A DNA stretch of 64,000 bases from a virus, in the IMG/VR virus record IMGVR_UViG_3300036768_000279, positions 62,001 through 126,000 of that record. The stretch is one strand, 5' to 3'. Shown one piece after another: positions 1-64,000 of this stretch. Within the stretch, counting starts at the first letter, position 1; every line of letters begins with the position of its first letter. Below the pieces are notes generated by a model. That model made no database searches, was not told where the DNA came from, and saw only the letters and a program-made list of their open reading frames with translations. Made by a program: the position numbers and the translations under genes.

Positions 1-2
1 CT

Positions 3-605
3 ATTGAAGTTAATGATTTGTGGCGTGATGATGTAACTGGCGAATACTGGATTGCAAATAGCAATTTTGCTGGCTTTGATGTTTGGAAATTCGACTCGTC
101 TTTTAAGTACATCAATAAATACATATTCAATCCAAATAGCGGTATTAACAACGCTCGTGGTTTCTTCATGAATGGCAATCACTATCTATTCCATGGCGAG
201 TTTGGTGCAACAGGCACAACTCACATTCGTGGTAGTGGCATCTATCCTGTACGATTTGGTGCAGACGGTACCGAGCCCTATGACAATACTAGTAACCAGC
301 CGCAAGTTGGTGTACTGTGGATTTGGCCCAACGAGGGAAAATTCATTAATGGTGCTCCATTTCTTGGCACAAGACGTTTTGCCGAAATTCTTGATATGAT
401 ATACGTGCCGTCTGCAACGCACGTTGTGCCTGGGGTATATGCCTTAGTAAGATGGGCAAGAGCAGAAGGTAGCTTCAATGACTTGTATTTGTTGCGTCTT
501 GAGGAAACTACTGACGCCTGGGAAATTCGTGCCGTCACGGAATTGGACACATCGTTTTTAAGCCCAAATCAAGGTAGGCGAGAACTCTTATACATGACCT
601 ATTAG
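3..605 (+). CDS. Virion-associated protein, C-terminal part (5' end outside window)
   Basis: The reading frame is open to the left edge, so only the last 200 residues or so of the protein are here. The visible part is rich in aromatic residues, Gly and Asn, with alternating hydrophobic strands and no catalytic motif I recognise. This is typical of beta-structured tail or baseplate proteins. It is followed by another structural-looking gene and precedes the replication operon, so a virion role is inferred from context. The TAG stop is also part of the TTAGTGTATT promoter-like motif that starts at 602. The family was not recognised. Confidence 0.6.
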   Translation: MEVNDLWRDDVTGEYWIANSNFAGFDVWKFDSSFKYINKYIFNPNSGINNARGFFMNGNHYLFHGEFGATGTTHIRGSGIYPVRFGADGTEPYDNTSNQPQVGVLWIWPNEGKFINGAPFLGTRRFAEILDMIYVPSATHVVPGVYALVRWARAEGSFNDLYLLRLEETTDAWEIRAVTELDTSFLSPNQGRRELLYMTY

Positions 606-627
606 TGTATTGTTACGTGCGTTGGTA
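602..627 (+). promoter_or_regulatory. Candidate late promoter (TTAGTGTATT motif plus GGTA)
   Basis: TTAGTGTATT at 602-611 is followed 22 bases from its first base by GGTA (624-627). The same two elements at the same spacing occur at 39482 and 39980, each time just before a structural gene. The gene served here starts at 698. A promoter read by a phage sigma factor is an inference. No sigma-70 -35 box is apparent. Confidence 0.4.
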
Positions 628-697
628 TTTTTACCATAGCAGTGCAGGGTCAAACGTTCTCTCGTGAGATAGTTGCCCATCACGTAGAGGAAAACAC

Positions 698-1357
698 ATG
701 GTAAGTGGAATTCGTTTTTTTGCATGTTCTGGAGCTATGGGTGGAACTCCGGCCACTCGTGCAACTCCAAACCTTGAGATCTTCAACCTTGAGCCGGGTG
801 CTACCAACAATCCTAACCGCATGGGATTTTTCGGTTCTGCTGGTGCTCCAAACAGTGCGGTCATTGTTGGGCAGTATCAAGATCGTACTCACCGCTGTGA
901 CGAGACTGGCGTTGACTTTGGGGCGATGATCAATGTCAAATTCACTGGTGCAACTACTGCCAGTGTCTCTGGCGTTCCATTCACGGCCGGATTGCAGAAT
1001 ATTTCACGTAGCTCCGGCACCCTGCTTTGTCGTTTCACGGAACCGAATGGTACGGCTGTAATCACTCAGAACGCTACGTTTAGTGCAATCAATCTCACGG
1101 CTGGGTCTGGTGCCCCGAACGTGTCAGATCTCGTGAGTACGGGTATTACCATCAAGGCTGCACAACTTCCCGATACACAAGGTTTTGCCGGTAGTACATC
1201 TTGGCAGAACATCGATAGCAGCGGTTCTGCTCTAGCCCTCAACGCTCAGAACGGTACGGCGAGCGTACACGACTTCCATTTGATCATCAGCGGTACTCCG
1301 ACTGCCGCCGGACGCAAGGTGAACTTCGCATACTACATGCAACTTGAGTATCTGTAA
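698..1357 (+). CDS. Structural protein, unknown family
   Basis: A 219-residue protein rich in Gly, Ala, Thr, Ser and Asn, with no signal peptide, membrane segment or enzyme motif. The composition and the C-terminal beta-like segment ending in YYMQLEYL fit a head-decoration, tail or fibre protein. It has a 93-base leader carrying the TTAGTGTATT motif and a GAGGAAA ribosome site just before the ATG. It ends immediately before a strong hairpin, so it is probably transcribed as a one-gene or terminal unit of the virion module. The specific role is unknown. Confidence 0.65.
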   Translation: MVSGIRFFACSGAMGGTPATRATPNLEIFNLEPGATNNPNRMGFFGSAGAPNSAVIVGQYQDRTHRCDETGVDFGAMINVKFTGATTASVSGVPFTAGLQNISRSSGTLLCRFTEPNGTAVITQNATFSAINLTAGSGAPNVSDLVSTGITIKAAQLPDTQGFAGSTSWQNIDSSGSALALNAQNGTASVHDFHLIISGTPTAAGRKVNFAYYMQLEYL

Positions 1358-1376
1358 TCGGGCCGAAACGGCCCGA
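1358..1376 (+). terminator. Hairpin directly after structural gene
   Basis: Perfect 8-bp stem TCGGGCCG/CGGCCCGA with an AAA loop, starting one base after the stop codon at 1357. A third copy of the right arm (GGCCCGA, 1382-1388) could compete for the left arm. There is no U tract directly after it, so this may be an RNA-stability or attenuator element rather than a complete terminator. Confidence 0.55.
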
Positions 1377-1401
1377 AAGATGGCCCGATTTAGAGTCTAT
1401 C

Positions 1402-1432
1402 TGGGGGTGGTGTAAGCCACCCCCAATTTTTT
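1402..1432 (+). terminator. Rho-independent terminator
   Basis: Perfect 9-bp GC-rich stem TGGGGGTGG/CCACCCCCA with a six-base loop, followed by AATTTTTT. This is the most canonical intrinsic terminator in the window. It separates the virion genes on the left from the replication operon that begins at 1460. Confidence 0.9.
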
Positions 1433-1459
1433 CCGCCACTTGGATGGTCGGCTGTCATA

Positions 1460-1963
1460 ATGGAAGTGTCAACCGCTGTGCTGGTATCACCTGCGGATCT
1501 GATAGCCATGACGTTAGCCTTTAGCTCGAAACATCCCTTTGTGCCTAACCCTTCTAAGGACTCGAATGCGAGTCGTTGGATTGCTTCACTCTCAGACGGA
1601 ACTACCGTTTTTGAGGATGTGACGCCGGGCGAAAAGTCAGCCTGGATTCGTCTGAGGGAGTATGTGGCTTTGCACAAGCTCAAGGTTACTAACCTACGCT
1701 TGGAAGCATACGGGCATCGCGTAGTGCTCATGCCCTACAAGGACGAATTTGGCAATCCCCAAATCAATGGGTATTGGCATTCAAAGAAGGCTGGAGCATT
1801 GCTCAACGCTGGACCTATTGGCCAGATGTACTGGAATGGCATTGGTCTAATCAAGGGACGCGAGATCCATGTGACGTGGGTCGATCAGTCGGGCAACGTC
1901 AGCTACGAAATAAAGCAGTATCAGGAGGGCAATCCCGCCTGTATTGTGAACGATGCAGTATGA
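1460..1963 (+). CDS. Hypothetical protein at head of replication operon
   Basis: A 167-residue soluble protein with no recognised domain. It is the first gene after the intrinsic terminator and its stop overlaps the next ATG (ATGA), so it is translationally coupled to the gene before the recombinase. No clear Shine-Dalgarno precedes the ATG at 1460. The leader is only about 28 bases after the terminator's T run, so the operon promoter must lie very close or upstream of the terminator. The function is unknown. Confidence 0.65.
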   Translation: MEVSTAVLVSPADLIAMTLAFSSKHPFVPNPSKDSNASRWIASLSDGTTVFEDVTPGEKSAWIRLREYVALHKLKVTNLRLEAYGHRVVLMPYKDEFGNPQINGYWHSKKAGALLNAGPIGQMYWNGIGLIKGREIHVTWVDQSGNVSYEIKQYQEGNPACIVNDAV

Positions 1964-2397
1964 AGTACAAGTCGATCACTACGCCTGATGTAGAGCACGA
2001 CGAAGCCAACATTTTGACGGAAATGTTGTGGCTGAATCGCGATCTGCGTACAGACATCTTTCCATGGCGTGGAGATAACGGCAAAGAGTGGGGGCGGTTC
2101 GTATCAGCTTTCAAGAAGCTGATGGGACCGTCATTTGGTCTGTCGGCTGAGCAGTTGGCGTTTTACGTTTACAGGTGCAAGCCTCACTACATCAATCCGC
2201 CAGAGTTTGCCAAAATGGCGGTCGTGGCCCGCAAGCTATTTCGTCGTTATAATATCGACGAAGTATGTAGACTCTATTCAGATCAACGCCGCGAGTCCAT
2301 GAAGCCAGGACTCGAAAAAGCATCATACAAGCAAGAGAAACCGAAGTCATTCCTGACCTTTTTGAAGGAGCTAGAACGTGGCGAAGTCAAAGACTGA
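1960..2397 (+). CDS. Hypothetical protein upstream of recombinase
   Basis: 145 residues. The start at 1960 is chosen because it makes an ATGA overlap with the upstream stop; the frame is open further upstream but that part only shadows the previous gene. The protein is helical and charged, with a basic C-terminal half. Its last codons overlap the GTG start of the RecA-like gene, and AAGGAG inside its end serves as the ribosome site for that gene. A recombinase accessory role is possible from position alone. No family recognised. Confidence 0.65.
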   Translation: MKYKSITTPDVEHDEANILTEMLWLNRDLRTDIFPWRGDNGKEWGRFVSAFKKLMGPSFGLSAEQLAFYVYRCKPHYINPPEFAKMAVVARKLFRRYNIDEVCRLYSDQRRESMKPGLEKASYKQEKPKSFLTFLKELERGEVKD

Positions 2398-3538
2398 AAA
2401 GACAGAAGAGCCTAAGATCGCGGACGCCGTGTCGTTTGGATTTTTTAGCGGTGAAATCACTGATGAAGAAAAGGGTGTGCGGGTCTTCGAGGCCAGCAGC
2501 ATGAAAGACCCTGAGCCAAACAAGAGCGGCTCGATTACTTTGGACTACGATCTAGTTGTTCCTTTTCCAGAGGGTCGTATTGTTGAGATCTTTGGGGGGG
2601 AAGGTACCGGAAAGACGACGCTAGCTCTTGAAGTGATTGGTCAGGCTCTTACGAGTGATCCCAAGAAGATTGCGTTATTTGTCAATATGGAGAAGAGTTT
2701 GAACGTCTCTCTCATGAGAACGATCCGCACCCTTCGTCCATTCATTGATGATGCAATTGCCAAACAAGACGGGTGCCGTCTTTGGATTGTGAACGCAACG
2801 ACTGGCGAACAAGCACTCGAAGCACTCAAGCAGTTTGCGTATATGGTACCTCACGGTATTGGTGTTCTTGACTCCATTGATGCAGCACAACCCGAGACTG
2901 TTCTTGCTGGCGAGATTGGCGAGAACCGTGTTGGTAATCACGGCAAGCTTATGTCAGACGCCATGCGTAAGCTAGTCGGTATTGCTGAAGCCAACAGTGT
3001 ATGTCTCATCTTCATCAATCAGCTTCGTGACAAGATTACTATGTATGGTGACCCAGCCGAAACTCCTGGCGGCAAGGCTGTGCGATTCTATGCCACACAG
3101 CGTTTGCGTCTCAAGACGCCCACCAAGGCTGATATGATTACCGTTGCAGATGGTGAAGTTATTGGCAAGATGATCAATTACAAGATCATCAAGAACAAGT
3201 TTGCTCCAGAAGGCACAGAGAATTCATTTCCGCTACTCTTCAAGAACGGCATTTTCCGCGAACAGGAACTAGTCATTCAGTGTTGTAATTTTGGCATCTT
3301 GAAGCTTGGTGGCAAGGGTGGCAAACAAGTCTACTTGCCAACTCTAGACAGAAAGTCAAATGAGTTCGTCAAGAAGGGTGGCGAAATCGAGGGCACTTGG
3401 ATGAGTCAATTCAACGCTTCGCGTAAGCTGTTGTTGGATCCAGTCTTGACTTCAAAACTCAATGAAGAACTCATGAAGATCATTAACAGCACTCAAAATT
3501 CATCTGGCACATTTGATGAAGTTCAAGACGCTGAATAA
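2378..3538 (+). CDS. RecA/UvsX-like strand-exchange recombinase
   Basis: A 386-residue RecA-fold ATPase that should coat single-stranded DNA and drive homologous pairing for phage recombination and replication restart. Walker A GGEGTGKTT lies at residues 73-81 and a Walker B-like VLDSID at 163-168. The L2-type region contains PGGKAVRFYATQ, as in RecA and UvsX proteins. The length fits the family. It starts with GTG behind a good AAGGAG site. It is followed by a nuclease, a helicase and a primase, a typical phage replication order. RecA rather than UvsX ancestry cannot be settled by eye. Confidence 0.92.
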   Translation: MAKSKTEKTEEPKIADAVSFGFFSGEITDEEKGVRVFEASSMKDPEPNKSGSITLDYDLVVPFPEGRIVEIFGGEGTGKTTLALEVIGQALTSDPKKIALFVNMEKSLNVSLMRTIRTLRPFIDDAIAKQDGCRLWIVNATTGEQALEALKQFAYMVPHGIGVLDSIDAAQPETVLAGEIGENRVGNHGKLMSDAMRKLVGIAEANSVCLIFINQLRDKITMYGDPAETPGGKAVRFYATQRLRLKTPTKADMITVADGEVIGKMINYKIIKNKFAPEGTENSFPLLFKNGIFREQELVIQCCNFGILKLGGKGGKQVYLPTLDRKSNEFVKKGGEIEGTWMSQFNASRKLLLDPVLTSKLNEELMKIINSTQNSSGTFDEVQDAE

Positions 3539-3947
3539 CAAGGAAGTAAGACTTGAAATCTTGCCTAGCCGTTATCCTGTTAGGTCGAGAACTCAGTCTA
3601 AATCGCTAGGGCAATACAATCTAGGACGTACTATTCGAGCGATCTATGGTATGCATGCCTTGCTTCTAGAAGAATTTCCTATTCCAGATGAGCGTCTGTT
3701 TCTTGACTTCTACATGCCACACCACAAACTTGCGTTTGAGTTTCAGGGCGACCAACACGACACATTCAACAAGTTCTTCCATGGCGACAAGAGCGGCTTT
3801 GAGCGTTCTCAAGCACGCGACCAAAGAAAGAAAGCTTGGTGCGTTCTGAACGAGATTATGCTGGTTGAGGTTCGCGGTACGCTATCGACCGACCAACTCA
3901 AAGCTTTAATTCAATCACAAAGAGCGGATCATGAAGAACACGATTGA
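3516..3947 (+). CDS. PD-(D/E)XK endonuclease, Vsr/DUF559-like
   Basis: 143 residues. The core strand pair LFLDFYMP and LAFEFQGDQH has the D...ExQ pattern of Vsr and DUF559-type restriction-fold nucleases, followed by an Arg/Lys-rich helix (ARDQRKKAW) and a final strand (IMLVEVRGT). The start at ATG 3516 lies inside the end of the recombinase gene. The position between recombinase and helicase suggests a role in processing recombination or replication intermediates, as phage resolvases do. A free-standing homing nuclease of the same fold is an alternative. Confidence 0.72.
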   Translation: MKFKTLNNKEVRLEILPSRYPVRSRTQSKSLGQYNLGRTIRAIYGMHALLLEEFPIPDERLFLDFYMPHHKLAFEFQGDQHDTFNKFFHGDKSGFERSQARDQRKKAWCVLNEIMLVEVRGTLSTDQLKALIQSQRADHEEHD

Positions 3948-4151
3948 AAAATTCTGGCAGAAGGTCGAGCAATGTGTAAGGTGATGTATGGCGAGTCTAA
4001 TCCATCATCTAAACTGACCAAGACAAAGATGCGGTATATGCGATGGCTAAGACATAAAGGATGGACTCTCGCTGCACTGGTTCAAAAATACGGAGTGTCT
4101 ATTGCTACCGTTCATAGAATTGTGCATTATGTTACCTGGAGAGAAGTATAA
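3931..4151 (+). pseudogene. Remnant of HNH homing endonuclease (N-terminal peptide plus C-terminal HTH)
   Basis: Two short frames look like the two ends of one HNH endonuclease. The first (3931-3984, 17 residues) begins MKNTIEKFWQKVEQC, like the N-termini of HNH proteins. The second (3972-4151, 59 residues) reads GESNPSSKLT followed by a helix-turn-helix (ALVQKYGVSIATVHRIV), as in the C-terminal DNA-binding end of such enzymes. The catalytic middle is missing and the frames differ. The second frame has an AGAAGG site and a TAATG junction with the helicase gene, so it may still be translated as a small HTH protein. Confidence 0.62.
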
Positions 4152-5647
4152 TGTCCAATATTGCAGCCGAGAAGGTATTTTTGGCGGGCGTCATTGCGAA
4201 CCCGACCAAGTTGTTTGACTATCTCGACTATCTAGATGAGAATGACTTTCAGCACGCGGCCACAAAGATGACATTTGAGGCTGTGCGTTCCTTGATTCTA
4301 AACAAGGAAGCGACAAGCCTAACCAAAGCCAAGCTAGTTGCGGAAGCCAGGGCTCTTGGTCACCAGAATTACTTGTCGGCTACCAAGGACGGTAAGTGGA
4401 TTGATGAATTGTACGAAGAAAAGGTTGAGGAGCAAGAACTCACCGAACTCTTCTTGGAGATCAAGCGTCAAACACTGAAAGAGAATTACAAGCGAGCCTT
4501 TGAGGAAACTAGCAATTATCTGACCACTACGTCGGATCCGCTATCTGTTATGATTGGTAGGGTTGAAGACTCTATCATCAGTCAAGTCAATTCACTTGAT
4601 CGTGGCGAGAATGCTCCAGTGCTTCTGACAAAGGGCATCTTCGAGTTCATCGATGATCTGGCAAACGACCCCGGTAATTTAGGTATTGACCTTGGTTATC
4701 CAGTATGGCAGGATCGTATTGGTCAGTTCCGAAATGGTTCCGTAACTTTGGTGGTTGCAACCGCCAAGGCTGGCAAGTCTCAGTTTGCGTTGCGTGCTGC
4801 TCTGAATACCGCACGCAAAGGACTGCCGGTCATATTGTGCGACAGCGAACTTAACAAGAATGACCAGCAAATTCGTTTGGTGGCTATGATGGCCCGCGTG
4901 CCATTTCAGTACATCGAAACTGGTTTCTGGAAGATGACACCAGAGCAGTTGAAGACTCATGGCGTCACTGATGAGCAGCAGATTTCACACATCATGGAGT
5001 GTGGTCGTCGCCTTCGTGATCCAGAGCTACGTCAGCGTGTTCTGGCACTACCTATTACGTACCAATCCATTTCTGGCATGGACGTGCCAGCAGTCATTCC
5101 GCATCTACGTCGTTGGATTCTCAAAGACGTAAAGCCGGATCGTACTACCAAGAACGCACAGTGCCTGGTTGTATATGACTACATTAAGCTCGCTACCATT
5201 ACAGACCTTAAGGCCAATCGCAACATTGCTGAATGGCAGATGCATGGTATCAATGTAGCATTGCTACACGATACCATGAAGCGATACAATATTCCCTGTC
5301 TAGCCTTCGGTCAGACAAATAATGAGGTCGATGAGGGCATTCAGTGCGTTGCCGGTGGTAAGCGTATCAGCGAAAACGTCACGTCAGTCAGTTACTTGAA
5401 GAAAAAGACAGACGATGAAAGAGCGTTTGATGGGAATGGTTCTCACCTTGTACGTGTATTTGCTACCCGTTATGGTGCGGGCACTCCGATTGGTCACATT
5501 AATTTCGATGCTGATCTAAGTTGCGGCGATTTCAAGGAAATCGGACTAAGCACGGTCAACTTCAACGAAGAGCGTCAGAAGCGTCTAGACGAATACAAGA
5601 AGGGCCGCGATGCAAAGAGAAAGAATGATGACGACGAGGATGACTGA
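4151..5647 (+). CDS. DnaB-like replicative DNA helicase
   Basis: 498 residues. The N-terminal 130 residues resemble the DnaB helical domain (EKVFLAGVIANP). The C-terminal RecA-like motor carries Walker A ATAKAGKSQ at about 203-211 and a Walker B-like LVVYDYIKL near residue 335. A hexameric helicase of this type unwinds DNA ahead of the DnaE-like polymerase and recruits the primase encoded next. The last residues are very acidic (NDDDEDD). The start overlaps the preceding remnant by one base (TAATG). The family is clear; the exact subfamily is not. Confidence 0.9.
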   Translation: MSNIAAEKVFLAGVIANPTKLFDYLDYLDENDFQHAATKMTFEAVRSLILNKEATSLTKAKLVAEARALGHQNYLSATKDGKWIDELYEEKVEEQELTELFLEIKRQTLKENYKRAFEETSNYLTTTSDPLSVMIGRVEDSIISQVNSLDRGENAPVLLTKGIFEFIDDLANDPGNLGIDLGYPVWQDRIGQFRNGSVTLVVATAKAGKSQFALRAALNTARKGLPVILCDSELNKNDQQIRLVAMMARVPFQYIETGFWKMTPEQLKTHGVTDEQQISHIMECGRRLRDPELRQRVLALPITYQSISGMDVPAVIPHLRRWILKDVKPDRTTKNAQCLVVYDYIKLATITDLKANRNIAEWQMHGINVALLHDTMKRYNIPCLAFGQTNNEVDEGIQCVAGGKRISENVTSVSYLKKKTDDERAFDGNGSHLVRVFATRYGAGTPIGHINFDADLSCGDFKEIGLSTVNFNEERQKRLDEYKKGRDAKRKNDDDEDD

Positions 5648-6686
5648 AACAGAGAAGAAGGCGTTGCGGAACCACGCGAACCGCAACATTACCTACTTAC
5701 TCGACAAGCTCGCCGTCAGCTATACTGATCGCGGGAATGGACTCATTCAATCTTGCTGCAAGTGTCAACAGCACGGTGGAAATCGCGACAACCCAACTGC
5801 CTTTAGTTGGCGTCCCGATCTAGGCAAGTGGGTTTGCTGGACACACCATTGTGAGGAGTTGCGTGGCAATGACATCTTTGGGCTTGTTAGTAGTATTCTA
5901 GGAACTAACTTTGCAGCGTCGGCTAAATGGATCCATGATCGTTTGGCAGAGAAAAGCGTTGACGTTACACAAGAGGCGGCACCGCCCGAGAATTTACATC
6001 GTGGCACAGCACTACATACCCACGAACCACTCAAAGAAGATAACCTGCGTTTCCTGCAAATGGACCCAGCGTATCTCATTCAGCGTGGATTTAGCAAGGA
6101 AGTTCTACGCGACTACAACGCAGGACTGTGGCAGCGTCCTGGGACATTCATGAATGATCGTGTCGTATTCCCTATTCGCGACCATGACGGATTCTTGGTT
6201 GGCTATACGGGACGCACCATTCATTCAGAACAATACTTCTTGGAAAAGGGCATTGAGTATCGCAAGTGGATTCATGGCCGTCACTACAATCTATGGCCAA
6301 AGCGTGGCGAACTACTTATTAGTTCCTTGCTCTTCAACTTGAATAGAGCCAAGCGGTATATGGGTCATCAGAAGAAGATGATTGTTGTAGAAGGTCCGCT
6401 GGACGGCATGAAACTAGAAATGGCTGGAATACACAATTGGGTGGCAACGCTAGGAACCACTTTTTGTGCCAATCACCGCACCCTTTTGGTCAAGTATGGC
6501 GTAACTGATTTGTACGTCGCATATGACGATGATGAGAACGAGGCTGGCGAGAAGGGCCTCATGCGACTCAAGCGTGTCGTCGGCGACATTTTCAATGTTC
6601 ACAAGGTCGATCTCCTCAACGCACACGATTGCGGCGACCTGACAGTAGAACAACTTCAACTCATTTTCAAGGGGATCGGATGCTGA
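5610..6686 (+). CDS. DnaG-type DNA primase
   Basis: A primase that lays RNA primers for lagging-strand synthesis. A zinc-binding start (CCKCQQHGG...CWTHHC) is followed by the catalytic region and a TOPRIM motif (MIVVEGPLDGMKLE) with downstream acidic residues (YDDDENEAG). About 348-358 residues, short for DnaG but usual in phages. The start is uncertain: ATG 5610 has an AAGAAGGG site but overlaps the helicase by 38 bases, while ATG 5640 gives the 8-base overlap more usual in this genome. The adjacent DnaB-like gene supports a primosome pair. Confidence 0.88.
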   Translation: MQRERMMTTRMTETEKKALRNHANRNITYLLDKLAVSYTDRGNGLIQSCCKCQQHGGNRDNPTAFSWRPDLGKWVCWTHHCEELRGNDIFGLVSSILGTNFAASAKWIHDRLAEKSVDVTQEAAPPENLHRGTALHTHEPLKEDNLRFLQMDPAYLIQRGFSKEVLRDYNAGLWQRPGTFMNDRVVFPIRDHDGFLVGYTGRTIHSEQYFLEKGIEYRKWIHGRHYNLWPKRGELLISSLLFNLNRAKRYMGHQKKMIVVEGPLDGMKLEMAGIHNWVATLGTTFCANHRTLLVKYGVTDLYVAYDDDENEAGEKGLMRLKRVVGDIFNVHKVDLLNAHDCGDLTVEQLQLIFKGIGC

Positions 6687-7648
6687 AACTCAAGTCATGT
6701 TCGCCGTCACGTATCAAGACATTTGATATGTGCAAGTTCAAATACTGGCTGACATATCATTGTCCAGATGTAAAACTCAAGTCGAACTGGGGGGCTGCTC
6801 ACGGTTCGCTGCTTCATGACATCTTAGAGAATCTTGCCAACAAAGAAGACACCGATTGGATGAGCCGCTTGTATAGAGGATATGCGGGCGAGCTTTCTAC
6901 TCTAGATCGCAATGGACAGCCCGAGATCATGGAGAGTCCGCTCGTGTGGGCAAAGTCCAAGGACTATCAAGACAAGAAGCCATACTGTGATACATGTCCT
7001 TACAAACAGGAAGAACGCTGCGGTATTTCCAAACAAGCCTTGTCCGAGCTAACTGGATGTCCGCGTTATCTGTTTGATATTTCTGTGTCTATGCTTGAGT
7101 CAACTATCAAGCGTTACCAGGGCGGCATTTGGGACAAGATGCTACGAGACGCCAAGGGCGTACCAATTGGAACAGAGTATTCCTTTGAAATCAAGATCAA
7201 GGGTACCGACGTACCTTTGATCGGCATTCTGGACCTCGTGATCGAGGAAGACCCTGAGACTATTCACATCATTGACTACAAGAGCGGTGCATGGGTACAG
7301 AATTACGCCGAATGTCGTGAGGACATTCAAGTCAAGATCTATTCGATGGCAAGCCGCAAAGAGTTCATTGAAGACGTGAACAATAAGGGCTACAAGTACA
7401 AGAATGTCATTTTGACGTTCGACTACTTTGCCAGCAATCCAATCACCCTCGCTTTTACAGCGGATGAGGACGCTGCCACCGAAGTGTGGACGGCAAACAA
7501 GATCAACGAAATTCAGAACACTAACTGGATCGATCGTATTGTGAGAAGCAATGACGACTTTACCAAGCGTTGGGCCTGGAAGTGTCGATCTCTTTGTGAT
7601 ACGGAAGTGTGTGCTTCCAAGTGGAACGGAAAGTTCAAGGCTGAATAA
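6680..7648 (+). CDS. Cas4/RecB-like PD-(D/E)XK nuclease with cysteine cluster
   Basis: 322 residues from ATG 6680, which has an AAGGGG site and overlaps the primase stop. The N-terminus (SPSRIKTFDMCKFKYWL) is the usual opening of RecB/Cas4-type nucleases. The core has GILDLVIEED and IIDYKSG, the D...DxK active-site strands. Cysteines at CDTC, ERCG and TGC, with Cys18, could hold an iron-sulphur cluster as in Cas4 and AddB. It probably acts as a single-strand exonuclease for recombination or end processing. No CRISPR genes are near, so an adaptation role is not suggested. Confidence 0.82.
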   Translation: MLKLKSCSPSRIKTFDMCKFKYWLTYHCPDVKLKSNWGAAHGSLLHDILENLANKEDTDWMSRLYRGYAGELSTLDRNGQPEIMESPLVWAKSKDYQDKKPYCDTCPYKQEERCGISKQALSELTGCPRYLFDISVSMLESTIKRYQGGIWDKMLRDAKGVPIGTEYSFEIKIKGTDVPLIGILDLVIEEDPETIHIIDYKSGAWVQNYAECREDIQVKIYSMASRKEFIEDVNNKGYKYKNVILTFDYFASNPITLAFTADEDAATEVWTANKINEIQNTNWIDRIVRSNDDFTKRWAWKCRSLCDTEVCASKWNGKFKAE

Positions 7649-8226
7649 TGATGGCACGAATCTCAAAAGACTGGGTTGACGCATATTTTGCGTATGGCGT
7701 TGACGTTGCTAATCGCAAGGTATTTTTGTTTGATGATGTTGACTCCAATAGCATTGGTGCCGTCATTAAGGGACTTTACTTGATGGAGGCACAAACCGAC
7801 AAGAAGCCGATCGAACTTTTTGTAGGATCTTTTGGTGGCTCCGAGTATGACATGTTCGCCCTGTATGACGTATGTCGCACTCTCGTCAGTCCTATTCATA
7901 CGACGGCTATTGGCAAGTGCATGTCTGCTGCACCATTGCTTGTTGCTGGTGGCGAAGAAGGACATCGTTATGCTACTCCCAATACCATGTTCATGGTACA
8001 CGAAGCATGGGAAGACTTCGGTGCCAAGCGTATGGATGAACTAAAGATCGATCTCAAGCACTATGATGAATTGGCGTATCGCTGGGGCAAGCTTATGGAG
8101 AAGCACAGCAAGAAGTCATCTAAGTTTTGGTTAGATCTTTGCAAAAAGGCTGGCGACACTTACTTCAATGCCGAAAAGGCTTTGGAGTGGGGATTGATCG
8201 ATCATATCTGGGATGAAAAGGAATGA
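7648..8226 (+). CDS. ClpP-like serine protease
   Basis: 192 residues with the ClpP/crotonase fold. Catalytic Ser93 sits in GKCMSAAPLL, His118 in MFMVHEAW, and Asp170 before the FNAEKALEWGLID segment that matches the ClpP end (SAEEAxxYGLID). ClpP forms barrel-shaped proteases that degrade proteins delivered by AAA+ unfoldases. In phages such folds also serve as head-maturation proteases, but this gene lies among replication genes far from any head gene in view, so turnover of host or replication proteins is more likely. The start overlaps the upstream stop by one base. Confidence 0.83.
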   Translation: MMARISKDWVDAYFAYGVDVANRKVFLFDDVDSNSIGAVIKGLYLMEAQTDKKPIELFVGSFGGSEYDMFALYDVCRTLVSPIHTTAIGKCMSAAPLLVAGGEEGHRYATPNTMFMVHEAWEDFGAKRMDELKIDLKHYDELAYRWGKLMEKHSKKSSKFWLDLCKKAGDTYFNAEKALEWGLIDHIWDEKE

Positions 8227-8227
8227 T

Positions 8228-8911
8228 ATGGCTAAATCATTGGTACGCATTATTTGTTGGAAGCGTTCACACGTTACCGAATTGGCTATGAACAAGGCTC
8301 AAGAGCAAAAACTTGAGTCTGACATTCCCAAGATGAAGAAGGTCTGTCCAGATTGTAAGCCAGAAAATTGTTCCATCACGATCGTGAATGGTGCTACCGT
8401 CTTCAATCCATCAAAGGCATATCGTTGTGAGCGAGGTCATTTGAGCCTAATCGCTCCGTTAGGTGATCAACTAAACATCTGTTTTGGGCCAGATCGCGAG
8501 GAGTGCGTAAACATTTCCGGTTCGCTGTCTGACTTGCCGAATCTGATTGACACAGGGGACATTGCTTGTAATCATGTAGTGGATGGAAAGCCATGCGACT
8601 GTAAGCTTACGCCTATCGACAACTTCCAGTTGAGCTATCCTTCCGCTCCCGCCATCAAAACTAGAATGCGAATCGGCGATTTGTGGGATCGTCACGGCAT
8701 TGAGCCCGTACGTTCGGGCAACTATGACGGACAAGGTGGCTACAACGAGAGCCGCAGCCAGAAAGCCCACAAGGAGCGTTTGGCACGCATGGCAAGACGA
8801 CGCAATATTTCAAAGGATCGCCAGCCGGGCAAGGTGATCAACAAGGCCACGAAGACGGATTATGGACGCCGCGACAAATCGTCCGTAAATCCAGACAGAC
8901 TAGTCGAATGA
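8228..8911 (+). CDS. Hypothetical zinc-binding protein upstream of polymerase
   Basis: 227 residues. The start at 8228 has an AAGGAATGAT site. Several paired cysteines are visible (CPDC, ENC, CERGH, CNH...CDC), consistent with two or three zinc-binding knuckles. The C-terminal third is strongly basic (ARMARRRNISKDRQ), suggesting nucleic-acid contact. Its stop overlaps the polymerase start (ATGA), so the two are co-translated. I do not recognise the family; a polymerase accessory protein is a guess from position. Confidence 0.62.
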   Translation: MAKSLVRIICWKRSHVTELAMNKAQEQKLESDIPKMKKVCPDCKPENCSITIVNGATVFNPSKAYRCERGHLSLIAPLGDQLNICFGPDREECVNISGSLSDLPNLIDTGDIACNHVVDGKPCDCKLTPIDNFQLSYPSAPAIKTRMRIGDLWDRHGIEPVRSGNYDGQGGYNESRSQKAHKERLARMARRRNISKDRQPGKVINKATKTDYGRRDKSSVNPDRLVE

Positions 8912-11900
8912 ACTTCACACATCTAAGCGTTCATTCTAAAGCGTCGATGCTATATGGATCGGCGAACGTCAATGACATCATCAAGCGTGTCAAGGAATTG
9001 GGGCAAACATCTGTCGCTTTGACGGACTACTCCAATCTCTTCAATGCTATTGAGTTCTATAAACAAGCCAAGGCCGCCGGTATCAAGCCCATTTTGGGCG
9101 TTGATGTCTTCTTCTGTGAAGATGCTGAGCAACTACGCATCCAAAAGGTACGTCAGGTTTCCCACCTGATCTTGTTGGCGGAGACGGACGCTGGATGGAA
9201 GAACATTGCTCGTATTGTTTCAGAAGCAAACAATGAGGTCAATTACTACTACAATCCTCGCGTTGATTTCAAGCTTCTCGAAAAGTACAAAGAGGGTGTC
9301 ATTTGCTTGACGGGTGGCAGTCTTGATGGCGTGATCGCGAAGCACCTGTACGACAAGCCTACAGAAGACGGCACGGGCGTTGAGCCTGCCGCTATCTTCA
9401 AGGCAGAAGGTCTGGTGCGTCGCTTCTTGAAGATTTATGGACCATCCAACTTCTTCTTGGAAGTTCAGTTTACTGGACTGTCTCAGCAAGAACAGATCAA
9501 TGCTCGCTTGCGTGCCATAGCACTCAAGTATGGTATTCGCACTGTTGCAACTGGCAATGTTCACTACGTGCATCAGCATGATGCCGAGTCTCACAAGACA
9601 CTGCTTGCTATGAGCGAGAATGCCTATAGCAAATTGACTTACACAGATTTCTCTCATGAGGAATACTATATCAAGTCTCGTGAGCAACTGCTTGCAGCCG
9701 GTTTGCAAGAAGCAGAACTTGACATCACGAATGAAATTGCCGCACGTTGTAATGTCAATATCGACATTAGTAAGCGTCGTTTACCCAAGTACGCCTTTGT
9801 CCCCGAAGGCAAAACGTCTGACGAATACTTGGCTGAGCTAGCCAACGATGGTTTGTCACGTCTTCCTAAGGTCGCTGGATCCGACCAAGAATATCAAGAC
9901 CGTCTTGATCGCGAACTAAACGACATTCGCGAAATGGGATTCTCTGATTACTTTCTGATCGTTCACGACGTGATTTCATGGGTGCGTAGCAAAGAGATTC
10001 TGCTAGGACGTGGGCGTGGTTCCGCTGGTGGCAGCTTGGTGAGCTACGCACTGGGAATTACAGAGATTGACCCGCTACAGTACGGCCTTATTTGGGAACG
10101 CTTCCTTAACAAGGGACGTGGCGGGTTGCCAGACATCGATACGGACGTTCCGCGTTCCAAGCGTCAAAAGGTTTTGGAGTACATCCGCAACCGTTTCGGT
10201 GCTGGCAACGTTGCACAGCTTGTAACGTTCAATGGTCTACAGGCCAGGGCCGTTCTCAAGGAAGTGTTCCGCGTCTACAATATGCCGTTCGATGAGGCGA
10301 ATAAGATTACGGCACTGGTGCCAGCTAAGAACGACGAGCACGTAGCTATCTCTCTAGATGAAGCTATTGAGTCAGTCAAGGAACTCAAGGAATACTCCGA
10401 GAAATACAAGCCGTGGTTCACGATTGCCCGTGCTCTTGAAGGCTGTTACAAGTCAACCGGCATACACGCGGCTGCTGTAGTTATCTCTGACGTGCCGTTT
10501 GCAGACAGTGCATATCCTCTTACTCGTTCCAAGGACGGCGACCTCATCTTTGGATGGGATATGAATACTGTTGATGCTCTCAGTTTGCTCAAGCTCGACA
10601 TTCTGGGACTCAATACGCTTGACGACATTCAAGTCACTATGGATTTGGTCAAGGCACGTCGCAAGATTGAAATCTCACGCCAAAGTGTGCCGCTTGACGA
10701 TCCGTTGACTTACGCCATGATTGGTCAAGGTTTTACGGTTGGCGTTTTCCAGATCGAAAAGCAGCTTGGTCGTACGTGGAGCAAGAATCTTAAACCCGAG
10801 AATATTGACCAGCTTTCCGACTTGGTATCTCTGATTAGACCAGGGCCTATGGAAAGCGGCATGCATACGCAATACCGTGACGTAAAGATGAGGGGTGCTG
10901 AGCCAACCTACATTCATCCTTCTCTTGAACCGATTCTCAAGAATACATATTCGGGTTTGTTGTATCAGGAACAGGTTATTGAAATCTGTCGTGTACTTGC
11001 TGGCATGTCTCTTATTGATGCCGACAAGGTACGTAAAGCCATGGGCAAGAAGAAGCCCGAAGAAATGAAGAAGTGGCAAGAAGTGTTCACTTCTGGCTGT
11101 AGCAAGAATGGGATTGATCCAGATATCGCATTGTCGATCTGGAGCTATATTGACAAGTTTGCTGGCTATGGCTTCAATAAGTCACACGGCGTTGGTTACG
11201 CCTTGATGGCGTACGAAACAGCTTATCTAAAGGCAAACTATCCGGTTGAATTCTTGTGTGCAAAACTCACAAACTCCGATGGCGAAGCCGAGAAACTGAG
11301 CAGTTTAGTTTATGACGCCAAGCTATTCAACATTGAAGTTACGCCTCCTCGTGTTACGCACGCCAACAAAGACTTCGATGTTGTGACGGACAATCATATT
11401 GCGTTCGGGCTCACGGCCCTTAAGGGCGTTGGCGTTGCAGCCGTTTCCGACATGATCAAGATGTCCAAAGGACTCAAGACATTCGATGAGATCATTTGGA
11501 AGTGGGCAACAACTAAGAGCAAGGTAACAAGTGCTACCATGATGGCGTTCATCAAGGGTGGAGCTTTTGATGACGTTCAAGAACATCGTGTACGCGGCGT
11601 TGCTCGATTGAAGTTGCTCGACAGTCTTACTGACAAGGAACGCGAAAGTATTACACACCTACGTCGAATCGAAACAGACATTACAGACTGGGTGCGTTTC
11701 GTGCGTTCGCTTGCTGACGATGCTAAAGTCGATCAGATTAAAGAGAAGTATGGCGTAGCCATTCCAAATGTGCGTCGTCGTACTACGATTAGAGAACTCC
11801 TACAGGAGTATGATGCTGGAGAACTGTTTGACAGTAAGGCACAGCGTATTGCCTGGGAACAATTCTATCTAGGCATCTCTCTCAGCGGTAGCGAAGCTGA

Positions 11901-12195
11901 CATCTACAAGGCACGCCACAAATGCGTGGACCTCGTAAAAGGTGCTTCCGCTGGCATGACTTTTGAAATTGCCGTATGCATTGATGGCGTTCGAGAGATC
12001 ACCACTAAGAAGGGCGACGCTATGGCCTTCTTGACGGCTCGCGATAACACCTATCAGATGGACAACATTGTTGTCTTCCCGAGAACCTTTGCGGCATGCA
12101 AGGGGCTTTTGGAGTCTGGTAACGTCATTCGGATTAAAGGCAAAGTCGATGATCGTGGATCGTTGATTGCCGACGTTGTGGAAAGACTTAAATGA
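8908..12195 (+). CDS. dnaE: DNA polymerase III alpha subunit-like (C-family, DnaE type)
   Basis: The phage replicase, 1095 residues, slightly shorter than bacterial DnaE. The N-terminal PHP domain is recognisable (HLSVHSKASML, ALTDYSNLFNAIEFY) but several metal-binding His residues of active PHP domains are replaced, as in E. coli DnaE, so intrinsic proofreading is unlikely. The palm has GRGRGSAGGSLVSYALGIT and the catalytic PDIDTD. The fingers and helix-hairpin-helix region follows (FAGYGFNKSHGVGYALMAY), then an OB-like end. No exonuclease domain is fused; a DnaQ-like enzyme is encoded at 56913-57512. Replication by a C-family enzyme is uncommon but known among large phages. Confidence 0.93.
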   Translation: MNFTHLSVHSKASMLYGSANVNDIIKRVKELGQTSVALTDYSNLFNAIEFYKQAKAAGIKPILGVDVFFCEDAEQLRIQKVRQVSHLILLAETDAGWKNIARIVSEANNEVNYYYNPRVDFKLLEKYKEGVICLTGGSLDGVIAKHLYDKPTEDGTGVEPAAIFKAEGLVRRFLKIYGPSNFFLEVQFTGLSQQEQINARLRAIALKYGIRTVATGNVHYVHQHDAESHKTLLAMSENAYSKLTYTDFSHEEYYIKSREQLLAAGLQEAELDITNEIAARCNVNIDISKRRLPKYAFVPEGKTSDEYLAELANDGLSRLPKVAGSDQEYQDRLDRELNDIREMGFSDYFLIVHDVISWVRSKEILLGRGRGSAGGSLVSYALGITEIDPLQYGLIWERFLNKGRGGLPDIDTDVPRSKRQKVLEYIRNRFGAGNVAQLVTFNGLQARAVLKEVFRVYNMPFDEANKITALVPAKNDEHVAISLDEAIESVKELKEYSEKYKPWFTIARALEGCYKSTGIHAAAVVISDVPFADSAYPLTRSKDGDLIFGWDMNTVDALSLLKLDILGLNTLDDIQVTMDLVKARRKIEISRQSVPLDDPLTYAMIGQGFTVGVFQIEKQLGRTWSKNLKPENIDQLSDLVSLIRPGPMESGMHTQYRDVKMRGAEPTYIHPSLEPILKNTYSGLLYQEQVIEICRVLAGMSLIDADKVRKAMGKKKPEEMKKWQEVFTSGCSKNGIDPDIALSIWSYIDKFAGYGFNKSHGVGYALMAYETAYLKANYPVEFLCAKLTNSDGEAEKLSSLVYDAKLFNIEVTPPRVTHANKDFDVVTDNHIAFGLTALKGVGVAAVSDMIKMSKGLKTFDEIIWKWATTKSKVTSATMMAFIKGGAFDDVQEHRVRGVARLKLLDSLTDKERESITHLRRIETDITDWVRFVRSLADDAKVDQIKEKYGVAIPNVRRRTTIRELLQEYDAGELFDSKAQRIAWEQFYLGISLSGSEADIYKARHKCVDLVKGASAGMTFEIAVCIDGVREITTKKGDAMAFLTARDNTYQMDNIVVFPRTFAACKGLLESGNVIRIKGKVDDRGSLIADVVERLK

Positions 12196-12407
12196 ACTAC
12201 GAATACGACTTTCACGACATTGGTCTAACTGAGGATCAGCGTCGGCTTGTTGACCTTGGAATGGTCAAGGTTGAGGACATCAGTGCCCGAATCAAAGAAA
12301 TCGTGAACGAACGGGCTAAGCAAGGATGGGAACCGCTCTACCCATTCACTGTGCCACTTCTGTGGTTCAGACGCATTCCTCCTACTCAAAAACGTAAAAT
12401 TCGCTGA
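12192..12407 (+). CDS. Small hypothetical protein (DUF4177-like pattern)
   Basis: 71 residues, coupled to the polymerase by an ATGA overlap. The opening MNYEYDF and the later INxxAxQGWEPL pattern (here IVNERAKQGWEPLYPF) resemble DUF4177 proteins, small alpha/beta proteins of unknown function. The similarity is short and judged by eye. Confidence 0.55.
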   Translation: MNYEYDFHDIGLTEDQRRLVDLGMVKVEDISARIKEIVNERAKQGWEPLYPFTVPLLWFRRIPPTQKRKIR

Positions 12408-12433
12408 CAGTCTAGTCAGTCGGTGTCATCATA

Positions 12434-12799
12434 ATGTTTGACTATGCAACGGTCCATATGCTTGGACGGGCTACTGGCGAAGCAGCCTTTTCAAGATCGG
12501 AAGATGGTCGCATTGTGAAGGCTGTATTCACAATAGCGTGTAACGTACCAATACAGCGTAACAACGAAAAGATCGCCAAGACTATCTATCGTACAGTCAT
12601 GGTGATCGGATCATATGCCAACTACGTAAGCAAGTGCCAAGAAGAGGACGGCCTCAAGGGACGCTTGATAAGCGTTGTTGGAATCATGGATGACGAAAAG
12701 TATACGGAAAATGGCGTCGATCGATACCGAGAAGTTACTCGCGTGTCACCAAGCGGATTCATCAAGATCATGGACCGGAGGGTGAGACATGATGGTTGA
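12434..12799 (+). CDS. SSB-like OB-fold protein
   Basis: 121 residues with the strand order of bacterial single-stranded DNA-binding proteins: an opening strand with LGRATGEAAF, a middle AVFTIACNVPIQ, a helix region IGSYANYVSKC, then GRLISVVGIMDDE and a closing FIKIMDRR. There is no acidic tail of the kind used to recruit partners. A second, more canonical SSB is encoded at 63281-63670. This copy probably works with the adjacent polymerase. Its end overlaps the sigma factor gene. Confidence 0.68.
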   Translation: MFDYATVHMLGRATGEAAFSRSEDGRIVKAVFTIACNVPIQRNNEKIAKTIYRTVMVIGSYANYVSKCQEEDGLKGRLISVVGIMDDEKYTENGVDRYREVTRVSPSGFIKIMDRRVRHDG

Positions 12800-13448
12800 T
12801 GTTCCCGACGATGCCGTAGCTCAGGTTCTCGAACAGTATCATCCGTTCGTGCGGCACATTGCAAAACGTGCCTGTCATTCCTCTTCTGCCCTAGACATCA
12901 ATGACCTGTATCAGGTTGGTGACATGGCAGTATTAAGAGCCGTTCGTGCTTATGATCCGTCTTCTGGCCGCAACATCAAGTCGTTTGTTACGAATTCAAT
13001 TCGTAATGCTATCTTCAATGAAGCCGCTCGTTTTCTCGGCGTTCTGACTGTCGATTTCAGAACTACAAATTTGGCATCTATGGCGTCTAAGATGCACGAA
13101 AAGGGAAAGAGCGATGAAGAAATCGCTACGGCTCTGACAGAGAAGTATGGACGCAATTTCGACGCTGCACATGCCCGTGATCTACGCATCACGTACAATC
13201 GCAGACATTACTCTCAAGTCCAAGAAGACCTTGCTATGGAAGGCATTGAAAATGACTTGTCCATCAAAGATCTCCTAGATAGCGTCGTCAAAGACGAAGC
13301 GGATCGTATTATCCTTGACAGACGCATTTTTGGCGGCTGCTCTATTGAGCAGATTGTTGCCATTCTTCACATTTCAAGAAAGGCTGTTTCCAAGAAGGAA
13401 GCATGTCTTAAGACAAGAATCAAGCGAGCCCTTGAGGACGCGGCATGA
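12789..13448 (+). CDS. RNA polymerase sigma factor (sigma-70 family), copy 1
   Basis: 219 residues. A region 2-like segment (DINDLYQVGDMAVLRAVRAYDP, then SFVTNSIRNAIFNEAARF) would bind core RNA polymerase and the -10 element. A region 4-like helix-turn-helix (CSIEQIVAILHISRKAVSKKE) closes the protein. Such factors redirect the host polymerase to phage promoters. A GGAGG site precedes ATG 12789. It is the last gene of the replication operon and overlaps the first glycosyltransferase. A second sigma factor lies at 52820-53353, so two phage promoter classes are plausible. Confidence 0.85.
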   Translation: MMVDVPDDAVAQVLEQYHPFVRHIAKRACHSSSALDINDLYQVGDMAVLRAVRAYDPSSGRNIKSFVTNSIRNAIFNEAARFLGVLTVDFRTTNLASMASKMHEKGKSDEEIATALTEKYGRNFDAAHARDLRITYNRRHYSQVQEDLAMEGIENDLSIKDLLDSVVKDEADRIILDRRIFGGCSIEQIVAILHISRKAVSKKEACLKTRIKRALEDAA

Positions 13449-15253
13449 CATACAAGAAGAGAATCCTATTTGTTGGCGAAGCCAGCTTTCTGAACACTGG
13501 TTTTTCAACATACTATCGTGAGCTATTGCCTCGTTTGGCTGCGACCGGCAAATACGAGATTGCTGAACTTGGCTCATACGCCCGTCAAGATGATCCTCGC
13601 GTGAAGGAATTCATTGCTGGTCGTTGGCGTTTTTACGGCGTTATGCCGATGACCGAGGAAGAGAATCGGGTGTTCCAGCAGCCTAATCCTCATCCGCGAA
13701 CTCGCGGTCAGAATACGAATCAATTCGGCGAGTATCGTTTTGCTCACGCTGTGGCCGATTTTAAGCCAGACATCGTGATCGACATTCGTGACTGGTGGAT
13801 GTTGGAATTCCAGGAACGCAACGTCTTTCGTCCATGGTACAAGTGGATTGTGATGCCTACAGTAGACGCCGAGCCCCAACAGGAAGAGTGGGTGCAGACG
13901 TACGAGAACGCCAATATGGTGTTGGCATATTCTGACTATGGCATTCATACTCTACGTCGTCAGTCGTCGCTGACCCCAACCGGCAAGCGTGCGATGAAGA
14001 TCTTCCCCAAGCCGATGCGTCCCGGCGTAGACATTAACTCTTTCAAGCCAGTGGACAAGAAGACGATCCGTGAGCACTGGAATTTGGCCGCTGACATTCC
14101 TATCATTGGAACTGTTATGCGTAACCAGAGTCGCAAGCTATATCCTGATTTGATTGACGCTTTTGCGTTGATGAAGAACAAGTACAAGGGAGAGCCGCAA
14201 GTAGACAAGGCCGTGCTCATGATTCACTCATGCTGGCCGGATAACGTCTATTCGTACGACTACCCACGCCACATTTTCCGTCTGGAACGTTACGACTGGA
14301 TGCCGAATCACAAGAAGGGTATCCGTGGAGACATTCTGCAATCACTGTACTGCTATGCTTGCAAGCAGGCGTCTATGACGTTTGCCGCCAATCTGTGGGG
14401 ACGCCCTATTCAGGAGGGTCGCATCAAGATGCCGTGCTCATATTGTGGAGCGACCGAAGCTTCGCCGCCGAACACAAGCATGGGCTTTGATCGTGATGCT
14501 TTGGCTAAGCTGTACAACCTCATGGATCTCTATGTGCAGTGCTCTATCTGCGAAGGCGACGGGATGCCGATTCAGGAAGCCAAGGCTTGCGGCGTGCCCA
14601 CACTCGTAGTCGATTACACGGCCATGCGAGAGAAGGGACGCTACCCCGATTATTCTCATTTCGAGGAGTCTGGTATCAATGAACGCAATTACACTTGCCA
14701 CAAGGGCGGTGATGTAATCAACGTTGGTCGTTACTACTATGAACCTGAAACGTCATGTAAGCGAGCATTGCCTGACATTGCGGACCTTGCACGCAAGATG
14801 CGTAACATGATCAACGACCCAGAGCGTTTGAAGCAACTTGGTCGAGAGGCACGAGAATGTGTTGAGGCTAACTACGACTGGGATAAGTTGTGGCATCAGT
14901 GGGAATACGTACTCGATAACGTCAAGATTCTTGATCGTAACGATACATGGGATCGTCCCATCGCTCAAATTGACGATGTTCACGCCGTGCCTGTTCCGGC
15001 TAACTTGAGCGACGAGCAATACGTTCATTGGTTGTATTTGAACGTTCTCAAGTATCCGTCCGTTGATACGGAAGGTGCCAAGATGTGGATTTCGCACCTA
15101 CAACAGGGCGTGACACGCGATCAGTTGATGCAGCAGTTTGTTGCTATTGGTAATCAACAATCTAGTGCTAGCAAGATTCGCGATCAGATTCGTCTAGAGG
15201 TCGGCGGCAAGTTGGCGTCTCAGCCCGCGAAGAAGACTCAGGAGTTCGTATGA
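13445..15253 (+). CDS. GT4-family glycosyltransferase with zinc-ribbon insert and DUF4214-like tail
   Basis: 602 residues. The GT-B fold is indicated by the C-terminal donor-site region (LAKLYNLMDLYVQCSICEGD, then GMPIQEAKACGVPTLVVDY), where the ExGxxxxEA-like pattern of GT4 enzymes is visible. Between the two halves there is an unusual pair of CxxC motifs (CYAC and CSYC, about 34 residues apart) that could bind zinc. The last 90 residues (YVHWLYLNVLKYPSVDTEGAK, then WISHLQQGVTRDQLMQQF) resemble DUF4214, found in surface and glycan-linked proteins. First gene of the glycan island, ATGA-coupled to the sigma factor. It probably transfers a sugar to a phage or host surface acceptor. Confidence 0.8.
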   Translation: MTYKKRILFVGEASFLNTGFSTYYRELLPRLAATGKYEIAELGSYARQDDPRVKEFIAGRWRFYGVMPMTEEENRVFQQPNPHPRTRGQNTNQFGEYRFAHAVADFKPDIVIDIRDWWMLEFQERNVFRPWYKWIVMPTVDAEPQQEEWVQTYENANMVLAYSDYGIHTLRRQSSLTPTGKRAMKIFPKPMRPGVDINSFKPVDKKTIREHWNLAADIPIIGTVMRNQSRKLYPDLIDAFALMKNKYKGEPQVDKAVLMIHSCWPDNVYSYDYPRHIFRLERYDWMPNHKKGIRGDILQSLYCYACKQASMTFAANLWGRPIQEGRIKMPCSYCGATEASPPNTSMGFDRDALAKLYNLMDLYVQCSICEGDGMPIQEAKACGVPTLVVDYTAMREKGRYPDYSHFEESGINERNYTCHKGGDVINVGRYYYEPETSCKRALPDIADLARKMRNMINDPERLKQLGREARECVEANYDWDKLWHQWEYVLDNVKILDRNDTWDRPIAQIDDVHAVPVPANLSDEQYVHWLYLNVLKYPSVDTEGAKMWISHLQQGVTRDQLMQQFVAIGNQQSSASKIRDQIRLEVGGKLASQPAKKTQEFV

Positions 15254-16509
15254 AGCTATTGTTCACCGGCCCCCTTCTAGACTTCTCTGGATTCGCTCAT
15301 GCGTCACGCATTTTCTTGCGTACACTTGTGCAGGATTCGAATATGGAAGTTGTGGCTCGTGCCCTCAAGTATGATCAGCTAGATGCTGGACAGAGGTTCG
15401 TTCCAGAGTCTTGGCTTACTAAGGCTCTAGAGCGGGACTTGCAGGGCGTTGATATGGCCATTCAAATGACGACGTGTAATGTTGAGGCCGTGCCTATTCC
15501 AGGCATTCTGAATGGCCTATACACGTTTCTTGAGAGTAGCCACATGCAACTTTCTTGGGTTGCGAAGGCTAATGAATTCGACTTCCTCATGGTGCCCTCC
15601 AAAGCCAATGGCGAAGCTATGTTGAATTCTGGCGTAACGAAGCCAATCATCGTATGCGGTCTTCCTTGTGATGCGGACGTTTACGCAAAGGAATATGAGC
15701 CGTACGTTCTTGAGAACGCTGGAGATCGTACGATCTTCTACAACATCTGCCAACTGAGCAATAAGAAGGGCATTGATGCACTCTTGCGTGCTTATTATGC
15801 TGGCTTCTGGGATAGCCCAGATGAGGTTTTGCTAGTTCTGAAAACCTACATTCAGATGTCTAATCGTTCCAACGAATTGGAGCAAGTGAAACGATACATT
15901 CAGAACATCCGTGAGCGTTGTCGTATTCCTGTGTCGCGTTTCCCACCAGTGTTGCCTCTCGTTTTTACTATGAGCGATACAGAGATTAATGGTCTGCATA
16001 CTCGCGGAGACGCCTACGTCTGTTCTTCGCGTGCAGAGGGATGGGGCATTCCCGTCTTTGACGCACTTGGTTTTGGCAAAACTGTCATCACCAATTCCGC
16101 TGGCGGCATGGGCGATTTCGTGACACGCGATAATGCCCTGGTGTATGGCGGTATGCCAACTTACTTCTTTGACATGCCACACGGAGATCCTGGTTTGTAC
16201 ACGGGTGTCGAACAGTGTTTCGAGCCGTGTATTCCAGAAATGGCTATGGTCATGCGTAACTTCCACTTGCTCCGTAAGGGCAACAAGGAAGGCGTACTGG
16301 ACGCTGGCAATAAAGAACAGTGGGAGGCGGTCCTGACGCGACGCAACAACGCCAAGCTCGTTGGACAGAAGTACGACTATCGTCGTATCTCTCCAATTAT
16401 CACAACTCAACTACATTCTCTTCTCAAGATCTGGAAACAGACAGGAACGATCGTATTCAATGAAGCCGTCCAAGAAAGTAGCGAAGCTCAATCTTCGTCC
16501 GTGTCTTGA
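15250..16509 (+). CDS. GT4-family glycosyltransferase
   Basis: 419 residues with a GT-B layout: an N-terminal acceptor half beginning LLFTGPLLDFSGFAHAS and a C-terminal donor half with YVCSSRAEGWGIPVFDALGFG followed by KTVITNSAGGMGDF, the nucleotide-sugar site typical of family 4. It overlaps the preceding glycosyltransferase by ATGA. It likely acts in series with that enzyme in building one glycan. Donor and acceptor are unknown. Confidence 0.82.
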   Translation: MKLLFTGPLLDFSGFAHASRIFLRTLVQDSNMEVVARALKYDQLDAGQRFVPESWLTKALERDLQGVDMAIQMTTCNVEAVPIPGILNGLYTFLESSHMQLSWVAKANEFDFLMVPSKANGEAMLNSGVTKPIIVCGLPCDADVYAKEYEPYVLENAGDRTIFYNICQLSNKKGIDALLRAYYAGFWDSPDEVLLVLKTYIQMSNRSNELEQVKRYIQNIRERCRIPVSRFPPVLPLVFTMSDTEINGLHTRGDAYVCSSRAEGWGIPVFDALGFGKTVITNSAGGMGDFVTRDNALVYGGMPTYFFDMPHGDPGLYTGVEQCFEPCIPEMAMVMRNFHLLRKGNKEGVLDAGNKEQWEAVLTRRNNAKLVGQKYDYRRISPIITTQLHSLLKIWKQTGTIVFNEAVQESSEAQSSSVS

Positions 16510-16816
16510 GAACGAAATGCGGATTGCACGTCCGCAACTCGGTCAAAAGGCAGATTACGGAGGGGGTCGCACAGCGGCCATCCATCTGTTCTGTTTGTCA
16601 TGTATGGGCGGCAACCGCTCAGACGTTGTAGCTTGTAAGTCTTATTCGTGTCCGCTATGGCAGTTTAGACCGGGCGGAAAGAAAGGTGTTCAGCCTCCTG
16701 GTATTCCAACCGCTGAACAATACAAAACATTGATCAATGCCAAGGTCAGCGACAAGCAGCGTGAAGCTGGACGTAGATTGCGTGAAGGCGATGACGGTGG
16801 TGGGGGCGTACAATGA
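16460..16816 (+). CDS. Small zinc-finger phage protein
   Basis: About 118 residues from ATG 16460; ATG 16517 is the alternative that avoids overlap. The core CLSCMGGNRSDVVACKSYSC, followed by PLW and FRPGG, is a four-cysteine knuckle seen in many phage small proteins of unknown function (CxxCxGG...C....CPLWxxR). The C-terminus ends in a Gly-rich stretch. It overlaps genes on both sides, so it is embedded in the glycan operon, but nothing ties it to glycan work. Confidence 0.65.
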   Translation: MKPSKKVAKLNLRPCLENEMRIARPQLGQKADYGGGRTAAIHLFCLSCMGGNRSDVVACKSYSCPLWQFRPGGKKGVQPPGIPTAEQYKTLINAKVSDKQREAGRRLREGDDGGGGVQ

Positions 16817-17820
16817 ATCAGATGTACTATGAACCTCAAATGAAGTCGATTGCGGAGCGAGTGAATCGCAAGCCGCGTCTGGTGCAATGCATTCAGATGT
16901 TGAACGAAGAAGAATTTGCACCACTCGTCTTGCGTTCCATTTACGATCAGGTTGATAGGATTCTCGTGATTGAGGGAGCGGTGCAAAATAATCCGAGATC
17001 TACTCCAGACGGACATTCGATCGATAAGACACGTGAAGTCCTAGCGGACTTCAAGGCGAATCATGACCACAAGAAGAAGATTGTAGTTATTTCCATCAAC
17101 AAGCATTGGAAAAACTTGGAGGAAATGAAGCAGACGTTCTTGGACATGTCTATGCCGGGCGACTGGATATTGATCAATGATGCGGACGAAATTTATCGCC
17201 CGGAAGATATTGAACGTCTTCGCAGGGCTATTGAATTGAATCCTACGGCCTGTGAATTTGTGCCGAACTTCCTGCATTTCTATCGTGATTTCAGTCACGT
17301 TGCCGTGCCCGGACCTGAATGGCAGCCACAGCATCAACGTGTTTTCAAATATGTTCGTGGCATGAAGTACAATAGTCATCCAGTTGTGACAGATCCGGCT
17401 GGACACTGTACTTATTTCTCGCCGCACTATCAGCATCGTAGAGTCATGCTGAACGACTTCTTCATCTATCACTATGGCTACGCTCGTAGTAACATGGATG
17501 AAATCATGAAAGCTAAACAAGAATACTATGAGAAGGAATTGGCTACACACGGTGGAGCCAACAAGAAGTTCGACCAGAAGGTTAAGGATTGGTTTGCTGG
17601 CACAGAGCCGGTTCTGTATTTTGACGGTCAACATCCTGCGGTTATGGATAAGCAAAGCGTTAATGTTCAGGTTCCGCGAAAGCCACATGAGCGTACGTGG
17701 CGTGATGATCCCTTCTACAGCAAGGTACTTGCTGGTGAGGAATATGGCAATATTTGGTTGTGTATGACTCGTCAGTCTGTGCCACACATGCATCATTATC
17801 ACAACGGAATGAAGGTCTAA
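16813..17820 (+). CDS. GT-A glycosyltransferase (GT2/GT17-like)
   Basis: 335 residues. The N-terminal Rossmann-like half starts RLVQCIQMLNEEEFAPLVLRS and contains an ILINDADEIY segment, where DAD(E) serves as the DxD metal and sugar-nucleotide motif. This pattern matches glycosyltransferases related to GT17 and GT2. The C-terminal part is rich in aromatic and His residues (PHMHHYHNGMKV). ATGA-coupled to the zinc-finger gene. The sugar transferred cannot be predicted. Confidence 0.75.
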   Translation: MNQMYYEPQMKSIAERVNRKPRLVQCIQMLNEEEFAPLVLRSIYDQVDRILVIEGAVQNNPRSTPDGHSIDKTREVLADFKANHDHKKKIVVISINKHWKNLEEMKQTFLDMSMPGDWILINDADEIYRPEDIERLRRAIELNPTACEFVPNFLHFYRDFSHVAVPGPEWQPQHQRVFKYVRGMKYNSHPVVTDPAGHCTYFSPHYQHRRVMLNDFFIYHYGYARSNMDEIMKAKQEYYEKELATHGGANKKFDQKVKDWFAGTEPVLYFDGQHPAVMDKQSVNVQVPRKPHERTWRDDPFYSKVLAGEEYGNIWLCMTRQSVPHMHHYHNGMKV

Positions 17821-17833
17821 TCATGCTATTACA

Positions 17834-17941
17834 ATGCACGAAAACGACCCAGAGCATAGTCCGTTCAAGACGCTGACTTCAATTCTCTCGACTCCAAAAC
17901 ACGCAGACAGTATTTTGAGTGATGAAATACGTAGCAGATAA
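17834..17941 (+). CDS. Possible small ORF (35 residues)
   Basis: A 35-codon frame starting ATG 17834 fills the only gap in this stretch and runs into the next gene (overlap of 20 bases). It has no clear ribosome site and no recognisable motif (starts MHENDPEHSPFKT). The gap would otherwise be unusual in this compact region, but chance cannot be excluded. Confidence 0.3.
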   Translation: MHENDPEHSPFKTLTSILSTPKHADSILSDEIRSR

Positions 17942-18101
17942 AGACTGGTCTGACGACTATGAAGAGCGAGAGGCTAGAGATAACGCCCGTATTCGTCGTC
18001 AGCAGAAGATCGACGCGAAGAAAATAATTCGTGACAAGAAGCGTTCTGGCACCTACTACGAACTACCTCAGTGGCAAAGAGAGAAGCTAGAAGATGACTA
18101 A
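17922..18101 (+). CDS. Small charged hypothetical protein
   Basis: 59 residues from ATG 17922, almost all charged and helical, with many Arg, Lys, Asp and Glu (EEREARDNARIRRQQKIDAKK). Its stop overlaps the start of the following glycosyltransferase (ATGACTAA). Possibly a small nucleic-acid- or protein-binding helix; no family recognised. Confidence 0.55.
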   Translation: MKYVADKDWSDDYEEREARDNARIRRQQKIDAKKIIRDKKRSGTYYELPQWQREKLEDD

Positions 18102-18933
18102 ATTGTCATATCTTGTATCGACGTATGACTCTGGTCATTATCTTGATCGGCACATTGCTGATTTGATCGATAGACAGACGGATCCCGATTTCGAGATTGT
18201 CATCATGAATCCAGACTCGCCTGGAACAGATGGCATCATTGCCCAAAAGTGGGTAGGAATTGATTCTCGTGTCAAGTATTTGTATTGGCCAAAACGAGAA
18301 TGGTATGGCACTTCATGGCTTCGTGCTTGGCAGTGTGCGACCGGCGATTTCGTTGTCAATAGCAATACAGATGACTACCATCATCCAGAGTTCACTGCTC
18401 AGTTTCACAAGTACATGAGCTTTGCGACCAGCGGTATGCACGCTGGCCGCAAGATTGGATTCGGTTATGCTGGCATCAGCGTGATTGATGACAATGGCAA
18501 GCCGCTTGGCGGTGGCATTAAGCCGCCATTCGACTTTGAACTAATGAGCCGCGAATGCTGGGCTGGTCCTCAGGTTTGTTGGAGAAACGACGAAAGCTTC
18601 AAGAAGTCTCTAGACTGGGATTTGATGTTCCAGCGTTCCAAGGAATACAGATCGGCGTTTGATTACTGGCTATGGCTATACTTTATGTCCTTGGGGTACC
18701 ATGGTTATGTGATACCACAGGTACTAACGGTTTATACTCAAAGACCTGGATCGATCGAGAACAGCAACAAGTTCGCCAACAATTACGAAACTTACTCTGC
18801 CATTTCCGAGTTCTTCGGTCATCATTTCAGGGGACAGTTGAAGCATGCTATCGAGTTTGAAGACTTCAAGAACCGTCCTCCGCGTGAGGCGTGGATTGCG
18901 ACTATGCAGGCAGGTAAGAAATGGCGAGCATGA
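18094..18933 (+). CDS. GT2-family glycosyltransferase
   Basis: 279 residues with the GT-A opening KLSYLVSTYDSGHYLDRHIADLI and a later GDFVVNSNTDDYHHP segment, where TDD takes the place of the DxD metal motif. A region WDLMFQRSKEYRSAFDYWLW matches the acceptor-side helices of family 2 enzymes. It is a soluble enzyme with no membrane anchor. It sits between a small charged protein and a coiled-coil protein and overlaps both. Confidence 0.8.
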   Translation: MTKLSYLVSTYDSGHYLDRHIADLIDRQTDPDFEIVIMNPDSPGTDGIIAQKWVGIDSRVKYLYWPKREWYGTSWLRAWQCATGDFVVNSNTDDYHHPEFTAQFHKYMSFATSGMHAGRKIGFGYAGISVIDDNGKPLGGGIKPPFDFELMSRECWAGPQVCWRNDESFKKSLDWDLMFQRSKEYRSAFDYWLWLYFMSLGYHGYVIPQVLTVYTQRPGSIENSNKFANNYETYSAISEFFGHHFRGQLKHAIEFEDFKNRPPREAWIATMQAGKKWRA

Positions 18934-19214
18934 GTAAAAATCTGTGGTATCGTATTGTCGCTGGCAGTCTACTGAAAAAGCTTCAGGATGCGGATATTCG
19001 CATTCACACTTTACTGAACACTGTTCATGTTCACAAGGTTCGCATTACCGAACTTGAAGAAGCTGCCAAGAAGTCAAAGTCTGATGCTGATATTGCTGTT
19101 CGCGTCATTCGTGACTTAGAAGCTGAGGTTGCACGACTACGTGCCGACAAAGCTGCATTGTATCCAGAGCTTGATAGATTGCGTGCAAAGTTAGCTAAGT
19201 TCAACCAAAGATGA
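18921..19214 (+). CDS. Coiled-coil protein
   Basis: 97 residues with a long heptad-like helix (ITELEEAAKKSKSDADIAVR, then DLEAEVARLRADKAALYPEL). ATG 18921 has an AGG-type site; ATG 18930 would make an ATGA overlap and is equally possible. There is no membrane segment. It may scaffold neighbouring glycosyltransferases or form a trimeric stalk, but no evidence beyond the coiled coil is visible. Confidence 0.6.
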   Translation: MASMSKNLWYRIVAGSLLKKLQDADIRIHTLLNTVHVHKVRITELEEAAKKSKSDADIAVRVIRDLEAEVARLRADKAALYPELDRLRAKLAKFNQR

Positions 19215-20296
19215 TCAAGGTATTGCACTATCTCCGCCATCTTGGTTTAGGCGGTACCGAGAAGACGTGTCAATTGTTTTTTGAGCACGCCGACACTAGT
19301 CATTTTGATGTCGCTGTAGCATACGATGTAAACGGCTCTCATCCACGAAAAGAAGAATTTCAGAAAGCCGCTTTAGTTTGTGGTGGCAAATTGTTGGGAG
19401 TGGATACCAAAAACCACACCGATGGTCGCGACCTGCAAAGGGTGATCGATACGTTTAAGCCAGACATCTTACACGTATATCGCAGCGGCTATCACGAATT
19501 CCCTAGTCCTGGTCATGACATTAGTGTGCCGCATTTCATTGAGACCAATGTGTTTGGTTTCTATGATGGCAATAGACATATCGACAGGTCGCTTTTCATG
19601 AGCAAATGGCTTATGCACAATACGGTGCGTCAGCTAGGCGTCAAGCCTGATCGATTTGACTTCGTGAATAATCCTGTAGAGCGTCCATGTACTGGCGATC
19701 AGTTTGAAATTGCTGCACGCTGGAAATCGGAAGGAGCTATTGTTGTTGGACGTTGTGGGCGTCCCGACAATGGCATTTACAACGCCGTCAATGTAGATGC
19801 CGTGCGATTGCTGCGAATGCAAGGATATGATATTCGCTTCTTAGTTGTAGCCCCACCGTCCAATATGCTACACGATTTGTCACGTTACGACATTCCGTTC
19901 TACATGATAGAGCCGACAGTCAATCCGCTCGTTCTAAGCATGTTCTACAATAGCGTAGACATCTATACCCATGCCCGTGCAGACGGCGAAACGTTTGGCG
20001 TGAACATTGCAGAGGCTATGATTCACGGCAATCCTGTTATTACACATATTGCTACACCAAGCGTTCCGGGCATGGGAGTGTTCCAGTCACAAACAGAGCT
20101 AGTAGACAACAACGTTACGGGCTTGGTAGTCAACAATACACCTGGAGAATATGCAGAAGCATTGAAGACCTTGATTGACGATCAGAAGTTGCGTCAGTCT
20201 ATGGGCGAATTCGGCAGACGTAAGGCCGAAGCCGAATATGAGGTTAGTGTGTGTATGCATAAGCTCGAAAGTATCTATAGAGAGATTGCACAATGA
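19211..20296 (+). CDS. GT4-family glycosyltransferase
   Basis: 361 residues. The start KVLHYLRHLGLGGTEKTCQLFF is the classic acceptor-side loop of GT4 enzymes (GGxE). The donor site reads IYTHARADGETFGVNIAEAM followed by IHGNPVITHIATPS, the E-x7-E-like signature. Clearly paralogous to the next gene at 20293, which has the same layout (FSGTDRTSQLF, YAHARHDGECCPCNIQEAM), so the pair arose by duplication. ATGA junctions on both sides. Confidence 0.87.
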   Translation: MIKVLHYLRHLGLGGTEKTCQLFFEHADTSHFDVAVAYDVNGSHPRKEEFQKAALVCGGKLLGVDTKNHTDGRDLQRVIDTFKPDILHVYRSGYHEFPSPGHDISVPHFIETNVFGFYDGNRHIDRSLFMSKWLMHNTVRQLGVKPDRFDFVNNPVERPCTGDQFEIAARWKSEGAIVVGRCGRPDNGIYNAVNVDAVRLLRMQGYDIRFLVVAPPSNMLHDLSRYDIPFYMIEPTVNPLVLSMFYNSVDIYTHARADGETFGVNIAEAMIHGNPVITHIATPSVPGMGVFQSQTELVDNNVTGLVVNNTPGEYAEALKTLIDDQKLRQSMGEFGRRKAEAEYEVSVCMHKLESIYREIAQ

Positions 20297-21447
20297 ACAA
20301 GATTCGCGTCGTTCACCATTCGAAGACAGTAGGCTTTAGCGGCACAGACCGCACGTCCCAGTTGTTTTGCAAGTACCTAGCTCAGAGCGATAAGTACGAG
20401 CCGTTTATTGTCTATCGCGAAGGCGATCCGGCAAACAACCGCTTGGACATTGTGCGATCGTGGATCGGCGACGATCACGTAATTCCCTATCAATGGACAC
20501 CAGGAAAGAAGGGACAGCAGCCGCCCTATCTGCCGGAGTCTGACAATCTCTACGACGTTTTGAAGGCGATCGATCCACAAATTGTTCACGTCCACAGAAG
20601 TGGCTATACAGAGTGGCCGTGCTTCCGCTACATGGCACCCAAGGCCAAGTGGATTGAGACTAACATCTTCGGCTACAAGGACAATTCTCCAGAGCCGCAG
20701 ATTGATGTTAACATCTATATTTCGCAGTACATCCTAAACACAGCCCTTCGTGCTGGCGGGCCGAACGGCCCCGTGCTATACAACCCGATCGAAATGCCGG
20801 TTCTCGGGCTCTCGCCGGAGAGCAAGGAAGCTGCCCGCGAACACCTTCTTTCAACTTTCAAGCTACCTCACAACGCTGTATTGCTTGGACGTGTAGGTAG
20901 AGCAGACAACTTTGATCCAATCTCATTGAGAGCGTTCAAGGCAGTTGAGGAGTCGTATCCTAACGCCTACTACATTGTTGTTAATCCATGTCAAGGATGG
21001 CATGACACGGTACGACAATTGGGAATCAAGAATGTTCGTTTTTCAGGGCCGATCGTTGATGATGCCGACCTATCAAGATTCTACACAGGACTTGACATCT
21101 ACGCTCATGCTCGTCATGATGGAGAGTGTTGTCCGTGTAACATTCAGGAAGCCATGATGCACGGGCTACCTGTGGTATCACACGAAAGTATGATCTTCAA
21201 CGGTCAATCTGAAATCCTTGCTGAGAGTGGATTTGTTGTTCCTGTTGGTCACCACGAGGCATATCGCGACGTGCTTATGCAACTGGTAGAGAATCCAGAA
21301 ATGGCGAGCGAGGACGAAAAGTCTCGTGTACGTCTGCGTTCTCACTTCGGACGCGAAGGCCGTCGTCGTGCTATGCGTCACTTTGAAGCGAGCATCGTTA
21401 CGGGACAACTTGCCAAGATCTATGACTGGGTATTGAAGAACAAATGA
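20293..21447 (+). CDS. GT4-family glycosyltransferase (paralogue of preceding gene)
   Basis: 384 residues; GT-B fold with IRVVHHSKTVGFSGTDRTSQ at the acceptor side and IYAHARHDGECCPCNIQEAM at the donor side. It parallels the gene at 19211 along its whole length, including the IVHVHRSGYTEWP / ILHVYRSGYHEFP segment. The cysteine pair in the donor motif (GECCPCN) is not present in the sister enzyme. ATGA-coupled on both sides. Confidence 0.87.
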   Translation: MNKIRVVHHSKTVGFSGTDRTSQLFCKYLAQSDKYEPFIVYREGDPANNRLDIVRSWIGDDHVIPYQWTPGKKGQQPPYLPESDNLYDVLKAIDPQIVHVHRSGYTEWPCFRYMAPKAKWIETNIFGYKDNSPEPQIDVNIYISQYILNTALRAGGPNGPVLYNPIEMPVLGLSPESKEAAREHLLSTFKLPHNAVLLGRVGRADNFDPISLRAFKAVEESYPNAYYIVVNPCQGWHDTVRQLGIKNVRFSGPIVDDADLSRFYTGLDIYAHARHDGECCPCNIQEAMMHGLPVVSHESMIFNGQSEILAESGFVVPVGHHEAYRDVLMQLVENPEMASEDEKSRVRLRSHFGREGRRRAMRHFEASIVTGQLAKIYDWVLKNK

Positions 21448-22106
21448 AGCTGATCACATTCTCTCTTTGGGGCGATAGCCCCAAATATTGCATCGGTGCT
21501 CTCAAGAATGCCGAGCTTGCTAAGACCATCTATCCAGGCTGGACATGTCGCTTCTATCTGGGGACATCTGTCCCCAGAGAGATCGTTCATAAGCTGGCCG
21601 CTATGGACAACACGCATATTGTGTGTATGAATGTAGCCGGGGATTGGCGTGGCATGTTCTGGCGTTTTGAAGCCGCTAGTGATCCCGACTGCGAAGTCAT
21701 GATTAGCCGCGATTGCGACTCGCGGCTAGGGCTACGCGAAAAGGCTGCTGTCGATGAATGGATGGTTAGTGACAAAGGCTTCCATACCATCCATGATCAC
21801 TTCCATCATAACGTACCGATACTAGGAGGATTATGGGGCAAGAAGCGTGACTGCTTTCCAGAATTTAGCATATTTCTTGATGCGTGGCACCAGGAAGATA
21901 GATGGCAAACCGACCAAGACTTCCTTACCCAGGTTGTTTGGCCGCGAGTAGCCAATCAAACTATGAATCATTCTGAATTCCACACGCACATATGGCCCGC
22001 CAGACCAATTCCATTGCCACGTAGTGGTCGTGAGTTTATTGGTGCTACATATAATGAACATGATATCATTGATGTAGAGCAGCAGAGATTATTGTATGGT
22101 AGGTAA
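21444..22106 (+). CDS. GT-A glycosyltransferase-like protein
   Basis: 220 residues. It begins KLITFSLWGDSPKYCIGALK, like small nucleotide-sugar transferases that act on LPS or capsule, and has MISRDCDSRLGLREKAAVDE, in which DCD is the DxD motif. The last codons (LLYGR, then TAA) overlap the first bases of a degraded LAGLIDADG endonuclease gene. This mirrors the glycosyltransferase/endonuclease junction at 24547 and marks the gene's 3' end as a homing target. Confidence 0.72.
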   Translation: MKLITFSLWGDSPKYCIGALKNAELAKTIYPGWTCRFYLGTSVPREIVHKLAAMDNTHIVCMNVAGDWRGMFWRFEAASDPDCEVMISRDCDSRLGLREKAAVDEWMVSDKGFHTIHDHFHHNVPILGGLWGKKRDCFPEFSIFLDAWHQEDRWQTDQDFLTQVVWPRVANQTMNHSEFHTHIWPARPIPLPRSGREFIGATYNEHDIIDVEQQRLLYGR

Positions 22107-22457
22107 GAGACGCTATGTTTGTGATGATCGTATGACGCTGGAGTCATGTTATTGGGCTGGCTTTATTGCATCGGATGGCCACATCAATCCTGTGCCTCAT
22201 GGACTTGATCTAATTCGCCAATTGAATGCCGCATTAGACTGAATGGCGTGCATAGTTGGCTTGAAGCACTTGAAAAGAGATTCAACATTACGACCGCCAA
22301 GACTAAAACGTTACAGCCCCCAGCACTAAGTGGCAATCGTTTATGGGCCTTTGTTATTGGCTTTTTGGATGGCGATGGCTAAAGGAACTCTTGGATCGTG
22401 AGTTTCCTCAACAAGATTGATGTTCCCAAGCTTCAACGAAAGTGGTGTAAGGTATGA
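22097..22457 (+). pseudogene. Degraded LAGLIDADG homing endonuclease
   Basis: No intact frame exists, but three frames together match the intact endonuclease at 24547. ATG 22097 gives a basic start (VGKRRYVCDDRMTL). A one-base shift then gives CYWAGFIASDGHIN (first LAGLIDADG helix). After an internal deletion comes WLEALEKRFNITTAKTKTLQ and AFVIGFLDGDG (second helix, then TAA). Finally comes [17 protein letters not shown], matching the C-terminal KLNAMDVPKMSRKW of the intact gene. The first helix is encoded by 20 identical bases at 22150-22169 and 24610-24629. The remnant fills the whole gap and its end overlaps the GMP reductase-like start. Confidence 0.8.
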
Positions 22458-23521
22458 TTCGTAAGGGATATTCATTTGACGACGTGTTGTTGGTGCCTCG
22501 GTATAACGACATTCCTAGCCGAAAGGACGTAGACACGTCCATCAAGTTTGGTGAACTGCATCTTAGTATTCCAGTCCTTTCGGCGAATATGGATACCATT
22601 ACAGGATCCAACATGGCTCGCGAGATTGCCAATCTTGGTGGTCTTGGCGTTCTTCATAGATTCTGTTCGATTGAAGACAACATCAAGATGTATTGTGAGT
22701 CTATTGATAGACACTACACCGACCCAGTTGCACAATATGGCATTGTGCCCCAATCGTATGAACGTCATACCGTCGTATCGCTTGGAGTGAATGAAGGTCT
22801 TGAACGTTGCGAAGCACTGTATCAAGTTGGTGCTCGCTACTTCTGTGTAGATGTGGCACACGGTCACACAAAAGCTATTGGCAAGTTTGTTAAGCTACTC
22901 AAGAAGCAATACAGCGACATCTTTGTTATCGGCGGCAACGTTGCGACGCATGCCGCCGCTGATTATCTGGCGTCGTGTGGTGCTGATGCAATCAAAGTAG
23001 GTATCGGTCCTGGTAGCGTGTGTACCACACGCATTAAAACTGGTTGCGGCGTGCCGCAACTCACAGCTATCATGGATTGTGCTAAAGTTGACCGCATCAT
23101 CATTGCTGATGGCGGCATCAAGACGCCGGGTGATGCCGTCAAGGCGTTGGCTGCTGGTGCTCACGTTATTATGCTTGGTGGTATGTTAGCTGGATGTGAC
23201 GAAACCCCCGGTGAAGTACAAGATGACCACTATCCCTTTGCGGGCAAGCACAAGCTATTTCGAGGAATGGCCTCGAAAGAGGCTCAAGAAGACTTCATGG
23301 GTTCTATGGCAGGCTGGAAAGCCGCCGAAGGTGTACAGATCAAAGTACGAGCCAAGGGGCCAGTAAAGAACGTGATTGCGGATTTGATGGGCGGCATTCG
23401 ATCAGGCATGACGTATTGTGGTTCACGCAACATTGAAGCCTTGCATCGCAATGCCGAATTCATTGAAGTCACGTCAAATTGTGTGAAGGAAAATACGCCG
23501 CACGGCGAAGGAAGACTATGA
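22454..23521 (+). CDS. GMP reductase-like enzyme (IMPDH/GMPR family, no CBS domains)
   Basis: 355-residue TIM-barrel enzyme of purine interconversion. The catalytic loop [15 protein letters not shown] carries Cys190. The barrel start [19 protein letters not shown] is family-typical. CBS domains are absent, and the flap region [19 protein letters not shown] resembles GMP reductase (AAEG, with its catalytic Glu) rather than the Arg-Tyr flap of IMP dehydrogenase. GMP reductase converts GMP to IMP with NADPH; an IMPDH activity cannot be ruled out. It could adjust guanine nucleotide pools for replication or for GDP-sugar synthesis. Flanked by a homing-endonuclease remnant and a small CxxC protein. 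Confidence 0.85.
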
Positions 23522-23658
23522 ACAACATTGTTGATAAATCGGCTCTAGATTTCTATAAAGACAAAAGTCGTCCTGATGGCATTTCGTCTCGTTGCAAAAT
23601 TTGTGACAAACAAAAGCAGGAACAATTACAGAGACTAGGCAGATTGTTACAGCCATGA
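23518..23658 (+). CDS. Small zinc-knuckle protein (46 residues)
   Basis: An ATGA-coupled frame with stop overlapping the next ATG, exactly filling the gap between two genes. The sequence DFYKDKSRPDGISSRCKICD matches the short 'FxKxxxxxDGLxxxCKxC' module common in phage HNH-type and other zinc proteins. AAGGAAG in the upstream gene provides a ribosome site. It may be a free-standing remnant of an HNH protein or a genuine small DNA-binding protein. Confidence 0.65.
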   Translation: MNNIVDKSALDFYKDKSRPDGISSRCKICDKQKQEQLQRLGRLLQP

Positions 23659-24557
23659 AAATTCTTGTTTCGTACCGAGCGATTCCTCAGTCGCCCGGTT
23701 GGGCGACGGGTGATTGTGTAGTGCGTGCCTTTCAGGCATTGGGGCACGATGTCACTCCGTACGGTAATTACTATCAGACGCAGAAACGTCTGGAGGATTG
23801 TAACGTACTCGCAGATGACTGGGATCTATTCTTATTTCTTGAATGTGGCGACGGCGATCCAGTCTACACAGAGCTAGCCAACATACGAGCACGTAAACGT
23901 GCGAGTTGGTTCTTTGACGCAGCCCTGTATCCTCAGCACTGGCTAGCCATCCTTCGCCTATTTGAGTTTGATGTCAACTTCATTGCCAATAGCACAATGC
24001 TATATGACAATCTCAATACAGAGTACCTGCCATATGCAGCAGATCCAGCACTACACTATAGATCCTATAAAGAAAAAACACGCGATTTTCTACTCATCGG
24101 ATCTGATAGGCCAGAAAGACGCAGACTTTACGATCTCATGAAAAGAGCTTGTCCAGATGCTAGAATAGATTTTATTCATGGTGTCTTTCGTGAAGCATAC
24201 ATTGATGCGTTAGCCTCTAGTCATTATGTGATAAATGATGTTGCTGGCGGTGGGGCGGGTCTTTTACCAATGAGATGTACGGAAACCATGGCGGCAGGTA
24301 GTGTATTACTGAGTGTGCAAGACCCGGCACTGCCGACCATTGGTACTAACTTAGAGCACTATATTAATTTTCGAGACGAGAATCATCTTTTTGGCACAGA
24401 GGTTAATGGCACTAATCACTTTCATCATATGTTTGCTTGTGGAGAAAGCTTCTCTAAGCGAATTGCATTGACTGGACAACAACATTGTCTAGAACATCAT
24501 ACATATCGTAATAGATGTCAAGCCATTCTTCAAAGACTTTTTCCATATGAGACGTAG
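23655..24557 (+). CDS. GT-B glycosyltransferase-like protein (CgeB-like)
   Basis: 300 residues. It starts KILVSYRAIPQSPGWATGDC and has a C-terminal segment INDVAGGGAGLLPMRCTETMAA, similar to the donor half of CgeB/DUF3880-type transferases. The second half is noticeably richer in A and T than the first and than neighbouring genes. The last 26 residues (GQQHCLEHHTYRNRCQAILQ, then RLFPYE) recur in diverged form after the following endonuclease gene (25187-25269), evidence that the 3' part was replaced during homing. See the pseudogene entry at 25169. Confidence 0.7.
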   Translation: MKILVSYRAIPQSPGWATGDCVVRAFQALGHDVTPYGNYYQTQKRLEDCNVLADDWDLFLFLECGDGDPVYTELANIRARKRASWFFDAALYPQHWLAILRLFEFDVNFIANSTMLYDNLNTEYLPYAADPALHYRSYKEKTRDFLLIGSDRPERRRLYDLMKRACPDARIDFIHGVFREAYIDALASSHYVINDVAGGGAGLLPMRCTETMAAGSVLLSVQDPALPTIGTNLEHYINFRDENHLFGTEVNGTNHFHHMFACGESFSKRIALTGQQHCLEHHTYRNRCQAILQRLFPYET

Positions 24558-25185
24558 GCAATACTCAGTCAATGACGATTTCTTTTCTAGTCCAACCCCA
24601 TTGAACTCTTATTGGGCTGGCTTTATTGCGGCGGACGGTTGCGTGCATGAAGACAAGTATTCCAAGTGGCTTGAAATTAGTATTGATTATAAGGACATAG
24701 ATCATGTCGCTCGGTTTTGTGAGGATGTTGAGTACAATGGACCTATTGCTAGATACGATCATATAGTGCGTGTTGTTATTTATAGTAAACAAATAGTTAA
24801 TGATCTTGAACGACACTTCAATATCACTCAACGCAAATCTTTGACATTACGGCGTCCTCATTTGTCAGATATCAATTCTCTTGCGTATATCATAGGATAT
24901 ATTGATGGCGATGGTTGTATTTACATTAAAGACAATAAATATTTAGGTTTGAATGTTGTTGGTACAACAGATGTGCTTGAGTTTATGATTGAGAGATTTA
25001 AGACAATGACAACGTGGCCCACGCATTGTAGACAGTCGTCTATCCGGCCAGCTACTAATTGTAAAACTAACATCACTAAGCAATATGCTATAGTCGGTGA
25101 TCATTGCAAGACAATACTGTCTAAACTCAATGCTATGGACGTACCAAAAATGAGTCGTAAGTGGCGTCATGTTTCTTCCAAATAG
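24547..25185 (+). CDS. LAGLIDADG homing endonuclease (free-standing)
   Basis: 212 residues with two LAGLIDADG helices, SYWAGFIAADG at about 21-31 and LAYIIGYIDGDG at about 112-123, so it should act as a monomer. The catalytic Asp residues are present. The gene starts inside the end of the glycosyltransferase (ATG 24547 against the stop at 24555-24557) and is AT-rich relative to its neighbours, indicating recent transfer. It is not in an intron or intein: the upstream gene has its own stop and the downstream duplicate also reaches a stop. It would cut an unoccupied allele of the glycosyltransferase gene. Confidence 0.9.
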   Translation: MRRRQYSVNDDFFSSPTPLNSYWAGFIAADGCVHEDKYSKWLEISIDYKDIDHVARFCEDVEYNGPIARYDHIVRVVIYSKQIVNDLERHFNITQRKSLTLRRPHLSDINSLAYIIGYIDGDGCIYIKDNKYLGLNVVGTTDVLEFMIERFKTMTTWPTHCRQSSIRPATNCKTNITKQYAIVGDHCKTILSKLNAMDVPKMSRKWRHVSSK

Positions 25186-25276
25186 CGATGGACAAAACGT
25201 GGTTTTGCGTGATCATACTTATGGCCGTCGTTGTGCTACCATTCTAGAAAAGCTGTTTCCACATGAAAGAGTCTGA
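25169..25276 (+). pseudogene. Duplicated 3' end of glycosyltransferase (homing scar)
   Basis: The frame reads SDGQNVVLRDHTYGRRCATI, then LEKLFPHERV and stop, and aligns with the last 26 residues of the transferase at 23655 (GQ..CL.HHTY..RC.AIL..LFP.E). DNA identity is much lower than protein identity, and the downstream copy uses the phage's usual codons. It is probably the original resident 3' end, displaced when an endonuclease-bearing allele was copied in. A 35-residue peptide from ATG 25169 is theoretically possible. Confidence 0.72.
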
Positions 25277-25937
25277 TACAATCAGTGTTTTGATCTGCTG
25301 TCACAGCGTCGATCATGAGCATGATGTGCTTCTGCAAGAAGCTCTTGAGTCTTTGACTCGACAGACATATCCGAATTTTGAGACCATTCTAGTCCTTGAT
25401 CAATGCCACGAAGACACGAAATGGACCGCTGAGCCATACAAAGACATTCTGAATCTCAAGATTCACGAACGTCCTCACAAGCAAGGATTGGCAATTGCCA
25501 AGAACTTTGGACTAGCCCATTGCACTGGGCAATGGGTTGCTTATCTAGACGCTGACGATCAGTGGATGGATTGCAAGCTTGAATGGCAACGCAACTTCTT
25601 GCTAGAAAATCCAGGCGTTGATTTCTGTTTCACAGAAGTATGGGATAGTACCGGTGGCGTACTCACCCCCAACTGCTTCAAGGTGGGACAATACGAAACC
25701 CATTCGGCAATTGCTGCTGCTATGCCGCGTGAAAATGTAGTATGCCATGGATCAGCATTGATTCGCAAGCTGGCCATCGATTCACTTGGTGGATATCGAA
25801 CAGACCGTTCTCTTCTGGGACGTGAAGACTGGGATTTGTGGAAGCGTGCTATTACTAGTGGATTCACGTTTTACAAGATTCCAGAACGTCTATACATCTA
25901 TTCGATGGGGACAAGCGTAACACGCGGCGAAGTATGA
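25263..25937 (+). CDS. GT2-family glycosyltransferase
   Basis: 224 residues with a clear GT-A signature: ISVLICCHSV near the N-terminus, LTRQTYPNFETILVLDQ, GLAIAKNFGLAHCTGQWVAY, and the metal motif LDADDQW. The later GREDWDLWKR is the ED acceptor-base motif of family 2 enzymes. The start lies within the duplicated transferase tail. The stop overlaps the next start by ATGA. Confidence 0.9.
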   Translation: MKESDTISVLICCHSVDHEHDVLLQEALESLTRQTYPNFETILVLDQCHEDTKWTAEPYKDILNLKIHERPHKQGLAIAKNFGLAHCTGQWVAYLDADDQWMDCKLEWQRNFLLENPGVDFCFTEVWDSTGGVLTPNCFKVGQYETHSAIAAAMPRENVVCHGSALIRKLAIDSLGGYRTDRSLLGREDWDLWKRAITSGFTFYKIPERLYIYSMGTSVTRGEV

Positions 25938-26905
25938 AAGTTCTGTATGTTGGTTTGAAATACAATTACGGGAAGCATAACGAGGGCTTCTCGTATGAAC
26001 ACATGAATATCGAGTCCGGTATTCGTAACTGCGTTGCCCGTGACATGTTTGATGCTGAATACTGGTATCCAGATTCGTATGAATATCAGCCTTCCGCAGA
26101 AGAAGTGTTCACTGAAAACAAGTTCGACGCCATCTTCCACGTTGCTTTTAATGAATCTCTAGATCTTCCTGAGGGTGTAGCAAAGCTAGCACTCAAGCAG
26201 GATATTCCAGTTATTCAATGGGACTGTGACGCAAGTTGGCGATTCAGTAACTGGATCTTGCCACGCAAGAATCGTGTCAGTCATTTCGTGACCACTCACT
26301 CAGCGACGTTGCCGTTATATGAGCGACACGGCATGAAAGTGATTAAATCACAATGGGCTGGCTCTCCCAAGTATCAGCCCAATCGCAAGCTATACAAGTA
26401 TGATGCGACATTCGTTGGCCAGAAGCATGGACAGATGCCGAATGGCAAATTCTGGCGTAGCGAAATTATCGATCAGATGATGGCCGCAGGTATCAAGATT
26501 GACCTATTCGGCAATTACTGGGATGGCTATACAAACTGGCATGGTTATCTAACCGACTTCAATGAAGTGATCGACGTGTTCAATGCGTCTCGTGTCAATT
26601 TGAATCTATCTAATCCATGGCATCATGGCACTATGCCACAAATCAAGGGAAGACATTTCGAGATTCCGCAGTGTCAGGGCTTTCAAATCAGTACACCAGC
26701 AGATGATCTAGAGTCGTATTTTGTTCCAGGCAAAGAAATCATCATTGTCAATACCGTGACAGAGTTGATTGAAAAGACGCGGTACTATCTCAATAATTCT
26801 ACTGAACGCGAAACGATTGCGTTCGCTGCTCGTGAACGTATGTTGAACGAGCATCAGTGGCATCATCGCTTCCAGAAGATATTCAAGGAAGTTGGTGTGC
26901 TATGA
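25934..26905 (+). CDS. CgeB-like GT-B glycosyltransferase
   Basis: 323 residues. The N-terminal half (VLYVGLKYNYGKHNEGF, FDAIFHVAFNESL, IPVIQWDCDASWRF) and C-terminal half (VNLNLSNPWHHG, then FEIPQCQGFQISTPADDLES) match the CgeB / Glyco_trans_1_2 pattern, in which a pyrophosphate-binding loop precedes the domain end. Such enzymes glycosylate surface proteins and glycans. ATGA-coupled to GT2 upstream and to a methyltransferase downstream, so glycosyl transfer and methylation appear linked. Confidence 0.83.
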   Translation: MKVLYVGLKYNYGKHNEGFSYEHMNIESGIRNCVARDMFDAEYWYPDSYEYQPSAEEVFTENKFDAIFHVAFNESLDLPEGVAKLALKQDIPVIQWDCDASWRFSNWILPRKNRVSHFVTTHSATLPLYERHGMKVIKSQWAGSPKYQPNRKLYKYDATFVGQKHGQMPNGKFWRSEIIDQMMAAGIKIDLFGNYWDGYTNWHGYLTDFNEVIDVFNASRVNLNLSNPWHHGTMPQIKGRHFEIPQCQGFQISTPADDLESYFVPGKEIIIVNTVTELIEKTRYYLNNSTERETIAFAARERMLNEHQWHHRFQKIFKEVGVL

Positions 26906-27438
26906 TCAAGCTCAATCTAGCGTCTCACGGCGATAACCGCGAAGGGTTTATTAATATTGATTTCGATCATCCTACAGCAGATCTCAAGGCGGACGTAACC
27001 GACCTTCCGTTTCAAGACGACTCTGTTGATGTGATTCTTGCATATCATATTTTGGAACACTTTCGTGCTGGTGAATACGAGCCACATCTTGCAAATCCAT
27101 TAAATCCAAAAACAGCAATGGCGGCTCTTGGAGAGTGGCGTCGCGTTTTGAAGCCGGGCGGCAAGCTAGAAATCAAGGTGCCTGATTTTGAAAAGATTGT
27201 TTGGCTATACTATAACTATCCGCAATGGGCCAGATCAGAGTCGAGCGTTAATGCACCGTTTGCAAGCTATAGTGACTGGATTATTTCGAATGGACAGCAT
27301 CAATGTCTGTTTGACAAACGGACAATGACAAAGCTACTGACGGTCTGCGGTTTTACGAACATCACGTTCCTAGACGGGCAGCCAGTCGCGTCGATCAATC
27401 GAGCCAATCTTGAAATGTACGTGGTGTGCAGCAAATGA
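26902..27438 (+). CDS. SAM-dependent methyltransferase (class I)
   Basis: 178 residues from ATG 26902 (ATGA overlap). Class I features: an N-terminal SAM site LNLASHGDNREGFINIDFD, an acidic strand ADVTDLPFQDDSVDVILAYH, and the ILEHF and LKPGGKLEIKVPD segments typical of methyltransferase type 11 family members linked to polysaccharide genes. It probably methylates a sugar. The start is compact, lacking extra N-terminal helices. Confidence 0.83.
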   Translation: MIKLNLASHGDNREGFINIDFDHPTADLKADVTDLPFQDDSVDVILAYHILEHFRAGEYEPHLANPLNPKTAMAALGEWRRVLKPGGKLEIKVPDFEKIVWLYYNYPQWARSESSVNAPFASYSDWIISNGQHQCLFDKRTMTKLLTVCGFTNITFLDGQPVASINRANLEMYVVCSK

Positions 27439-28070
27439 ATTACATGACACGTAAAGACAATCACGACTTCATGGACCCCGAGCATATCGCGAGGTTCCTG
27501 CGTAACCATCGTACCGGCACAGATAATCTTGGTCGGCATCGTCTCGCCGAAATGATTCGCGAACACGACAATCCCACCGTACTTGATGTTGCGTGTGGTA
27601 CATGCGTCAACTGGGAAGTATTGAAGGGGTTGCACGTTCAATGTCGCTATTTTGGGCTAGATCGCACACAGAAAATGCTAGATCACGCCAGAAAACTGTA
27701 CCCTGGCGAAATTGAATTAAAACAGGGCTATATCCAAAGTATTCCATTTCAAGATAATTCTTTTGATGTTGTCGTTGCTCGTCACATCCTTGAGCATTTA
27801 GGCGAGGGGTATGAAGCGGCGATCAAAGAAGTCTATCGAGTTGCCTCCAAGGAAGCGATCATTGTTCTATTTGTTGATCTGGCTGACATGCCTGCGGACG
27901 TAATCAAGGAGTCTGAGCCAGATGAGAATGGATGTACGTATTTCTGGAATACCTACGCTCACGACAAATTCATGGCATTCCTTGGAACATTGGGGTGTCG
28001 CGTAAGCGTTGAGTACGTGCCCACGCCCGGTGCCGCTGCAAATGACACAATTATTCGATTGATCAAATAA
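27435..28070 (+). CDS. SAM-dependent methyltransferase (class I)
   Basis: 211 residues from ATG 27435; GTG 27426 would add three residues. Motif I is VLDVACGTCVNWEVL, with a following acidic loop LDRTQKMLDHA. Later motifs are IPFQDNSFDVVVARHILEHL and VYRVASKEAIIVLF. Distinct from, not a copy of, the methyltransferase just upstream. The stop overlaps the next gene by TAATG. Confidence 0.84.
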   Translation: MNYMTRKDNHDFMDPEHIARFLRNHRTGTDNLGRHRLAEMIREHDNPTVLDVACGTCVNWEVLKGLHVQCRYFGLDRTQKMLDHARKLYPGEIELKQGYIQSIPFQDNSFDVVVARHILEHLGEGYEAAIKEVYRVASKEAIIVLFVDLADMPADVIKESEPDENGCTYFWNTYAHDKFMAFLGTLGCRVSVEYVPTPGAAANDTIIRLIK

Positions 28071-28315
28071 TGCCTAAGTTGCTAGATCTACATGGCAAAC
28101 GTTTTGGTCGCTTGATGGCTACCAACCACATCAGCAGTCACTTAGCTGGGCCCAAAAGACTCTGTTATTGTGGATGTATTCGCAGGAAACCAAGGGGATA
28201 TGCGGCTAGAAATGTTGTACTCAAGAGATACAAGAAGCATGCTAAGGGCACAATGAAGTTCACGGACTTTCGTTCTTGGGCAATGCGTATAGCTAAAGTG
28301 GTGGATACATGGTAG
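28070..28315 (+). pseudogene. Internally deleted zinc/HNH-associated protein
   Basis: 81 residues. The first 30 (LDLHGKRFGRLMATNHISSH) match the opening of the protein at 56608-56916 (LDLSHKRFGKLIVTGKV) and of many HNH-linked phage proteins. The zinc segment that should carry two cysteine pairs is collapsed to CYCGC, and the downstream NVVLKRYKKHAKG resembles the helix after the zinc knuckle. The catalytic HNH part is absent. The frame is intact and overlaps its neighbours, so a short protein may be made, but it looks like an eroded mobile gene. Confidence 0.55.
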
Positions 28316-29154
28316 ACGTTACTTTTGGTATTCTTAACTACAACCCTGATGCAGATGGTCCAGCAACGGCGGCTTTTATTGCTGCTGTTGAATCTCTTGC
28401 TGCCAATCGTAGCAAGAATCTGACGAGCGAAGTATATCTGATTGATCAGGCTAGTCAGCCTGAGTTGACGGCGAATCTTGCCGCTAAGTTTGGGTTCCAG
28501 GCCGTGTTATTGCGGAGCAACGTGGGGATAAGTCGTGGTATCAACCTGCTCGCCAATATGGCTCGCGGGAAGTTTGTGTCGCTCGTAACCTCCGACGTGA
28601 CATTCACGCCTGGATTGGACGACACGTTGGTCTCGGCTCTTCGAGCCGATCCAACAATCTATCAGATCTGTCCAGTATCGGATAACTCGTCGCTAGATCA
28701 CCAACGTGCTCCGCATGCTCGCGAAGATGGCATCCTGTTGCAGAACATTGTGCAAGAGTTGACGATTCAGTTTTGGCCACGTACCGTCTTTGAAAAGATC
28801 GGATACTTCGACGAACGCTGGAAGGCGTGTTACGAGAACATGGACTTCGCACTCAGAGCGTTTATTGAGGGTGGCTCAGTTGTAGTTCACCAGGGTGCAT
28901 GGTGTCATCATGAACACAACGGCACCACAAAGAGTGGTGCAATTCACAAGGCTTACGACGGCTATCTGCCCATGCCAAATGGACTTACGCACGACCTGTT
29001 GGGACAGATGTGGCGTAACAAGTGGCCCAATCTTGAGAGATACATGAATCATTATGAGACGTTTACTAAAGACATGGGTCCGACGCGGGCGGCAATGTTT
29101 CATGCGTATAGCAAGAACGTGTATCTACCGTATGTACAAGAGGTCACTTACTAA
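28309..29154 (+). CDS. GT2-family glycosyltransferase (rhamnosyltransferase-like)
   Basis: 281 residues. GT-A start VTFGILNYNPDADGPA, a conserved SNVGISRGINLLANMARGKF, then VSLVTSDVTFTPG, where the metal motif is SDV rather than DxD as in many rhamnosyl-type family 2 enzymes. GYFDERWKACYENMDFALRA supplies the acceptor-side acidic residues (ENMDF). Soluble, without membrane helices. Confidence 0.8.
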   Translation: MVDVTFGILNYNPDADGPATAAFIAAVESLAANRSKNLTSEVYLIDQASQPELTANLAAKFGFQAVLLRSNVGISRGINLLANMARGKFVSLVTSDVTFTPGLDDTLVSALRADPTIYQICPVSDNSSLDHQRAPHAREDGILLQNIVQELTIQFWPRTVFEKIGYFDERWKACYENMDFALRAFIEGGSVVVHQGAWCHHEHNGTTKSGAIHKAYDGYLPMPNGLTHDLLGQMWRNKWPNLERYMNHYETFTKDMGPTRAAMFHAYSKNVYLPYVQEVTY

Positions 29155-29155
29155 C

Positions 29156-29746
29156 ATGAAACGTTATGACATTATTCGATACCTGATTGAAAAGCGTGGA
29201 TACAAGTCCTATCTTGAGATCGGGGTGCTTGGAAACGAAACGTACAATAGCCTGCCGCCTTTGGATGTGAAACACAGCGTAGACCCTAATGGTCAAGCGG
29301 TTTTCAACATGACATCGGATGAGTTCTTTGCTAACCATTGCAAGCAGAGTTACGACATAATCTTCATTGATGGTCTACACCTTGCAGAACAAGTTCAAAG
29401 AGATATCGAAAACTCATTGACACACCTAAACGACGGTGGCATAATAGTTGTGCATGACTGTTTGCCCTCTGCGGAGTACGAGCAGTTACGAGAAGGCATT
29501 AGTGGCAAACCATGGACAGGCGACGTATGGAAGGCGTTTGCGGCCATGCGAGCTGATCGTCGTGATTTGATTATGCGTGTTGTAGATACGGACTATGGAT
29601 GTGGACTGATTGAGCGTGGCGTTGACCCCTGTATGCTTGTTGAGCTTCGTCCAATCGACGGCTACACTTGGGATTTCTTTTGCAAGCATCGTAACAAGAT
29701 TATGGGTGTAATCACCGTGGAGCAATTCCTTGGACATTGGCAATAG
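29156..29746 (+). CDS. Class I methyltransferase (Methyltransf_24-like)
   Basis: 196 residues from ATG 29156, one base after the upstream stop. Core features: YKSYLEIGVLGNETYNSL, IIFIDGLHLAEQVQRDIENS and GGIIVVHDCLPSAE. These match the small methyltransferase family often found in glycan and antibiotic clusters. It probably methylates a sugar hydroxyl on the glycan assembled by neighbouring transferases. Confidence 0.82.
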   Translation: MKRYDIIRYLIEKRGYKSYLEIGVLGNETYNSLPPLDVKHSVDPNGQAVFNMTSDEFFANHCKQSYDIIFIDGLHLAEQVQRDIENSLTHLNDGGIIVVHDCLPSAEYEQLREGISGKPWTGDVWKAFAAMRADRRDLIMRVVDTDYGCGLIERGVDPCMLVELRPIDGYTWDFFCKHRNKIMGVITVEQFLGHWQ

Positions 29747-30245
29747 ACACTGGATTGAAGCTGAGGCCGCAGTACGCATGCCCTTTACCAAGGATATGCG
29801 AGTGCTTGAAATTGGTAGCTGGATCGCTCCTGGTCAAGAAGATATTATTTGCCGAAAGACAATAGCACCACAAGTACTAGAGTATATTGGCCTTGATATG
29901 CAAACGGGACCGGGCGTTGACGTGGTTGCAGATGCCAAAGCCATTCCGTTCCCCGATAATCACTTTGATGTGATCATCAGTACAGACTGCTACGAACACG
30001 TTGATTGGCCTCGTGAAGTAACTCATGAGGCTTTTCGTGTTTTGAAGCCGGGTGGCATCTTCTATCTCACATCAGTCTTTGACTTTGAGATCCACGGTTA
30101 TCCAGATGACTTCTGGCGTTTTACGCCGAACTGCATCAAGCTACTACTCGAAGACGCTGGCTTTGAAATGGTAAGCAATGGCGGCGTTGGTGGTCCTCAC
30201 AATAAACGTCCTTGCATCGTGCGAGGGATCGGACGTAAGCCATGA
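29730..30245 (+). CDS. SAM-dependent methyltransferase (type 11)
   Basis: 171 residues if the TTG at 29730 is used; it has a well-placed GGAG site inside the upstream gene. ATG 29778 is the alternative but would cut into the first helix. Motif I MRVLEIGSWIAPGQED, then AKAIPFPDNHFDVIISTDCY, EHVDWPRE and VLKPGGIFYLTSVF. Fourth methyltransferase of the island; its stop overlaps the GDP-fucose synthase gene. Confidence 0.8.
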   Translation: MDIGNRHWIEAEAAVRMPFTKDMRVLEIGSWIAPGQEDIICRKTIAPQVLEYIGLDMQTGPGVDVVADAKAIPFPDNHFDVIISTDCYEHVDWPREVTHEAFRVLKPGGIFYLTSVFDFEIHGYPDDFWRFTPNCIKLLLEDAGFEMVSNGGVGGPHNKRPCIVRGIGRKP

Positions 30246-31159
30246 AAGTCTTAGTTACTGGCGGCAATGGATTCGTTGGCAAGCATGTCGTTTCGGTACT
30301 GCGTGCCGAAGGTCATGAGGTCATAGCACCTACAAGTGCTGAGATGAACCTATTCTCTCAATTCCAGTACGAATCGCCAGACACTGGCTTACTGTATTGG
30401 TTTTCCAATTGCGATGCCGTTATTCATCTTGCTGCCATTTGTGGTGGAATCGGCATCAACAAAGACAACCCCGGCAAGTTCATGTATGAGAACTTGCAGA
30501 TGGGATTGAATGTTATCGAGGCGTGTCGCCTTGCCGGGGTTAAGAAGCTTGTCAACCTCAGCACCGTCTGTTCATACCCCAAGCACACACCAGTGCCATT
30601 TCGAGAGAGTGATATCTGGAATGGCTACCCAGAAGAGACCAATGCTCCATATGGTATCGCCAAGAAAGCTATCGTAGAGCTTGGTATTGCATATCACAAG
30701 CAATATGGTCTCAACGTAACGAACCTTGTGCCAGTCAATATGGCTGGTGAGCACGATCACTTCGACTTGTATTCGTCACACGTACTACCAGCCATGATCC
30801 GCAAGTTCGAAGAGGCTCAAGACGTTGTGGTACTATGGGGAACTGGCTCTGCCTCTCGCGAGTTCCTATATGTTGGCGACTGTGCGAGAGCTATCGCCAT
30901 CGCTATCGAGAAAGACACTGATCCGCAGCCTATCAACCTTGGAACTGGACAAGAGATCACTATCAAGGAATTGGCGGAGACTGTCAAGAGAATTGGTGGC
31001 TATACCGCTACCATTGTTTGGGATAGCACAAAGCCCGATGGACAGCCGCGTAGATGTCTAGATGTTTCGCGTGCCAAGAGTGTTCTAAATTGGGAGGCCA
31101 CAACATCAATCCAAGATACTGTCGCCAAGACAATCAAGTGGTATCGCGATGCAAAGTAA
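30242..31159 (+). CDS. fcl: GDP-L-fucose synthase (NAD-dependent epimerase/reductase)
   Basis: 305-residue short-chain dehydrogenase-type enzyme that turns GDP-4-keto-6-deoxymannose into GDP-L-fucose. The cofactor loop is VLVTGGNGFVGKHV. The catalytic residues lie in VNLSTVCSYPKH (Ser) and NAPYGIAKKAIV (Tyr-x3-Lys). The C-terminal WDSTKPDGQPRRCLDVSRA is characteristic of GDP-fucose synthases. It is immediately followed, with an 11-base overlap, by GDP-mannose dehydratase, the preceding step. The pair shows the phage supplies an activated deoxysugar for its own transferases. Confidence 0.9.
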   Translation: MKVLVTGGNGFVGKHVVSVLRAEGHEVIAPTSAEMNLFSQFQYESPDTGLLYWFSNCDAVIHLAAICGGIGINKDNPGKFMYENLQMGLNVIEACRLAGVKKLVNLSTVCSYPKHTPVPFRESDIWNGYPEETNAPYGIAKKAIVELGIAYHKQYGLNVTNLVPVNMAGEHDHFDLYSSHVLPAMIRKFEEAQDVVVLWGTGSASREFLYVGDCARAIAIAIEKDTDPQPINLGTGQEITIKELAETVKRIGGYTATIVWDSTKPDGQPRRCLDVSRAKSVLNWEATTSIQDTVAKTIKWYRDAK

Positions 31160-32171
31160 AACTGCAATCATCACTGGCGTGACCGGCCAAGATGGCTTCT
31201 ATCTCGCCCACTACTTGCTCCAGTTGGGTTATCGCGTCGTTGGCATTCGTCGTCGTACGTCTATGCCAACAGACGGACGCCTCCGCACGCTACGTGGAAG
31301 TCCCAATTTCGTTGTAGTTGACGGAGACATTTCTGACATTTCAAGCATTCAAGATGCCGTTCGAAAGTTTCAACCCGACGAGTTCTATCACTTGGCTGCT
31401 CAATCGCATGTTGCTATGTCTTGGAAGTATCCAATTACCACATGTGAACTGACGGGACTTGGTGTTCTGAACTGCCTTGAGGCCATTCGTCAAGAGAAGC
31501 TAGATTGTCGCTTCTATTTTGCCGGTTCAAGCGAACAGTTTGGGAATCCAATCCACAACGGCAAGACAGCGAGCTTGAATGAAGATACGCCGATGGAGCC
31601 CGAATCGCCTTACGCTGCCGCTAAGGTATTCGGGTTCAATATTACACAGGTCTATCGTCGCTCATTTGGTATGTACACCGCTTGCGGCATCTTGTTCAAT
31701 CATGAGTCTCCACTGCGTGGCGAGGAGTTCGTAACCCGCAAAATCACGAGCAATCTAGCCCGCGTGAAGTGGGGACTGCAAGAGCATGTTGAATTAGGCA
31801 ATATGGACGCTTGCCGCGACTGGGGATTCGCTGGTGATTATGTGCGTGCTATGCACGCCATGCTACAGCTTGATGAGCCAGATGACTTTGTAATCGCAAC
31901 AGGCAATACGTATTCCGTACGTACATTCTTTGATGCCTGCTGCAATTTTTTCGATCTGGAACCGGAGAAGGTCTACAAGATCAATCCTGCTTTTAAACGC
32001 CCCAAGGATGTTGAGGTTTTGTTGGGCGACAGCACCAAGGCTAGAAAGAAGCTCAACTGGTATCCGCAGTGTGACTTCAATCAGCTAGTACACAAGATGT
32101 GTCGGTATGACTTCCACTTGCAATCTCCCGACCCCGCGTTTGTCCGCAAGGCAGACGAATTCCTTTTCTAG
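31149..32171 (+). CDS. gmd: GDP-mannose 4,6-dehydratase
   Basis: 340 residues. Cofactor loop AIITGVTGQDGFYLAHYLL; RRRTSMPT and HLAAQSHVAMSW are family-typical. The catalytic set is SSEQFG (Ser, Glu) and SPYAAAKVFG (Tyr-x3-Lys); RDWGFAGDYVRAM is the usual GDP-sugar motif. It removes water from GDP-mannose to give the 4-keto-6-deoxy intermediate used by the enzyme encoded just upstream. Last gene of the glycan island. No GDP-mannose pyrophosphorylase is seen, so the GDP-mannose presumably comes from the host. Confidence 0.92.
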   Translation: MQSKTAIITGVTGQDGFYLAHYLLQLGYRVVGIRRRTSMPTDGRLRTLRGSPNFVVVDGDISDISSIQDAVRKFQPDEFYHLAAQSHVAMSWKYPITTCELTGLGVLNCLEAIRQEKLDCRFYFAGSSEQFGNPIHNGKTASLNEDTPMEPESPYAAAKVFGFNITQVYRRSFGMYTACGILFNHESPLRGEEFVTRKITSNLARVKWGLQEHVELGNMDACRDWGFAGDYVRAMHAMLQLDEPDDFVIATGNTYSVRTFFDACCNFFDLEPEKVYKINPAFKRPKDVEVLLGDSTKARKKLNWYPQCDFNQLVHKMCRYDFHLQSPDPAFVRKADEFLF

Positions 32172-32179
32172 GAGTTATC

Positions 32180-32866
32180 ATGAATAAAAATGAAGATAAG
32201 CACGAGATCACTGAACGTGAGAAGCGTGCATGGAAAGATGGGGCCAAGCCTCGTAGACGTGAACGTCCCAAGCTTACAATGCCGCAGAGAATTGAGTTCT
32301 TGAAGCTAATTGCACAGCTTGCAAGCAACTCAACGTTCGAACGGAAGCTTGGATTGGACCCAGCAGACATTGAATACTACAAGAAGCAATTCGATGTTGA
32401 GAATCAAGACGATGCACGTCGTTTGTACAAGCGTCTTGAGATTGCTATGGTCGAGGGACGCGAAGAAGTCATCATCAACGAGACGAGCAAAGCTCGTGCT
32501 GCCGAAGAGACCGCTAATCTCAGGCTCAAAGAGCTTGAGTTGCGTCGCACTATTGAGAAGCGTGAAAAGGCCGTAGGCACACCTGACGGCAACAAGGTTC
32601 GTGCAGAAGATGCCGAACGTCAGCAACGTTTTCAAGCTGAGCAAGAAGCTAAAACAGCAGAGGCTCTAAGCAAGAGCGAACCCTGGTCTCTGCCTCTCGC
32701 AGGTTCTGAGTCTGATAGACGCGGCATCATTGACCGCTTCCGTAGAGATCTTGAGAATTGCGGTATGCAGTTCTGTATCAACAAGTATCACGCTTCGCCA
32801 ATGCAATTGAAGGCGGAAGCGAATAGACTCAAGCTTCGCGTGAATTGGGATCGCGTTAAGCGATAA
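32180..32866 (+). CDS. Charged helical protein, unknown
   Basis: 228 residues with an AGGAG site. The sequence is dominated by Glu, Lys, Arg and Ala, including a long probable coiled coil (AAEETANLRLKELELRRTIE). The basic start (AKPRRRERPKLTMPQRIEFL) could contact DNA. No family recognised. It opens a new set of genes (HTH-nuclease, possible annealing protein), which suggests a DNA-related role. Confidence 0.6.
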   Translation: MNKNEDKHEITEREKRAWKDGAKPRRRERPKLTMPQRIEFLKLIAQLASNSTFERKLGLDPADIEYYKKQFDVENQDDARRLYKRLEIAMVEGREEVIINETSKARAAEETANLRLKELELRRTIEKREKAVGTPDGNKVRAEDAERQQRFQAEQEAKTAEALSKSEPWSLPLAGSESDRRGIIDRFRRDLENCGMQFCINKYHASPMQLKAEANRLKLRVNWDRVKR

Positions 32867-33585
32867 TGAAATTGACGAAGCAAGGTTTACAGGAACTCTA
32901 CGATACAATGTCGTTAGATGAAATGGCAGCCTATACGGGCATGCCAAAGTCCACTCTGTATTATCACATGAAGAAGCTGGGCGTCGTTCGCAGAAACAAG
33001 AGCGACGCTCAGCGTAAGCATATCGATACTGCCGGGCATCAAAGACTTGGTAGTCATCATTCGCTAGAAACGAAGGAAAAGATTTCCACGGGCACGAAGG
33101 AGTTCTGGGAGTCTGAACGTGGCCAAAATCAGAAGGCCGTGTTACGTAAACTACGTCGTCAAGAATGGGCAAATAGCACGAGCAAGAAGCGTGCGGACGT
33201 GATTGCACGCCTCCAGGAAGCTCACCGGCCAGAACCCGGCGAGCTTTCAAATTTCGGCAAGAAGCTAGCCGACTTTCTTTCGGGCCGCGAACGTGTTTCT
33301 ACCGGAATCCGGCTGACGAACGATCACGTCTCTGACATCATACTAGAGGACAGGAAAGTGGTTGTAGAGCTTATCCTGCCTATTAGTATCTATGGCGAGC
33401 AGCAGCAACATCGACTTGAAGAGCGGTACGAGCGTATCACACAACATTTGAATGCTGCTGGCTATCGCGTCATGATCGTTGAGGACAAGTCAAACTCAGT
33501 ATCCCGGGCCCGCTGTAAGCGTGTGTACGACCAACTTTGTCTCTTTTTTGAAGAGACGCAACCAGTGAAGACAATCGTTTCATGA
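32866..33585 (+). CDS. HTH protein with PD-(D/E)XK-like C-terminus
   Basis: 239 residues. The N-terminal helix-turn-helix (MSLDEMAAYTGMPKSTLYYH) is followed by a NUMOD3-like element (HSLETKEKISTGTKEFWES) of the kind attached to homing nucleases. The C-terminal 90 residues (DHVSDIILEDRKVVVELILP, then a helix and YRVMIVED) have the D...ExL strand pair of Vsr/DUF559-type nucleases, although the usual Lys/Gln after Glu is Leu. A site-specific endonuclease or a DNA-binding remnant of one is likely. TAATG overlap with the upstream gene. Confidence 0.55.
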   Translation: MKLTKQGLQELYDTMSLDEMAAYTGMPKSTLYYHMKKLGVVRRNKSDAQRKHIDTAGHQRLGSHHSLETKEKISTGTKEFWESERGQNQKAVLRKLRRQEWANSTSKKRADVIARLQEAHRPEPGELSNFGKKLADFLSGRERVSTGIRLTNDHVSDIILEDRKVVVELILPISIYGEQQQHRLEERYERITQHLNAAGYRVMIVEDKSNSVSRARCKRVYDQLCLFFEETQPVKTIVS

Positions 33586-34298
33586 CCATTACACCCAAAA
33601 CTCAGCGTTACGGAACCAACTGGGAAGAGCAATTCCAGGCATCGGAAGTAGGAGTCCGTAAGGAAGACGGCAAAGAAATGAGGGTAGTGTACCTTCGTGG
33701 CTTGCAACGCCTGGCCCAGGAAGCTGGTATTGTACGTAGTCGCTGCCAATTCAACTTCATTCCCAAGGATCAGACTGGCTCTGTTGGTATCATGCAGGCC
33801 GTCTACGAAGCTGAGTTTTCGGATGGTACTATTTGGGTTGGTACCGCTGACTGTAACTCGGCTAATACTTCTGGCAAGTTCATGGCCTACCCAACTGCTG
33901 TTGCCGAGTCGCGTGCAGAAGCTCGCTGCTTACGCAAGGCATTGAATATCGGTATCATGTCGTCGGAAGAAGTCGGATTTGTGGATGGCGGGGCGATTGA
34001 ACAGATCGCCGCATCGACCAGCAAGCAAATCGACTCGCAGGTGGTAAAGGCCATCGAAAAGCTATGTGAATCTCGCAATGCTACTACAGCCGAAGTCCTG
34101 GAAGCTATTCTTTCCAAGGAACGTAATAGCTCAGTCTTTGAGCTTGGCGAATTGACAGTAGAAGAAGGTCAGAAGGCTATGGCTTGGCTAAATGACCGAC
34201 AGCCCACGAAGGCTAAGCCGACGAAGTTGTCGGCTGCCGAAGAACGAGAGGCCCGCAAGAAGGAATTGCAGGCACAAGCAGATAAGGACAATCAATGA
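33582..34298 (+). CDS. Possible single-strand annealing or DNA-binding protein
   Basis: 238 residues. The first 130 contain VVYLRGLQRLAQEAGIVRSR and a conserved-looking AYPTAVAESRAEARCLRKAL with IGIMSSEEV after it. This pattern occurs in phage proteins that I tentatively associate with Rad52-like or other annealing/recombination functions. The C-terminus is charged and Lys-rich. It is ATGA-linked to the HTH-nuclease upstream and a zinc protein downstream. The assignment is weak; a structure prediction would decide. Confidence 0.45.
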   Translation: MTITPKTQRYGTNWEEQFQASEVGVRKEDGKEMRVVYLRGLQRLAQEAGIVRSRCQFNFIPKDQTGSVGIMQAVYEAEFSDGTIWVGTADCNSANTSGKFMAYPTAVAESRAEARCLRKALNIGIMSSEEVGFVDGGAIEQIAASTSKQIDSQVVKAIEKLCESRNATTAEVLEAILSKERNSSVFELGELTVEEGQKAMAWLNDRQPTKAKPTKLSAAEEREARKKELQAQADKDNQ

Positions 34299-34633
34299 AG
34301 ATTACGTATTCAAGCAAGAACGGGCGTCTAGCCATCGAAGTTTCTGGCGACTCTCAGAAGGACGTTTTCCGTCAGATTTCTTCTTTTCAAGAAGTATTCG
34401 AGGAGCAGCATTGTGGCTCATGTGGCCAAGACAATCTACGCTTTGTAGTGCGTAGCGTGGACGACAATCAGTTCTATGAACTGCATTGCAACGACTGCTA
34501 TGCTCGTCTCGCCTTTGGTCAGCACAAGGGCAAGGAAGGCACTCTCTTCCCTCGTCGTAAGGGTGACGACGGCAAGGTGATCGGCAAGCGTGGTTGGACC
34601 AAGTGGAATCCTGAGACGAAGAAGGAAGAGTGA
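34295..34633 (+). CDS. Small zinc-ribbon protein
   Basis: 112 residues, ATGA-coupled. CGSC and CNDC form a four-cysteine ribbon about 30 residues apart, preceded by a short alpha/beta segment (AIEVSGDSQKDVFRQISSFQ) and followed by a basic, Gly-rich tail ending NPETKKEE. Such proteins are common near phage recombination genes; the function is unknown. Confidence 0.65.
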   Translation: MKITYSSKNGRLAIEVSGDSQKDVFRQISSFQEVFEEQHCGSCGQDNLRFVVRSVDDNQFYELHCNDCYARLAFGQHKGKEGTLFPRRKGDDGKVIGKRGWTKWNPETKKEE

Positions 34634-34995
34634 TGGGGCTATCATTCGAAGAATATCAGCGGCGTGCCGCCGCTACTGCCGTCTATCCATACATCAAAAC
34701 GTGGCAAGACAATCGATATAATGATTCCTCATACTTGTATCCAGCATTAGGACTATGTGGAGAAGCTGGTGAAGTGGCTGAAAAAATCAAGAAGATGGTT
34801 CGTGACAAAGGTGGCATAGCAACGCCCGAAGATAGGGTCGCCATCAAGAAAGAGCTTGGTGATGTTTTGTGGTATGTCCATGCTCTTTGCGATGAGTTTG
34901 ATTTGGACATGGGCGATGTCGCTCAAGGCAATCTTGACAAGCTAGCTGCTCGTGCCGCAAAGGGCACGCTCGGTGGTAGTGGAGACAATCGATGA
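34633..34995 (+). CDS. MazG-like nucleotide pyrophosphohydrolase
   Basis: 120 residues. The metal-binding EExxE-like helices are visible: LCGEAGEVAEKIKK and IKKELGDVLWYVHALCDEF, the standard MazG/dUTPase-2 arrangement. These enzymes hydrolyse (d)NTPs to monophosphates; phage versions clean nucleotide pools and may lower alarmone levels. ATG 34633 overlaps the upstream stop; GTG 34630 is also possible. It lies upstream of ribonucleotide reductase and ThyX, consistent with nucleotide metabolism. Confidence 0.9.
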   Translation: MGLSFEEYQRRAAATAVYPYIKTWQDNRYNDSSYLYPALGLCGEAGEVAEKIKKMVRDKGGIATPEDRVAIKKELGDVLWYVHALCDEFDLDMGDVAQGNLDKLAARAAKGTLGGSGDNR

Positions 34996-35282
34996 AGCGT
35001 TTTGGTGGTAGGCCCGTAGACAAGAAGATCTTCACTTGTCCGCAATGTAAGAAGCTGCGTATGTCCCGTGTTATGGATCATAAGGTCAGCACGGAACAGA
35101 AAGAATTCAAGACGCGAGACGGATCAACCGTCTCGCTATTTGTGGATGTTTGTGATCCTTGTATCGCACGCAACTACCGCAAGTATTTCGAGCCGACAAG
35201 ATCGGATATTCGCAAGGTTCTCAAGGCCATGAATGAAGAGGCGGCTACCGTCGATGATGTCTCGCTAGAAGAGCTGCTATAG
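34992..35282 (+). CDS. Small zinc-binding protein
   Basis: 96 residues from an ATGA junction. Two cysteine pairs, CPQC and CDPC, about 40 residues apart, suggest a single zinc site. The C-terminal part is an acidic helix (MNEEAATVDDVSLEELL). No recognised family; context is nucleotide metabolism. Confidence 0.62.
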   Translation: MKRFGGRPVDKKIFTCPQCKKLRMSRVMDHKVSTEQKEFKTRDGSTVSLFVDVCDPCIARNYRKYFEPTRSDIRKVLKAMNEEAATVDDVSLEELL

Positions 35283-35283
35283 T

Positions 35284-36507
35284 ATGGTTCGACACGCTAA
35301 TCTGTGGTTTGAATCATGCCCAACCAAGCATAAAGTCACGTCTGGGTTGATTAAGAATGTAGACACGCTCATTATCGGCGGCGGACTCGCTGGGGTGAGC
35401 TTGCTTTACTATCTTGTCAATAGTGGCATGCTCAACACCTATCTGGTCGAAGAGACATCTGTAGGATTTCATGCATCTGGTAGAGGCATGGGACAGCTAT
35501 TACTGCGAGGCAGTAAACTCTTCCATGAAATGCCAGACGGCGAAGACTATCTGCAATTCGTTGGTGACAATAATCGTCGCTTCTTGAATGGTCTGCGAGC
35601 CTTGTCGTTCGATCACGATCTTCGCGAAACCGGCGGTCTGCGGCTCGCTGTTAGCGAAGAAGAAATGTCCAAGCTCGAACTAGAGTCTCAGTTTATTTCT
35701 CGTGTACGTGGCATTGAATGTCCATTGCTTTCGAGACGCCAACTAGACTTAATGGTACCAGCGAAGCACTTCGTTGGCGGAATGTTTGTACCTAATGAGG
35801 CAACATATAATCCATATAAGGTCGTCAACGGCTTAAGAGACGCGGTGGAGAAGAGCGGTACTCGTGTCTTCACTAACACGCAGGCAGAATCTGTAGTTGC
35901 GAATGCCGATGGTAGTTTGACTGTTTCAATTCGTCACAGAGGAACCATTCGTGCCAAACAAGTAGTGTACTGTACTGGAGCGTACACAAGTAGACTACTG
36001 CCAGAGTTTGGAGACATCATTCGTCCCTTTCGGGAGCAAATGATCGCTACCGACTACCTTGAAGCTGATGTTGTACAAGCCCTTCCAACCATGAGCATTT
36101 CATGCAACAATGGCAACGAAAGGTTCCGCCAGTATTCGTCGCGTTTTGTGATGGGAGGGATGCGTCAAGCCGTACGAGGCCAACAAGAAGGTATCGTATA
36201 CGATGGCGAGATTAGCCCTGCCGTGTATGACAAACTAAGCTCATTCTCGCACGAGTCCTTCCCTCTTTTGAAGACGGCCAAATTCAGTTACGTTTGGTCT
36301 GCCGTATTTTGTGGAACGGCAGATGATAAACCTCTAATTGGACCAGTGCCTAATCGTCCCAATCAATACATGTTGACTGGATTTGGTTGCTATGATTCTA
36401 GCAATGCAATTCTTGGCAGTATGTTGATTAAGGACTACATCAAACACAAGGACTCTACCGGGTCAGGCCACAAGATTTTGAATCCAGGACGCTTTTTCAA
36501 TGTTTGA
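35284..36507 (+). CDS. FAD-dependent oxidoreductase (DAO family)
   Basis: 407 residues with the D-amino-acid-oxidase/sarcosine-oxidase fold. The dinucleotide site is LIIGGGLAGVSLLYYLV with the acidic residue in YLVEE. The mid-protein GGLRLAVSEEE and the C-terminal DKPLIGPVPNRPNQYMLTGF are the usual DAO pattern. Enzymes of this type oxidise amines or amino acids. A phage copy is unusual. It overlaps the ribonucleotide reductase start by 8 bases, so it is co-expressed with deoxynucleotide synthesis. The substrate cannot be predicted. Confidence 0.82.
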   Translation: MVRHANLWFESCPTKHKVTSGLIKNVDTLIIGGGLAGVSLLYYLVNSGMLNTYLVEETSVGFHASGRGMGQLLLRGSKLFHEMPDGEDYLQFVGDNNRRFLNGLRALSFDHDLRETGGLRLAVSEEEMSKLELESQFISRVRGIECPLLSRRQLDLMVPAKHFVGGMFVPNEATYNPYKVVNGLRDAVEKSGTRVFTNTQAESVVANADGSLTVSIRHRGTIRAKQVVYCTGAYTSRLLPEFGDIIRPFREQMIATDYLEADVVQALPTMSISCNNGNERFRQYSSRFVMGGMRQAVRGQQEGIVYDGEISPAVYDKLSSFSHESFPLLKTAKFSYVWSAVFCGTADDKPLIGPVPNRPNQYMLTGFGCYDSSNAILGSMLIKDYIKHKDSTGSGHKILNPGRFFNV

Positions 36508-38461
36508 TATTGCAACACCTTCGTTCACTCTTCCCGAATCATTCGTCTCCAAGTATCGTGGCAAGCAGCCCGACTGGGGGCCTTTGGGCTATTTCACTTA
36601 CAAGCGAACATATTCGCGTGCAATTGAAGGCGAGAATCGTTCAGAGGAGTATTGGGAAACATGTCGTCGCGTAGTGGAAGGTACTTTCAGCATTCAAAAA
36701 AACCACTGCAAGCGTAGTCATTTGCCTTGGAATGACGCTAAGGCTCAGCGTACTGCCAAGCGTATGTTCGAACTGATGTGGTCGTTCAAGTTCCTGCCGC
36801 CTGGTCGCGGGTTGTGGGCGATGGGCACAAAATACGTTCAAGAGCGTGGTGGTGCTGCTCTCAACAATTGTGCGTTCGTAAGCACAAAGGATCTCGCTAC
36901 CGATCCCATCAAGCCGTTCTTGTTCATCATGGACATGAGCATGGTTGGCGTAGGCGTTGGCTTTGATACTATGGGTGCTGGCAAGCTCTTCATCAAGGAT
37001 CCGATCGTCAATCAAGTGAATCCATTCGTTATTCCAGATACTCGTGAGGGTTGGGTTGAGGCGTTGCGACTTGTGCTCGAATCGTACGTAAATGGTACTC
37101 CGGCACCGTGGTTTGACTATAGTCTTATTCGTCCAGAAGGCTCACCTATCAAGGGATTCGGCGGTACAGCTAGCGGTCCCCAACCTCTCATCGAAATGCT
37201 ACAAGACATTTCGGCCATCCTGAGAAGCCGCATCAATCAAACGTTATCGTCCGAAGACATCGTTGATATTGGTAACCTCATTGGTCGCTGTGTCGTGGCT
37301 GGTAATGTTCGTCGTTCTGCCGAGATTGTGTTTGGCGAGCCTACAGATGAGAAGTTTGCTCTTTTGAAGCAAGACAAAGACAAGCTCATGCATCACCGTT
37401 GGGCATCCAACAATTCTATCTTTGCTACGGTAGGAATGGACTATGCTTGGCATGCACGTCAAACCGCAACCAATGGCGAACCCGGTTACATGTGGCTTGA
37501 TAATGCTCGTGCATACGGACGCATGAAGGATCCCGCGGATTGGGCAGACCGTGAGGCCGTTGGTGGCAATCCGTGCCTAGAACAGACGCTACATCAATAC
37601 GAACTATGCACTCTTGTCGAGACATTCCCTGCGAGACACGAGAGTCTCGAAGAATACTTTGAGACATTGAAAATTGCATACTTGTATGCAAAGACAGTCA
37701 CTCTGATTCCTACTCACTGGGCAGAGACGAATGCTGTCATGGCTCGCAATCGTCGTATTGGTCTAAGTCAATCCGGCATCATCAAGGCGTTCGGGCGTCA
37801 CGGGCGTCGCGAAATGTTGCGTTGGTGCGATAAAGGCTATGAATTTATCAGCGGGCTTGACGTACAGTATTCCAATTGGCTGGGCGTACCCAAGTCAATC
37901 AAGAAGACATCGGTGAAGCCGAGTGGCACCATCAGCTTGCTAGCTGGCGAGCCGCCCGGTATCCACTATCCGCATTCTGAATACTACATTAGGCGAATCC
38001 GCGTGGGCACGACTTCGCCTTTGGTAGAGGCCGCACGCCAAGCGGGCTACAAGATCGAGCCTGCCATTGGTCAAGAAGCTAATACCGTCTGTATCGAGTT
38101 CCCAATTCGCGAGGAGTTCTTTGTTCGCTCCAAAGATGATGTGTCGATTTGGGAACAGGTAGCTAATGCGGTTGCGTACCAACGTTACTGGGCCGATAAC
38201 CAAGTGTCTGTCACTGTCACTTTCAAGCCGTCTGAGAAAGAAGACATTCAACACATCCTCGAACTATATGAGGACTCATTGAAGGGGATTTCCTTTTTGC
38301 CAATCGAGGAACATGGCTACGTTCAAGCTCCATACGAAACAATCACCGAAGAACAGTATCTTGAAATGTCCAAGAACTTGAAGCCTATCGTTTTTGATGA
38401 CGCCTCGGAAGGCGACGCGGTAGCTCCAAAGTTTTGTGATGGAGACTCTTGTACTATCTAG
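36500..38461 (+). CDS. nrdJ: Class II (adenosylcobalamin-dependent) ribonucleotide reductase
   Basis: 653 residues, resembling the monomeric RTPR type. Visible elements: NNCAFVSTKD with an active-site Cys, the specificity region MSMVGVGVGFDTMG, the catalytic NPCLEQ and ELCTLVETFP loop (Asn-Cys-Glu and thiyl Cys), SVKPSGTISLLAGEPPGIHY, and a C-terminal CDGDSC pair (Cys-x4-Cys) that would shuttle electrons as in RTPR. It makes deoxyribonucleotides without oxygen dependence but needs cobalamin from the host. Coupled to the FAD oxidoreductase upstream and followed by a short hairpin and thyX. Confidence 0.93.
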   Translation: MFDIATPSFTLPESFVSKYRGKQPDWGPLGYFTYKRTYSRAIEGENRSEEYWETCRRVVEGTFSIQKNHCKRSHLPWNDAKAQRTAKRMFELMWSFKFLPPGRGLWAMGTKYVQERGGAALNNCAFVSTKDLATDPIKPFLFIMDMSMVGVGVGFDTMGAGKLFIKDPIVNQVNPFVIPDTREGWVEALRLVLESYVNGTPAPWFDYSLIRPEGSPIKGFGGTASGPQPLIEMLQDISAILRSRINQTLSSEDIVDIGNLIGRCVVAGNVRRSAEIVFGEPTDEKFALLKQDKDKLMHHRWASNNSIFATVGMDYAWHARQTATNGEPGYMWLDNARAYGRMKDPADWADREAVGGNPCLEQTLHQYELCTLVETFPARHESLEEYFETLKIAYLYAKTVTLIPTHWAETNAVMARNRRIGLSQSGIIKAFGRHGRREMLRWCDKGYEFISGLDVQYSNWLGVPKSIKKTSVKPSGTISLLAGEPPGIHYPHSEYYIRRIRVGTTSPLVEAARQAGYKIEPAIGQEANTVCIEFPIREEFFVRSKDDVSIWEQVANAVAYQRYWADNQVSVTVTFKPSEKEDIQHILELYEDSLKGISFLPIEEHGYVQAPYETITEEQYLEMSKNLKPIVFDDASEGDAVAPKFCDGDSCTI

Positions 38462-38467
38462 TAGACA

Positions 38468-38482
38468 TTCGGCTTCGCCGAA
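38468..38482 (+). terminator. Short hairpin after ribonucleotide reductase
   Basis: 6-bp stem TTCGGC/GCCGAA with a three-base loop, lying between the nrdJ stop and the next ATG. There is no U tract, so it is more likely an RNA-stability or translational element than a strong terminator. Confidence 0.4.
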
Positions 38483-38496
38483 GTCATCATATCAAC

Positions 38497-38784
38497 ATGA
38501 AGAACACACAGAAGTATGTATTGATTTTTGCCAAGGACGAAAACGGTAACGAGATTCCTTATCGTTTCATGCTATCCATCAACAAATCAATCAAGGCGGT
38601 TGAGAAGTCGCTGCTTGAGGCCCTCATGGGTACTGAGGGCGTGGATCGTATGGAAATTCATGGACGCTACACAGCCGAGGTTGTCATTGGTCGTGCCTTT
38701 GACGCCGAAGAAGTGTTGGCAGAATTGAGGACAAAGCTGGACTCTGTTCTCAGCGACATCATTACTCCGAAGCTTGTCCTATGA
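38497..38784 (+). CDS. Small hypothetical protein between nrdJ and thyX
   Basis: 95 residues from ATG 38497; an upstream in-frame start would only shadow the reductase end. Predicted alpha/beta (YVLIFAKDENGNEIPYRFML, then KAVEKSLLEALMGTEGVDRM, then YTAEVVIGRAFDAEEVLAEL). No metal or nucleotide motif. The stop overlaps thyX by ATGA, suggesting a coupled role in nucleotide metabolism. Family not recognised. Confidence 0.62.
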   Translation: MKNTQKYVLIFAKDENGNEIPYRFMLSINKSIKAVEKSLLEALMGTEGVDRMEIHGRYTAEVVIGRAFDAEEVLAELRTKLDSVLSDIITPKLVL

Positions 38785-39485
38785 TTGAAAAAGGCTACAC
38801 CATTCCTGTCCTTGGACAGGGTTACGTCCGCTATATCGACCATCTAGGCGACGATCTTCGTATTGTCGAGACGGCACGGATCAGCTATAAGTCGCCTAGT
38901 AAGGGCGAAGAAGCTGACAAGAAGCTCTTGATGTACCTGCACAAGAATCGGCACACGAGCCCCTTCGAATCATGCAGCATTACGTTCAATATCAAGATGC
39001 CCATTTTTTGTATGAGGCAGTTTGTGCGTCACCGCACATTCCGCTTGAACGAATGGAGTGGACGCTATAGCGAATTGGCGGACGAATTCTATATGCCGCA
39101 GAAGTGGCGTATTCAGGATACCAAAAACAAACAAGGTAGCTTGGAGCTAACTGGTGCTACCGAATCAGAAGACTTTTGGCATAGCCATAATACATCCATT
39201 GCTGAGAGTGTTTTTAAATCAGCTTATGCTGGTTATCAAGAGCTTTTGAGTCGTGGCGTAGCCAAAGAACTAGCACGTATCGTTCTACCAGTGTCGATGT
39301 TCACTGAGATTTACGTTTCGTGTGACGTTCACAATCTGATGCACTTCCTGAACCTTCGCCAGGATCCGCATGCACAGCTTGAAATCAGAGAGGTTGCAGA
39401 CGCTATGGCCTCTATTTTCAAGGAACTCTATCCGTGGTCGTACGAAGCCCATATAAAACACAAGCTTAAAATGATTGAAGCTTAG
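38781..39485 (+). CDS. thyX: FAD-dependent thymidylate synthase ThyX
   Basis: 234 residues. The ThyX signature RHRTFRLNEWSGRYS (RHRx7S) is present, with the upstream HTSPFESCSITFNIKMP segment and the C-terminal LMHFLNLRQDPHAQLEIRE. It methylates dUMP to dTMP using methylene-tetrahydrofolate, FAD and NADPH. Typical family length. With class II reductase and MazG it forms a nucleotide-supply module. Its TAG stop is embedded in the TTAGTGTACT motif ahead of the structural genes. Confidence 0.95.
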   Translation: MIEKGYTIPVLGQGYVRYIDHLGDDLRIVETARISYKSPSKGEEADKKLLMYLHKNRHTSPFESCSITFNIKMPIFCMRQFVRHRTFRLNEWSGRYSELADEFYMPQKWRIQDTKNKQGSLELTGATESEDFWHSHNTSIAESVFKSAYAGYQELLSRGVAKELARIVLPVSMFTEIYVSCDVHNLMHFLNLRQDPHAQLEIREVADAMASIFKELYPWSYEAHIKHKLKMIEA

Positions 39486-39507
39486 TGTACTTGAATGCCA
39501 GTAGGTA
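39482..39507 (+). promoter_or_regulatory. Candidate late promoter (TTAGTGTACT plus GGTA)
   Basis: TTAGTGTACT at 39482-39491 with GGTA at 39504-39507, the same 22-base phasing as at 602 and 39980. It overlaps the thyX stop and sits 30 bases before ATG 39512, the first gene of the fibre module. Confidence 0.42.
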
Positions 39508-39511
39508 CCAC

Positions 39512-39934
39512 ATGGTACAAGCACAGCAGGATTTCGCACAACCAATTGGCCCCACGCCCGAAAAGGTTCTTTTCGATGCGTTGCCAATCAATGAAGATCC
39601 AGATAACTACGTTCTGACGCACGCGGCAATTGCTGTTGCGAACTCAGGATTGTATGAGTGTACATATACCGTGAATGCAGGTCTTGGATCTGGCATCGGT
39701 GGCAACCTCACTGCTTATGTTGTTCTGAACGATGGCAGTGGTGCAGAGAGCATGATCCGCGAGAGCGTGTCTTTTGAGGACGTGTCTTCATCTTCGCCCA
39801 AGGCAACTTTGAATAACACATTCCAGATTGCTCTGCCTGCTGGTTGTGCTCTCAAAGTGTTTGCTGGATTCGTAGGAACTGGTGACGTGAATACGCTGCC
39901 ATTCTGTTCGATACTGGCTCTGAAACAATTCTGA
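39512..39934 (+). CDS. Small structural protein, jelly-roll-like
   Basis: 140 residues from ATG 39512. A GTG at 39485 is in frame but lies in the promoter-like motif. Alternating beta strands (GLYECTYTVNAGLG, NLTAYVVLNDGS, TFQIALPAGCALKVFAGFVG) suggest a TNF/C1q-like or jelly-roll fold, as in head fibres and receptor-binding tips. It is flanked by promoter-like motifs on both sides and ends before a strong hairpin, so it can be expressed as a single-gene unit. Confidence 0.62.
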   Translation: MVQAQQDFAQPIGPTPEKVLFDALPINEDPDNYVLTHAAIAVANSGLYECTYTVNAGLGSGIGGNLTAYVVLNDGSGAESMIRESVSFEDVSSSSPKATLNNTFQIALPAGCALKVFAGFVGTGDVNTLPFCSILALKQF

Positions 39935-39955
39935 TTAGAGTCTAACGATCTTTTT

Positions 39956-39983
39956 CTAAGGGGCTGCTACGGCGGCCCCTTAG
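39956..39983 (+). terminator. Stable hairpin with UACG tetraloop
   Basis: 12-bp stem (CTAAGGGGC/GCCCCTTAG extended inward by a U-G wobble and two further pairs) closed by C(UACG)G, an exceptionally stable tetraloop. It is preceded, not followed, by a T run on this strand. It probably ends the 39512 transcript. Its last bases form the start of the TTAGTGTATT motif for the next gene. Confidence 0.6.
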
Positions 39984-40005
39984 TGTATTTGTATGAGGTC
40001 AGGTA
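39980..40005 (+). promoter_or_regulatory. Candidate late promoter (TTAGTGTATT plus GGTA)
   Basis: TTAGTGTATT at 39980-39989 and GGTA at 40002-40005, the 22-base phasing seen at two other sites. It overlaps the right arm of the hairpin at 39956-39983 and precedes the gene at 40036 by 56 bases. Confidence 0.42.
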
Positions 40006-40035
40006 TCGTTTGGTACCCTTTCAAGGGAGTCTAGT

Positions 40036-40473
40036 ATGACTTCAATCGTAGCAGCAATTGTCGGTAGCGGCACGCTACCTTATACACGCGGCATTCTGCC
40101 TGCGTCTCAGCGTGGCAATCAATCAAATGGTGAGGGCGTGCGTACTGGCACGCAGGTGATTCTTGCCAATCCCGAGGATTTGAACTCGGTTGATGCTTTT
40201 GCCGCTTCTGGCATTACGGTAGGCACGTCGGCAGTTGAAGTTTTGGCGTTCAATAACAACCCACTTCCAAGATGTGGCAATGTTATTGTCAAAAATGGTG
40301 GATCGTCAGTCGTTCTGTTGAGTCATAAGCAAAACTTCACAGACACCGAAGGATTTCCGTTGGCAGCTAACGGTACTACTGGCGACACGGTTAGTATTCC
40401 TGTGCTCAAGAACGTTTCTATTTGGGCTCGTTGTGCGTCTGGATCAACTAACATAAAGTTGCTGATCTACTGA
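40036..40473 (+). CDS. Structural protein, paralogue of next gene
   Basis: 145 residues. It begins VAAIVGSGTLPYTRGILPAS and ends with a beta domain (GNVIVKNGGSSVVLLSHKQN, SIWARCASGSTNIKLLIY). The same layout occurs in the next protein (AVIGSGTTPHVAHAPPYGIT; ALVIYNAGPGTLYVGTSNVT), so the two are paralogues with the 'GTLYVG...VRVLEL' module common in phage virion proteins. An AGGGAG site lies before the ATG. Head-fibre or tail-fibre adaptor role inferred. Confidence 0.65.
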   Translation: MTSIVAAIVGSGTLPYTRGILPASQRGNQSNGEGVRTGTQVILANPEDLNSVDAFAASGITVGTSAVEVLAFNNNPLPRCGNVIVKNGGSSVVLLSHKQNFTDTEGFPLAANGTTGDTVSIPVLKNVSIWARCASGSTNIKLLIY

Positions 40474-40503
40474 GGCATTTCCCTTTAATGGAGGGAACCC
40501 CCA

Positions 40504-40941
40504 ATGCCCAGAGAATACAACGCAGTCATAGGGAGCGGCACAACTCCCCACGTAGCACACGCTCCGCCTTACGGTATTACGCCCGGCACATATCCTGTGC
40601 CCGATCAGCGTACCAATCTTCGTCATCGACAGGGCGACGGCATTATCGTTCTCAATCCAGAGAACGCTTCTGTTTCTATTGGTTTAAGCCAACAGGCTAT
40701 TTCTGTTGGCGGATCGCCAACAGCAATTCCAAGCTCGCCGCTCGAAAATCGAAGAGCATTGGTGATCTACAACGCCGGTCCCGGCACACTCTATGTCGGT
40801 ACGTCCAACGTGACGACATCCAATGGTATGCCTATGGCGGTTGGCGAAAAGATCGCCTTCGATATCCAAGGTACTCCGAACGTCAAAGTGTACGGCGTCT
40901 CTGACTCAACGTCCGACGTTCGTATCTTAGAGTTGGCATGA
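40504..40941 (+). CDS. Structural protein with GTLYVG-type beta module
   Basis: 145 residues; the C-terminal half ALVIYNAGPGTLYVGTSNVT, then MPMAVGEKIAFDIQG and VKVYGVSDSTSDVRILELA, is a recurring virion beta module. It pairs with the gene at 40036. GGAGGG in the right arm of a 6-bp leader hairpin (40479-40497) is the ribosome site. The stop overlaps the fibre gene at 40938 by ATGA. Confidence 0.66.
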   Translation: MPREYNAVIGSGTTPHVAHAPPYGITPGTYPVPDQRTNLRHRQGDGIIVLNPENASVSIGLSQQAISVGGSPTAIPSSPLENRRALVIYNAGPGTLYVGTSNVTTSNGMPMAVGEKIAFDIQGTPNVKVYGVSDSTSDVRILELA

Positions 40942-41699
40942 GTATTGGCGTTGGTGGAATCGTATCGCTTGGTGGAGGGTCTGGCGGAAGCAGCGGATCT
41001 ACTTCCGGCATTCAGTCTATCAACGGCCAGACAGGACCCACAGTCGCCATCACTGGCGTCAATGGAGTTGTTGTTACGGCGGGTGGCAACCTCATCACGA
41101 TTGATGGTGCGGGAGCGTCTGGCACCGTTGGTCCGGCGTCTTCTCAGTCTGGTGTCATTGGAGTCAATGGTATCACCGTTGAACAAATTGGCGGCAACTT
41201 TGTCGTCAATGGTGCCGCTCTGTCTGGCCTTATCGGCACGATTACGGACGTTTCAATTAGTGCAGTTGCTTCGTACACTGCATCATTCACCCATTTAGTT
41301 AGTGGAATATTTAACCACAACTTTAACACCAGAGAAACAATAGTTCAACTCTACGATAACTCGTCACCGCCACGAGTCATCGTGCCAGATGAGATCATCT
41401 CGGAAAACCTCAATCAGGTTGGGGTGATCTTTAACACGCCACAGACTGGTCGCGTAGTTATTCATGCTCCATCTGGTGTACCTACTGGCGGCGTTAAGAA
41501 GTACGCTGAGTCATTCACTAACTTGAGAAGCGTAGTCATTACACACGGATTGAACACGGACGATGTGATCGTACAGGTGAAGGACACGAGCGTTCCTCCT
41601 AAGCTTATCATACCAGACGACATCGAAATCACCAGTGCCAACGCTGTGTCAATAGTCTTTAATTCCATTACAAGCGGAAGAGTCTTGGTCATTGGTTAG
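40938..41699 (+). CDS. Tail-fibre-like protein with two tandem C-terminal HxLNT modules
   Basis: 253 residues. A Gly-rich start (GGIVSLGGGSGGSSGS) leads into fibre repeats (GVNGVVVTAGGNLITIDG; GVNGITVEQIGGNFVVNG). Two copies of a 65-residue receptor-binding-type module follow: FTHLVSGIFNHNFNTRETIV with RVIVPDEI and TGRVVIH, then FTNLRSVVITHGLNTDDVIV with KLIIPDDI and SGRVLVIG. The same module ends the protein at 42938. Likely a receptor-binding fibre or its tip. Confidence 0.75.
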   Translation: MSIGVGGIVSLGGGSGGSSGSTSGIQSINGQTGPTVAITGVNGVVVTAGGNLITIDGAGASGTVGPASSQSGVIGVNGITVEQIGGNFVVNGAALSGLIGTITDVSISAVASYTASFTHLVSGIFNHNFNTRETIVQLYDNSSPPRVIVPDEIISENLNQVGVIFNTPQTGRVVIHAPSGVPTGGVKKYAESFTNLRSVVITHGLNTDDVIVQVKDTSVPPKLIIPDDIEITSANAVSIVFNSITSGRVLVIG

Positions 41700-41705
41700 T
41701 GTATT
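41696..41705 (+). promoter_or_regulatory. Candidate late promoter motif TTAGTGTATT
   Basis: The motif includes the TAG stop of the preceding fibre gene and lies 35 bases before ATG 41731. The GGTA partner is absent here; instead a 6-bp hairpin (41711-41725) carries an AAGGAG ribosome site partly in its loop. Confidence 0.38.
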
Positions 41706-41730
41706 ATCTTTGCAAGGAGCTTGCACGTAA

Positions 41731-42909
41731 ATGGGAACAATTATAGGCGATTTCACACCGGCTGTCAGCGGAGGGTCACACCTTGGCGTGAGTAGAACCA
41801 ATCTGAACAAGATTGATAACTTCTCTACTGTCGTGCCCTTCGGTAATATCCATCAGTTGAGTGGAGTGTTCCATAACTTGTATGGTCAGTCTGGTGTCAT
41901 CAGACTTGGAACGAGTGGTTTTGAATTCTCAACCGATGGCGGCAAGACTTTTGTGGGCACCGCTACCGTAGGCGGCAATAACGGCGACGTACTCTTCAAT
42001 GATGGCGGATCTATTGGCGGCGATTCCTTAGGATTGACATTCAATCAGTCCATCGACGCACTAGGTGTCAGTGGCGAGCTACAACTAGGTCGCAAGACTC
42101 TTGACCGCACCGCTATTGGTCCCAGAGCTGGATCTGGCGTCTCTCGATTTGTTGCAATGAATTTGGCTGAACGCCCTATATTCGGTGGAAGTAACTCTGG
42201 CATGAACCTGCCATACTTTTTCCAGCCAGCCCTGTTCAATAAGTTCATCTTCATGGCATTGCCGTCAGTGACGACAACCATTCAAACGTATGGCAACACA
42301 TTGACAAGCGTAGGTACTGTTTCGCACCCGACCCCTAACGTTGAGTCGGGCGTTATGGTTAACATTGCGTCCGCCGCTACCGCCGCCGCTACCTGTGGTA
42401 CTGGATCAAACAGCACTCTGTTCTGCCGTGGTGCGACATCTGGCGTGAACACTGGCTTCTTCTACGCAACTCGTATTACACAGCCAGACGCTAACTTTGA
42501 TGCTGGTAGAATTTTCTGTGGATTGGTCGCTGGCAGCATGGCTTCTTCTGTTAGTGCTGACGATCCTGGCGTAGACTCTTGTGGTTTCTCGTTCTCCACG
42601 ACACAAAACGTAGCTAAGAACTGGCTGTTCTCCACCAAGGATGGAACAACAAGAAGCACGCAAGACACCGGAATCTCGTGTTCTGGCAATAGAATCTGGG
42701 ATATGTATATCTATTCGCCGCCGTTCCCAAACAACAACGTGTTGTACTGGACGCTGCATGACGTTTCATGGAATCGCATTGCTAATGGCTATGCGATCAA
42801 CAATCTTCCTCGCGTTAATGTCTTGCTTCGTGCCGGTATTCAACTGAACAACATCACCGCAAGTGTTCGTAACCTCAGATTTACGCACATCTATTGCGAG
42901 TCCCTATGA
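41731..42909 (+). CDS. Fibre protein with shared N-terminal module
   Basis: 392 residues. The first 75 residues (GDFTPAVSGGSHLGVSR, VVPFGNIHQLSGVFHN, SGVIRLGTSGFEFSTDGG) define a module shared with the proteins at 42938 and 44397 and, more remotely, 43710. It probably anchors different fibres to the same virion site. The unique C-terminal 270 residues are beta-rich and Asn/Ser-rich with several aromatic strands (WDMYIYSPPFPNNNVLYWTL), suited to carbohydrate or receptor binding. No chaperone or peptidase tail is seen. Confidence 0.72.
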   Translation: MGTIIGDFTPAVSGGSHLGVSRTNLNKIDNFSTVVPFGNIHQLSGVFHNLYGQSGVIRLGTSGFEFSTDGGKTFVGTATVGGNNGDVLFNDGGSIGGDSLGLTFNQSIDALGVSGELQLGRKTLDRTAIGPRAGSGVSRFVAMNLAERPIFGGSNSGMNLPYFFQPALFNKFIFMALPSVTTTIQTYGNTLTSVGTVSHPTPNVESGVMVNIASAATAAATCGTGSNSTLFCRGATSGVNTGFFYATRITQPDANFDAGRIFCGLVAGSMASSVSADDPGVDSCGFSFSTTQNVAKNWLFSTKDGTTRSTQDTGISCSGNRIWDMYIYSPPFPNNNVLYWTLHDVSWNRIANGYAINNLPRVNVLLRAGIQLNNITASVRNLRFTHIYCESL

Positions 42910-42919
42910 TTAGTGTGTT
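42910..42919 (+). promoter_or_regulatory. Candidate late promoter motif (TTAGTGTGTT)
   Basis: One-base variant of the TTAGTGTATT motif directly after the TGA of the upstream fibre gene and 28 bases before ATG 42938. Followed by a T run and a GGGGGA ribosome site. Confidence 0.33.
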
Positions 42920-42937
42920 TTTTGACGGGGGAATCTC

Positions 42938-43708
42938 ATGGTAAGACTTAACGGCGATCTCATTCCCGGTAGTAGTGGTCAAGCCCACTTGGGAATCAAT
43001 GGTGGCGTAGGCGGCTCATTTGATATAACCACGCTCACGCCGTTTGGTAATATCCATATGAACTCTGGCGTTTGGCATGACCCGATGTCGGGCCAGTCGG
43101 GCGTCCTTAGATATAGCCAAGCCGCTGGTGCGTTCCAAATTTCGATTGACGGGGGTAGAACGTTCACTGCACTCGTGACGAATGCTGGTACGGTCACGTC
43201 GGTTGGTCAGCTAGGTGGAGCGGACCTTACTGGTGCGGTTGACATTGCCAGCAAGGGCAGTGGATTCATTTCTGTTACGGACACGGCTGGCGTCAGTCCA
43301 ATTCTTATTGGCGTTGACAGTCTTGGTCTTTCTGGGTTGTGGCGTTTCCCAACTCAGGGCTTCAATGGCTCTATCGTCAACTCATTGACCGACTTCAACG
43401 GCACAACCGCCCAAGGTGCAATCAATGTTGTTGGTGCATCTGGTGTTTATGTAGACATTATTGGTCAGACAATGACCATCACTGGTGCCGCTACACCTAT
43501 TAAGAGCTTTGCAGCTTCATTCGGTGCTGCTACTTCATGGACCGTCTCTCACAACCTCAACACAACGGACGTTCAGGTGGACGTATATGATGCAAGCACT
43601 CCTCGTCTTGCTATCATTCCTGATGCTATCGCACTCACTGACGCGAACACAGTAACGATCACATTCAATGTGGCACAGGCTGGAAGAGTAGTAATCACGG
43701 GCTTCTAA
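42938..43708 (+). CDS. Fibre protein: shared N-module plus HNLNT C-terminal module
   Basis: 256 residues. N-terminal module GDLIPGSSGQAHLGINGG, LTPFGNIHMNSGVWHDP, SGQSGVLR, SIDGGRTF as in 41731 and 44397. Fibre-like repeats follow (INVVGASGVYVDIIGQTMTI). The C-terminal 65 residues (FGAATSWTVSHNLNTTDVQV with LAIIPDAIALTDANTVTITF and GRVVITG) are the same domain duplicated in the 40938 protein. It thus combines an anchor from one family with a tip from another, evidence of modular shuffling. Confidence 0.77.
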   Translation: MVRLNGDLIPGSSGQAHLGINGGVGGSFDITTLTPFGNIHMNSGVWHDPMSGQSGVLRYSQAAGAFQISIDGGRTFTALVTNAGTVTSVGQLGGADLTGAVDIASKGSGFISVTDTAGVSPILIGVDSLGLSGLWRFPTQGFNGSIVNSLTDFNGTTAQGAINVVGASGVYVDIIGQTMTITGAATPIKSFAASFGAATSWTVSHNLNTTDVQVDVYDASTPRLAIIPDAIALTDANTVTITFNVAQAGRVVITGF

Positions 43709-43709
43709 T

Positions 43710-44396
43710 ATGGTGAGTTTGTATGACATTTTGCGTGGAGACGTAATACCGCTTAGCGGAATTAATGTCTCTATTGGCAGAAACACATATGACGGGGCGG
43801 CACCAGCCGTTCCTATCAATGACTTGCATTTGCGTAGCTTGAATTTGTACGATGCCAGCACATCTGGCACTCTAACATACAATAACACAGACAAACGCAT
43901 TGATTTAATTAGAACGCCAAAAGAAACGTACCCTATTGTAACGGCAGTTTTCTTTCAAGTTGTTGATACTGTTGGTGGACAGACCATTACAACAGATACG
44001 CCAATAATATTCGACGCAACGCCAACTTACAATACGCATCCAAACATTTTTGTTTGGAATGGCTCCGATCAACTTAGCCTTGGTGCTGGTGGCGTATATC
44101 TTGTTAGCTGGTCAGTTACTCTAAGTCCTAACTCAACAGCAAAAGCATCGTCTTTTTCTGTTCGACTGATGATTGATAATGGTAGTGGTTATACGGAAGA
44201 GCCCGGAACAATTTGTTATGCAAATGAATCATTTGACTACAAAGTTGAAGCTACTCCAGTCACTATTTCTAAATCTTTCTTGATTACTTGTCCACCATCC
44301 CTGAGTAGCATCACATTGTATGCTACAGACAACACTACTGGACGGTCTGTTCAAAAAATCAACGGGTCTTCATTAACCGTTCAAAAGGTGTACTAA
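43710..44396 (+). CDS. Fibre/tip protein with C1q-like C-terminal domain
   Basis: 228 residues starting one base after the previous stop. The first 70 (RGDVIPLSGINVSIGRNTYD, then LHLRSLNLYDASTSGTLTYN) look like a diverged copy of the shared anchor module. The rest (FFQVVDTVGGQTITTDTPII, GAGGVYLVSWSVTLSPNSTA, SITLYATDNTTGRSVQKING) has the strand order of C1q/TNF-like trimeric tips. Base composition is more AT-rich than in the neighbouring fibre genes, suggesting separate acquisition. Confidence 0.65.
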   Translation: MVSLYDILRGDVIPLSGINVSIGRNTYDGAAPAVPINDLHLRSLNLYDASTSGTLTYNNTDKRIDLIRTPKETYPIVTAVFFQVVDTVGGQTITTDTPIIFDATPTYNTHPNIFVWNGSDQLSLGAGGVYLVSWSVTLSPNSTAKASSFSVRLMIDNGSGYTEEPGTICYANESFDYKVEATPVTISKSFLITCPPSLSSITLYATDNTTGRSVQKINGSSLTVQKVY

Positions 44397-46628
44397 ATGG
44401 CACGCGAAGTAGGCGATCTATGGCCGCAGGCTAGCGGCTCTGCTGCTCTAGGGGCAGAAATGACGAATGGTGGATTCACCGGGGCTGTGCGTCCGTTCGC
44501 TGGTGTGTTCATGAACAGTGGTGTTTGGTATAATCCAAGCACTGGTACTTCTGGTGTTATTCGTTTTCAATTGAGCCAAGAACAAAATCTCTCTCTTGGA
44601 GAAGAGGTTTTTGGATTCTCAACAGACGGCGGAAGAACGTTCCCTCTTCAGCTTGGTGATAATGCTGTTGGACAAGGTGCCGACATCGTAGCTCCGTTTG
44701 GAGCAATGAGAATCATTGGTAGTGGCGGGATGGGAACGTTCTCGTTTGGTCCTGATGCTAGTAATCAAATGCTTGCAAATGATGGACCTTTAGTCCTTCA
44801 GGCATTTGGCGATGGCCTCGGAGGACGTGGTGGCGTCTTTGTTAACGCAAGACAGAATACCAATCTTTCACCATTCAATGGCAGTGGTCAACTAGAATTC
44901 CGCTTTGGTCCGCACCAAGCTTGGTACGCCAAACTATCACACTCAAATACTGGTGGTCCAGACAACGATGGCTTCTGGCCAATTCCTCACTCTGGTCAAG
45001 TAGCTGCCATGATTGCTGGTGGTACTACCAGCACGACTCTCCAGGCCGCTTATAATGGCGGTGACGAGGTATTGCTAAAGAACGCCGGTACACGATCTGA
45101 CGGCGTTGTTTTGAAGCAACCAGAAATCACACGTCCTCTATTTCCAACCGACCCTATTGGAGATCAAGGATATGGTTTGGCAGTGAGTGGCTACACAAGC
45201 ACACCACTCAATCCACATAGCTATGGTATTGCGTATCTAAACCACAACGCATTGGCATTTCAAGGCTCTGGTACCTTTGGAACCAATGGTCATTTGTGGC
45301 TAGGTATTGATCCTGCCAATTCGAATGCTGGCACTATTGCAAGTAGCGGCTCGCTTAGCATTGCTAGTCACGGTCTCTCTGTTAATTCTGATGGCAACGT
45401 ATTGCACTACGTATCGAACGGCAGCTTCAAGATTTTTGTACAAAACTCATTGTTGCAATTGCAGTCGATGACATCTGACGCCATCTTGTCTGCTGGTACT
45501 GCTCTTTCGTTGAATGCTGGCACAAATGCAACGCTTTCTGCCGCCGACGATGGCATTAGTATTATAGCATCAGACAATAACTTTGGTAGCAATGCTAACA
45601 TTGCCTTGACGGCAGACACCGATATTAGTGCGTCGGCGTTTGGCGGTAGTGGACTCTTGGCATATCGTTTTGGTCCGCATCAATCTTGGTACATCAAGAC
45701 TTCGCACAGCAACACTGGTGGTCCATTCAACAATGGATACTGGCCTATTGCTCACTCTGGTAATGTCGCCGAGATGATCGCTCGGTCTGCCGGAGGATCT
45801 ACATCACTCCAGCAAGCATATGTAGCTGGTCGCTCTATCATTACTCGTAGTGTTGAGGGTGGACCAGTTAGAGTGTCTGGTCTAACCGCTGCCGCACTTC
45901 GTCTTGAAACTAACGAAGGTGGTTTCGCTCACCTTGAGTTGTCTGGTGTATTGAAGACGCCGACTGGATTCACTGAGCAGGGCAGCATCATTTTGATGCG
46001 TCACGGCTTGAATCTTGACAGCACTCATATCGCCAACATTAATCACCAAGATGACATTTCGTCTATTTCTGCCGGTATTCCTACGCTCTGGCTTCACTGT
46101 GGCGGATCAGGCATTGTTCCATTCAGAACGGCCTCTGGTGTTGCACAGTTCTTCAACGTTTCGGCTTCGACTGCCATCAATGAAATCGGCCTAGCACTGA
46201 ATTTGACAGAAACCTCGCAGTCGCATACTGATAGATTTTTCAGATCAATCACAGGTAGCGGAGTTCAGGTTTTGGTTCCTGGACTATACAGCATTAAGTA
46301 TGCTGCCTCTATAGAGAAGACCGCTGGGGAGCTTGAGCAAAATGTCAAGGCTGAGGTAAGACTGTACGATCAGTGGGGTCAAACTTGGCGAATATTGGGC
46401 GGAGTTTCTTACGTTACTGTGCGAGACTTGTCTGCTCCATTTGGAACGGCCAATGGTCAATGTGTATTTGACATCAATGCTGGCGAGGTTATCAATCTTT
46501 TCGCCTCAACAACCTCTGTTCCTGTTGCACCAAACTCTGTGCGTTTCCCACAACGCTCGGCAAACTTGGTTGTAGAATATCTTGGTCCTCAGAGATCAAT
46601 CACTGGCCTCAGACAGAAGGTGTCCTAA
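44397..46628 (+). CDS. Large fibre protein with internal repeats and C1q-like end
   Basis: 743 residues, starting directly after the preceding stop. N-module: GDLWPQASGSAALGAEMTNG, VFMNSGVWYNPSTGTSGVIR, FGFSTDGGRTFPLQ. A segment of about 60 residues occurs twice, near residues 150-205 and 405-460 (RFGPHQAWYAKLSHSNTGGP; RFGPHQSWYIKTSHSNTGGP, each followed by FWPI/YWPI and HSG). Between them lie Ala/Ser-rich strands. The last 150 residues (FFNVSASTAINEIG, VPGLYSIKYAASIE, NAGEVINLFASTTSVP) resemble a C1q/TNF-like tip. Probably the main receptor-binding fibre. Confidence 0.75.
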   Translation: MAREVGDLWPQASGSAALGAEMTNGGFTGAVRPFAGVFMNSGVWYNPSTGTSGVIRFQLSQEQNLSLGEEVFGFSTDGGRTFPLQLGDNAVGQGADIVAPFGAMRIIGSGGMGTFSFGPDASNQMLANDGPLVLQAFGDGLGGRGGVFVNARQNTNLSPFNGSGQLEFRFGPHQAWYAKLSHSNTGGPDNDGFWPIPHSGQVAAMIAGGTTSTTLQAAYNGGDEVLLKNAGTRSDGVVLKQPEITRPLFPTDPIGDQGYGLAVSGYTSTPLNPHSYGIAYLNHNALAFQGSGTFGTNGHLWLGIDPANSNAGTIASSGSLSIASHGLSVNSDGNVLHYVSNGSFKIFVQNSLLQLQSMTSDAILSAGTALSLNAGTNATLSAADDGISIIASDNNFGSNANIALTADTDISASAFGGSGLLAYRFGPHQSWYIKTSHSNTGGPFNNGYWPIAHSGNVAEMIARSAGGSTSLQQAYVAGRSIITRSVEGGPVRVSGLTAAALRLETNEGGFAHLELSGVLKTPTGFTEQGSIILMRHGLNLDSTHIANINHQDDISSISAGIPTLWLHCGGSGIVPFRTASGVAQFFNVSASTAINEIGLALNLTETSQSHTDRFFRSITGSGVQVLVPGLYSIKYAASIEKTAGELEQNVKAEVRLYDQWGQTWRILGGVSYVTVRDLSAPFGTANGQCVFDINAGEVINLFASTTSVPVAPNSVRFPQRSANLVVEYLGPQRSITGLRQKVS

Positions 46629-46629
46629 T

Positions 46630-46956
46630 ATGCTTGCGGAATCAATCACCAGCTTCGGCGATATTGTTAGCATGCTCATTCAACAGTATGGTATTACTGG
46701 AATAGCATTTGGTGGTTTGCTATGGCTGCTTTGGAAGAACAAGAAGGACGCGGATACCCGCATTACAGAGCTTGAAAAACAAGCAGATGCGAATCAGGCA
46801 CAGCAGATCGCCAACTATAAAGAAATGATTGGCGAGTATGTCGAGCTTGTGAAAAACAAGACCGAAGTGCTTGCTAAGCTCACGACATGTCTTGAATCTA
46901 TGAATAACACGCTGCTGCGGCTAGAGGATAAAAAGCAGCAAGACAAGTCAGACTAA
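46630..46956 (+). CDS. Holin-like membrane/coiled-coil protein
   Basis: 108 residues from ATG 46630. A single hydrophobic segment at about residues 19-38 (YGITGIAFGGLLWLLWKNKK) is followed by a charged coiled coil (DADTRITELEKQADANQAQQ). One N-terminal membrane helix with a cytoplasmic charged tail is the layout of BhlA-type phage holins and related lysis proteins. It is the last plus-strand gene, before the convergent terminator. No endolysin is seen in this window, so the lysis role is inferred. Confidence 0.55.
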   Translation: MLAESITSFGDIVSMLIQQYGITGIAFGGLLWLLWKNKKDADTRITELEKQADANQAQQIANYKEMIGEYVELVKNKTEVLAKLTTCLESMNNTLLRLEDKKQQDKSD

Positions 46957-46961
46957 ACAAC

Positions 46962-46983
46962 CGGGGCCGCAAAAGCGGCCCCG
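46962..46983. terminator. Bidirectional terminator between convergent blocks
   Basis: Perfect 9-bp stem CGGGGCCGC/GCGGCCCCG with an AAAA loop, between the end of the plus-strand genes (46956) and the end of the minus-strand genes (46990). U-rich stretches are modest on both sides (GTGTTT on one, GTTGTTT on the other). It should stop transcription from both directions. Confidence 0.75.
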
Positions 46984-46989
46984 AGTGTT

Positions 46990-47241
46990 TCAGATGATAC
47001 GCGGCTTGGCATTTCCAGGGTCGCCACGCTTCTCGATCCTTTCTTTGTCGGCCGCCACACTCGCCTCAGGCGTCATGACACAGGCACCGAACGGATTGCG
47101 TTCTGGTCGTCCAAAGAACGTCATGATTTCAGTACGGAGAGCCGCACGTACTTCCTGCGGAACATCGAATTGTTCGAGGCGTTCACGCAGAATGCGATCC
47201 AGCGTCAAGCCAGTTTCGTTACTTATTTGTCCACTATTCAT
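46990..47241 (-). CDS. Small hypothetical protein
   Basis: 83 residues from the ATG at 47241, which lies inside the end of the upstream gene (8-base overlap). Helical N-terminal half (LDRILRERLEQFDVPQEVRA) and a polar C-terminus. Last gene of the minus-strand block. No recognised family. Confidence 0.55.
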   Translation of the reverse strand: MNSGQISNETGLTLDRILRERLEQFDVPQEVRAALRTEIMTFFGRPERNPFGACVMTPEASVAADKERIEKRGDPGNAKPRII

Positions 47242-47737
47242 TCTTCCACGTCCTTTTGAAGCGAGCAATGGCACGGGTCTTGAAAGACTGTGCCGCTTCC
47301 TTTTCTAGTTGGGTTAGCTTTGTAGCAAGCTCATTGAGCTTTGCCGGATCACCGGGAGTCAACAAGACCTCCCCGGACTTGACTTGCGACTTGATGTACT
47401 CTGCGTTCTTCTTGCGGAAGAATACCAGCGATCGAATAGCCGGTACGAGTTCGCGTCTGATGGTCTGCTGCCACTTACGACAAACATCGTCGAGGGGTTG
47501 CACATCGCCATTGAGTTCGTCAACGATCCGCGTATCATTGTACACCAGCACATCGCCCTGAATATCTCTTTTTCGAGCCACTTCTCTCAGGGCTAGAAAC
47601 AAGACTTTGTAGGTATGATGGATCTCGTTGAAGATAGGATATCCACGTTCGTCTGTAGCCGGGGAGCATTTGAAGCTAGCTTCAACGCCTTCCCCGGCTA
47701 CATAGTAACCGTCCTTGGTGACAAATACCAGGATCAT
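47234..47737 (-). CDS. Hypothetical protein, possibly divergent RNase H-like
   Basis: 167 residues. The order of elements ILVFVTKDGYY, YKVLFLALREVARKRD, DVLVYNDTRIVDELNGDVQP and VFFRKKNAEYI resembles the RNase H-like fold of RVT_3-type proteins, where a strand with DS/ND is followed by a helix. The full set of catalytic acidic residues is not evident. A Lys-rich helical tail follows. Low-certainty similarity judged by eye. Confidence 0.5.
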   Translation of the reverse strand: MILVFVTKDGYYVAGEGVEASFKCSPATDERGYPIFNEIHHTYKVLFLALREVARKRDIQGDVLVYNDTRIVDELNGDVQPLDDVCRKWQQTIRRELVPAIRSLVFFRKKNAEYIKSQVKSGEVLLTPGDPAKLNELATKLTQLEKEAAQSFKTRAIARFKRTWKNE

Positions 47738-48273
47738 TGTGAACTACGACAGAAGTCGGCCTTCATGCCGCTAGCTTGTGTCTTTTCTTCTGGTGTAACC
47801 GTGCCCGCAGTACGCAAGCTAGCAGCGATGATCGTCAGGATCTCCTGGGTGCGTGGCGATAGCTCAAACACGTTGGTTTGAGGGTTTAGCCATTCAAGAG
47901 CACCGCGTGCTAACAACTCCTGCTCGGCAACGAGTAGAACAAACTCAACCTCATCGTTTGAGAAGCCAGCCTTACGTAGGGCTGGAACGATTAGTGACTT
48001 TGCTCCACCAGCAACGGGCTCGCCCTTGATGCCATCAATAGCCGCGGCAGCAATTTCAAGCTGCTCGTGATTGACTACGCCCTCTTCTAGTAGGCGGTTA
48101 GCACCGATCTTGACTCCCAACTGGATGTACAGCTTCCACTTGCTGTATTCCAATTCTGTCATCTGTTCCAACGGCTTGACGCCGTTACCATTCGTTGTGG
48201 TGCATCCGCTGCTAGCAACGATGCCACCAGCTAGACATAGACACAACATCAATACTGCAAAAGTGTTCTTCAT
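47734..48273 (-). CDS. Predicted lipoprotein
   Basis: 179 residues. An N-terminal hydrophobic segment (FAVLMLCLCLAGGIVASSGC) ends in a probable lipobox with Cys24, so the mature protein would be lipid-anchored. The rest is helical with no known domain (VNHEQLEIAAAAIDGI, EVEFVLLVAEQELLARGALE). Phage lipoproteins act as outer spanins or superinfection-exclusion factors; neither can be shown here. ATGA overlap with the upstream gene. Confidence 0.65.
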   Translation of the reverse strand: MKNTFAVLMLCLCLAGGIVASSGCTTTNGNGVKPLEQMTELEYSKWKLYIQLGVKIGANRLLEEGVVNHEQLEIAAAAIDGIKGEPVAGGAKSLIVPALRKAGFSNDEVEFVLLVAEQELLARGALEWLNPQTNVFELSPRTQEILTIIAASLRTAGTVTPEEKTQASGMKADFCRSSQ

Positions 48274-48851
48274 TCGTTCTTCCTCTGTACAATTGAACTA
48301 TGGCCCTCTCTAGTGTCCGGCGGTGCCTTCGCACCAAAGAAAGCAGCCTTCTCGTCTTTTGTCTTCTCGTTGATACGCTTGCGACAATCGCGGCAGGTAC
48401 GATAGATGACTCGTTTCCCGTCGTGCATTGTTGTTTGAATTGGACTCTTGTTCAAGTGCATACAAGCAGAACCATCTACTGCCATTTCTGGCAGAATGGT
48501 AGGCTGATCGTTTGTCTTTTCACGCGGTGCGATATCCACTCCCTCAGCCGCTAGAGACCTCTTCTTTTCAGCAACGAACTGTTCGTCGCTATCTAAGTCA
48601 GCAAGTTTACGTGGCACCGAGTCAGCCTTGATGACCGACTCAGAGCTACGTGTACCGCTGCCAAATCCCCATTCATTAGGCAACTTGTTGCCCGACACAA
48701 GCTGCTGTTCAAGTTTGGCCGCAGCTTCCGGGGATAGTTCGTACGTGCGACCCTGCTTCTTGCCGTTCTTCTTAATGATCAATGTGACAGTCTCAGCCGG
48801 ATCGTATTCCTGCTTAGTCAAATCACATTCTTGAACAATACGTCTTGCCAT
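48270..48851 (-). CDS. Hypothetical protein with Lsr2-like N-terminus and CxxC motif
   Basis: 193 residues. The first 50 (EYDPAETVTLIIKKNGKKQG, then RTYELSPEAAAKLEQQLV) resemble the dimerisation part of Lsr2-like proteins, a beta hairpin followed by a helix after 'YEIDLS'. No AT-hook RGR motif is present. The middle is polar and low in complexity; the C-terminal third has CMH and CRDC with basic residues, a possible zinc site. The start overlaps the PhoH stop (TAATG). Confidence 0.5.
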   Translation of the reverse strand: MARRIVQECDLTKQEYDPAETVTLIIKKNGKKQGRTYELSPEAAAKLEQQLVSGNKLPNEWGFGSGTRSSESVIKADSVPRKLADLDSDEQFVAEKKRSLAAEGVDIAPREKTNDQPTILPEMAVDGSACMHLNKSPIQTTMHDGKRVIYRTCRDCRKRINEKTKDEKAAFFGAKAPPDTREGHSSIVQRKNE

Positions 48852-49540
48852 TATGGTAGATCCTTGCTTCTGTATGCTTCGTATCTACGAAGCACTTCCT
48901 TGACGATTGGCGAACGCTGTACCGTATCAATATTCTCCATCGATACGACACCAACGCCGGGCACGCCATTCAGAATGTTGATGGCCTCAATCAGAGCACT
49001 ATTCTCTGGACGAATGTCGCATTGATCCATGTCGCCAGCGATGACAAGCTTTGAATGCTTACCAACACGAGTCAGCAACATTTTCATGGCATCGCCATCC
49101 AGAGGAACGTTTTGTGCCTCTTCTACGATCACGAAACAGTTGTTGAATGAACGACCACGACACAGACTCAATACTGTGAATTCAAACTTCTCGCGGATGA
49201 TATTGTTGATGTCCTGTTCGTTCTGGAACATCAGACGCAGATTGTCTTTGAGGCCCAAGACATACGGCGTCACCTTCTCATCTACTGTGCCCGGTAGGGC
49301 ACCGAGTTTCTCCCCGGTGTTTGACTGGATATAAGGACGAACGATTATGATGCGTTGAATGCCACCCCTTTTGGGTGCGTTGAACATCATGGTCAATGCA
49401 TGATTGATCGCTAGAAATGTCTTTCCTGTACCGGCATAGCCGGTACAAATAGTGATGATGTTTCTCTCCAGTGAATCTTGGTACTCTTCTTGTCCCGGTG
49501 CTGGCTTAGCTGGGACAAAACGGACTTCACTTTTTTGCAT
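48851..49540 (-). CDS. phoH: PhoH-like ATPase
   Basis: 229 residues. Walker A GYAGTGKT at 34-41, followed by the PhoH-typical IIIVRPYIQSNTGEKLGALP, CRGRSFNNCFVIVEEAQNVP (Walker B) and KLVIAGDMDQCDI. PhoH proteins are RNA-associated helicase-like ATPases found in many phages; their exact role is unsettled. Full domain length. Lies in an operon with peptide deformylase and aminopeptidase, that is, with translation-linked functions. Confidence 0.9.
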   Translation of the reverse strand: MQKSEVRFVPAKPAPGQEEYQDSLERNIITICTGYAGTGKTFLAINHALTMMFNAPKRGGIQRIIIVRPYIQSNTGEKLGALPGTVDEKVTPYVLGLKDNLRLMFQNEQDINNIIREKFEFTVLSLCRGRSFNNCFVIVEEAQNVPLDGDAMKMLLTRVGKHSKLVIAGDMDQCDIRPENSALIEAINILNGVPGVGVVSMENIDTVQRSPIVKEVLRRYEAYRSKDLP

Positions 49541-49543
49541 CTA

Positions 49544-50257
49544 TCAGCCTCTATTGGCCCTACGCGAAGCCCTTGCACGCTTGCTACGGGCACGACGATC
49601 CGCAATTACCTTGCGACGGTGGGGGGTAAGTTTCATGCCAAATTTGGTTTGGCGGACTTGTTTTGCGACTTCACGCTCAAGATGATGAGAGATCAGTACG
49701 CCATTCAAGTGGTCCATTTCGTGACAAATTGCACGAGCCCAGAACCCATTGAATACTTCTCGCTTGACTTCGCCGTCAAGCTCGTGATATTGAAGCGTAA
49801 CGCTCTTAGGTCTTTTGAAGACCGCACCGAATCCTGGCAGAGAGAGACATGCTTCGCCATTCTTCTTTTGTTCTTGGCTCTGCGACACGATCACCGGATT
49901 GATGAACGCACGGTTAACGCCGTTCTCACGAAGCAAGAAGATTCGTTTTGGGTAACCAACCTGCACGGCAGCCAGCCCAGCCGCAGAGTCACCCAACATG
50001 TCAAGCACAGCATCCATCTTGCCAATAACTGCTGCGTCCGTATCGTTCACCGGAAGACTGCATGGTTGTGACGGTCCTTCCAGGAGCGGCCAGCGTTGCA
50101 CGTCTGCGGGTGTAATGATAGGGTTTGCAACCTCGGGCTGCGTTTTTTCTGAAACCGCAGTAGCGGCTTCGACAGCAGGTTGTGGCTGCATTACCTTGCG
50201 TGGGTTGCCGTGGTTGTGTGATTCGTGTGTGCAGTCAGGTCCGCTACAATCGCTCAT
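49544..50257 (-). CDS. def: Peptide deformylase with N-terminal extension
   Basis: 237 residues from ATG 50257 (ATGA overlap). Removes the formyl group from nascent proteins. All three motifs are present: GLAAVQ at 94-99, EACLSLP with metal-ligand Cys137, and HEMDH with His179 and His183. The first 60 residues are an extra low-complexity region opening with a possible metal site (CSGPDCTHESHNHG). The C-terminus is strongly basic (RRKVIADRRARSKRARASRR), which could bind the ribosome, as the basic tails of bacterial deformylases do. Adjacent to the aminopeptidase gene. Confidence 0.93.
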   Translation of the reverse strand: MSDCSGPDCTHESHNHGNPRKVMQPQPAVEAATAVSEKTQPEVANPIITPADVQRWPLLEGPSQPCSLPVNDTDAAVIGKMDAVLDMLGDSAAGLAAVQVGYPKRIFLLRENGVNRAFINPVIVSQSQEQKKNGEACLSLPGFGAVFKRPKSVTLQYHELDGEVKREVFNGFWARAICHEMDHLNGVLISHHLEREVAKQVRQTKFGMKLTPHRRKVIADRRARSKRARASRRANRG

Positions 50258-51021
50258 GATAGAATCTCGTATCCTTTTTCCGTTACTAGAATGCAACGTT
50301 CGGAATGGGCTACTAGAGAACCGTCCGCTGATCGCACGGTCCAGCCATCCCCATCTACTATTATGTCAGTCTCGCCAAAAGTGACTACTGGTTCCAGACA
50401 AATTACTTGTCCAGCCTGTAGCTTATACTTCTCGTATTCGCGTTCAGCCTGCCATCGCTTGATCTGTGGAAGTTTGGGGTCGATGCAGTTAGGGATAAAC
50501 GGATCGACGTGAAGCTGCTGGCCTATTTGGTGACCTCCCCACTGAGGATAGATCTTAACGCCAAGCTCGGCTGCCCTCTGTTCGGCTATTTTGGCTATTT
50601 CAAGCAAGGTTCGGCCACTCTGGAGAATCGAGATCTCGGCTTCAAGTACACTCTCTGACGCAGCAGCCAGACGGTCTTGCAAAGGAAAAATACCAGGACC
50701 GATGACGCGAGTTCGGGCAGAGTCTACGCACCATCCCTCAAAGCTGCATCCGACATCAACTGTCAGGATGTCGCCGGACCTTAGAACGTAATCGTTGGGA
50801 ACGCCATGTACCACAACCTCATTAGGGGATAAGCATGACGCTGCTGGAAATCCTCTATAGCCCTTAAAGATCGGCACGCATTTCGAGGCGACGATGTGGG
50901 ACTCAATTGCACGATCGACCTCGCGAAGAGTTACGCCGGGTTTAGCGACAGAGAAGCCAGCCTCAATCGCCTCTCGATTGATTCGTCCTGCGTGACGTGT
51001 CGCTGCAATTTGATTCATCAT
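50254..51021 (-). CDS. map: Methionine aminopeptidase, type I
   Basis: 255 residues. Removes the initiator methionine after deformylation. The five metal ligands are in place: Asp89 (TVDVG), Asp100 (VDSART), His164 (GGHQIG), Glu210 (CLEPV) and Glu241 (HSERCILVT); His72 in VVVHGVP matches the substrate-binding His. Standard catalytic-domain length with no zinc-finger extension. Followed by the deformylase gene with an ATGA overlap, so the two N-terminal processing enzymes are made together. Confidence 0.93.
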   Translation of the reverse strand: MMNQIAATRHAGRINREAIEAGFSVAKPGVTLREVDRAIESHIVASKCVPIFKGYRGFPAASCLSPNEVVVHGVPNDYVLRSGDILTVDVGCSFEGWCVDSARTRVIGPGIFPLQDRLAAASESVLEAEISILQSGRTLLEIAKIAEQRAAELGVKIYPQWGGHQIGQQLHVDPFIPNCIDPKLPQIKRWQAEREYEKYKLQAGQVICLEPVVTFGETDIIVDGDGWTVRSADGSLVAHSERCILVTEKGYEILS

Positions 51022-51104
51022 TAGGCAGACAATCCCATCCTGATATCATCTTGTTGGGCTTGATATTGCCGCTTTTCCAGTCTGGAAAAATGCTTTCTAG
51101 CCAA
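51021..51104 (-). CDS. Possible small ORF (27 residues)
   Basis: A frame starting with TTG at 51104, inside the end of the glycosylase gene, and stopping at a TAATG junction with the aminopeptidase. It fills an otherwise empty 75-base gap. The peptide is basic and polar (ARKHFSRLEKRQYQAQQDD). The one-base overlap is the pattern seen at real junctions here, but the TTG start and short length keep confidence low. Confidence 0.35.
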   Translation of the reverse strand: MARKHFSRLEKRQYQAQQDDIRMGLSA

Positions 51105-51714
51105 CCGAAGACGTTCGTCTGTTGCTCTCTACCCATTTCTTGATTTTCTGCCAGTGCGGCAGCGTTTCGCGATACGCTTTCTCAGGGCTTCGCAAATGAT
51201 AACTGGGGTGATAGGTGACAAGCACTTTAGACTCATGCCCGTCTACAGTATAATTCAACCAACCATCTTTGTTTGATACCTTGTCAAAGAAAAACTGATT
51301 GAGGGCACCTTTGATAGGTTCGCCGCGAAACTGTTCGAGAGCGGTGCGACCCAACAATATGATGAGCTTGGGACGCAGCAATTTGATTTGCAGATCGAGT
51401 CGCCACTTGCATGCGTCCATTTCTTCTTTTCGAGGCGTTCTGTTATTGGGTGGACGACACAATACAGAATTCGTAATGTATATGTCTTGACGTGAAACGC
51501 CAACGTACGTTAGAATTGAATCAAGTTTTTGACCGGCCTTACCAATAAAAGGAACGCCAGTCAAATCTTCATCTTCGCCTGGAGCCTCGCCAACAATCAA
51601 GATAAGCGGTTCATGTGAGCCATTACCGAACACTACCTTTGTACGTGTCTTGCAAAGGTCGCAAGATCCACACACCGACATCTGTTCTCGCAAGGCATCA
51701 AGCTGAGCGTTCAT
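51097..51714 (-). CDS. Uracil-DNA glycosylase, family 4
   Basis: 205 residues. Iron-sulphur ligands are likely Cys15 and Cys18 (CGSC) and Cys86 and Cys102. Catalytic and base-binding motifs are GEAPGEDED (with VPFIGKAG after it), TNSVLCRPPNNRTP and YHPSYHLR. It excises uracil from DNA, protecting the phage genome from deamination or misincorporated dUMP. Normal family length. ATGA-coupled to the OB/HD gene upstream. Confidence 0.92.
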   Translation of the reverse strand: MNAQLDALREQMSVCGSCDLCKTRTKVVFGNGSHEPLILIVGEAPGEDEDLTGVPFIGKAGQKLDSILTYVGVSRQDIYITNSVLCRPPNNRTPRKEEMDACKWRLDLQIKLLRPKLIILLGRTALEQFRGEPIKGALNQFFFDKVSNKDGWLNYTVDGHESKVLVTYHPSYHLRSPEKAYRETLPHWQKIKKWVESNRRTSSVG

Positions 51715-52649
51715 ACATTATGTCCAGTGAACAATTCGTTCGTCCAATTGCCCTTAGACTTGCTCCGCAAAGCGTCTCCACCGAAGTGCAACAGATTCAT
51801 CATAGCGTCCGCTGATGCAGCGATACGGCCCTCAATTGTCTTGATGTCTTCAATTTCATTGCAAGAGTTTTCGAGTGCCTGCTTCTTTGCTTCCGGCACT
51901 TTCATATCAAGATCGCTTTCAACGTGAATCATTAGATGGTCTACGTAGCGGGCACTGGCTCGATTAACGCCCGTCATGTAGAATGCGTCCTTTGGACGCA
52001 GATATCCACTAGCGAATGAGGTTGAAGTATGCCATCCGATGTTGCGGAATATGCATGCAGCCAATACGAGCGACGCATTGAGAGGCATCTCTGACTCTTT
52101 GGCTTGAGCGGTCATAACCTTAGCTAATCGCAGCGAACCCGCGACATGAACTAGTAATCCGCCTCTATATGCCAGAGGTCCACTGAGTCCGTAAGGACTT
52201 GTCTTTAGGGCGTTCAACAGATCGAGACGATGAATGGCGTTTCCGACAACGTTTCGATAGTGTTCATCGTCCATCATTTCAAAGGCTTCCTCGACTGTTG
52301 CAGCACATGCAGCTAGTGCCGCATCACTCATTCCCTTGACGTAATCATGTACGTTGAGGGGCGTAGGAACCGCTGTGATGTTACTGGCGTCTACCGAGAA
52401 CTCTACCTCGCCCTTATACAGCTTGAGTTCCAGGGCCATACGATAGTATTGGCCTTCAACAAGAGTGCTGTCATAGTTCCAAACAACACCTTCGATTTCG
52501 CCAGTAATGTCGCGAAGCGTTACTCTAGCAAATCGATTGCCAGTAGCAGTGACCATTGCTTCATTCTGAGTCACCTTCTGCACCAAGAAGATTTGGCGAT
52601 ATCTACCAACTTTCAAATCCTTGATGGGAACGTACGTCTCAGTATTCAT
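51711..52649 (-). CDS. YhaM-like OB-fold/HD-domain protein with altered HD motif
   Basis: 312 residues from ATG 52649. The N-terminal OB-fold (IFLVQKVTQNEAMVTATGNR, then VTLRDITGEIEGVVWN) plus a helical HD-type domain matches the YhaM 3'-5' exoribonuclease layout. In the HD domain the first His is kept (YRGGLLVHVAGSLRLAKVM) but the position of the defining His-Asp pair reads FRNIGW, so metal-dependent catalysis is probably lost or changed. It may act as a nucleic-acid binding protein. The first bases overlap the small zinc gene. Confidence 0.7.
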   Translation of the reverse strand: MNTETYVPIKDLKVGRYRQIFLVQKVTQNEAMVTATGNRFARVTLRDITGEIEGVVWNYDSTLVEGQYYRMALELKLYKGEVEFSVDASNITAVPTPLNVHDYVKGMSDAALAACAATVEEAFEMMDDEHYRNVVGNAIHRLDLLNALKTSPYGLSGPLAYRGGLLVHVAGSLRLAKVMTAQAKESEMPLNASLVLAACIFRNIGWHTSTSFASGYLRPKDAFYMTGVNRASARYVDHLMIHVESDLDMKVPEAKKQALENSCNEIEDIKTIEGRIAASADAMMNLLHFGGDALRSKSKGNWTNELFTGHNV

Positions 52650-52851
52650 ATCGCGTCCGCTTACCGCCCTTTGTGCGGTCGTCTTCCGCCTTACAGGTTG
52701 GACACTTGGCGACCTTTCGGGTGATGATGTAAACTTCATCTGGCTGTTCTTTTTCGTTGCCTGGATTGAGTGTTACCTTGAGTTTGTCACCGTAATAACA
52801 GCCTCGGCAATTGCTACACTCAATCAGCGTGATGGTCTTGGGCGTTTTCAT
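52639..52851 (-). CDS. Small zinc-ribbon protein
   Basis: 70 residues; CSNCRGC and CPTC pairs indicate a zinc ribbon, with Lys/Arg-rich ends (RTKGGKRTRYEY). The start lies 32 bases inside the sigma factor gene and no later ATG is available. The stop overlaps the OB/HD gene. It may bind nucleic acid or modulate the adjacent sigma factor; no family recognised. Confidence 0.62.
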   Translation of the reverse strand: MKTPKTITLIECSNCRGCYYGDKLKVTLNPGNEKEQPDEVYIITRKVAKCPTCKAEDDRTKGGKRTRYEY

Positions 52852-53353
52852 GTTGCAATCGTTTCTCTAGAAGCTTGATGAGTCTTTTGACGTGCATCGC
52901 CACACCTTGGTGAGACATGCCACTGTTCTTGGCAATCTTACGGAATGATTTACCATTGACATAATGCTCGACCAAAAAGTTGGCGTGCGGTTCTTCGGCT
53001 ACAGCACCAAAGATAGATCCTAGAAGTTCACTATCTTCTAGCGTCTTGTCTGTGTATCCGGTTTCGACTGCTTCCATGTCAGCATCAACACGAGCAGACG
53101 CAAGACGTGTCTTTTGAAGAATGTAACGTAGGATACGACCACGAATGTAGTGATAGGCGTAAGTCGTGAACTTGGCCTTTGTTGAATCGTAGTTCCTAGC
53201 AGCACTTAGGAGACCTACCCAAGCTTCTTGCTCCAGATCCTCTGCCGTAATGAGCGGATCATTCTTGGTAAACGACAAGAACGGACGCAGAATACTGCTA
53301 ATCAATGCATCCCATTCACTTTGCGGCAAAGAGTCTAGCGGACTATCGTTCAT
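52820..53353 (-). CDS. RNA polymerase sigma factor (sigma-70 family), copy 2
   Basis: 177 residues from ATG 53353. Region 2: DLEQEAWVGLLSAARNYDST, then FTTYAYHYIRGRILRYI, the core-binding and -10 helix. Region 4: YVNGKSFRKIAKNSGMSHQG, then AMHVKRLIKLLEK, a helix-turn-helix for -35-type contacts. Shorter than, and different from, the sigma factor at 12789. Two genes upstream of it is a TTAGTGTAAT motif, so this operon may belong to the same promoter class as the structural genes. Confidence 0.87.
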   Translation of the reverse strand: MNDSPLDSLPQSEWDALISSILRPFLSFTKNDPLITAEDLEQEAWVGLLSAARNYDSTKAKFTTYAYHYIRGRILRYILQKTRLASARVDADMEAVETGYTDKTLEDSELLGSIFGAVAEEPHANFLVEHYVNGKSFRKIAKNSGMSHQGVAMHVKRLIKLLEKRLQHENAQDHHAD

Positions 53354-53720
53354 ATGCGTCAATTTGTGCGACCAACATTGTGATGTACGTGCTCTTCTCG
53401 TCGTCGGTGAGAGCCGTCCAATGAGAGATTACATCTGTGTTGCCGCCGTTTGGTACTTCTTCGTTACCCACTACTTGACGGTGGCGATATAACACTCGCC
53501 CCTCGGTGTCTTGTACTACGAATGTTAGTACATGGAGGTCTTCATCGTCCAGCAGATGCCAGAAAAACTTGAGCAGTTGATCGAACCGCACCACGGCCTT
53601 CTTCGGTTTGCCGCCCCGCTCGATCAGCACAAAAACAACCTTGTCGTTTTTCTGCCAACCATCTGATTGCAATTCCGCATGAAGTTGTTTTACTCGATCC
53701 CAATTGAGTTTGATCGCCAT
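53343..53720 (-). CDS. Hypothetical protein upstream of sigma factor
   Basis: 125 residues, alpha/beta, with no known motif (LNWDRVKQLHAELQSDGWQK, DKVVFVLIERGGKPKKAVVR, DLHVLTFVVQDTEGRVLYRH). First gene after the candidate promoter at 53746-53755. A GAAGGGGG site is partly folded in a short leader hairpin. The stop overlaps the sigma factor gene. Confidence 0.6.
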   Translation of the reverse strand: MAIKLNWDRVKQLHAELQSDGWQKNDKVVFVLIERGGKPKKAVVRFDQLLKFFWHLLDDEDLHVLTFVVQDTEGRVLYRHRQVVGNEEVPNGGNTDVISHWTALTDDEKSTYITMLVAQIDAYER

Positions 53721-53745
53721 GAGACAAGTACCCCCTTCAAAGGGG

Positions 53746-53755
53746 ATTACACTAA
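53746..53755 (-). promoter_or_regulatory. Candidate promoter motif TTAGTGTAAT on minus strand
   Basis: Read on the minus strand, TTAGTGTAAT follows the stop of the SbcC-like gene and lies 26 bases before the ATG at 53720. It is the only minus-strand intergenic copy seen. It is one base from the consensus found before the structural genes and heads the operon with the second sigma factor. Confidence 0.38.
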
Positions 53756-53756
53756 T

Positions 53757-55013
53757 TTAGGCGACCTTTCCGTCTTCGATATAGACTCCCATGCGGTCAT
53801 CGCTATTGCGACTTGCATACTCAATCCATACCTGGAAGTCCTTGTCAGACGCCATTTCACGTACGATAGCCATGCTTTCGTCGTCCAACAATGACCCGTC
53901 AGAAATTCTGATGACGCGGAGCGTTGGGTTGGCTGCCATAGCGATAGCTAGAGAAATCTTCAAGCGTCTAGCGGCAGATGCCTGACAGAACGGAACGTCG
54001 GTGCCATCTTCGTTGATGATGCGAACGCCCTCTGCCGTGACCGTGAAGCCCTTGACGGGCAACGGTGCCGATTCTAGAGCCTCGGCCTTTTCAATGTCAA
54101 TGAGTTCCATCTTTGCATTCAAAGACGTAATCTCGGCCTCCACTTTGTCCAGTGCCGTACGTAGCTTGCGATACTCAAGCACTTCACGAGCACGCTTGTT
54201 ATTGACTTCGATATCTTTGAGCTGGCTCTGCAAGAACGCTACGTCGATTGGCTCAATCTTGTTAAGTTCAGCGGTGTTAGACTCAATGATTGTCTTTGCA
54301 TCAGCTACAACTTTTTGAAGACGAACAATCTCCGCCTCGGCGGATGCAATACTTGTCGTTAGCCGAATGTTTTCTGACTGCAAATCCTTGATACGTTGAT
54401 TGACAATCATCGCTTCGGAAATTGCTGTCGTCAATTCCAGGCTCGATAGCTCCTCGGATGGTTCCGCATCGGTCGGCGGTTTCAAATTGGCGAGCAAGCT
54501 CGCCAGTCTCTTCTTCTCACGATTGGCATCGGTGCGGGCATCATAAGCCGCTTGCTTACGAGCATCAAAATCAGCTAGATTCAGTTTGCCATCCGTGATC
54601 TTGAAAAGGAGATCCGACAGCATCGTACGCTGCTCTTGCTCGCTCTTACGAGAGAACTCCCAAGGATCGAAAGACAAGTCTCCGATCATGCCGTCGAGTA
54701 GCTTCTGCGGTCCGGTTACCTTATTGCCGTCTGATGTACGAACCTCAAGAGTGCTGCCATTCTCCGTGAAGCGTCGAGTGACAATGTATTCGCCCAGGTC
54801 CAGTGTAATGAAGCCATTCTTCTCTCCATTGCGGAGAGGCTGTGGCATGGACTTGGAGGCCGCACGATATTGCAGTGCCGACCAGATAGCGTCGATGACA
54901 GATGTCTTGCCATTCTCATTCTTACCACTGATGACTACCACATCATCGGTGGGAGAGATTTGGACGGCCTTGAGACGCTTGAAATTCTCTGCTTGTAGTT
55001 GGATGATTTTCAT
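53757..55013 (-). CDS. SbcC/Rad50-like ATPase
   Basis: 418 residues. An N-terminal half-ATPase with Walker A GKNENGKTSVIDAI (about 30-43), a central coiled coil (about 150-310, e.g. ASAEAEIVRLQKVVADAKTI), and a C-terminal half with a signature-like CQASAARRLKISLAIA and a weak Walker B (RVIRISDGSLLDDES). Such proteins tether DNA ends and drive a partner nuclease (SbcD/gp47 type). No such phosphoesterase gene is seen in this window. The coiled coil is short compared with cellular Rad50, as in phage versions. Confidence 0.82.
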   Translation of the reverse strand: MKIIQLQAENFKRLKAVQISPTDDVVVISGKNENGKTSVIDAIWSALQYRAASKSMPQPLRNGEKNGFITLDLGEYIVTRRFTENGSTLEVRTSDGNKVTGPQKLLDGMIGDLSFDPWEFSRKSEQEQRTMLSDLLFKITDGKLNLADFDARKQAAYDARTDANREKKRLASLLANLKPPTDAEPSEELSSLELTTAISEAMIVNQRIKDLQSENIRLTTSIASAEAEIVRLQKVVADAKTIIESNTAELNKIEPIDVAFLQSQLKDIEVNNKRAREVLEYRKLRTALDKVEAEITSLNAKMELIDIEKAEALESAPLPVKGFTVTAEGVRIINEDGTDVPFCQASAARRLKISLAIAMAANPTLRVIRISDGSLLDDESMAIVREMASDKDFQVWIEYASRNSDDRMGVYIEDGKVA

Positions 55014-55084
55014 GGTGTGCCACCGTCGTATGACTCGTGAAAATGAATTCGTTCTGCCTCGTCAATTGGTCGTGGAGTATACAT
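55010..55084 (-). CDS. Possible small ORF (24 residues)
   Basis: From ATG 55084 the frame runs MYTPRPIDEAERIHFHESYD and ends in an ATGA overlap with the SbcC-like gene, with no other use for the gap. The remaining 83 bases up to the glycosyltransferase end hold only a 15-codon frame. Plausible by junction geometry, no family recognised. Confidence 0.38.
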   Translation of the reverse strand: MYTPRPIDEAERIHFHESYDGGTP

Positions 55085-55167
55085 ACGCTCTCGATACTCC
55101 TCATCCCTTTATGATCCACTGTTTTAGGAGGTTGTGGAAGGCATCCATGTTAACTGTGGACCAAAAT

Positions 55168-55749
55168 CTATCTTGCAAATTCAAATGTCACTTGATCCGT
55201 TACTACAGGCAATCCACCACTTCCTATCATAGCATTCCACAACAATTTATCATGATTGTCTTGCGGCATCCATCCTGCTGTGCATTTGAATAGCTCACGA
55301 GTGTGAGCCATGCCTACTGTCAGTATGTCAGTTGTGTTAGGCTGTCCGATCTTGCGGACGGTATCTTTCGAGCGAGAAGACTTGTGTCTCCATGAGAAGG
55401 GCTGACCAGAGGTACGCACCATTGTAGCTTGCGGATGCTCAGAAAGCAAGCTTGAAATCGTTGAAAGGTGGTTGGGGAGCCACACATCGTCGTCATCGAT
55501 GTACGCGATCCATGGATTTGCACCCATGGCAATACCTCTATTGCGAGCCCATGCTCCAAAGTCTTCGTGGCACGGACCATTGGCACCGACAACAGTGACT
55601 CGCGGATCTTCCACTAGATACTCTAGACCGCCAATACCATCACACATCACCCACAACTGCCAATCGGCGTAGTCTTGGTGTAGAACTGACTCAATCGCAT
55701 GTAGCAGGCTGAGACGCCCTACGGACGGCAGGATGATGTCGAATTTCAT
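55168..55749 (-). CDS. GT2-family glycosyltransferase (minus strand)
   Basis: 193 residues from ATG 55749. GT-A features: [35 protein letters not shown], the acceptor helix [20 protein letters not shown] and metal motif DDDDVWLPN. It is the only glycosyltransferase outside the plus-strand island. The gene directly abuts a truncated HNH endonuclease, whose frame runs into its start, so it probably arrived by, or replaced part of, a mobile gene. Confidence 0.85.
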
Positions 55750-55751
55750 GA

Positions 55752-56010
55752 CCAGAAATGTACGTATTATCTTGTGTAAATTCGTGACCTCGTTTACAGT
55801 GCGTTTTCTTTGTGGCAGAAGCGGCTTGTGTATTGCCACGCATCAGATTAGTGCGATATGTTACTGGCTCTAAGTGCGTCGGATTAACACACGCCCTATT
55901 TCTACAGACGTGATCAAGCTGAGTGCGTTTGGGATTTTCCCAACAAGTTGTGTGTAAGCATACCTATGAGCACGCCATCGTTTATAGTTACATTTAATTG
56001 ACACGGTACT
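55752..56010 (-). pseudogene. Frameshifted, truncated HNH homing endonuclease
   Basis: On the minus strand one frame gives [19 protein letters not shown], the segment before the HNH site, and after a one-base shift the next frame gives [20 protein letters not shown], the H-N-H core, then [18 protein letters not shown], the usual second zinc knuckle. There is no start codon and no own stop before the glycosyltransferase begins. The first frame continues that of the nuclease at 56011 beyond its stop. A clear dead homing gene filling the 260-base gap. Confidence 0.78.
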
Positions 56011-56499
56011 TCATCTGAGAGGTCGCCAAATGAATTTCGAGACAGGTATCTTATATGACATCTTAGAGCCAAAACCTTGCCACGGAATTACTTTGCAAGT
56101 ATCTATGATATCTTGTAACGCCGCCGTTTTAAGCATTGTGTATTGCGGAATCTTTTCATTAGATCCATTGATCATTAGGATGGTTGCACCATCCCGTACA
56201 TACGACTTCACTTGAGAGACTTTCAGGTGAAAGAACTTATCCAAAAGAGGCTTGGAGAACTTGACTTCAATCTTACCATATCCCTCAACATTGAAGTCGG
56301 GATCCATTGACACTTCTTTGTCTGTCAATAGTTCGCCAGTTTGGCCACAGCCGGTATCAGTGTATGCCGGTCTCTTGCCGCTAATGCGTTCAATGAGATC
56401 AAGCCACAAAATGAATAGGGCTCGCTCCTCTTGAGTGCGAGACTTGATGTCTTTTTTGAACTGATCTTCTGAGCGATTGTCGTAACGATAGCTGCTCAT
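56011..56499 (-). CDS. Possible PD-(D/E)XK nuclease
   Basis: 162 residues from ATG 56499 (ATGA junction with the broken HNH gene upstream). FILWLDLIERISGKRPAYTD is followed by DPDFNVEGYGKIEVKFSKPL, with a D...EVK pair as in PD-(D/E)XK nucleases, then a strand ATILMINGS. The fold assignment is tentative. Its position between two decayed HNH genes leaves open whether it is itself mobile or a resident gene. Confidence 0.5.
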   Translation of the reverse strand: MSSYRYDNRSEDQFKKDIKSRTQEERALFILWLDLIERISGKRPAYTDTGCGQTGELLTDKEVSMDPDFNVEGYGKIEVKFSKPLLDKFFHLKVSQVKSYVRDGATILMINGSNEKIPQYTMLKTAALQDIIDTCKVIPWQGFGSKMSYKIPVSKFIWRPLR

Positions 56500-56916
56500 T
56501 GCACAATACTCCGTAACCAGTTCTTGCACTCTCTTGCAGTGCCAGTGCCTTTGGCTCTATTACAGAACTTGCAATACGGTACGCAATTCTTTATTGTATA
56601 ACCAATATCATTGTTCAGTCTGTCGATTCCATTTATCACACTCGGCCGCAGTCAATCGCCAACTAAGTCCACGCTTTTTGGCTTGAAGCTTGTACTGTTG
56701 CCATATTCTGTTACGGCAAGATTGACCGACGCCAAGTTTTCTAGTACAGCCACAACTTGTCGTTCTTCCCTGCGTCAAATGTCCAGTTTGGATCCATGAT
56801 TCTCTATCACAGTCACAGACACATTGGCGAAGTATCTGACCGTTGCGACGTTTCACTTTGCCGGTGACGATCAATTTGCCAAAACGTTTATGACTTAGGT
56901 CGAGAAAAGAACTCAT
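56496..56916 (-). pseudogene. Broken HNH endonuclease (zinc N-domain plus detached HNH core)
   Basis: The first frame (56916-56608, 102 codons) encodes FLDLSHKRFGKLIVTGKVKR, a four-cysteine domain (CVCDCD, TTSCGC) and a helix ending AAECDKWNRQTEQ. In another frame at about 56633-56496 the HNH core resumes: GIDRLNNDIGYTIKNCVPYC, then KFCNRAKGTGTARECKNWL and stop. The piece with the first CxxC and His of the HNH is deleted and the frame shifted. The original stop still overlaps the next ATG (56499), showing the earlier gene structure. Confidence 0.75.
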
Positions 56917-57512
56917 TGAGTTAGACGCTTTATTACGTCTTCCTCAGAAAGCACCTTGCGGAATTTATGCAACACGCGGAAGCAAGCGATCGAATCAAAC
57001 AGAGCGGTGTGGAACTTGTTCTTGCCAACATCTGCCATGTCGATATTGAATGCCTTGACCGCCTGCGTCAAGGACGCCCCAGACTTCACGTTGTCATTGC
57101 CAGTAAACAAACGCACAACCGGCAAGGAGTCAATAAAGCGATACGTGAAGTTGGCCTCAAATTGCTGCGGCTCAATGCCGTAGATCTGATACGCCATCAT
57201 GCGTACGTCATGTTGAGTGTTGTGGCCACCCATAATCTGGGCACCATGATCATGCCACAAGTCCATGAACTTGTCCCGAATTTCTTCGGTAGTAATACCC
57301 TCAGAGAACGCCTGAGAGGGCGTGATTCCATGGATCTCTATAGCCTGGGGCGTAAACTTGTAATCATTGATCGATGGCAGTTTGTGCAGAGCTTCAAACT
57401 GAGAAATGATCTCGCCAGTTTCAAGATCGCCAACAAGGGCACCTATGGAAAATACCGAGTGGACCTTAGGATCAAGGCCACCCGTCTCTGTATCCATAAT
57501 CATAATTCGCAT
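56913..57512 (-). CDS. DnaQ-like 3'-5' exonuclease (DEDDh)
   Basis: 199 residues. Exo I MDTETGG, Exo II GGHNTQHDVRMMAYQI and Exo III HTALFDSIACFRVL give the complete DEDDh set. Length equals a bacterial epsilon catalytic domain. Since the phage DnaE-type polymerase has no exonuclease and a degenerate PHP domain, this enzyme is the likely proofreader; a RNase T-like role is the alternative. No clamp-binding peptide is obvious. It is flanked on both sides by damaged HNH genes. Confidence 0.88.
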   Translation of the reverse strand: MRIMIMDTETGGLDPKVHSVFSIGALVGDLETGEIISQFEALHKLPSINDYKFTPQAIEIHGITPSQAFSEGITTEEIRDKFMDLWHDHGAQIMGGHNTQHDVRMMAYQIYGIEPQQFEANFTYRFIDSLPVVRLFTGNDNVKSGASLTQAVKAFNIDMADVGKNKFHTALFDSIACFRVLHKFRKVLSEEDVIKRLTQ

Positions 57513-57760
57513 TATTTGTTTTTCTTTCTATAATAGAGGTCTAAGCATTTTTGATTATGGCAAACAACATGATCTAGCTGTAGACCACATTCAATAGCAC
57601 CGTACATGAATTTGTAAATCCATCTATGTGCCTGTACCCACTTGCCATTCGAATGATATCTACCATAGCCATCACGTTTGCCAGCAAGCCAACTCCAGCA
57701 CCCTCCATTAGGTTCAATACGAACCTTACTCATGAAGCGTGCTGGAATTTCTTTATTCAT
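57512..57760 (-). pseudogene. Truncated HNH endonuclease
   Basis: 82 residues. The N-terminal part (RFMSKVRIEPNGGCWSWLAG, GYGRYHSNGKWVQAHRWIYK, LQLDHVVC) is a normal HNH endonuclease up to the first catalytic His-Asp/His region. The end CLDLYYRKKNK replaces the expected CVNPxHLE, so the last HNH His and the DNA-binding tail are lost. Its stop overlaps the exonuclease start (57512) and its start overlaps the upstream gene by ATGA. The frame is open but the enzyme should be inactive. Confidence 0.72.
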
Positions 57761-58194
57761 GCTACAGCTTGGCTATTGACCGCCTTCACGGCCTCGTCGA
57801 ACATGCCGACGATCTTCTTCCACTGGTCGTCACGAGACATAGGCGTACGAACAACTACGTTACCAAGCTTGCCAACATTTGCAAACGTGGCGTCGCTACA
57901 AGTATGGTCTGGCTTAAATGCCTTGCGGAATTCGCGGACGATTGCACGAGCATCAGCCTTTTCGGGCAAGTGCTCTACAATACCAACGAACTTGACATTT
58001 CCATTGCCTTCAATCGTGCTCACAATACGCTGAGCGAGAATGTGACGGGCCAGCTTGCGGTTGAAGCTATCGCCATCACGAACGAAGCCAACTGCCATGT
58101 ATGCAACGCCAGCAATCACGGCAATGCCAACACTGATACCGTCATTGGGACGGTGAGAAAAGGCCATCGAGTCGATGAGATCACAAACCTTCAT
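57757..58194 (-). CDS. Hypothetical protein
   Basis: 145 residues, alpha/beta, no known motif. GISVGIAVIAGVAYMAVGFV is hydrophobic but reads as buried strands rather than a membrane helix because charged residues follow at once. The middle contains DADARAIVREFRKAFKPDH-like charged helices. Overlaps neighbours on both sides. Unknown function. Confidence 0.58.
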   Translation of the reverse strand: MKVCDLIDSMAFSHRPNDGISVGIAVIAGVAYMAVGFVRDGDSFNRKLARHILAQRIVSTIEGNGNVKFVGIVEHLPEKADARAIVREFRKAFKPDHTCSDATFANVGKLGNVVVRTPMSRDDQWKKIVGMFDEAVKAVNSQAVA

Positions 58195-58375
58195 TTGGTG
58201 TTTGTCCTTGTGCGTTTTGCACAGGTGGTTGCACTTGGCTAAGCATAGACAGTGCTAGGAAAAGGTTAATGGTAACTCCGATTGGAGCACCGACATTAGT
58301 TGTACGGAGAGCGGCCATCAAAATACGAGCCTCGTCCCCGGACAATGCGATATTGGGTTGTGCTTGGTCAGCCAT
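58181..58375 (-). CDS. Small hypothetical protein
   Basis: 64 residues. A helical centre (ALSGDEARILMAALRTTNVG, then VTINLFLALSMLSQ) with a Gln/Pro-rich tail. It overlaps the dNMP kinase end (8 bases) and the next gene (14 bases), typical of real small genes here. No family recognised. Confidence 0.55.
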   Translation of the reverse strand: MADQAQPNIALSGDEARILMAALRTTNVGAPIGVTINLFLALSMLSQVQPPVQNAQGQTPNEGL

Positions 58376-59135
58376 TGATCAGTCCTCGTGCTTTCAAAAC
58401 GCCACGTACGTAGTTTTCAAGATCCTCAAACGAGCCGTTATTCTGATACGTGTTCTCGAAAGTAAACCCGTCCAAAGCAACCTCGCTGGGGTGATTATCC
58501 ACAAACCCAGTAGACCTCTCAAGTCTAATGATGACGCCGCCAGCGTCTTCTGTCACGCTCTTTTCATTGGGAAACCGACAATCTGTCAAGATTACTACGT
58601 CGGCATCACCCCAATTACGATTGAATGGAGCTTTAGCCCATACCTGATCGTACATAGCTCGGAAGATGTCCGTCCCCACAATTTGCAGCACTTCGCGATT
58701 AGTCATTGGGCCGCTACGAGGCAATGACTGTGAGCGTGTCTCTGGCACGTCGCTAAATGAATCATACCCCTGATTGTAGATAGCAAACTCATTGCTGTAT
58801 TTCAAGCGGACTTCAAGTGGGAGGCCATCCCACATGATATGAGAAAGCGAGTTCTTTTGTGCGTCTGTACCATACACGCCCTCTGGCTTCAAGCCAAGGA
58901 TCTCGACACACATACGCTTGAGTGGTTCTGCAAAAGCGGTTAGCACCGTTTTCTTGCCATACTCTGCCATGATCTTTACGATCATGTTAGCTGCTGTATC
59001 TTTGCCAACCTGCTTCTTGCCAGATAGTGCAATGAATGCCGGACGAGTATGGGGGGTGTTTTTAGACATATCTTTCAAGTCCATGCACAACGACACCGCT
59101 GGCTCGCCATAGTCTACTTCATCAAACCAGTTCAT
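58368..59135 (-). CDS. Deoxynucleoside monophosphate kinase
   Basis: 255 residues. P-loop SGKKQVGKDTAANMI, then TAFAEPLKRMCVEILGL and the typical MTNREVLQIVGTDIFRAMY and VVILTDCRFPNE segments of T4 gp1-like dNMP kinases. It phosphorylates dNMPs to dNDPs, supplying precursors together with NrdJ, ThyX and MazG encoded elsewhere in the window. About 28 residues precede the kinase fold; ATG further in would be an alternative start. The gene begins after a hairpin at 59160-59182. Confidence 0.88.
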   Translation of the reverse strand: MNWFDEVDYGEPAVSLCMDLKDMSKNTPHTRPAFIALSGKKQVGKDTAANMIVKIMAEYGKKTVLTAFAEPLKRMCVEILGLKPEGVYGTDAQKNSLSHIMWDGLPLEVRLKYSNEFAIYNQGYDSFSDVPETRSQSLPRSGPMTNREVLQIVGTDIFRAMYDQVWAKAPFNRNWGDADVVILTDCRFPNEKSVTEDAGGVIIRLERSTGFVDNHPSEVALDGFTFENTYQNNGSFEDLENYVRGVLKARGLING

Positions 59136-59159
59136 GTAACAACATTCTTGTGAAAATTC

Positions 59160-59182
59160 TAGGAGTCTGTGTCAAACTCCTA
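59160..59182 (-). terminator. Hairpin overlapping stop codon (minus strand)
   Basis: 7-bp stem TAGGAGT/ACTCCTA with a nine-base loop. Read on the minus strand it includes the TAG stop of the DUF4406 gene and is followed by GAATTTTCAC, moderately U-rich. It separates the tRNA-repair/DUF4406 genes from the dNMP kinase operon. A weak or conditional terminator. Confidence 0.5.
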
Positions 59183-59581
59183 AGGTGTACGCAACAGCTT
59201 GGCCGGTGTATGAGCACTTGGCGTGATTAGTTGCAAATCGGCAGAAAAGCACGGTTGTCCAAACACTTGGGCCATTTGGTATTCAATCGTGGCCCCCTTT
59301 GATTCTTGCCAATCGGGCAGAAACACTACCGCGTCACAGATTGCTTGCTGTCTAATTGCATGTCTCATGCAAATAGCCCAGCCTTCTTTGAACTCCTGCG
59401 GATCGTCGAGTCTCAGGTATGCTGGCCACGATGTACGACGTGGATTTTCTACATCAAATCCCATCGCATGGAGGCGATCTTCCATTTCGGCAAACGCCTC
59501 CTTGTTGCCATTCGGCTTGCCTGAGATACCTCCACTGATATACACGCGGAGACGCTTCTTGATGTCATTTAGACTAGTCAA
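59180..59581 (-). CDS. DUF4406 protein (nucleoside deoxyribosyltransferase-like)
   Basis: 133 residues. RVYISGGISGKPNGNKEAFA opens the Rossmann-like fold; DAVVFLPDWQESKGATIEYQ has the DxxxxLxxWxxSxGxxxE pattern of DUF4406, related to nucleoside 2-deoxyribosyltransferases. The conserved Glu in GATIEY could be the nucleophile. A role in nucleotide salvage or signalling-nucleotide breakdown is possible but unproven. It overlaps the nucleotidyltransferase gene. Confidence 0.8.
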   Translation of the reverse strand: MTSLNDIKKRLRVYISGGISGKPNGNKEAFAEMEDRLHAMGFDVENPRRTSWPAYLRLDDPQEFKEGWAICMRHAIRQQAICDAVVFLPDWQESKGATIEYQMAQVFGQPCFSADLQLITPSAHTPAKLLRTP

Positions 59582-60344
59582 TGTATTTCACCTTTTCTTG
59601 CAAAATAGATGGGTTGTTGGCAACTGCCACGAGCACGTCATTGATAGTTCCATCACAAATTGAATAGCCCTGTTTGGCGTACTTCAACATGCGACGCACT
59701 GTCGAAAGTGCGTGGTGTACGTTGTTGACACGCAATTGCTTTCGACCAATGTCATACAGAGTGTATTGCCCCACCATAAGCGTATTGCCATCGGTGAGGA
59801 ATTGACAATTGGTGTAATCAAACCACTCAAGAACCTCTTCCGGGCTACCGAAATAGAACTTGATTAGTTGTAGCTTGAATGGCTTTGATTGAGGAGCATC
59901 AACGGTTGGCGTGAGCGTGACTTCAAGCGTCACATTCAATTCATTCTCACTAATCACCTTGGTAGTTCTCCATGGTGTATTGAGAGTGTCTTTGAATGAT
60001 TGAAGTTGTGCTTCGCTGGCAAAGAATAGATCGAAATCGCTTTCGTCGTTGTTGCCATCGAAGAGACGACGAATCGAGCCACCAGCGAGCCACGGTCCAA
60101 CAACAAAATTCAATGGCTGAATTCCATTGACCACTTCCATGAAGCGGGCTGGATATCCGGTGGTTGGATTGTAGTGCTGACGAGCTACAAACTCAGTCAG
60201 TTTGAGGCAATACTGTTTGCCCGCCAATCTCGTCTGCAATTCTGAATTCGAATCCATAAGCTCTCTCCAGTTCTTTACCTCATTATCGTTTGTCGTGTAG
60301 CCAATACGCAAGGGCTTGTTATCAGGATTCTTGCGTTCACTCAT
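59574..60344 (-). CDS. Nucleotidyltransferase-fold protein
   Basis: 256 residues. The Pol-beta-type motif is plain: WLAGGSIRRLF at about 85-95 and, after a short loop, SDFDLFF with Asp103 and Asp105. The rest is helical (YTLYDIGRKQLRVNNVHHAL, STVRRMLKYAKQGY). It resembles tRNA nucleotidyltransferase catalytic domains in this motif but lacks the rest of a CCA enzyme. It is ATGA-linked to RNA ligase and CCA-adding enzyme genes, so it probably acts on RNA ends or modifies a protein. Substrate unknown. Confidence 0.72.
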   Translation of the reverse strand: MSERKNPDNKPLRIGYTTNDNEVKNWRELMDSNSELQTRLAGKQYCLKLTEFVARQHYNPTTGYPARFMEVVNGIQPLNFVVGPWLAGGSIRRLFDGNNDESDFDLFFASEAQLQSFKDTLNTPWRTTKVISENELNVTLEVTLTPTVDAPQSKPFKLQLIKFYFGSPEEVLEWFDYTNCQFLTDGNTLMVGQYTLYDIGRKQLRVNNVHHALSTVRRMLKYAKQGYSICDGTINDVLVAVANNPSILQEKVKYID

Positions 60345-61414
60345 TCGCTTGCCAAAACCTTTCCCTTTTCGTCTTTGACCTTTTCAAGGACGATTTTCCA
60401 GATCTTGTCATTTATGCTCTTCTTGTCCAAAAGACCGAATACGATACCAGTGAGTTCGTTTGGCGTATTAGCCTGAATCCACAACGCCTGCGTCTTGCGG
60501 TCCCCCTCGGGGATGCGAGCGGCGATACTCTCGGCTTGGATACGAAGCTTATCATGCATTCCCTGTACGTAGGCACGAATGTCATCAAAATCCTGCTGAA
60601 TTCCTTGCGGCAATTCCTTGACGGTGACGCCGTATTCATTGCCACGAATTAGCTCAATGATACCCTTGGGGCTCATGTGATTGAGCAGTCTGTGGACACG
60701 GAGATACGCAGGCGACTTCACCTTGACTCGCTTACCGCTCGCAAAACGGGCGACGTAGCCCTCTTCGTTCGACGCAAACGGAATTTCGCCGCGTAGGTCG
60801 ATGTTGTAACGACGAGGACGACGGAATCCGCACTTATCCGCGATCTGATCGACACGACGAGGATGCCATTCTTCGCCATTATGCTCGAAGATTGCGAGCA
60901 GACACAAGAAGGTCTCGCCTTTATAATCTACGACGATACGGTTTTCGGGATAGATAATCTCGAAGATCGGCGTGCAACCCTGAGGCAAGTGCTCCAGAGT
61001 GTACTGCGAATTGAGGATGGCGGTACCCGCTACGGCTTGATCCGACTCCATGCTACCCGGCGTGGCCAAACGCCAACGACCATCTAGCATGTAGCCAATG
61101 CCACACGAGCCATCGAGCTTTTCGTAGATCTCGACTTCCTCATGCCACGGCAGATTCTCCACCATGCTTTCCGAGACTTCTCCCAGGTTGAAAAACTTAG
61201 GAAAAGGTCGTGCAACGACCGTGCCATCGTCTCGGAAAATGATACCACGAGCCTGACGGTTCACGTCGTTCCAGAGACCCTGGATGTGAGTGTCCTGGGT
61301 GTACTTGAAAATCGTCAGGTCGCCCATCCGCGACGCGGATACGCGACCTTCCTCAACTTCCTTGAGGAGCTTTTCGTAGAGGATGTAGTCTTTCATTTCC
61401 AGTATCCGTCTCAT
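60341..61414 (-). CDS. RNA ligase, T4 Rnl1-like
   Basis: 357 residues. Nucleotidyl-transfer motif I is EKLDGS with Lys99; upstream ARGIIFRDDGTVVARPFPKF and FNLGE match Rnl1-type ligases. Motif III-like TPIFEIIYP, motif IV EGYVARF and motif V RVKVKSPAYL follow in order. It seals RNA ends with ATP; T4 Rnl1 repairs tRNA cut by host anticodon nucleases. No polynucleotide kinase/phosphatase is seen in this window, though neighbouring sequence beyond it could hold one. ATGA overlaps on both sides. Confidence 0.9.
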   Translation of the reverse strand: MRRILEMKDYILYEKLLKEVEEGRVSASRMGDLTIFKYTQDTHIQGLWNDVNRQARGIIFRDDGTVVARPFPKFFNLGEVSESMVENLPWHEEVEIYEKLDGSCGIGYMLDGRWRLATPGSMESDQAVAGTAILNSQYTLEHLPQGCTPIFEIIYPENRIVVDYKGETFLCLLAIFEHNGEEWHPRRVDQIADKCGFRRPRRYNIDLRGEIPFASNEEGYVARFASGKRVKVKSPAYLRVHRLLNHMSPKGIIELIRGNEYGVTVKELPQGIQQDFDDIRAYVQGMHDKLRIQAESIAARIPEGDRKTQALWIQANTPNELTGIVFGLLDKKSINDKIWKIVLEKVKDEKGKVLASE

Positions 61415-62646
61415 GCGAGAGCCCTGGCTCTAGCCTGTTCCATCTTGGCTCTGATCTTCTCGCCATCGCGAAGCGACGCGAATTGGTCACCACGAACAGT
61501 ACGGAACTTATCTGCCGCGTCAAGCACGGCTTGACGCTGCGGGTACGGCTTGTCATGGAACAGCGGGCCACGTCCTTGAGCATCCGCCTGAGCGGCCAAC
61601 GTCACTCGTTCGATGAGCGTATTTCCGTGAGCGGCTCCGAGTCTATCGAGGAGCCGCACCTTCGTCATCGGCTTCAATTCATTGAAACGGTGAACGTTCA
61701 AGTGCTCGCGAGACGCGGCAACGCCAACGTCACGCATAGCATTCGGAACCTTCAAACGCTCACAGAATTGATGCACAAGAGGCACGCCAAGTGCTTCGTG
61801 ATTGTAGTGGTGCGGAAGATTGTCGTCATCCGTCACGGCCTTGCCTAGATCATGTACGAGTGCCGCAAACATCGTAGCGTCATCCGCTCCGAGTTCGCGT
61901 GCTCGGTCCACAACCAGAAGCGTATGAACGAACGCATCGCCTTCCGGGTGGTGCTGCTCGGACTGAACGCGACCTTGCAGTGCCGCAAGCTCTGGAAACA
62001 CCACATCTAGACAATTGAACACGTCCAGTGATTCGAAGAACTTGCTTGGCCGTTGCGAACGCAACGCCTTCATGAGTTCCGTGAATACCCTCTCTTGCGA
62101 AAGAGAGTTAAGCTCGCCACGCAAGAATTGGCACATATGAACAAGCTCCCACGTAGGCTCGAAGCCGCATTGTGCGGCGAACCTTGCGGCACGCAACACA
62201 CGCAGCGGGTCCTCTAGAAAGTGTTCGCTCACAGGAGCCAAACACTTTTCAGAAATCGCCTTGCGGCCACCAAACGGATCGATGATTTCGTCCGTGAATG
62301 GATTCATGGCCATCGCATTGATCGTCAAATCACGACGGAACAAATCTTCATGCAGCGAAACGCCATCCGTTTCACACTCGAATCCCGTGTGTCCAGCACC
62401 GATCTTGCGTTCTTTGCGAGCAAGTGCAATTTCGATACCGTCAACGATCAAAATAGGAAACGACTTACCAACGGGCTGTTCACCTTCCGGCAGGGCAGCC
62501 AAAAGCTGTTGCATCGTCATGCCAACTACGCACAGGTCCACATCCTTGGCCTGTCTGCCCATGACTAGATCGCGTACGGCTCCGCCAACCACAAACGGCT
62601 GGCCGCCAGCCGCCTGGATGCGGCGACATAGATCAAGATGCTTCAT
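61411..62646 (-). CDS. cca: CCA-adding tRNA nucleotidyltransferase with HD domain
   Basis: 411 residues, E. coli Cca-like. PFVVGGAVRDLVMGRQAKDV with DVDLCVVG gives the catalytic GG and Asp35/Asp37. LFRRDLTINAMAMNPFT and DPLRVLRAARFAAQCGF are the nucleobase-specificity and neck helices. The C-terminal HD domain has HHPEGDAFVHTLLVVDRA and ALVHDLGKA. It restores or repairs the 3' CCA of tRNAs. Viral copies are rare. Next to RNA ligase it suggests repair of tRNAs damaged by host defences, or maturation of phage tRNAs encoded outside this window. Confidence 0.93.
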   Translation of the reverse strand: MKHLDLCRRIQAAGGQPFVVGGAVRDLVMGRQAKDVDLCVVGMTMQQLLAALPEGEQPVGKSFPILIVDGIEIALARKERKIGAGHTGFECETDGVSLHEDLFRRDLTINAMAMNPFTDEIIDPFGGRKAISEKCLAPVSEHFLEDPLRVLRAARFAAQCGFEPTWELVHMCQFLRGELNSLSQERVFTELMKALRSQRPSKFFESLDVFNCLDVVFPELAALQGRVQSEQHHPEGDAFVHTLLVVDRARELGADDATMFAALVHDLGKAVTDDDNLPHHYNHEALGVPLVHQFCERLKVPNAMRDVGVAASREHLNVHRFNELKPMTKVRLLDRLGAAHGNTLIERVTLAAQADAQGRGPLFHDKPYPQRQAVLDAADKFRTVRGDQFASLRDGEKIRAKMEQARARALA

Positions 62647-62659
62647 GCCCTATTCTAGC

Positions 62660-62938
62660 TTACGCGGTAGGTGTAGTCAACTTCTTTCTAATATCCATCA
62701 ACGCCTTACCAAGGAAATTACTTCCTTTGCCGTTACAGACACCCCAGAACGTATCATTCCAAGTATTGCCTTCAATCAATTCGGCGTCGCCAGTAGCTAT
62801 CAATTGGTCTCGAAGCCACGGCTCTTTGAATTTGGCGGCAAGAATGTCGGCCGAAATGCATTCTCTGACGACGGGTATGTCCTCGTATTCGACCTCGCAG
62901 GGCCAAAAGTTACTCAGGAAGCGGAATTCGCCTGACAT
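62660..62938 (-). CDS. Shortened NADAR (YbiA-like) protein
   Basis: 92 residues from ATG 62938. The N-terminal GEFRFLSNFWPCEVEYE and C-terminal ATGDAELIEGNTWNDTFWGV, then GKGSNFLGKALMDIR, are clear NADAR family sequence. Full-length members have about 60 more residues between these blocks, including the VEHAYQ-type segment with a catalytic Glu. Here the blocks are joined by IPVVRECISADILAAKF. NADAR enzymes cleave N-glycosidic bonds and can reverse ADP-ribosylation. This copy has probably lost that activity through an in-frame deletion, or works as a partial protein. Confidence 0.75.
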   Translation of the reverse strand: MSGEFRFLSNFWPCEVEYEDIPVVRECISADILAAKFKEPWLRDQLIATGDAELIEGNTWNDTFWGVCNGKGSNFLGKALMDIRKKLTTPTA

Positions 62939-63206
62939 TCTTTTCAAAGCGATTGCACTCCGTCACCTTATTGAACACGAGCGGCGAGAACTTGGCATTC
63001 CAAAAGCACGCAGAACGAATCTTGTTCATCTCTACAGAGATCTGATTCATGCCAGGCTCTTCGCCCTGTCCTTCAAACGGATTTCCAGGCACTATGCCGG
63101 GCTGCATGAAGGTTTGCGTGTCACTATCGTGAAGAACCATACCGTGCTTGCAATTCCAGCACAGGCTATCTTGAGGCCGCAAGATCTCTTCGTCTTCATC
63201 CGACAT
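62910..63206 (-). CDS. Small CxxC protein
   Basis: 98 residues from ATG 63206, chosen because GGAGG lies 8 bases upstream; ATG 63212 is too close to that site. A single CWNCKHGM pair near the N-terminus, with further Cys residues (SACFWNAKF, TECNRF), suggests a zinc site. The pattern CWNCKHG...CFWNAKFSPLVFNKVTECNRF resembles small phage proteins with a Cys-His zinc fold. Overlaps the NADAR gene. Confidence 0.6.
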   Translation of the reverse strand: MSDEDEEILRPQDSLCWNCKHGMVLHDSDTQTFMQPGIVPGNPFEGQGEEPGMNQISVEMNKIRSACFWNAKFSPLVFNKVTECNRFEKNVRRIPLPE

Positions 63207-63280
63207 ATTCATTGCCTCCATAATAGGACGAGGACTGGCTTGTGTCAAGCCCGTCCTCGTAAAACTTGAGCCGTCTCGGC

Positions 63281-63670
63281 TCAGAAGAGCTTGCCTTCGC
63301 CGGTTGCCGCTTCGGTAGCAGGAGCCTCAGCCCCCTCCTTCTGTCTGCCGCCACCACCAACAAAGCTGAATCCGCCGAAATTGTCGAGCGTTACCTCGAT
63401 CTTGGAACGCTTCTGTCCGCTTTCCTTGTCTTCCCAGCGGTTCTGGCGAAGAGATCCCTTGACGATGATCTGCTTGCCTTTCTTGAAGAATTCCTTGATG
63501 GTTTCGACCTGTTTGCCGAAAGCCACACAATCAACAAATGCGGTTTCCTTGTTTTCACCGAAGCCGTTATTCACGGCCACAGTAAATCGAGCCACATGCT
63601 GGTCCTTGCCGACGATCTCGGGATCAGCCGTCAAGTTTCCCTGCAAAACAACAACGTTCAAATTGCTCAT
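63281..63670 (-). CDS. ssb: Single-stranded DNA-binding protein
   Basis: 129 residues, canonical OB-fold SSB: NVVVLQGNLTADPEI, ARFTVAVNNGFG, AFVDCVAFGKQVETIKEFFK, GKQIIVKGSLRQNRWEDKES, then a Gly-rich linker. The tail is short and ends GEGKLF rather than the acidic DDxPF of bacterial SSB. It should protect single-stranded DNA during replication and recombination. A second, more diverged OB protein is at 12434-12799. Confidence 0.92.
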   Translation of the reverse strand: MSNLNVVVLQGNLTADPEIVGKDQHVARFTVAVNNGFGENKETAFVDCVAFGKQVETIKEFFKKGKQIIVKGSLRQNRWEDKESGQKRSKIEVTLDNFGGFSFVGGGGRQKEGAEAPATEAATGEGKLF

Positions 63671-63677
63671 GTCTACC

Positions 63678-64000
63678 TCAGTTACCTGTAGTCTGTGCCG
63701 CCTTCTTTGAGGCGATTACTTCTTGCAAAGCCTGCTCACGAGTAAGCAGACCGTTCGCATGTCGCTGACATTGTTCTCGACTCATACGGAATCGACGAGC
63801 AACACCAGTAGCGGCCTTCACTCTTTCAGAGAAATTGTCCGTCGTCAGTCCATCTTCTAAATAGACAGAATCGGGGATTTCAGGCTTACGAGGCTTTAGC
63901 TTGGCGACTCCGCCGCTAGCCAAAAACTCCTCGAATGCTTGTTCTCTGGTCAAAGTTCCAGCCTTGACTCGTGCCTTTTGTTCGTTACTGACTCTAAAGC
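63678..64000 (-). CDS. Hypothetical repeat-containing protein (5' end outside window)
   Basis: On the minus strand the frame is open to the right edge; a TTG at 63953 is not needed as start. Two copies of a short unit are visible (GTLTREQAFEEFLASGG and GLLTREQALQEVIASKK), separated by a basic helix (RVKAATGVARRFRMSREQCQ). The unit may be a small DNA- or protein-binding helix pair. Next to ssb, so a DNA-related role is possible. Family not recognised. Confidence 0.6.
   Translation of the reverse strand, partial: FRVSNEQKARVKAGTLTREQAFEEFLASGGVAKLKPRKPEIPDSVYLEDGLTTDNFSERVKAATGVARRFRMSREQCQRHANGLLTREQALQEVIASKKAAQTTGN

Follow-up and report, generated by a model that had tools for sequence, protein, structure and literature searches.

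A phage locus read as a tRNA-repair operon with an accessory Gad2-like nucleotidyltransferase

Hosts commonly defend themselves by disabling tRNAs, and mending cut or trimmed tRNAs is an established viral counter-measure. Among the described systems closest to the phage locus considered here is the repair pair of T4, Pnkp and Rnl1, in which the P-loop kinase of Pnkp is fused to a HAD phosphatase. A broader RNA-repair repertoire, comprising Rnl1, PNK, RlaP, a CCA-adding enzyme and HD/calcineurin phosphatases, has been described for jumbo phages (Iyer et al. 2021, PMC7824862), and in Rhizobium phage RHph_I1_18 genes for CCA, Thg1, RNA ligase and polynucleotide kinase lie side by side. Our locus is part of a window of 64,000 nucleotides (positions 62,001 to 126,000 of the 148 kb IMG/VR record IMGVR_UViG_3300036768_000279), in which an ORF check shows three open and collinear reading frames on the minus strand (59574-62646) with an ATGA overlap at both junctions, just as the first-pass annotation had described them. 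The limits of this three-gene cluster are arbitrary because the collinear run reaches at least from a gene for a single-stranded DNA-binding protein (SSB, 63670) to an exonuclease gene (56913). To our minds, the locus is best read as a known kind of tRNA-repair operon together with an accessory Gad2-like nucleotidyltransferase.

The first gene (61411-62646, minus strand, 411 aa) encodes, judging by its sequence, a class II CCA-adding tRNA nucleotidyltransferase of the E. coli type with an intact C-terminal HD phosphohydrolase domain. Family scans match the protein to phrog_2244 (E 8e-105), resolve PolyA_pol, RNAbd and HD domains (the latter as PF01966, 1.8e-8) and give 3.6e-109 against NF008137 'multifunctional CCA', which is under the strict cut-off of that model, compared with 4.4e-31 for pcnB. 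Alignment with Salmonella Cca (40% identity) recovers all of the motifs GGAVRD, D35-x-D37, RRD, EDxxR (the amino-acid template) and ERxxxE, and the HD-domain residues H241, H265, D266, H315 and H319 are invariant between the two proteins. The poly(A) polymerase of E. coli is without an HD domain (PMC10673834), and in bacterial CCA enzymes this domain takes off 2',3'-cyclic phosphates, as stated in the same source with reference to Yakunin 2004.

The second gene (60341-61414, minus strand, 357 aa) is predicted to encode an ATP-dependent RNA ligase of the T4 Rnl1 type. It matches phrog_562 (E 6e-65) and RNA_lig_T4_1 (4.5e-19) in family scans, and when aligned with T4 Rnl1 (2c5u) its catalytic motifs I (KxDGS), IV (EGYV) and V (KVKS, that is KxKS) are intact. 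As to the C-terminal domain specific to Rnl1, the phrog_562 alignment runs to profile position 367 of 377, while the phmmer match to T4 Rnl1 ends at residue 247. For most relatives, the ligase match sets in between residues 5 and 7 of our ORF (MKDYILYEK), and translation may therefore truly start 18 nt downstream of the ATG in the ATGA overlap. Family matches and motifs thus bear out the identities first proposed for both genes, a CCA-adding enzyme and an Rnl1-like ligase. The annotation of phrog_562, 'RNA ligase and tail fiber protein attachment catalyst', would also accommodate a protein that catalyses tail-fibre attachment, like T4 gp63, rather than one that repairs RNA. We consider this very improbable, given that the adenylation and ligation motifs are intact and that the gene sits among nucleotide-metabolism genes, beside kinase and CCA genes in relatives and away from tail genes.

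Conservation of the operon was assessed in this genome and its ten nearest IMG/VR relatives (11 records, some of them fragments). Rnl1 is kept in all ten relatives (11/11 with this genome) and the CCA enzyme in eight of them (9/11), and a small polynucleotide-kinase-like protein is encoded in the same operon of 10/10 relatives (11/11 records when the gene of this genome is included). CCA enzyme and ligase are conserved together, and a kinase-like gene joins them in the relatives' operon. Gene order there is SSB, kinase, small protein, (NADAR), CCA, Rnl1, DUF4406 and dNMPK, with the kinase gene between SSB and the homologue of a conserved small protein. In our window, the order is framed by the same syntenic anchors, SSB upstream (63281-63670) and deoxynucleoside monophosphate kinase (dNMPK) downstream (58368-59135), both on the minus strand and assigned by family scans. 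Also on this strand are the conserved small protein of the operon (62910-63248), which has no family match but has homologues at the same position in most relatives, and a NADAR-domain relic (62660-62947), which has an internal deletion relative to its counterparts and is without the YPSSEHA.QAAK stretch found in two of them (L008, L009). A DUF4406-like gene fills the interval between ligase and dNMPK in relatives; its equivalent here (59180-59581, minus strand), DUF4406 or nucleoside 2-deoxyribosyltransferase-like according to family scans, overlaps the third gene of the cluster by 8 bp. NAD-salvage genes are also present in this genome.

Searching the whole genome for a kinase or phosphatase, as had been advised, located the kinase-like gene outside the operon, at genome positions 6014-6466. 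Its 150-aa product consists of a P-loop domain only, without a HAD phosphatase domain, and matches phrog_505 polynucleotide kinase (4.5e-10) and PF13671, the general AAA_33 (9.6e-10), its best family being phrog_2071, named 'ATPase'. The polynucleotide-kinase link of this protein runs through phrog_505 only. An RlaP gene lies at genome positions 11906-12805, with RlaP in 5/11 records, and tRNA genes occur in 10/11. Compared with T4, the likeness is in the Rnl1-type ligase with intact motifs and in the polynucleotide-kinase-like P-loop protein of the relatives' operon, whereas the kinase here is a lone domain, a CCA enzyme is added, and the end-healing phosphatase would be the HD domain of that enzyme or a metallophosphoesterase. 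The latter is encoded between kinase and ligase in one record that is without the CCA gene (G009), as if standing in for the HD function, albeit in this one genome only. Each part of the jumbo-phage repertoire has a counterpart here or among the relatives (for PNK, the polynucleotide-kinase-like protein); the differences are that the relatives hold kinase, CCA/HD and ligase in one conserved operon and that our record, at 148 kb, is below jumbo size. RHph_I1_18 likewise has adjacent genes for CCA enzyme, RNA ligase and polynucleotide kinase, but it includes Thg1, its gene order is different and its ligase is annotated as RNA ligase A.

A CCA enzyme could simply help phage and host tRNAs to mature and to renew their ends in the ordinary course of turnover, unrelated to any damage, and many phage tRNAs lacking an encoded CCA would, as the first-pass annotation had set out, point this way. 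This genome has 15-17 tRNA genes, and 13 of 15 encode CCA; the two that do not are Arg-ACG (ending ACCG) and Phe-GAA (ending TCAA). Encoded CCA is found in 138/148 tRNA genes from eight enzyme-positive genomes and in 38/39 from two enzyme-negative ones, a difference that is not significant (Fisher p 0.46), and in 105/114 tRNA genes of six unrelated enzyme-positive phages. As most tRNA genes (more than 90%) already encode CCA, ordinary maturation fails to explain the enzyme and we reject it as the main reason for its presence. A maturation role does remain for a minority of tRNAs, since Arg-ACG and Phe-GAA would need a CCA enzyme, and the ten CCA-less genes among the 148 of the enzyme-positive group, together with the 484 phage records in which we counted CCA enzymes, fit such a role. 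Bacterial hosts, however, carry their own end-repair enzyme and, taking this with the tRNA 3' ends, we judge maturation and turnover unlikely to be the whole explanation.

Our preferred reading, to which we assign a rough probability of 0.58, is that CCA enzyme, ligase and displaced kinase make up a tRNA-repair system, with the third gene encoding an accessory Gad2-like nucleotidyltransferase. The polynucleotide-kinase-like protein would be the third core part of this system, its gene having left the operon in the present genome. The division of labour that we infer would begin with a host nuclease that cuts the tRNA anticodon loop, so that one side of the break carries a 2',3'-cyclic phosphate and the other a 5'-OH. 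The CCA enzyme may then use its HD domain to open and remove the cyclic phosphate, the kinase would phosphorylate the 5' end of the cut tRNA, RlaP may restore lost nucleotides before ligation, and Rnl1 would seal the break. Where the 3' end has been lost, the nucleotidyltransferase head of the CCA enzyme could rebuild CCA. Substrates would include host tRNAs and the roughly 15 phage tRNAs.

The third gene (59574-60344, minus strand, 256 aa) seems to stand apart from this set. Its product, with an N-terminal extension of about 80 aa followed by a GG..D-x-D..FDYT domain, matches phrog_4400 (unknown function, 2e-19) and phrog_1614 (nucleotidyltransferase, 6.5e-7), and family scans found no Pfam or NCBIfam family. 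Gad2, the anti-Gabija protein of Bacillus phages SPbetaL6/L7 (WIT28108.1), itself matches phrog_4400 (7.9e-27) and shares N-terminal GG, D-x-D, FD[FY]T and R..KY motifs with our protein, the two being 27% identical over 150 aa by blastp, with an hhalign probability of 97.7. No credible alignment extends past Gad2 residue 174, where the window protein ends; Gad2 has 400 aa with a C-terminal region that our protein is without, while the latter has its own N-terminal extension. On these alignments we take it to be an accessory Pol-beta-type nucleotidyltransferase with homology to Gad2's N-terminal domain, in one superfamily with phrog_4400. The protein is not RlaP (no PF10127 or phrog_388 match, and RlaP has its separate gene), and it has zero PADLOC matches as a defence protein. 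Single-sequence searches of viral contigs with it returned nothing, or almost only self-matches.

The first-pass annotation had counted this protein as a member of the RNA-end cluster, a view that our data do not sustain. Within the comparison group, the gene occupies a variable slot, being found in 3/11 genomes at different places and missing from 8/11 records (some of them fragments) that keep ligase and kinase. Moreover, the family has a member in Streptococcus phage 9871, none of whose 50 annotated features is an RNA-repair gene. Our protein could still belong to the repair set proper and extend cleaved or trimmed RNA ahead of ligation by adding nucleotides, as proposed for RlaP. The ATGA overlap with the ligase gene favours a shared role, and motif A resembles that of class II CCA/poly(A) polymerases. 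Homologues, too, lie near ligase or kinase genes in L012, L016 and L072 (no more than roughly 5 kb from the ligase gene, in loci selected for holding one), and in L012 and L016 they directly adjoin tRNA-Arg genes. With RlaP already in this genome and the homology pointing to Gad2, we find membership unlikely. A toxin-like enzyme of the MenT/AbiEii type, which would inactivate host or competitor tRNAs while the ligase/CCA pair shields the phage, is hardly credible. It would draw on weak matches, among Pol-beta folds, to MenT4 and the H. pylori nucleotidyltransferase 4ok0, but these come from a poor AlphaFold model (mean pLDDT 51.4, five-row alignment) whose PDB matches point only to the Pol-beta fold and whose viral-library matches are mostly uncharacterised. 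Sequence searches match neither MenT nor AbiEii families, and the protein comes from a family that phages carry and that has an anti-defence protein among its kin. The third gene has probably just lodged beside the repair set without belonging to it and, by analogy with Gad2, the likeliest role of its product is to nucleotidylate a host target, which may be RNA, protein or a small molecule, and in this way to counter some defence that does not act by cutting tRNAs. The transfer of function from Gad2 is weak because the mechanism of Gad2 itself is described as unknown (PMC12904381).

Meeting the Gad2-type nucleotidyltransferase domain by itself in a variety of phages helps to frame how Gad2 works. 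As for the CCA enzyme, viruses would need 'yet unknown' means against the cutting of CCA tails by Cas12a3 (January 2026, PMC12851939), and its main interest here lies in this form of immunity, to which there is no known viral answer. The cuts of Ba1Cas12a3 fall mostly 3-5 nt from the tRNA end and can remove the discriminator base, a loss that adding CCA would not by itself make good. It is tempting, if rather doubtful, to extend the repair role to HD-bearing phage CCA enzymes at large as a general counter-defence, which would rebuild tails cut by nucleases such as Cas12a3 and ready anticodon-cut ends for kinase and ligase. Many phages carry CCA enzymes, and the simplest other role for them, completing phage tRNAs whose genes lack CCA, does not stand up to the direct test made here.

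As the first-pass annotation had it, three leftward-transcribed genes (minus strand) for a CCA-adding enzyme (61411-62646), an Rnl1-like ligase (60341-61414) and a lone Pol-beta-type nucleotidyltransferase (NTase; 59574-60344) lie in the window, positions 62001-126000 of an IMG/VR virus record of 147,927 bases. Both junctions between them are ATGA overlaps, and the third gene shares 8 bp with the DUF4406 gene that follows it; since most relatives' matches start at ligase residue 5-7, the ligase may begin 18 nt downstream of its ATGA start. Model scores and motif alignment identify the first gene as a CCA-adding enzyme of the E. coli type: it scores 3.6e-109 against the 'multifunctional CCA' model versus 4.4e-31 against poly(A) polymerase PcnB, and in alignment with Salmonella Cca (40% identity) it retains GGAVRD, DxD, RRD, EDxxR, ERxxxE and the HD residues. 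The HD domain is present in the E. coli CCA enzyme, absent from E. coli poly(A) polymerase and, when functional, removes 2',3'-cyclic phosphates (PMC10673834). The second gene is an Rnl1-type ligase with intact catalytic motifs. A nearby NADAR-domain gene (62660-62947, minus strand) is probably a relic, missing about 45 internal residues including the YPSSEHA.QAAK segment that two relatives' loci (L008, L009) keep.

Many CCA-less phage tRNA genes would have pointed to ordinary maturation, but such genes do not account for the enzyme here. ARAGORN finds no tRNA gene within the window and 15 in the whole genome, against 17 with the Rfam model; of the 15, genome 129649-134090 holds 14 and the remaining one lies at 145074, and 13 encode 3'-CCA, the exceptions being Arg-ACG (ACCG) and Phe-GAA (TCAA). 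In our group of eleven (this genome and its ten nearest relatives), CCA is encoded by 138/148 tRNA genes in eight enzyme-positive genomes versus 38/39 in two enzyme-negative ones (Fisher p 0.46; counts partly non-independent, L014 and L015 being near-duplicate loci), and by 105/114 in six enzyme-bearing phages outside the group. With the enzyme thus unexplained by CCA-less genes, mending of damaged tRNA ends is the better reading, end turnover being possible. Adjoining the tRNA cluster, outside the window, is an NAD-rebuilding pair of adjacent nicotinamide phosphoribosyltransferase and ribose-phosphate pyrophosphokinase genes (genome 127384-129629; L006:1384-3629, minus strand).

Ten relatives' IMG/VR loci (ligase identity 54-81%) share, with gaps, the order SSB, P-loop kinase, small uncharacterised protein, sometimes NADAR, CCA, Rnl1, DUF4406-like, dNMPK, small uncharacterised protein and exonuclease; L013 is without CCA, yet its flanking small genes are those of L014. 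Record-wide searches of the eleven genomes, several of them fragments that make absences weak, found the kinase and Rnl1 in all eleven, tRNA genes in ten, the CCA enzyme in nine, RlaP in five and the phrog_4400 NTase in three. In one locus (L011:3694-4683) an in-frame insert of about 160 residues, of no assigned kind, apparently interrupts the DUF4406-like gene. Similar sets occur elsewhere: in an unrelated virus (L072) genes for a metallophosphoesterase, kinase, Rnl1 and CCA head follow one another, and Rhizobium phage RHph_I1_18 carries CCA, Thg1, RNA ligase and polynucleotide kinase.

The window genome's own kinase no longer sits in the operon (genome 6014-6466), is 72% identical to that of L008, matches phrog_2071 'ATPase' (6.5e-32) and phrog_505 'polynucleotide kinase' (4.5e-10), and has no phosphatase domain. 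Also outside the window is an RlaP-family NTase (genome 11906-12805; L002:11906-12805, minus strand; PF10127 2.5e-16, phrog_388 2.5e-82). A 179-aa metallophosphoesterase sits between kinase and ligase in L016 (genome G009), which like L013 lacks CCA, and in the relatives G003, G004 and G008 such a gene is found no more than about 1 kb from RlaP; these few cases suggest that the operon requires a phosphohydrolase, normally supplied by the CCA enzyme's HD domain. From gene identities and gene order we infer a scheme in which the HD domain would take off the cyclic phosphate and the kinase phosphorylate the 5' end, RlaP would optionally refill, Rnl1 would seal and the CCA head would rebuild 3' tails.

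The third gene, by contrast with its proposed place in an RNA-end cluster, seems to belong elsewhere. Its product matches no Pfam or NCBIfam family; its best family, phrog_4400, has no assigned function and is also matched by Gad2 of SPbetaL7 (WIT28108.1; 7.9e-27), for which the discoverers reportedly predicted an NTase fold. The third protein and Gad2 are 27% identical over Gad2 residues 29-162 (97.7% probability by profile-profile comparison), although the C-terminal part of Gad2 is absent from the third protein. G88, G89, D103, D105, Q159, F175, D176, R218, G226 and Y227 are among the positions conserved throughout a six-member alignment. PMC12904381 counts Gad2 among the anti-Gabija proteins and gives its mechanism as unknown. 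In two different phages (L012:559-1287, L016:2546-3283) homologues end a few bases before a tRNA-Arg(TCT) gene, so the gene's position varies; in Streptococcus phage 9871 a phrog_4400 protein lies between exonuclease and SSB, with no RNA-repair genes among the annotated features. Short stretches in the ligase-DUF4406 slot of two relatives (L008:7288-7540, L009:7174-7494) resemble the third protein's first ~46 residues without the NTase domain, suggesting that the slot underwent gain or loss. Given its Gad2 homology, varied position, presence in 3/11 genomes and a family member in phage 9871, we take the third gene, with modest confidence, to be an accessory for which counter-defence is likelier than RNA repair.

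The same RNA-repair repertoire has been described in jumbo phages (Iyer et al. 2021; PMC7824862), so the present set belongs to a known type of system. Cas12a3 immunity cuts tRNA tails, and according to its authors viral resistance would need a yet unknown means (PMC12851939). With the caveat that many mapped Cas12a3 cuts extend to the discriminator base, a phage CCA enzyme would be a natural candidate answer to such tail cutting.
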